From NCBI GenBank assembly GCA_003134675.1, contig PLBZ01000079.1:14176-28066 (forward strand): DNA of 13,891 nucleotides, given 5' to 3'. The stretch's first letter is position 1; each line of letters starts with the position of its first letter. Origin of the DNA: Solirubrobacterales bacterium (GTDB lineage: Bacteria > Actinomycetota > Thermoleophilia > Solirubrobacterales > Solirubrobacteraceae). Below are positions 1 to 13,891 of the stretch, one piece after another. The notes under the pieces were generated by a model. It was not told where the DNA came from and did no database searches. It saw nothing but the letters and a program-made list of their open reading frames with translations. The position numbers and the translations under genes were made by a program.

Positions 1-1014
1 CCGCTCGACCAGCACACGCTGATGGTGCGCCGGCGCGTGGTGGCCGCAGTCGGCGTCGTGCTGCTGATCGTGATCGTGCTGGTCGTAAACGGCTGTTTGA
101 AAAGTCAGAAAACACAGGCCCTGGAAACCTACAACCGGGATGTGAGCCGAATCGCGCAGGAATCCGACCAGCAGGTCTCCCAGCCGTTCTTCTCGGCGCT
201 CGCCGGGGCCAGCTCCAAGTCGGCGCTCGATGTGGAGGTTCAGCTCGACCAACTGCATATTCAGGCACAGAACCAGGCCACCAGCGCTAAGGGCCTGAGC
301 GTGCCCGGCGCGATGGTCGACGCGCAGCGCGACCTGCTGCTGACACTCGACCTGCGCGCCGAAGGCGTGGTCAAGGTGGCGAGTCTCGTGCGCACCGCGC
401 TCGGTGGGCAGGCCAAACAGGCGAGCACTCAACTTGCCGGCGACATGGAGATCTTCCTGGCCTCCGACGTGATCTACTCCCAGCGCGTCGCGCCGCTGAT
501 TCAGCAGACGCTTGCGGGCAACGGCATCCAGAGTCAGAGCACCACCTCCAGCCGCTTCCTGCCCAACCTCGGTTGGCTCGAACCCACGACGGTCCAGGCA
601 CGCCTCACCGGCCAGGCGGCCAGCGCCACCCAGAGCTCACAGACCGTCACGGGTAACCACGGGAGCGCGCTGAAGGGGGTGAGCGTCGGCACGAACACGC
701 TCGCGCCGGAACCCACGCTCAACCACATCAGCGGCGGCAGCAGTCCGACCTTCACCGTCCAGGTCGAAGACTCCGGCGAAGTCCCCGAGACGAACGTCAA
801 GGTCGACGTCACGATCACCGCCGGGGGCAAACAGTTCAAGGCCTCTCACGTGATCAACAAGACCGAACCCGGCAAGACGGTCAACGTCGACATCCCTGTC
901 ACCGGCGTCCCACTCGGGGTGGCCTCGAAGATACAGGTGAACATCGAGGGAGTGCCAGGCGAGAACGACCTCGAAAACAACAAGGGCACGTTCCTGGCTA
1001 TCTTTGGGCCGTAG
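1..1014 (+). CDS. membrane-anchored hypothetical protein with C-terminal CARDB-like domain (probably 5'-partial)
   Basis: The frame is open back to base 1 (reading PLDQHTL before an ATG at 22), and no Shine-Dalgarno precedes that ATG, so the true start is probably outside the window. If ATG 22 were the start the product would be 330 aa. Counting from it, an RRR patch is followed by a hydrophobic helix at residues 6-24 ending in VVNGC. The Cys at 25 resembles a weak lipobox, but a plain N-terminal membrane anchor with a longer cytoplasmic tail fits as well. Residues about 30-180 are helix-rich and polar, presumably extracytoplasmic. The last 95 residues or so form a beta-rich Ig-like unit ending in GENDLENNKGTF, the pattern of CARDB-type adhesion folds. 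Similar lone proteins are common in Thermoleophilia, as far as I recall. The function is unknown; an envelope-exposed binding or scaffold role is only inference. The next gene starts 36 nt downstream. Confidence 0.8.
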   Translation, partial: PLDQHTLMVRRRVVAAVGVVLLIVIVLVVNGCLKSQKTQALETYNRDVSRIAQESDQQVSQPFFSALAGASSKSALDVEVQLDQLHIQAQNQATSAKGLSVPGAMVDAQRDLLLTLDLRAEGVVKVASLVRTALGGQAKQASTQLAGDMEIFLASDVIYSQRVAPLIQQTLAGNGIQSQSTTSSRFLPNLGWLEPTTVQARLTGQAASATQSSQTVTGNHGSALKGVSVGTNTLAPEPTLNHISGGSSPTFTVQVEDSGEVPETNVKVDVTITAGGKQFKASHVINKTEPGKTVNVDIPVTGVPLGVASKIQVNIEGVPGENDLENNKGTFLAIFGP

Positions 1015-1050
1015 GGGCCTGCGCAGCCAGCAAGCGGCTAAGTTGTGCCG

Positions 1051-1575
1051 ATGGCCACCTCGCTCACCAACACGCAGGGCATCATCGCGATCGCCGCCGC
1101 GGCTGTGGCGGTCGTGGCGCTGCTGGCCTGCGCGGCGCTGATGCTCTGGGTGCAGCGCCTGCGCCGTGCACAGCGGCTCGTGCTGGGCGAGCAGGGTCAG
1201 CGCGACCTGGTGGCCCACGCCGCCGCGATGCAGGAAGCGTTCGAGGCGCTGCGCGAGTACGTCGAGGATGTCGCTCTGCGCCTGGACGAGCGGCTCGCCG
1301 GTGCCGAGTTGGCCCTGCGGGGAGCGATCGCGCACCGGGCGTTGGTGCGCTACGACGCCTACAACGAGCTCTCTGGCCGCCAGTCGATGTCGATCGCACT
1401 GCTCGACGAGGAGCAGTCGGGGATCGTGCTCTCCTGTATCCACCACCGGGATCAGGCGCGCGTGTACGCCAAGCAGGTGCACGGCGGACGCGGGGAGTTG
1501 GAGCTCTCGCCCGAGGAGACCGAGGCCGTGCACCTCGCGGCGCTCTCCCCGCCCGCGGGCGGCGATGCGGCCTAA
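1051..1575 (+). CDS. DUF4446 family membrane protein
   Basis: The product is 174 aa from ATG 1051; a GTG at 1045 would add two residues, and neither has a strong Shine-Dalgarno. Residues about 11-33 form one transmembrane helix, followed by a charged, probably coiled-coil segment (36-92, RLRRAQRLVLGEQGQ... to LDERLAG). A conserved C-terminal block (98-156) reads LVRYDAYNELSGRQSMSIALLD, then GIVLSCIHHRDQARVYAKQV, then GELELSPEE. This block is the hallmark of DUF4446, a family of unknown function found mainly in Gram-positive bacteria and often near the origin. The stop overlaps the first 11 nt of pheA, so the two are probably co-transcribed and translationally coupled. The functional link to phenylalanine synthesis is unclear and may be only positional. 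Family assignment rests on motif recognition. Confidence 0.85.
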   Translation: MATSLTNTQGIIAIAAAAVAVVALLACAALMLWVQRLRRAQRLVLGEQGQRDLVAHAAAMQEAFEALREYVEDVALRLDERLAGAELALRGAIAHRALVRYDAYNELSGRQSMSIALLDEEQSGIVLSCIHHRDQARVYAKQVHGGRGELELSPEETEAVHLAALSPPAGGDAA

Positions 1576-2437
1576 GGTCGGCTACCTCGGGCCGGAGGGA
1601 ACCTTCAGCGAGGAGGCCCTGCTCACCAGTGCCGTCCCGGACTCCGTCGAGCCCGTCCCGGAGGCGACGATCTACGACACGGTCATGGCACTCCGCCACG
1701 GGGAGGTCGAGTGGGCGATCGTGCCGATCGAGAACTCGCTCGACGGTTCTATCAGCGTGACACTCGACCTGCTCGCCGACGAGGCCGAAGATGTACAGAT
1801 CGTGGGAGAGACCCTGCTCACAGTCAGGCACTCGTTGATCGCGGGGCAGTCGATCGCGTTAGAGCAGATCAACACTGTGGTCTCCCACCCACAGGTCCCC
1901 GGACAGTGCGGGCGGTTTCTGCGCGGCGAGTTGGCACACGCACAGATCCTTCCCGCCAGCTCGACCGCTGCGGCGGTGAGGGAAGTGGTGGAGAGCACAG
2001 GGCACGGGCTTGCTGCGCTGGGCACGAGGCTCGCGGCGGACATATACGGAGGCTTTGTCGTGCGGGAGGGTGTGCAGGATCGAGACGACAACGAGACACG
2101 CTTCGTGTGGCTGGCCCAGACCCGTAATGGGGCATCTACCGCTCCGCCGCTGCGCACCGCCAATGAGCGAGGCGGATGGAAGACCTCACTAGTGCTCTGG
2201 GGCGCAGGAGCCGAGCATCCCGGCTGGCTGGTGCGCTGCCTGAACGAGTTCGCCCGGAGGAAGATCAACCTGACCAAGATCGAGTCCCGCCCACGACGCG
2301 AACGTCTCGGGCACTACATGTTCTTTGTGGACCTCGAGGGCGGCCTGCCGGCCGAGCAAAGGGTCGCCGACGCCGTCGCAGACGTGCGCGAGATCTGCGA
2401 GGAGGTACGCGTGCTCGGGTCCTACCCAGCGGCCTAG
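1565..2437 (+). CDS. pheA: prephenate dehydratase with C-terminal ACT domain
   Basis: The 290-aa enzyme converts prephenate to phenylpyruvate in phenylalanine biosynthesis in the cytoplasm. ATG 1565 places the family's opening GYLGPEGTFSEEA at residues 6-18; the same frame is open further upstream, but that part is a shadow of the DUF4446 gene. The catalytic domain (about 1-185) shows PIENSLDGSISVT (54-66), SHPQVPGQC (107-115) and the active-site NETRF motif (T178 R179 F180). The regulatory ACT domain (about 205-285) carries the ESRP motif (240-243), which in characterised enzymes helps bind the feedback inhibitor phenylalanine. The companion GALV motif reads GWLV here (220-223), a notable Ala-to-Trp change. 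There is no chorismate mutase domain, so this is the monofunctional form rather than the E. coli P-protein fusion. Its start lies inside the end of the DUF4446 gene, implying coupling. Confidence 0.95.
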   Translation: MRPKVGYLGPEGTFSEEALLTSAVPDSVEPVPEATIYDTVMALRHGEVEWAIVPIENSLDGSISVTLDLLADEAEDVQIVGETLLTVRHSLIAGQSIALEQINTVVSHPQVPGQCGRFLRGELAHAQILPASSTAAAVREVVESTGHGLAALGTRLAADIYGGFVVREGVQDRDDNETRFVWLAQTRNGASTAPPLRTANERGGWKTSLVLWGAGAEHPGWLVRCLNEFARRKINLTKIESRPRRERLGHYMFFVDLEGGLPAEQRVADAVADVREICEEVRVLGSYPAA

Positions 2438-2467
2438 TGCGAGCGGGTCGATACACTCCGCCACGCA

Positions 2468-3043
2468 GTGGATACCACCGTTCCGTCTGTCCCACTTCGG
2501 TCCGTGTCGCCTCCCGAGCACAGGCGACGCGGGCCTGACAGCGGCCGGGTGCTCGTTCTAAACGCGACGTACGAGCCGATCAACGTCTGCACGGTACGAC
2601 GCGCGGTGGTGCTGCTGCTGAAGGACAAGGCCGAGTTGCTGGAGCGGGGCGGCTGGGAGCTGCACTCCGAGAACGCCACGCTCGCGCGACCGGTCGTGAT
2701 CAGGCTGGTCAGCTATGTCCACGTGCCTCGCGACGCCCACCGGCGCAAGATCACCCGCCGGGCTGTGTTTGCCCGGGACGGGTGGACCTGCCAGTACTGC
2801 GGCTCGCACTCGAACCTCACCGTGGACCACGTGATCCCCCGCTCCAAGGGCGGAACCTCGAGCTGGGAGAACATCGTTGCCTCGTGTGCCCCCTGCAACC
2901 GGCGTAAGGGTGACCGGCTGCCCAAGCAGGCGAGAATGCACCCGCGGCATGTCCCCCGCACCCCGCGCGCGGAGATCTTTATCCACGTTGCCAGCCCGAC
3001 GATCCCGGTGGCGTGGCTGGCGTACCTGCCCCAAGCGGCCTGA
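2468..3043 (+). CDS. HNH endonuclease family protein
   Basis: The product is 191 aa from GTG 2468. The start is uncertain: GTGs at 2504 and 2549 are also in frame, and the conserved core begins at VLVLNATYEPINVCTVRRAV (28-47). The C-terminal half is an HNH nuclease fold: CQYC (C108, C111) and CAPC (C140, C143) form the zinc-binding pair, D120-H121 supply the catalytic histidine of the beta-beta-alpha metal motif, and N135, N144 and K147 complete the pattern. The N-terminal RVLVLNATYEPI block is typical of a widespread stand-alone actinobacterial and cyanobacterial HNH group with no known partner. Whether it is a housekeeping nuclease, a repair protein or something else is not known. It lies 30 nt after pheA and is followed by a strong hairpin, so it is probably the last gene of this plus-strand unit. 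Confidence 0.9.
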   Translation: MDTTVPSVPLRSVSPPEHRRRGPDSGRVLVLNATYEPINVCTVRRAVVLLLKDKAELLERGGWELHSENATLARPVVIRLVSYVHVPRDAHRRKITRRAVFARDGWTCQYCGSHSNLTVDHVIPRSKGGTSSWENIVASCAPCNRRKGDRLPKQARMHPRHVPRTPRAEIFIHVASPTIPVAWLAYLPQAA

Positions 3044-3050
3044 GCAAAGA

Positions 3051-3080
3051 CGAGGGGCGCCACGGCCGCGGCGCCCCTCG
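3051..3080. terminator. strong GC-rich hairpin after the HNH gene, possibly bidirectional terminator
   Basis: A perfect 11-bp stem (CGAGGGGCGCC at 3051-3061 with GGCGCCCCTCG at 3070-3080) encloses an 8-nt loop and begins 7 nt after the HNH stop codon. Neither side has a long U-tract: the plus strand continues CATTCTGCTCT and the minus strand continues TCTTTGCTC. It could end the HNH transcript, a minus-strand transcript from the 3090-3280 element, or both. Confidence 0.7.
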
Positions 3081-3094
3081 CATTCTGCTCTGAC

Positions 3095-3275
3095 TGGATG
3101 GCCGAGACGGTCGAAAAGGCTGCCGGAGGGACCAGAACCGGCGATCGTCTCGGGGTGTCCCGGGTTGGATTCCGCTAAGCGGTCCAGCCTGTCCGACCTA
3201 GCGGCCGGTCACCTCCAGAGTCCCGCAAAAACTGTCAGCCAACGTTAGGACCACCTCCTTTCTCTGGTCTGGCCA
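3095..3275 (+). ncRNA. candidate structured RNA element with anti-SD hairpin loop (strand undecided)
   Basis: This gene-poor stretch between the convergent HNH and gyrA genes is rich in nested inverted repeats. Helix A pairs 3102-3113 with 3142-3153 over 12 bp, with one G·U. Helix B pairs 3161-3169 with 3183-3191 (9 bp, two G·U) and stacks on CCGC-TAA-GCGG at 3172-3182. A short GACC/GGTC stem lies at 3195-3210. Helix C is GACCA 3249-3253 with TGGTC 3265-3269, whose 11-nt loop reads CCTCCTTTCTC, the core of the 16S rRNA 3' tail. All the non-Watson-Crick pairs listed are G·U when read on the plus strand and would be A·C mismatches on the minus strand, which favours a plus-strand RNA. A promoter-like sequence and an SD plus mini-ORF on the minus strand argue the other way. 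I cannot name the family; it could be an ncRNA or an mRNA leader. Confidence 0.4.
3198..3242 (-). CDS. candidate 14-residue peptide ORF with extended Shine-Dalgarno
   Basis: On the minus strand a TTG at 3242 opens a 14-codon frame reading MADSFCGTLEVTGR, ending in TAG at 3198-3200. Upstream, AGAAAGGAGGTG (complement of 3252-3263) matches the last 12 nt of the usual bacterial 16S tail without mismatch, far longer than a normal ribosome-binding site; GGAGG ends 11 nt before the TTG. A promoter-like sequence lies just upstream. It might be a leader or regulatory micropeptide, or the SD-like stretch may instead belong to a structured RNA on the other strand. A peptide this short cannot be confirmed from one sequence. 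Confidence 0.3.
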   Translation of the reverse strand: MADSFCGTLEVTGR

Positions 3276-3302
3276 GAGTAGCGGACGGGGGTGGCCCGGC
3301 AA
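3275..3302 (-). promoter_or_regulatory. candidate minus-strand promoter just downstream of gyrA
   Basis: Read on the minus strand, TTGCCG (3302-3297) is separated by 16 bp from TACTCT (3280-3275), a TAnnnT type -10 as used by actinobacterial housekeeping sigma factors. Transcription would begin near 3268, right before the AGAAAGGAGGTG stretch. An inverted repeat CTCTGG/CCAGAG (3262-3278) overlaps the -10. There is no other minus-strand gene between here and the hairpin at 3051-3080 than the mini-ORF. Confidence 0.4.
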
Positions 3303-3326
3303 GGGGTGGTGGGCACTAATGATGCG

Positions 3327-5876
3327 CTAGGGGTCCTCGGTGACGTCGGCGATGTCGGTATCTGTGCCAGGCACTTCGGCGAGTGGCCCATCCATCAAGG
3401 AGGCGTCAGGGAACTCGTCGGGAGGCTCGACGGCGTCCACGACGAGGGCGATGGCGCTGACGATATCGTCCTCCTTGAGATTCATCACCCGCACGCCAGT
3501 GGCCGAGCGACCCTGCTGGGAGATGCCACCAGCAGCTGTTCGTTGGACCATCCCGCCGACGCTGATGAACACCAGCTCGTGGTGCTCACGAACGACGAGC
3601 GCTCCCGCGAGGCCCCCCTTCTGCTCGGTCAGGCCGATCGTCTTGACGCCTTTGGCGCCACGATGGGTCTTGCGGTACTGGTCGATCCGGCTGCGCTTGC
3701 CATATCCATTCTCCGTGACTACAAGCAGATCCATATCGTCCCGGGCTACGTCCATCGCGATGACCTTCCCGCCCTTGCCAACCTCCATACCGCGCACGCC
3801 GGTGGTATCGCGTCCCATCGAACGAGCGTCAGACTCGGCAAAGCGCACTGTCAGACCGGCACGTGAGGTCATGATGATCTCGTCTTCGGGGTCGACCGCA
3901 CGAACAGCGAGCAGCTCGTCGTCGTCGCGAATGTTGATCGCGATGATGCCGTCGGCCTTTATAGGGGTGTTGTAGGCCAGCAGCTCCGTCTTCTTAACGG
4001 TGCCGTTGCGCGTCGCGAACACGAGGTACTTGGTCTCGGTGAAGTCGCGTGTAGAGAGCACCGCCTGGATCCGCTCGCCCTCGCGCAGCGGCAGGATGTT
4101 GACCAGCGCACGTCCCTTTGCGGTGCGCGAGGCCTCGGGCAGCTCGTAGACCTTGGAGCGGTAGACCTTGCCACGGTTGGAGAAAAACAGCAGGTAGTCG
4201 TGTGAAGAGCATACGAACAGGTGCTCGATGAAGTCCCCGTCCTTCATGTCCATCCCGGTCACACCGCGACCCCCACGCTGCTGCTGGCGGTAGGTGGCAA
4301 GCGGCAGCGACTTGATGTAGCCCGTCTGGGTGATCGTGATGACCATCTGCTGGTCGGCGATCAGATCCTCTATGTCGATCTCATCCTCGGAGTGGGTGAT
4401 CTCCGAGCGGCGCTCATCGCCGAAACGCTCTGAGATCTCTGAGAGCTCCTCCTTGATCACCGCCAGCACGCGGCTCTCATCGCCGAGGATCGCGCGCAGC
4501 TCTGCGATCCGCTCGGTCACGTCGGCATGCTCCTGTTTGATTCCATCGGCCTCGAGTGCAGTCAACTGGGAGAGACGCAGGTCGAGGATCGCTGTGGCTT
4601 GGATGTGGCTGAGCTCGAAGCGCGCGACGAGCTGCTCGCGCGCCGAGTCGCGGTCACGCGAGCCGCGGATCAGCTCGATGATCGCGTCGAGGTGCTCGAG
4701 CGCGATCAACAGACCTTCGAGGATGTGCGCGCGCGCCTCCTTCTCGGACAGCTCGTGCTTGGTGCGACGCACGACCACCTCGCGCTGGTGAGCCACGTAG
4801 TGATGGATCACCGCATACAGGTTGAGGGTGCGCGGGACGTTGTCGACTAGCGCCACCATGTTCACGCCAAACGTGCTCTGCATCGGCGTGTGCTTGTAAA
4901 GCTTGTTGAGCACGACCTTCGGGATCGCATCGCGCTTGAGCTCGATCACGAGGCGCATGCCGCGCTTGTCGGACTCGTCGCGAAGGTCGGAGATCTCGGG
5001 GATGCGTTTGTCGTGGACGAGGTCGGCGATCTTCTGGATCAGCCCACCGTCACCGCCCTTCTTCACCATGAACGGCAGCTGCGTGACGACGATCGCCTCC
5101 TTGCCCTGCTTGAGCGGCTCGATATGCGCGCGCGCCTGGATGCGCACACGACCGCGTCCGGTCTCATACGCATCCCTGATGCCGTTGCGGCCGAGAATGA
5201 TCCCGCCGGTGGGGAAGTCCGGCCCGGTGATGTGGTGCATTAGACCGTCGGTGTCGATCTGCGGATCGTCGATATAGGCGATCGTGGCCGCGATCACCTC
5301 GCGCAGATTGTGCGGAGGTATGTTCGTCGCCATGCCAACCGCGATGCCCGAGGAGCCGTTGACGAGCAGGTTGGGAAAACGGGCGGGCAGCACCAGCGGT
5401 TCCCGACGTGAGCCGTCGTAGTTGGGCACGAAGTCGACCGTGTCCATATCCAGGTCACGCAGCATCTCGGTGGCGATGCGCGCTAGGCGCGCCTCGGTGT
5501 AGCGCATGGCGGCCGCGGGGTCGTCGTCGACAGAGCCGAAGTTACCCTGGCCATCGACGAGTTCATTGCGCATCGAGAAGTCCTGAGCCATGCGCACGAG
5601 GGCGTCGTAGATCGCGGAGTCGCCGTGAGGGTGATAGTTGCCCATCACCTCGCCGACGATCTTGGCGCACTTTGCATAGGACCGCGTGGGACCGAGGCCG
5701 AGCTCGTTCATCGCATACAGCACGCGGCGATGCACGGGCTTCAGGCCATCGCGCACGTCGGGCAGCGCGCGCCCAACGATCACCGACATGGCATAGTCGA
5801 GATACGCCGTGCGCATCTCCTCCTCGAGAGCACGCGGTTCGACGTTGCCTCCGCCGATCACATCAGCGCTTGCCAT
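3327..5876 (-). CDS. gyrA: DNA gyrase subunit A
   Basis: The 849-aa breakage-reunion subunit of DNA gyrase works with GyrB as an A2B2 complex to introduce negative supercoils. The winged-helix and tower region shows [17 protein letters not shown] (38-54) and the quinolone-resistance region [17 protein letters not shown], where S87 and D91 correspond to E. coli S83 and D87, so this copy looks quinolone-sensitive. The active-site tyrosine is Y126 in AAAMRYTE. The C-terminal beta-pinwheel carries the GyrA box as QRGGRG at about 533-538, which distinguishes it from ParC. The protein ends in an acidic tail rich in Asp and Glu, common in GyrA. ATG 5876 is supported by a GGGGGTG Shine-Dalgarno that overlaps the gyrB stop codon 10 nt upstream, so the two genes form one translationally linked unit. 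Confidence 0.97.
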
Positions 5877-5886
5877 GGCTCACCCC

Positions 5887-8439
<2,553 letters not shown>

Positions 8440-8446
8440 TTACAGA

Positions 8447-8452
8447 ACAATA
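8447..8452 (-). promoter_or_regulatory. possible gyrB promoter -10 element
   Basis: The minus strand reads TATTGT here, fitting TAnnnT, in a locally AT-richer stretch about 80 nt upstream of the gyrB start and before the leader hairpin. No convincing -35 hexamer is visible at 16-18 bp spacing. Given the 216-nt gap after dciA, a separate gyrB promoter is expected somewhere here. Confidence 0.3.
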
Positions 8453-8500
8453 GCACAAGAGGGTCCTGCATTCGGGACTCGGAGCCGGCATAAATACCTG

Positions 8501-8521
8501 CAAATAAGCACAAAAATGTGC
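8501..8521 (-). terminator. possible weak terminator after dciA
   Basis: On the minus strand GCACA-TTTT-TGTGC forms a 5-bp hairpin followed by TTATTTG, 62 nt after the dciA stop. The stem is short and the arrangement also reads as a palindrome, so this could be an operator instead. It would separate the dnaA-dnaN-recF-dciA transcript from gyrBA. Confidence 0.35.
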
Positions 8522-8583
8522 CGTGGCGAGGACCTGACGGCTTAATTGGCGAGGCGCGCGTTCCGACCCAGTCTTTGGACTGC

Positions 8584-8871
8584 TCAGCCCGTCCGGCAGC
8601 GCAGCTCGCGGATCGTCTCATCACCGAGTGCCGCGTTCAGACCCAGCACCAGCTCATCGGCCATCAGATCGAGCTCCTGAGCCCAAACCGCAGCGGTGCA
8701 GGTCACCGTGAGGATCCCGTCGCGCTCAGCCGTAGGGTGCGCCGCAGAAGCAATCGCGGGGCCGGCCGCACCCTCCCAGATTTCCTGCACGCGGGCGAGG
8801 GTCGTGGCCGGCGCGAGCGTGGCCGTGAGCGCCTGGAGAGCCGTGGAAAGTGGCCGCGGAGCGATCCTCAT
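8584..8871 (-). CDS. dciA: DciA/DUF721 family replicative helicase-loading protein
   Basis: The product is 95 aa. It shows the DUF721 pattern VQEIWEGAAGPAIASAAHP (28-46), then GILTVTCTAAVWAQELDLM (52-70), then LNAALGDETIRELRCRTG at the C-terminus. DciA proteins bind the replicative helicase DnaB and assist its loading in bacteria that lack DnaC or DnaI; in actinobacteria the gene typically sits next to recF and gyrB, as here. The longer open frame reaches to 8991, but ATG 8871 is preferred because its ATGA overlaps the recF stop by 4 nt and because the extra N-terminus is Arg- and Cys-rich shadow sequence of recF. The protein is shorter than many actinobacterial homologues, which carry long N-terminal extensions. 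The symbol dciA is given by family; function is inferred. Confidence 0.85.
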   Translation of the reverse strand: MRIAPRPLSTALQALTATLAPATTLARVQEIWEGAAGPAIASAAHPTAERDGILTVTCTAAVWAQELDLMADELVLGLNAALGDETIRELRCRTG

Positions 8872-9971
8872 GCAGCTAGCGCCTCCTGAAGGATCGTGCC
8901 CGGAGAGACACGCAGCCGCGTGACGCCGGCGGCACCGGCACCGGGGACGTGAGCGAGGTCGGTGGTGGCGATCACGCTCTGCCCGCCACAAGAGAGCTCG
9001 CGCGCGAGTAGCTCACGGCGTTCGGAGTCGAGCTCGCTCATCACGTCATCGAGCAGCATCAGCGGCGTGCGGCGTCGTTCGCGTGCGAGCACCGCACGCT
9101 CGGCGAGCAGCAGGGCCAGCAAGGCTAGGCGCTGCTCACCCTGGGAGCCGTAGAGGCGCAGCTCGCGCCCGTCGCGCAACAGCGCCAGCTCGTCGCGGTG
9201 GGGTCCGTGGGTGGAGAAGCCGCGCTCGAGGTCGCCCGGCAGGCGCGCCTGCAGTTCGGCGACGAACTCGTCCTCGCCTGCTGCGCGTGAGCGGGGGCGG
9301 TAGTCGAGGCTCGCCGCACCGGTCAGACCGAGCTGGGAGGCACGCTCGGCAAACGGCTCGGCGAGCAGGTCGACCGCATCCCCACGATGCTCACGCAGTG
9401 CCATCGCGTGGCGGGCCAGCTGCAGGTCCCAGGTGGAGATTGTCGTGCGCGAAGCGCGGCCGGCACGGATCCCCCCGAGCAGGGCATTGCGCTGGGAGAG
9501 GACCCGCGAGTAGGCTCGCCGGTCTGCAGCGCGCGCGGGCCAGACGGCCGCCACGAACTGGTCCAGGTGGGCACGGCGCATGGCCGGCGGACCCTTGAGC
9601 AGCTCGAGACGGTCGGGGAGGAAGACGCTCAATAGCGGCCGCGTCTCGATGTCGAGCAAGCGCTCGACAGGTGCCCCGTCCGAGCTCATGCGCTTGGGCT
9701 GGCCAGGTTCGAACCCCACGCTCAGCTCGTGCGTGCGGGAGCCGTCGGCGAGCCGTATAACGACCCTGGTAGCCTTGGCTTCGAAGCGCACCAGCTCGCG
9801 CTCGTTATGGGTCCTGGGTGAGCGGCCGGTGCAGCCGAAGTAGAGCGCCTCGAGCAGGTTCGACTTGCCAACTCCGTTGGGTCCATGAACCACTGTAAGA
9901 CCCGCGCCGAGGCTGGCTTCGGCGCGGGAATAGGTGCGGAAGTCGCGCAGCTGCACGCTGACGACACGCAC
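8868..9971 (-). CDS. recF: DNA replication and repair protein RecF
   Basis: The 367-aa SMC-like ATPase acts with RecO and RecR to load RecA at single-strand gaps. It opens with RVVSVQLRDFRTY (2-14), typical of RecF. The Walker A motif GPNGVGKSN is at 30-38, the ABC signature YGSQGEQR at 274-281, and Walker B LMLLDD at 304-309, followed by the D-loop SELD (312-315). THGPHRDEL (254-262) is another conserved RecF block. The start is GTG 9971, 9 nt after the dnaN stop, with only a weak Shine-Dalgarno; the close spacing suggests translational coupling. The stop overlaps the dciA start. All catalytic motifs are intact. Confidence 0.96.
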   Translation of the reverse strand: MRVVSVQLRDFRTYSRAEASLGAGLTVVHGPNGVGKSNLLEALYFGCTGRSPRTHNERELVRFEAKATRVVIRLADGSRTHELSVGFEPGQPKRMSSDGAPVERLLDIETRPLLSVFLPDRLELLKGPPAMRRAHLDQFVAAVWPARAADRRAYSRVLSQRNALLGGIRAGRASRTTISTWDLQLARHAMALREHRGDAVDLLAEPFAERASQLGLTGAASLDYRPRSRAAGEDEFVAELQARLPGDLERGFSTHGPHRDELALLRDGRELRLYGSQGEQRLALLALLLAERAVLARERRRTPLMLLDDVMSELDSERRELLARELSCGGQSVIATTDLAHVPGAGAAGVTRLRVSPGTILQEALAA

Positions 9972-9980
9972 GGGCCTAGC

Positions 9981-11093
9981 TCACACGTTAAGTCTGATCG
10001 GCATGATCAAGTAGACGAAGTCCCCCGACTCAGGGGACTCGATAAGTCCGGGCCGAAGAGGACTGATCAGCTTCAGTACAAGCTCGTCCGACTCGACACT
10101 CTCGAGTCCATCGCGCAGGAATTCGGGGTTGAAGCCGATCTCGAAAGGCTCGCCGTGGAAGGCAACAGGAATCGTCTCTGACGCCTCGCCCACATCAGGG
10201 GTCTGGGCTGAAACCGTGAGCTCACCCTCGCGGAAGCTGAGGCGCAGGGGCGCGTTCTTCTGGGCAAGTAGGCTGATGCGCCTCGCCACACCCGCTATCT
10301 CGGCGCTCGAGAGGCGCAACTCGTGCTCCACTGACTCCGGGAGCAGCTGGCGATAGTTAGGAAACTGGCCGTCGATCAGGCGAGAGGAGAGGACTATCTC
10401 GCCGAGCTCGAAGACCACTTGGTTCTGCCCAACACTGACGGCGAGCGACTCGCTCGCGGCTTGCTGCGCGATACGCGCCAGCTCTTGGAGGGCGCGGGCT
10501 GGGACATTCGCCTCGAGACTCCCCTGCAGGGGAGTCTCGAGCGTGGTCTGCTTGACGCTGAGGCGATAGGAGTCTGTGGCGACCATGCGCAACTCCTGCC
10601 CAGACGCCGACATCAGGATTCCCGTGAGAACTGGGCGGGTCTCGTCGCGAGAGGCAGAACGGGCGACGCGGGAGATGGTCTGCACGAAGGCCTCAGCGGG
10701 CAGCGCGATGCGGGTATCGGCAGAGGGCGAGGGCAGTGTTGGAAAGTCCTCTGCGCGGAGGGTACGTAGGTGGAAGGTAGCCGGGCCGGAGATCAACTCG
10801 ACATCTTGCTCCGATGTGCGCAGCTCGAGCGTCAACTGATCGGCCGGGAGCGAGCGGGCGACATCGAGCAGGAGGCGAGCCGGGAGAACTACCGCTCCGG
10901 GGCTGATCATCTCAGCCTCGAGGGGAACCCGCAGACCAATCTCCATATCGGTGGCAAGCAGCTCCGGGGGTGAGCCCTCCTGCGCTGAGATCATCACGCC
11001 TGAGAGAGCTTGGACGGCGCTGCGCGTCGAAGCTACGCGAGTAACGGTCTGTAGCTGGTTTAGGAACTCGGCTGCTGAGAGGGATAGCTTCAT
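9981..11093 (-). CDS. dnaN: DNA polymerase III beta subunit (sliding clamp)
   Basis: The 370-aa protein dimerises into the ring clamp that tethers DNA polymerase to the template. It begins MKLSLSAAEFLNQLQTV, shows RPVLTGILM (153-161) with VATDSYRLSVK (171-181) in the middle domain, DGQFPNYRQLLP (241-252) and ends YLIMPIRLNV, the characteristic clamp C-terminus. The frame is open to 11387, but ATG 11093 fits the family and has AAGGTG about 6 nt upstream. Residues 185-194 (LETPLQGSLE) are encoded by a perfect 30-bp palindrome, described separately. A 121-nt gap with origin-like features separates it from dnaA; it leads into recF. Confidence 0.97.
   Translation of the reverse strand: MKLSLSAAEFLNQLQTVTRVASTRSAVQALSGVMISAQEGSPPELLATDMEIGLRVPLEAEMISPGAVVLPARLLLDVARSLPADQLTLELRTSEQDVELISGPATFHLRTLRAEDFPTLPSPSADTRIALPAEAFVQTISRVARSASRDETRPVLTGILMSASGQELRMVATDSYRLSVKQTTLETPLQGSLEANVPARALQELARIAQQAASESLAVSVGQNQVVFELGEIVLSSRLIDGQFPNYRQLLPESVEHELRLSSAEIAGVARRISLLAQKNAPLRLSFREGELTVSAQTPDVGEASETIPVAFHGEPFEIGFNPEFLRDGLESVESDELVLKLISPLRPGLIESPESGDFVYLIMPIRLNV
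10512..10541. repeat. 30-bp perfect palindrome inside dnaN
   Basis: Each 15-nt arm is CTCGAGACTCCCCTG or its complement, with no spacer and no mismatch, containing CTCGAG at both ends and CTGCAG in the centre. It is exactly ten codons in the dnaN frame (L185-E194), and because it is symmetric and in register, the opposite strand encodes the same ten residues. It could form a very stable mRNA hairpin or cruciform. Confidence 0.95.
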
Positions 11094-11214
11094 GAATACA
11101 CCTTCAGAGAAAGATAGAAAGTAGTAGGGGCTGTGAAGTTGTGAACTTGGCTCTGTGGCTGAAGGATCGCCGAGCTTGGCAGTGGACGAGCTGTGGACGG
11201 GTTTGGGAAGTCTC
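11094..11214. other. candidate oriC core in the dnaA-dnaN gap
   Basis: This 121-nt intergenic stretch holds five degenerate DnaA-box-like 9-mers, all in the same orientation. On the minus strand they read CCGTCCACA (11192-11200), TCGTCCACT (11181-11189), TCAGCCACA (11154-11162), AAGTTCACA (11140-11148) and AACTTCACA (11132-11140). The first three differ from TTGTCCACA or TTATCCACA at two positions; the last two are weaker. The two promoter-proximal boxes abut a CCCC run and a DnaA-trio-like tract, followed by AT-richer DNA up to the dnaN Shine-Dalgarno. The gap is short compared with typical actinobacterial origins, so further boxes may lie inside dnaA or elsewhere (TTCTCCACA at 11282-11290, one mismatch). 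Confidence 0.5.
11111..11130 (-). other. DnaA-trio-like unwinding tract
   Basis: Reading minus strand from 11130, CCCC is followed by CTA CTA CTT T CTA T CTT (11127-11111). The Bacillus subtilis origin has CTACTACTATTACTTCTACTA at the corresponding place, after a DnaA box pair and a GC-rich cluster. The trinucleotide rhythm is imperfect after the third trio. Confidence 0.5.
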
Positions 11215-12600
11215 TCAGGCTGGCCGGTCGTGGCTGGGGAATTGTTGTTGAGGACGTGGAGAGCCGAGCTGACTGCACAGCTTCTCCACAGCTTCGCGAG
11301 ATACATCATCGGTGGTGATGCGCGCTGTAGTGCGCCTCCATGCGTGGAGGACTGTGGTGTGGTCTCGCCCACCGAAGTGGCGGCCAATTGACGGGAGCGA
11401 CTCGGTGGTCAGCTCGCGCACGAGGTACATGGCCACCTGTCGTGGCCACGCGATGCGTGGGGTGCGGGCCGAGGAAAGGAGCTCCTCGGAGGAGAGGCCG
11501 AAGTGCTCACACGCGGCGGCTTGTATCTCAGCGACCGACTGGCAGCCACGTTGCTTGAGTTGGTCACTCGCCGGATAAAGGCCGTCGAGGACCTCTCTGG
11601 CCAACTCGACGGTCAATGGTCGCCCGGTGAGTGAGCTGAAGGCCACGACTCGGATCAGGGCTCCCTCGAGGGCCCGGACATTCAACGTCACACGCTCGGC
11701 GATCGCCTGCAATGCGAGGGGATCCACGAACTGGATGTGATCGTGGTTGGCTCGCTTGCGGAGAATCGCTAGGCGGGTGGCCAGCTCGGGTGGTTTGATG
11801 TCGGCGACGAGGCCGGCCTCGAAGCGCTCGCGTAGGCGGTCCTCCAATGCCTGTAGATCTCGAGGAGGTCGATCGGAGGTGAGCACGATCTGCCGACCGC
11901 CGTCATAGAGGGCGTTGAAGGTGTGGAAGAACTCCTCCTCGGTCTTGGTCTTGCGCTCGAGGAACTGGACATCGTCGACGAGCAGCACGTCGACTTGGCG
12001 GAAGCTCTTCTTGAAGCCGTCTGTTCGCCCCCCGGAGAGGGCTCCGAGGAACTCGTTGGTGAAGGCCTCACCGGTGGTACAGCGCACTGCGAGTGAGGGA
12101 TTGTGGGTGAGCAGCAGGCTTGCGATCGAAATCAGTAGATGGGTCTTGCCGACACCCGGGGGCCCGCAGATGAATAGGGGGTTGTAGGCCTGCGCGGGCA
12201 TCTCGGCGACGGTCAGCGCCGCTGCATGGGCGAGGCGGTTTGAGTCGCCGATTATGAACTGGTCGAAGCTGAGCTTTGGATTGCCCAGGGGTCCGCCCCG
12301 GAGAGCACTCTCAGGCTCCGCTGGAGTCACGGCACGAGCATCGGCGGGAGCCTCTTGGCTGCCGATCAGCTCGAGCACCACCTCCGGGCCGAGCACGGTG
12401 GCGGCACAGGACTGGAGCACGCGCCCGAAGCGATCGCGGATCCATCCACAGGCCTCGGGTGGAGCTTCGACGAGCAGTCGACGATCTGAAAGATCGCGCG
12501 CACGGAGCCGCTCAAGCCAGATGCGGAAGGTCGACTCGTCGACGGTCAGAGCAAGCTCGGCCTGCACGCGTGACCATATGTGCTCCAACTCGTCGCTCAC
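11215..12600 (-). CDS. dnaA: chromosomal replication initiator protein DnaA
   Basis: The 461-aa AAA+ initiator binds DnaA boxes at oriC and melts the origin. Domain I (about 1-80) includes IWSRVQAELALTVDESTFRIWLERLRA; domain II is a short variable Ala/Pro-rich linker (about 81-107). Domain III has Walker A GPPGVGKTH (146-154), Walker B VLLVDD (205-210) and the arginine finger R259 in RLRERF. Domain IV carries the DnaA signature GGRDHTTVLHA (410-420) that contacts the DnaA box. The linker is short compared with the very long one of Streptomyces. The start is GTG 12600; the best Shine-Dalgarno, GAGAGGAG, ends 15 nt upstream, longer than usual, so initiation may be weak. It is divergent from rpmH, and a good -10 lies about 80 nt upstream. 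Confidence 0.97.
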   Translation of the reverse strand: MSDELEHIWSRVQAELALTVDESTFRIWLERLRARDLSDRRLLVEAPPEACGWIRDRFGRVLQSCAATVLGPEVVLELIGSQEAPADARAVTPAEPESALRGGPLGNPKLSFDQFIIGDSNRLAHAAALTVAEMPAQAYNPLFICGPPGVGKTHLLISIASLLLTHNPSLAVRCTTGEAFTNEFLGALSGGRTDGFKKSFRQVDVLLVDDVQFLERKTKTEEEFFHTFNALYDGGRQIVLTSDRPPRDLQALEDRLRERFEAGLVADIKPPELATRLAILRKRANHDHIQFVDPLALQAIAERVTLNVRALEGALIRVVAFSSLTGRPLTVELAREVLDGLYPASDQLKQRGCQSVAEIQAAACEHFGLSSEELLSSARTPRIAWPRQVAMYLVRELTTESLPSIGRHFGGRDHTTVLHAWRRTTARITTDDVSREAVEKLCSQLGSPRPQQQFPSHDRPA

Positions 12601-12679
12601 GGCAGCGTCAACTAGCTCCTCTCTCCGAGAAAGTGATGGCAGCTATTCAAAAGAGGGCCGCGGGAAGCCCGGTTCGGCG

Positions 12680-12685
12680 ACTATA
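12680..12685 (-). promoter_or_regulatory. dnaA: dnaA promoter -10 element
   Basis: The minus strand reads TATAGT, one base from the TATAAT consensus, inside GGGTTATAGTCGCC. The -35 region is not clear. A start near 12673 would give a leader of roughly 70 nt containing the GAGAGGAG ribosome-binding site. Confidence 0.5.
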
Positions 12686-12734
12686 ACCCACGCTCGTGTT
12701 TGCTTTGGGCAGCTGGTCGCAATTGGCGGGAAAA

Positions 12735-12763
12735 TTCAGGAACGGACCCTGCGGGCCTATACT
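12735..12763 (+). promoter_or_regulatory. rpmH: rpmH-rnpA-yidD-yidC promoter
   Basis: TATACT at 12758-12763 is a good -10 with a weaker TTCAGG at 12735-12740, separated by 17 bp. It lies about 62 nt before the rpmH ATG and back to back with the dnaA promoter. No DnaA box was found in the 224-nt dnaA-rpmH gap, which holds only these two promoters and the two leaders. Confidence 0.55.
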
Positions 12764-12824
12764 TCAGCGCTAGCAAGCCCGTCGGATCGAGCAGGAACGT
12801 CGCGGAGAGCGGAGAACTAAGACC

Positions 12825-12959
12825 ATGAAGCGCACCTACCAGCCCAAGAAGCGCAAGCGAGCCCGTGCCCACGGGTTTCGCGGGCGTATGCGCACGCGCG
12901 CGGGACGCCTCACCCTGAAGCGCCGCCGTGACAAGGGACGCAAGCGCCTCTCCACTTGA
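12825..12959 (+). CDS. rpmH: 50S ribosomal protein L34
   Basis: The 44-aa protein is [22 protein letters not shown] at the N-terminus and ends [13 protein letters not shown], the textbook L34 sequence: very basic, with the conserved KRTYQP, HGFR.RM and R.GR.L..RR.KGR.RL blocks. ATG 12825 has GGAGA about 9 nt upstream (GCGGAGAACTAAGACC). It is the first gene of the rpmH-rnpA-yidD-yidC cluster and is read divergently from dnaA, a very old bacterial arrangement around the origin. Confidence 0.98.
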
Positions 12960-12973
12960 CTTCTCGCCGCGCG

Positions 12974-13366
12974 ATGAAGCCGCGATCTCTAAGCCGTGGT
13001 CGATTGTCGCGTAGCGCCGAGTTCGAGCGTGTGTATCGCCAGGGACGCTCGACGGCCAATCGGCACCTAGTGCTTTACGCCTTTCCCAACTCAGCCACCG
13101 GGCGACCGCGGCTGGGGTTGTCGGTCTCGCGCAAGGTCGGCGGCGCTGTCCAGCGCAACCGCGTAAAGAGGCTTCTGCGTGAGGCGTTCGCAGGCGCCGA
13201 GGCCGAGCTGAGCCCAGGACAGGACATAGTCGTGGTGGCTCGCCCGCAGGTGAGTGAGCTCGCTGACCGCGAGGGCTTGGCGGGGATCGACGCGTCGCTC
13301 ACCGAGCTGATCGTCCGCGCGGGACTTCGCTCTGGCGCTGCTGAGCCCGAGCAGGAGCGACCGTGA
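12974..13366 (+). CDS. rnpA: ribonuclease P protein component
   Basis: The 130-aa basic protein is the protein subunit of RNase P, which trims the 5' leaders of tRNA precursors together with the catalytic RNA. It shows RLSRSAEFERVYRQGRS (10-26), the beta-strand block RLGLSVSRKVGGAVQRN (46-62) and the RNA-binding RNRVKRLLREAF motif (61-72). The start is uncertain: ATG 12974 is chosen, but a TTG at 12956 would add six residues and overlap the rpmH stop as TTGA; neither has a clear Shine-Dalgarno. The C-terminus ends in an acidic, Pro-containing tail. The stop overlaps the yidD GTG by 4 nt. Confidence 0.95.
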   Translation: MKPRSLSRGRLSRSAEFERVYRQGRSTANRHLVLYAFPNSATGRPRLGLSVSRKVGGAVQRNRVKRLLREAFAGAEAELSPGQDIVVVARPQVSELADREGLAGIDASLTELIVRAGLRSGAAEPEQERP

Positions 13367-13662
13367 GCAACGAGAGACCGCCAGCCGCGACAGGCCCGGC
13401 GCGTTTCGCCCGAGCGGCGGTGCTCGCCCCAATCGTTGCCTATCGAAGGGTGCTCTCACCTGCGTTGCCGAGACGTTGCAAGTACGAGCCAACGTGCTCG
13501 AGCTACGCGGTGGATGCGATCAGGGAGTACGGCATACTTAGGGGCTTGGTGCTCGGGGTGTGGCGGTTGCTCAGGTGCAACCCGTGGAGCCACGGCGGGT
13601 ACGATCCGGTGCAGTCACAGCGGGTGTTCGGGGGCGACCACGCCACCCACAGGCGATCCTGA
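13363..13662 (+). CDS. yidD: membrane protein insertion efficiency factor YidD
   Basis: The 99-aa product shows the complete YidD signature: YRRVLSPALPRRCKYEPTCSSYAVDAIREYG (27-57) and RLLRCNPWSHGGYDPV (68-83), with conserved Cys at 39, 45 and 72. YidD is a small membrane-associated protein thought to help YidC-dependent insertion. GTG 13363 overlaps the rnpA stop (GTGA), indicating coupling. The first 26 residues or so are a Pro/Ala-rich extension ahead of the usual start of the family. yidC follows after 33 nt. Confidence 0.96.
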   Translation: MSNERPPAATGPARFARAAVLAPIVAYRRVLSPALPRRCKYEPTCSSYAVDAIREYGILRGLVLGVWRLLRCNPWSHGGYDPVQSQRVFGGDHATHRRS

Positions 13663-13695
13663 GACGGCTCGCCGACCTGTTCAACACATCTCAGA

Positions 13696-13891
13696 TGCCC
13701 ATCTTCGCCAACGTCATCCAGGACGCGTTCTCCCCGCTGATCAGCGCGTTCGAGTCGATCATGGTCTTCATCCACGCCCATCTCGTGGGGGGCAGCTGGG
13801 GCCTTGCGATCGTAGGGCTGACCGTGCTGATCCGCGCGGTGCTTGTGCCGGTGACCTTCAAGCAGCTGAAGTCGATGCAGGAGATGCAGCG
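13696..13891 (+). CDS. yidC: YidC/Oxa1 membrane protein insertase (3' end outside window)
   Basis: Sixty-five codons are visible from ATG 13696, starting MPIFANVIQDAFSPLISAF. The segment WGLAIVGLTVLIRAVLVPVTFKQLKSMQEMQ is the first conserved core helix and following cytoplasmic coiled-coil hairpin of YidC/Oxa1, including the conserved Arg in LTVLIR that sits in the hydrophilic groove and receives client proteins. The Gram-positive form without the large periplasmic domain is indicated by the short N-terminus. No other in-frame start exists between the yidD stop and this ATG, and no strong Shine-Dalgarno is seen. The gene is cut off by the window end. Confidence 0.93.

Follow-up and report, generated by a model that had tools for sequence, protein, structure and literature searches.

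An Ms_IGR-5-like RNA beside gyrA in Solirubrobacterales: a candidate translated, ribosome-gated regulatory RNA with an extended Shine-Dalgarno sequence

Ms_IGR-5 (RF02471) is a family of actinobacterial small RNAs (sRNAs). The homologue of S. lividans is transcribed (RNA-seq 'yes'; PMC8079986), and that of S. avermitilis is reported as an sRNA transcription unit (PMC8780764). In M. abscessus and M. smegmatis, the MS_IGR-5 homologues show significant ribosome-protected reads (PMC4974804). The passages of that paper on MS_IGR-5 count it among the regulatory RNAs and make no claim of translation for it. Many non-coding RNAs were ribosome-protected in the same work, so these reads show ribosome contact and not translation. 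The portions of the literature covered by our search give no function for Ms_IGR-5. Likewise, no ORF in Ms_IGR-5 is described in the literature searched, which did not include the founding paper (Li et al. 2013). Within that literature, the mini-ORF and the covarying structure presented here (P1a beside the Shine-Dalgarno (SD) bulge, P2, and a pseudoknot) appear new for this family.

Other described RNAs share features with the one studied here. The consensus of CC2171, a Caulobacter sRNA (RF01867), also has GAAAGGAGGUGAUCC near its start. However, its alignment is limited to the GAAAGGAGGUGAUCC stretch and the end hairpin, with 25.9 bits against a cut-off of 75. In the RF01867 consensus, aligned to the minus strand of the window (3255-3268, 3054-3270), a GUG stands seven bases past GGAGG. 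CC2171 may be a second sRNA family with an SD as long as the 16S tail. Ms1, a 6S-like RNA, is likewise actinobacterial, widespread, and studied in M. smegmatis. It binds the RNA polymerase core and adjoins a HAD-IB hydrolase gene (PMC9130861). The neighbours of our locus differ, and identity with Ms1 was rejected. A tRNA or tmRNA was also rejected, as neither ARAGORN nor the Rfam models recognised one in the window.

The window is the whole stretch of 13,891 nucleotides of a Solirubrobacterales bacterium analysed here. A structured, free-standing RNA is most likely read from its minus strand at 3270-3046, in a dnaA-dnaN-recF-like-gyrB-gyrA region (Table 1). The sense strand, as read from the sequence, is minus: this is the strand of the Rfam match, of the SD and the ORF, and of the covarying helices. 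The energy of folding was similar for both strands. The minus strand gave -82.9 (z = -0.74; 48 of 200 dinucleotide shuffles were as stable) and the plus strand -84.4 (z = -0.63; 50 of 200). Since neither strand beats its dinucleotide shuffles, energy alone is uninformative on a structured RNA. The TACTCT box, read from alignments, is usual but not constant across the genus and family of the window, and a sigma-70 consensus scan of the window found no promoter site. We infer that the RNA is transcribed in this organism, with a start site near 3268-3272. At the other end, the G+C-rich hairpin is a probable terminator common to the RNA and the convergent HNH gene. It recurs in most aligned relatives, and the terminator scan found no T-run that satisfied its rule there. 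Short matches to this end hairpin recur elsewhere in the genomes of the relatives.

Table 1. Features of the RNA element and its flanks, in window coordinates.
Feature	Position	Strand	Remarks
HNH endonuclease gene	2468-3043	+	one flank of the RNA element
gyrA	3327-5876	-	other flank of the RNA element
Ms_IGR-5-like RNA	3046-3270	-	predicted transcript; both ends predicted
-10-like box TACTCT	3275-3280	-	upstream of the RNA
G+C-rich hairpin	3053-3078		from sequence
SD bulge AGAAAGGAGGU	3253-3263	-	between P1a and P1b
Mini-ORF, 14 codons + stop	3198-3242	-	TTG GCT GAC AGT TTT TGC GGG ACT CTG GAG GTG ACC GGC CGC TAG
P1a, 5' strand CCAG	3264-3267	-	partner CUGG 3218-3215
P1b, 5' strand GGUCC	3248-3252	-	partner GGACU 3223-3219
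P2, 5' strand GGUGACCGG	3205-3213	-	end of the ORF; partner 3163-3154
P3 hairpin UGGA CCGC UUA GCGG AA UCCA	3166-3186	-	87.2% of cells paired, 42 sequences
P4/P5 hairpin with loop GGUCCC	3102-3153	-	P4 3153-3143/3112-3102; P5 3142-3138/3126-3122
Pseudoknot strand GGGACU	3219-3224	-	inside the ORF; competes with P1b
Pseudoknot partner GGUCCC	3128-3133	-	loop of hairpin P5
UCCAG	3094-3098	-	possible alternative partner of CUGGA (P1a 3' strand)

A permissive Rfam scan matched RF02471 to 3268-3096 of the minus strand over the full model (1-184). The score is 27 bits, with an E of 2e-4 for the 411 bases searched and 1.7e-4 for the whole genome. The curated cut-off is 45 bits, and at default cut-offs Rfam called no family in the window. 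The first-pass annotation had found the element assignable to no RNA family; this stands at the default thresholds and gives way below them, where it appears as an RF02471 homologue. The best RF02471 match sits on the homologue of the element in 43 of 61 relatives at E≤0.1, although none of the 61 passes the cut-off (best 43.9 bits). In contrast, 14 control genomes gave no match at E≤0.1. We ran Rfam on 18 of the more than 120 loci found by a sequence pattern in other Actinomycetota. Ten of the 18 passed the cut-off, with up to 185 bits (L061-L066, L071, L074, L080, and L128). The window RNA shows full-model homology to these loci. Moreover, the alignment A1 (65 of 179 pattern matches after an 86% identity filter, the window copy included) and the model R1 unite window-like loci with those that pass. 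As its score is below the cut-off, we file the window RNA as a divergent homologue and not as a rule-based member of the Rfam family. Judged from sequence, it is almost certainly a divergent, unannotated Ms_IGR-5 homologue and no orphan. Both have the 5' SD, the GGAC..AGGUG segment, and a 3' hairpin with a GUCC loop, although the gyrA and HNH neighbours of the window differ from those of Ms_IGR-5.

The nucleotide conservation that had been proposed as a check was found. In BLAST searches, the element was present in 21 of 23 genomes of the same genus (E≤2e-35, 74-92% identity); G009 and G021 gave chance-level matches only. It was also present in 13 of 13 genomes of the same family (E≤3e-21), and more distant families retain its core (query 111-225). 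Three copies of the genus (L009, L024, L014) are identical over 179 nt to elements from GTDB genomes (L097, L132, L135). A pattern for the conserved part found at least 120 stretches in GTDB genomes. Among the matches listed (80) were Mycobacterium, Nocardioides, Micromonospora, Nonomuraea, Cellulomonas, Acidimicrobiia, Conexibacter, and others. Related elements thus occur phylum-wide. To model the 5' domain, we built R1 from 65 diverse sequences, among them that of the window. With strict filters, it matched 173 of 396 Actinomycetota genomes at E≤0.01 and gave no match in the other 223. The window sequence, one of its 65 training sequences, scored 73.3 bits, and the next best place in the same genome had an E of only 0.1. 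Elements L064 and L105 come from records labelled Acidobacteria or Acidobacteriota. They may be mislabelled Actinomycetota bins; the L105 peptide equals that of the Actinomycetota element L198. A phage origin was rejected, with 0 matches to one exact pattern in viral contigs.

In the window, the extended SD AGAAAGGAGGUGGUCC can pair over 16 contiguous nucleotides (one G·U) with the 16S tail GGAUCACCUCCUUUCU. The SD bulge and the next five bases form these 16 pairs (G·U allowed). Among 203 distinct elements, the pairs to GGAUCACCUCCUUUCU number 16 in 181, 15 in 20, 14 in one, and 12 in one. This invariance is partly by construction, since 164 of the 203 were picked with patterns fixing AAGG[AG]GGTGGTCC, GGAC, and AGGTG. 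The other 39, more divergent, are free of the pattern; they were chosen by R1 score among listed places and are not a random sample. Of these, 37 have 15 or 16 pairs. The predicted end of the 16S gene in a genome of the same genus is ...GGCTGGATCACCTCCTTTCT, two bases beyond the end of the Rfam match. Of 61 relatives, 12 contain a 16S-tail pattern in the actinobacterial GCTGG form; the GGTTGG form gave no match in the 61 genomes. The 16S tail was not found in the genome of the window (G000). Many of the relatives' assemblies probably lack rRNA.

Downstream of this SD lies a mini-ORF whose predicted peptide is MADSFCGTLEVTGR, with TTG read as Met. Its spacing of 10-12 nt from the SD exceeds the usual optimum. 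All 203 elements have a stop codon at the homologous place; offsets of 8-12 past AGGTG were accepted, and 192 have offset 9. In the 147 distinct homologues selected by pattern, the fourth codon past the GTG of AGGTG is always a stop (TAG in 122, TGA in 17, TAA in 8). An NTG codon 5-14 nt past GGAGG is in frame with the stop in 179 of 203 elements, compared with 8 and 21 for the other frames. The 39 divergent elements give 37 for the frame of the stop and 2 and 6 for the others. For these counts, L214 and L218 were re-anchored. Among L180-L208, we dropped loci without the narrow pattern or duplicating an earlier core and kept 17. The length of the ORF is 10-15 codons across elements. The first-candidate start codon in the 203 homologues is TTG in 88, ATG in 55, CTG in 19, and ATC, ATT, or ATA in 16. 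Only ATC, ATT, or ATA is in frame in 17 of the 203. Seven homologues of the window's genus have neither an NTG nor one of these codons in frame, and they present ACG in frame at a spacing of 8. Weak starts (TTG, CTG, ATC, ATT, and, for the genus of the window, perhaps ACG) accompany a maximal SD. Genes controlled at initiation likewise combine a weak start with a strong SD. A hairpin around the stop codon is weakly favoured (6 bp in 85 of 203, against a foreign mean of 50.2 and a maximum of 60).

The strongest sign for the ORF comes from eight divergent elements (L219 and L221-L227; genome families f5, f8, and f51). Relative to the RNA motif, their stop is displaced upstream by one base, the start shifts together with it, and the ORF stays open. 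The peptide changes from ..EVxxR to ..GGGSS, ..GGDCR/S, or ..GGTRS. In L216, CAG replaces the stop codon, and a stop follows directly after it. These cases point to selection on translation over 10-15 codons and not on the peptide. Conservation of the ORF is a computational observation across these elements. From the sequences, selection seems to act on being translated, not on the peptide sequence, and the mini-ORF is very probably translated.

The structure that we propose around the ORF differs from the Rfam one. In the structure line of Rfam, as we read it, the first 13 positions of Ms_IGR-5 are unpaired and there is neither P1a nor a pseudoknot; the strands of P1b and P2 have other partners than in our revised helices. 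Placed on the window, this consensus structure leaves several marked non-standard pairs in the alignment. P1a pairs the four bases before the SD bulge with the four before AGGTG. All four pairs form in 124 of the 147 homologues and in 29 of the 39 divergent elements. For P1a and P1b together, the 65 sequences of A1 contain 72 double-changed cells, compared with 30.7 in shuffles (0 of 500 reach this value), and all of them are in P1a. The covariation score is 0.314, against 0.109 in shuffles and at most 0.079 when the helix is slid. Nevertheless, two of the five measures match the shuffles (double-change pairs, 493 of 500; further pair types, 162 of 500). The shuffle null ignores relatedness, and related sequences are non-independent events. 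In P1b, four pairs are invariant in A1, yet there the search pattern imposes them. Streptomyces-like forms of P1b, such as GUUCGG/CCGGAC, were read by eye.

The pairing tests used the 199 of 203 elements with enough downstream sequence. P2 forms 9 of 9 pairs (G·U allowed) in 95 of the 199, compared with a mean of 17.4 for foreign strands. In A3, an alignment of 42 of the 49 Thermoleophilia references (seven left out), 90.5% of the P2 cells are paired. P5 is paired in 96.7% of the cells of A3. The inner part of P4 reaches 57.6%, and each of its 7 pairs shows double changes; the three outer pairs of P4 reach only 39.7-57.9%, where the alignment is poor. The slid full structure also shows many chance double changes, which weakens the case for P3 and P4.

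The predicted pseudoknot would join the ORF to the 3' hairpin. Its 6-mer has an exact partner in the downstream hairpin loop in 72 of 199 elements, whereas foreign 6-mers have one in 7.5 on average and 14 at most. A 5-mer partner is present in 140 of 199, against 63 for foreign ones. The 4-mer does not discriminate (176 against 168.8; n = 199). In A3 (42 Thermoleophilia), 97.2% of the cells are paired, with a double change in two of the six pairs. Examples of co-change seen by eye are GUGACC with GGUCAC, GUGACG with CGUCAC, and AGACC with GGUCU. The pseudoknot is not a universal feature of the elements, and no such loop was seen by eye in L218-L227. P1b and the pseudoknot both use GGAC and are therefore mutually exclusive. 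By complementarity, UCCAG is a candidate partner of CUGGA in place of the 5' CCAG. It is nearly constant in Thermoleophilia, 95.9% of the CUGGA/UCCAG cells pair in A3, and no covariation of this pairing was found there. The window RNA alone prefers another fold, with -69.6 kcal/mol compared with -53.5 when the conserved helices are imposed (16 kcal/mol better).

The first-pass annotation had proposed an RNA on the plus strand whose anti-SD loop binds SD sequences. Its three helices (3102-3113/3142-3153, 3161-3169/3183-3191, and 3249-3253/3265-3269) and the 11-nt loop CCTCCTTTCTC at 3254-3264 are present, as are the G·T pairs of the first two. Its broader idea of an unannotated structured RNA facing the ribosome is supported. 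The plus strand even has a marginally better energy and is the only one with G·U pairs. However, this bias does not reveal a plus sense: the same sites are A·C in the minus RNA, where the helices are imperfect or variable. The first two helices match P4 and the P3 region, but on the minus strand. In the third, two of the four pairs tested are each lost in 30 of 65 diverse homologues. It shows no covariation in these sequences, and its 5' bases pair in the covarying P1a instead. The displayed hairpin lacks conservation at the level of the phylum, and on the minus strand its loop is the extended SD, which would bind the 16S tail. Covariation, a further check proposed there, is present, in a partly different set of helices and on the other strand. 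With the family match, SD, ORF, and supported helices all on minus, a plus-strand RNA is scarcely credible. A leader-peptide attenuator acting in cis on a neighbour gene would account for the SD, the mini-ORF, the alternative helices, and the terminator-like 3' hairpin. But the neighbours vary by clade, with gyrA and HNH in Thermoleophilia. In mycobacterial loci, the RNA adjoins genes that we take from their sequences to be Rv0812-like and nitrobindin/FABP-like; in other Actinomycetes, presumably a Fur-like gene and the same FABP-like gene. Further lineages have yet other neighbours. The overlap of M. smegmatis IGR-5 with ncMSMEG15794c (PMC10454040) and the naming of MSMEG_5795 in a paper on Rv0812 fit the mycobacterial context. 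According to a crude ORF caller, the closest ORF downstream of the RNA is convergent in 69 of 111 loci and co-directional in 42; in the window, the gene that follows the RNA, HNH, is likewise convergent. We looked in the 111 loci for a conserved co-directional downstream gene and found none; the largest nearby co-directional family has 8 loci (median distance 236). Given these variable, mostly convergent neighbours, the RNA looks free-standing, and we rejected the attenuator of a neighbour gene as very improbable.

The readings that keep the minus strand and a free-standing RNA differ in the role of translation. A non-coding RNA might bind the 30S subunit, its 16-nt SD sequestering or tethering the 16S tail, with translation only incidental. 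The complementarity to the 16S tail, the weak start codons, and the ribosome-protected reads (PMC4974804) agree with it. It does not predict a conserved start-to-stop frame (179 against 8 and 21), stop codons that change only to other stops among the 147 homologues, or frame-shifted elements that keep their ORF, and we regard it as unlikely. If instead the RNA were the messenger of a functional micropeptide of 10-15 residues, the conserved ORF and a C-terminus alike within large clades (T-x-E-V-x-x-R) would be expected. Nevertheless, the codons that are conserved fall on P1a, P2, and the pseudoknot. The residue encoded by P1a can be R, L, C, S, G, or E, and eight elements read the RNA in another frame, giving ..GGGSS or similar. 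A micropeptide is therefore rather improbable.

We favour a translated, ribosome-gated regulatory RNA, in which translation matters and the peptide is incidental, with a probability of roughly 0.55. The RNA would be poised for 30S loading, as a bulge holds the SD and the apical loop of P1 the start codon. The full-length SD in the bulge would recruit the 30S subunit. Pairing with the 16S tail would consume GGUCC, so that P1b opens and GGAC is freed for the 3' loop. The ribosome would then translate the 10-15-codon ORF inside P1/P2. Elongation would cross GGAC, the 3' strand of P1a, and the 5' strand of P2, and termination would take place just after the latter. In this way, initiation, elongation, and termination might switch P1, P2, and the pseudoknot of GGAC with GUCC in the 3' hairpin. 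As the position of the ribosome consumes different strands, each ribosome state would imply a different fold. The fold could control a trans target, the life-time of the RNA, or ribosome storage. The computational results establish the strand, the family relation, the conservation of the ORF, and the co-changing complementarity of P1a, P2, and the pseudoknot. Ribosome contact is supported by the published footprint for mycobacterial homologues; we infer the order of switching and an output in trans or through RNA stability.

Such a riboregulator would resemble a leader-peptide attenuator without a downstream gene. Leader-peptide attenuators also have a short ORF whose peptide is of low importance, and translation chooses the RNA fold, as it would here. 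By sequence, the predicted ORF overlaps alternative helices in the same way. In contrast, our RNA has its own promoter-like box, an end hairpin, and an extended SD. A conserved regulated gene is lacking, with the downstream ORF on the same strand in only 42 of 111 loci. More tentatively, at somewhat less than even odds, these RNAs may form an ancient actinomycetotal class of free-standing, translation-gated RNAs, acting as a trans-acting sensor or a reservoir of free ribosomes. The ribosome state would then pass via P1/P2 and the GGAC-GUCC pseudoknot to the 3' hairpin.

The results extend the range of Ms_IGR-5 to Thermoleophilia and Acidimicrobiia. The mini-ORF and the SD offer a reason for the appearance of Ms_IGR-5 in ribosome profiling. 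Together with the revised helices and the pseudoknot, they make its function a testable hypothesis. If being translated without conservation of the peptide is the function of this RNA, it would apply the leader-ORF principle in an unusual, free-standing way throughout a phylum.
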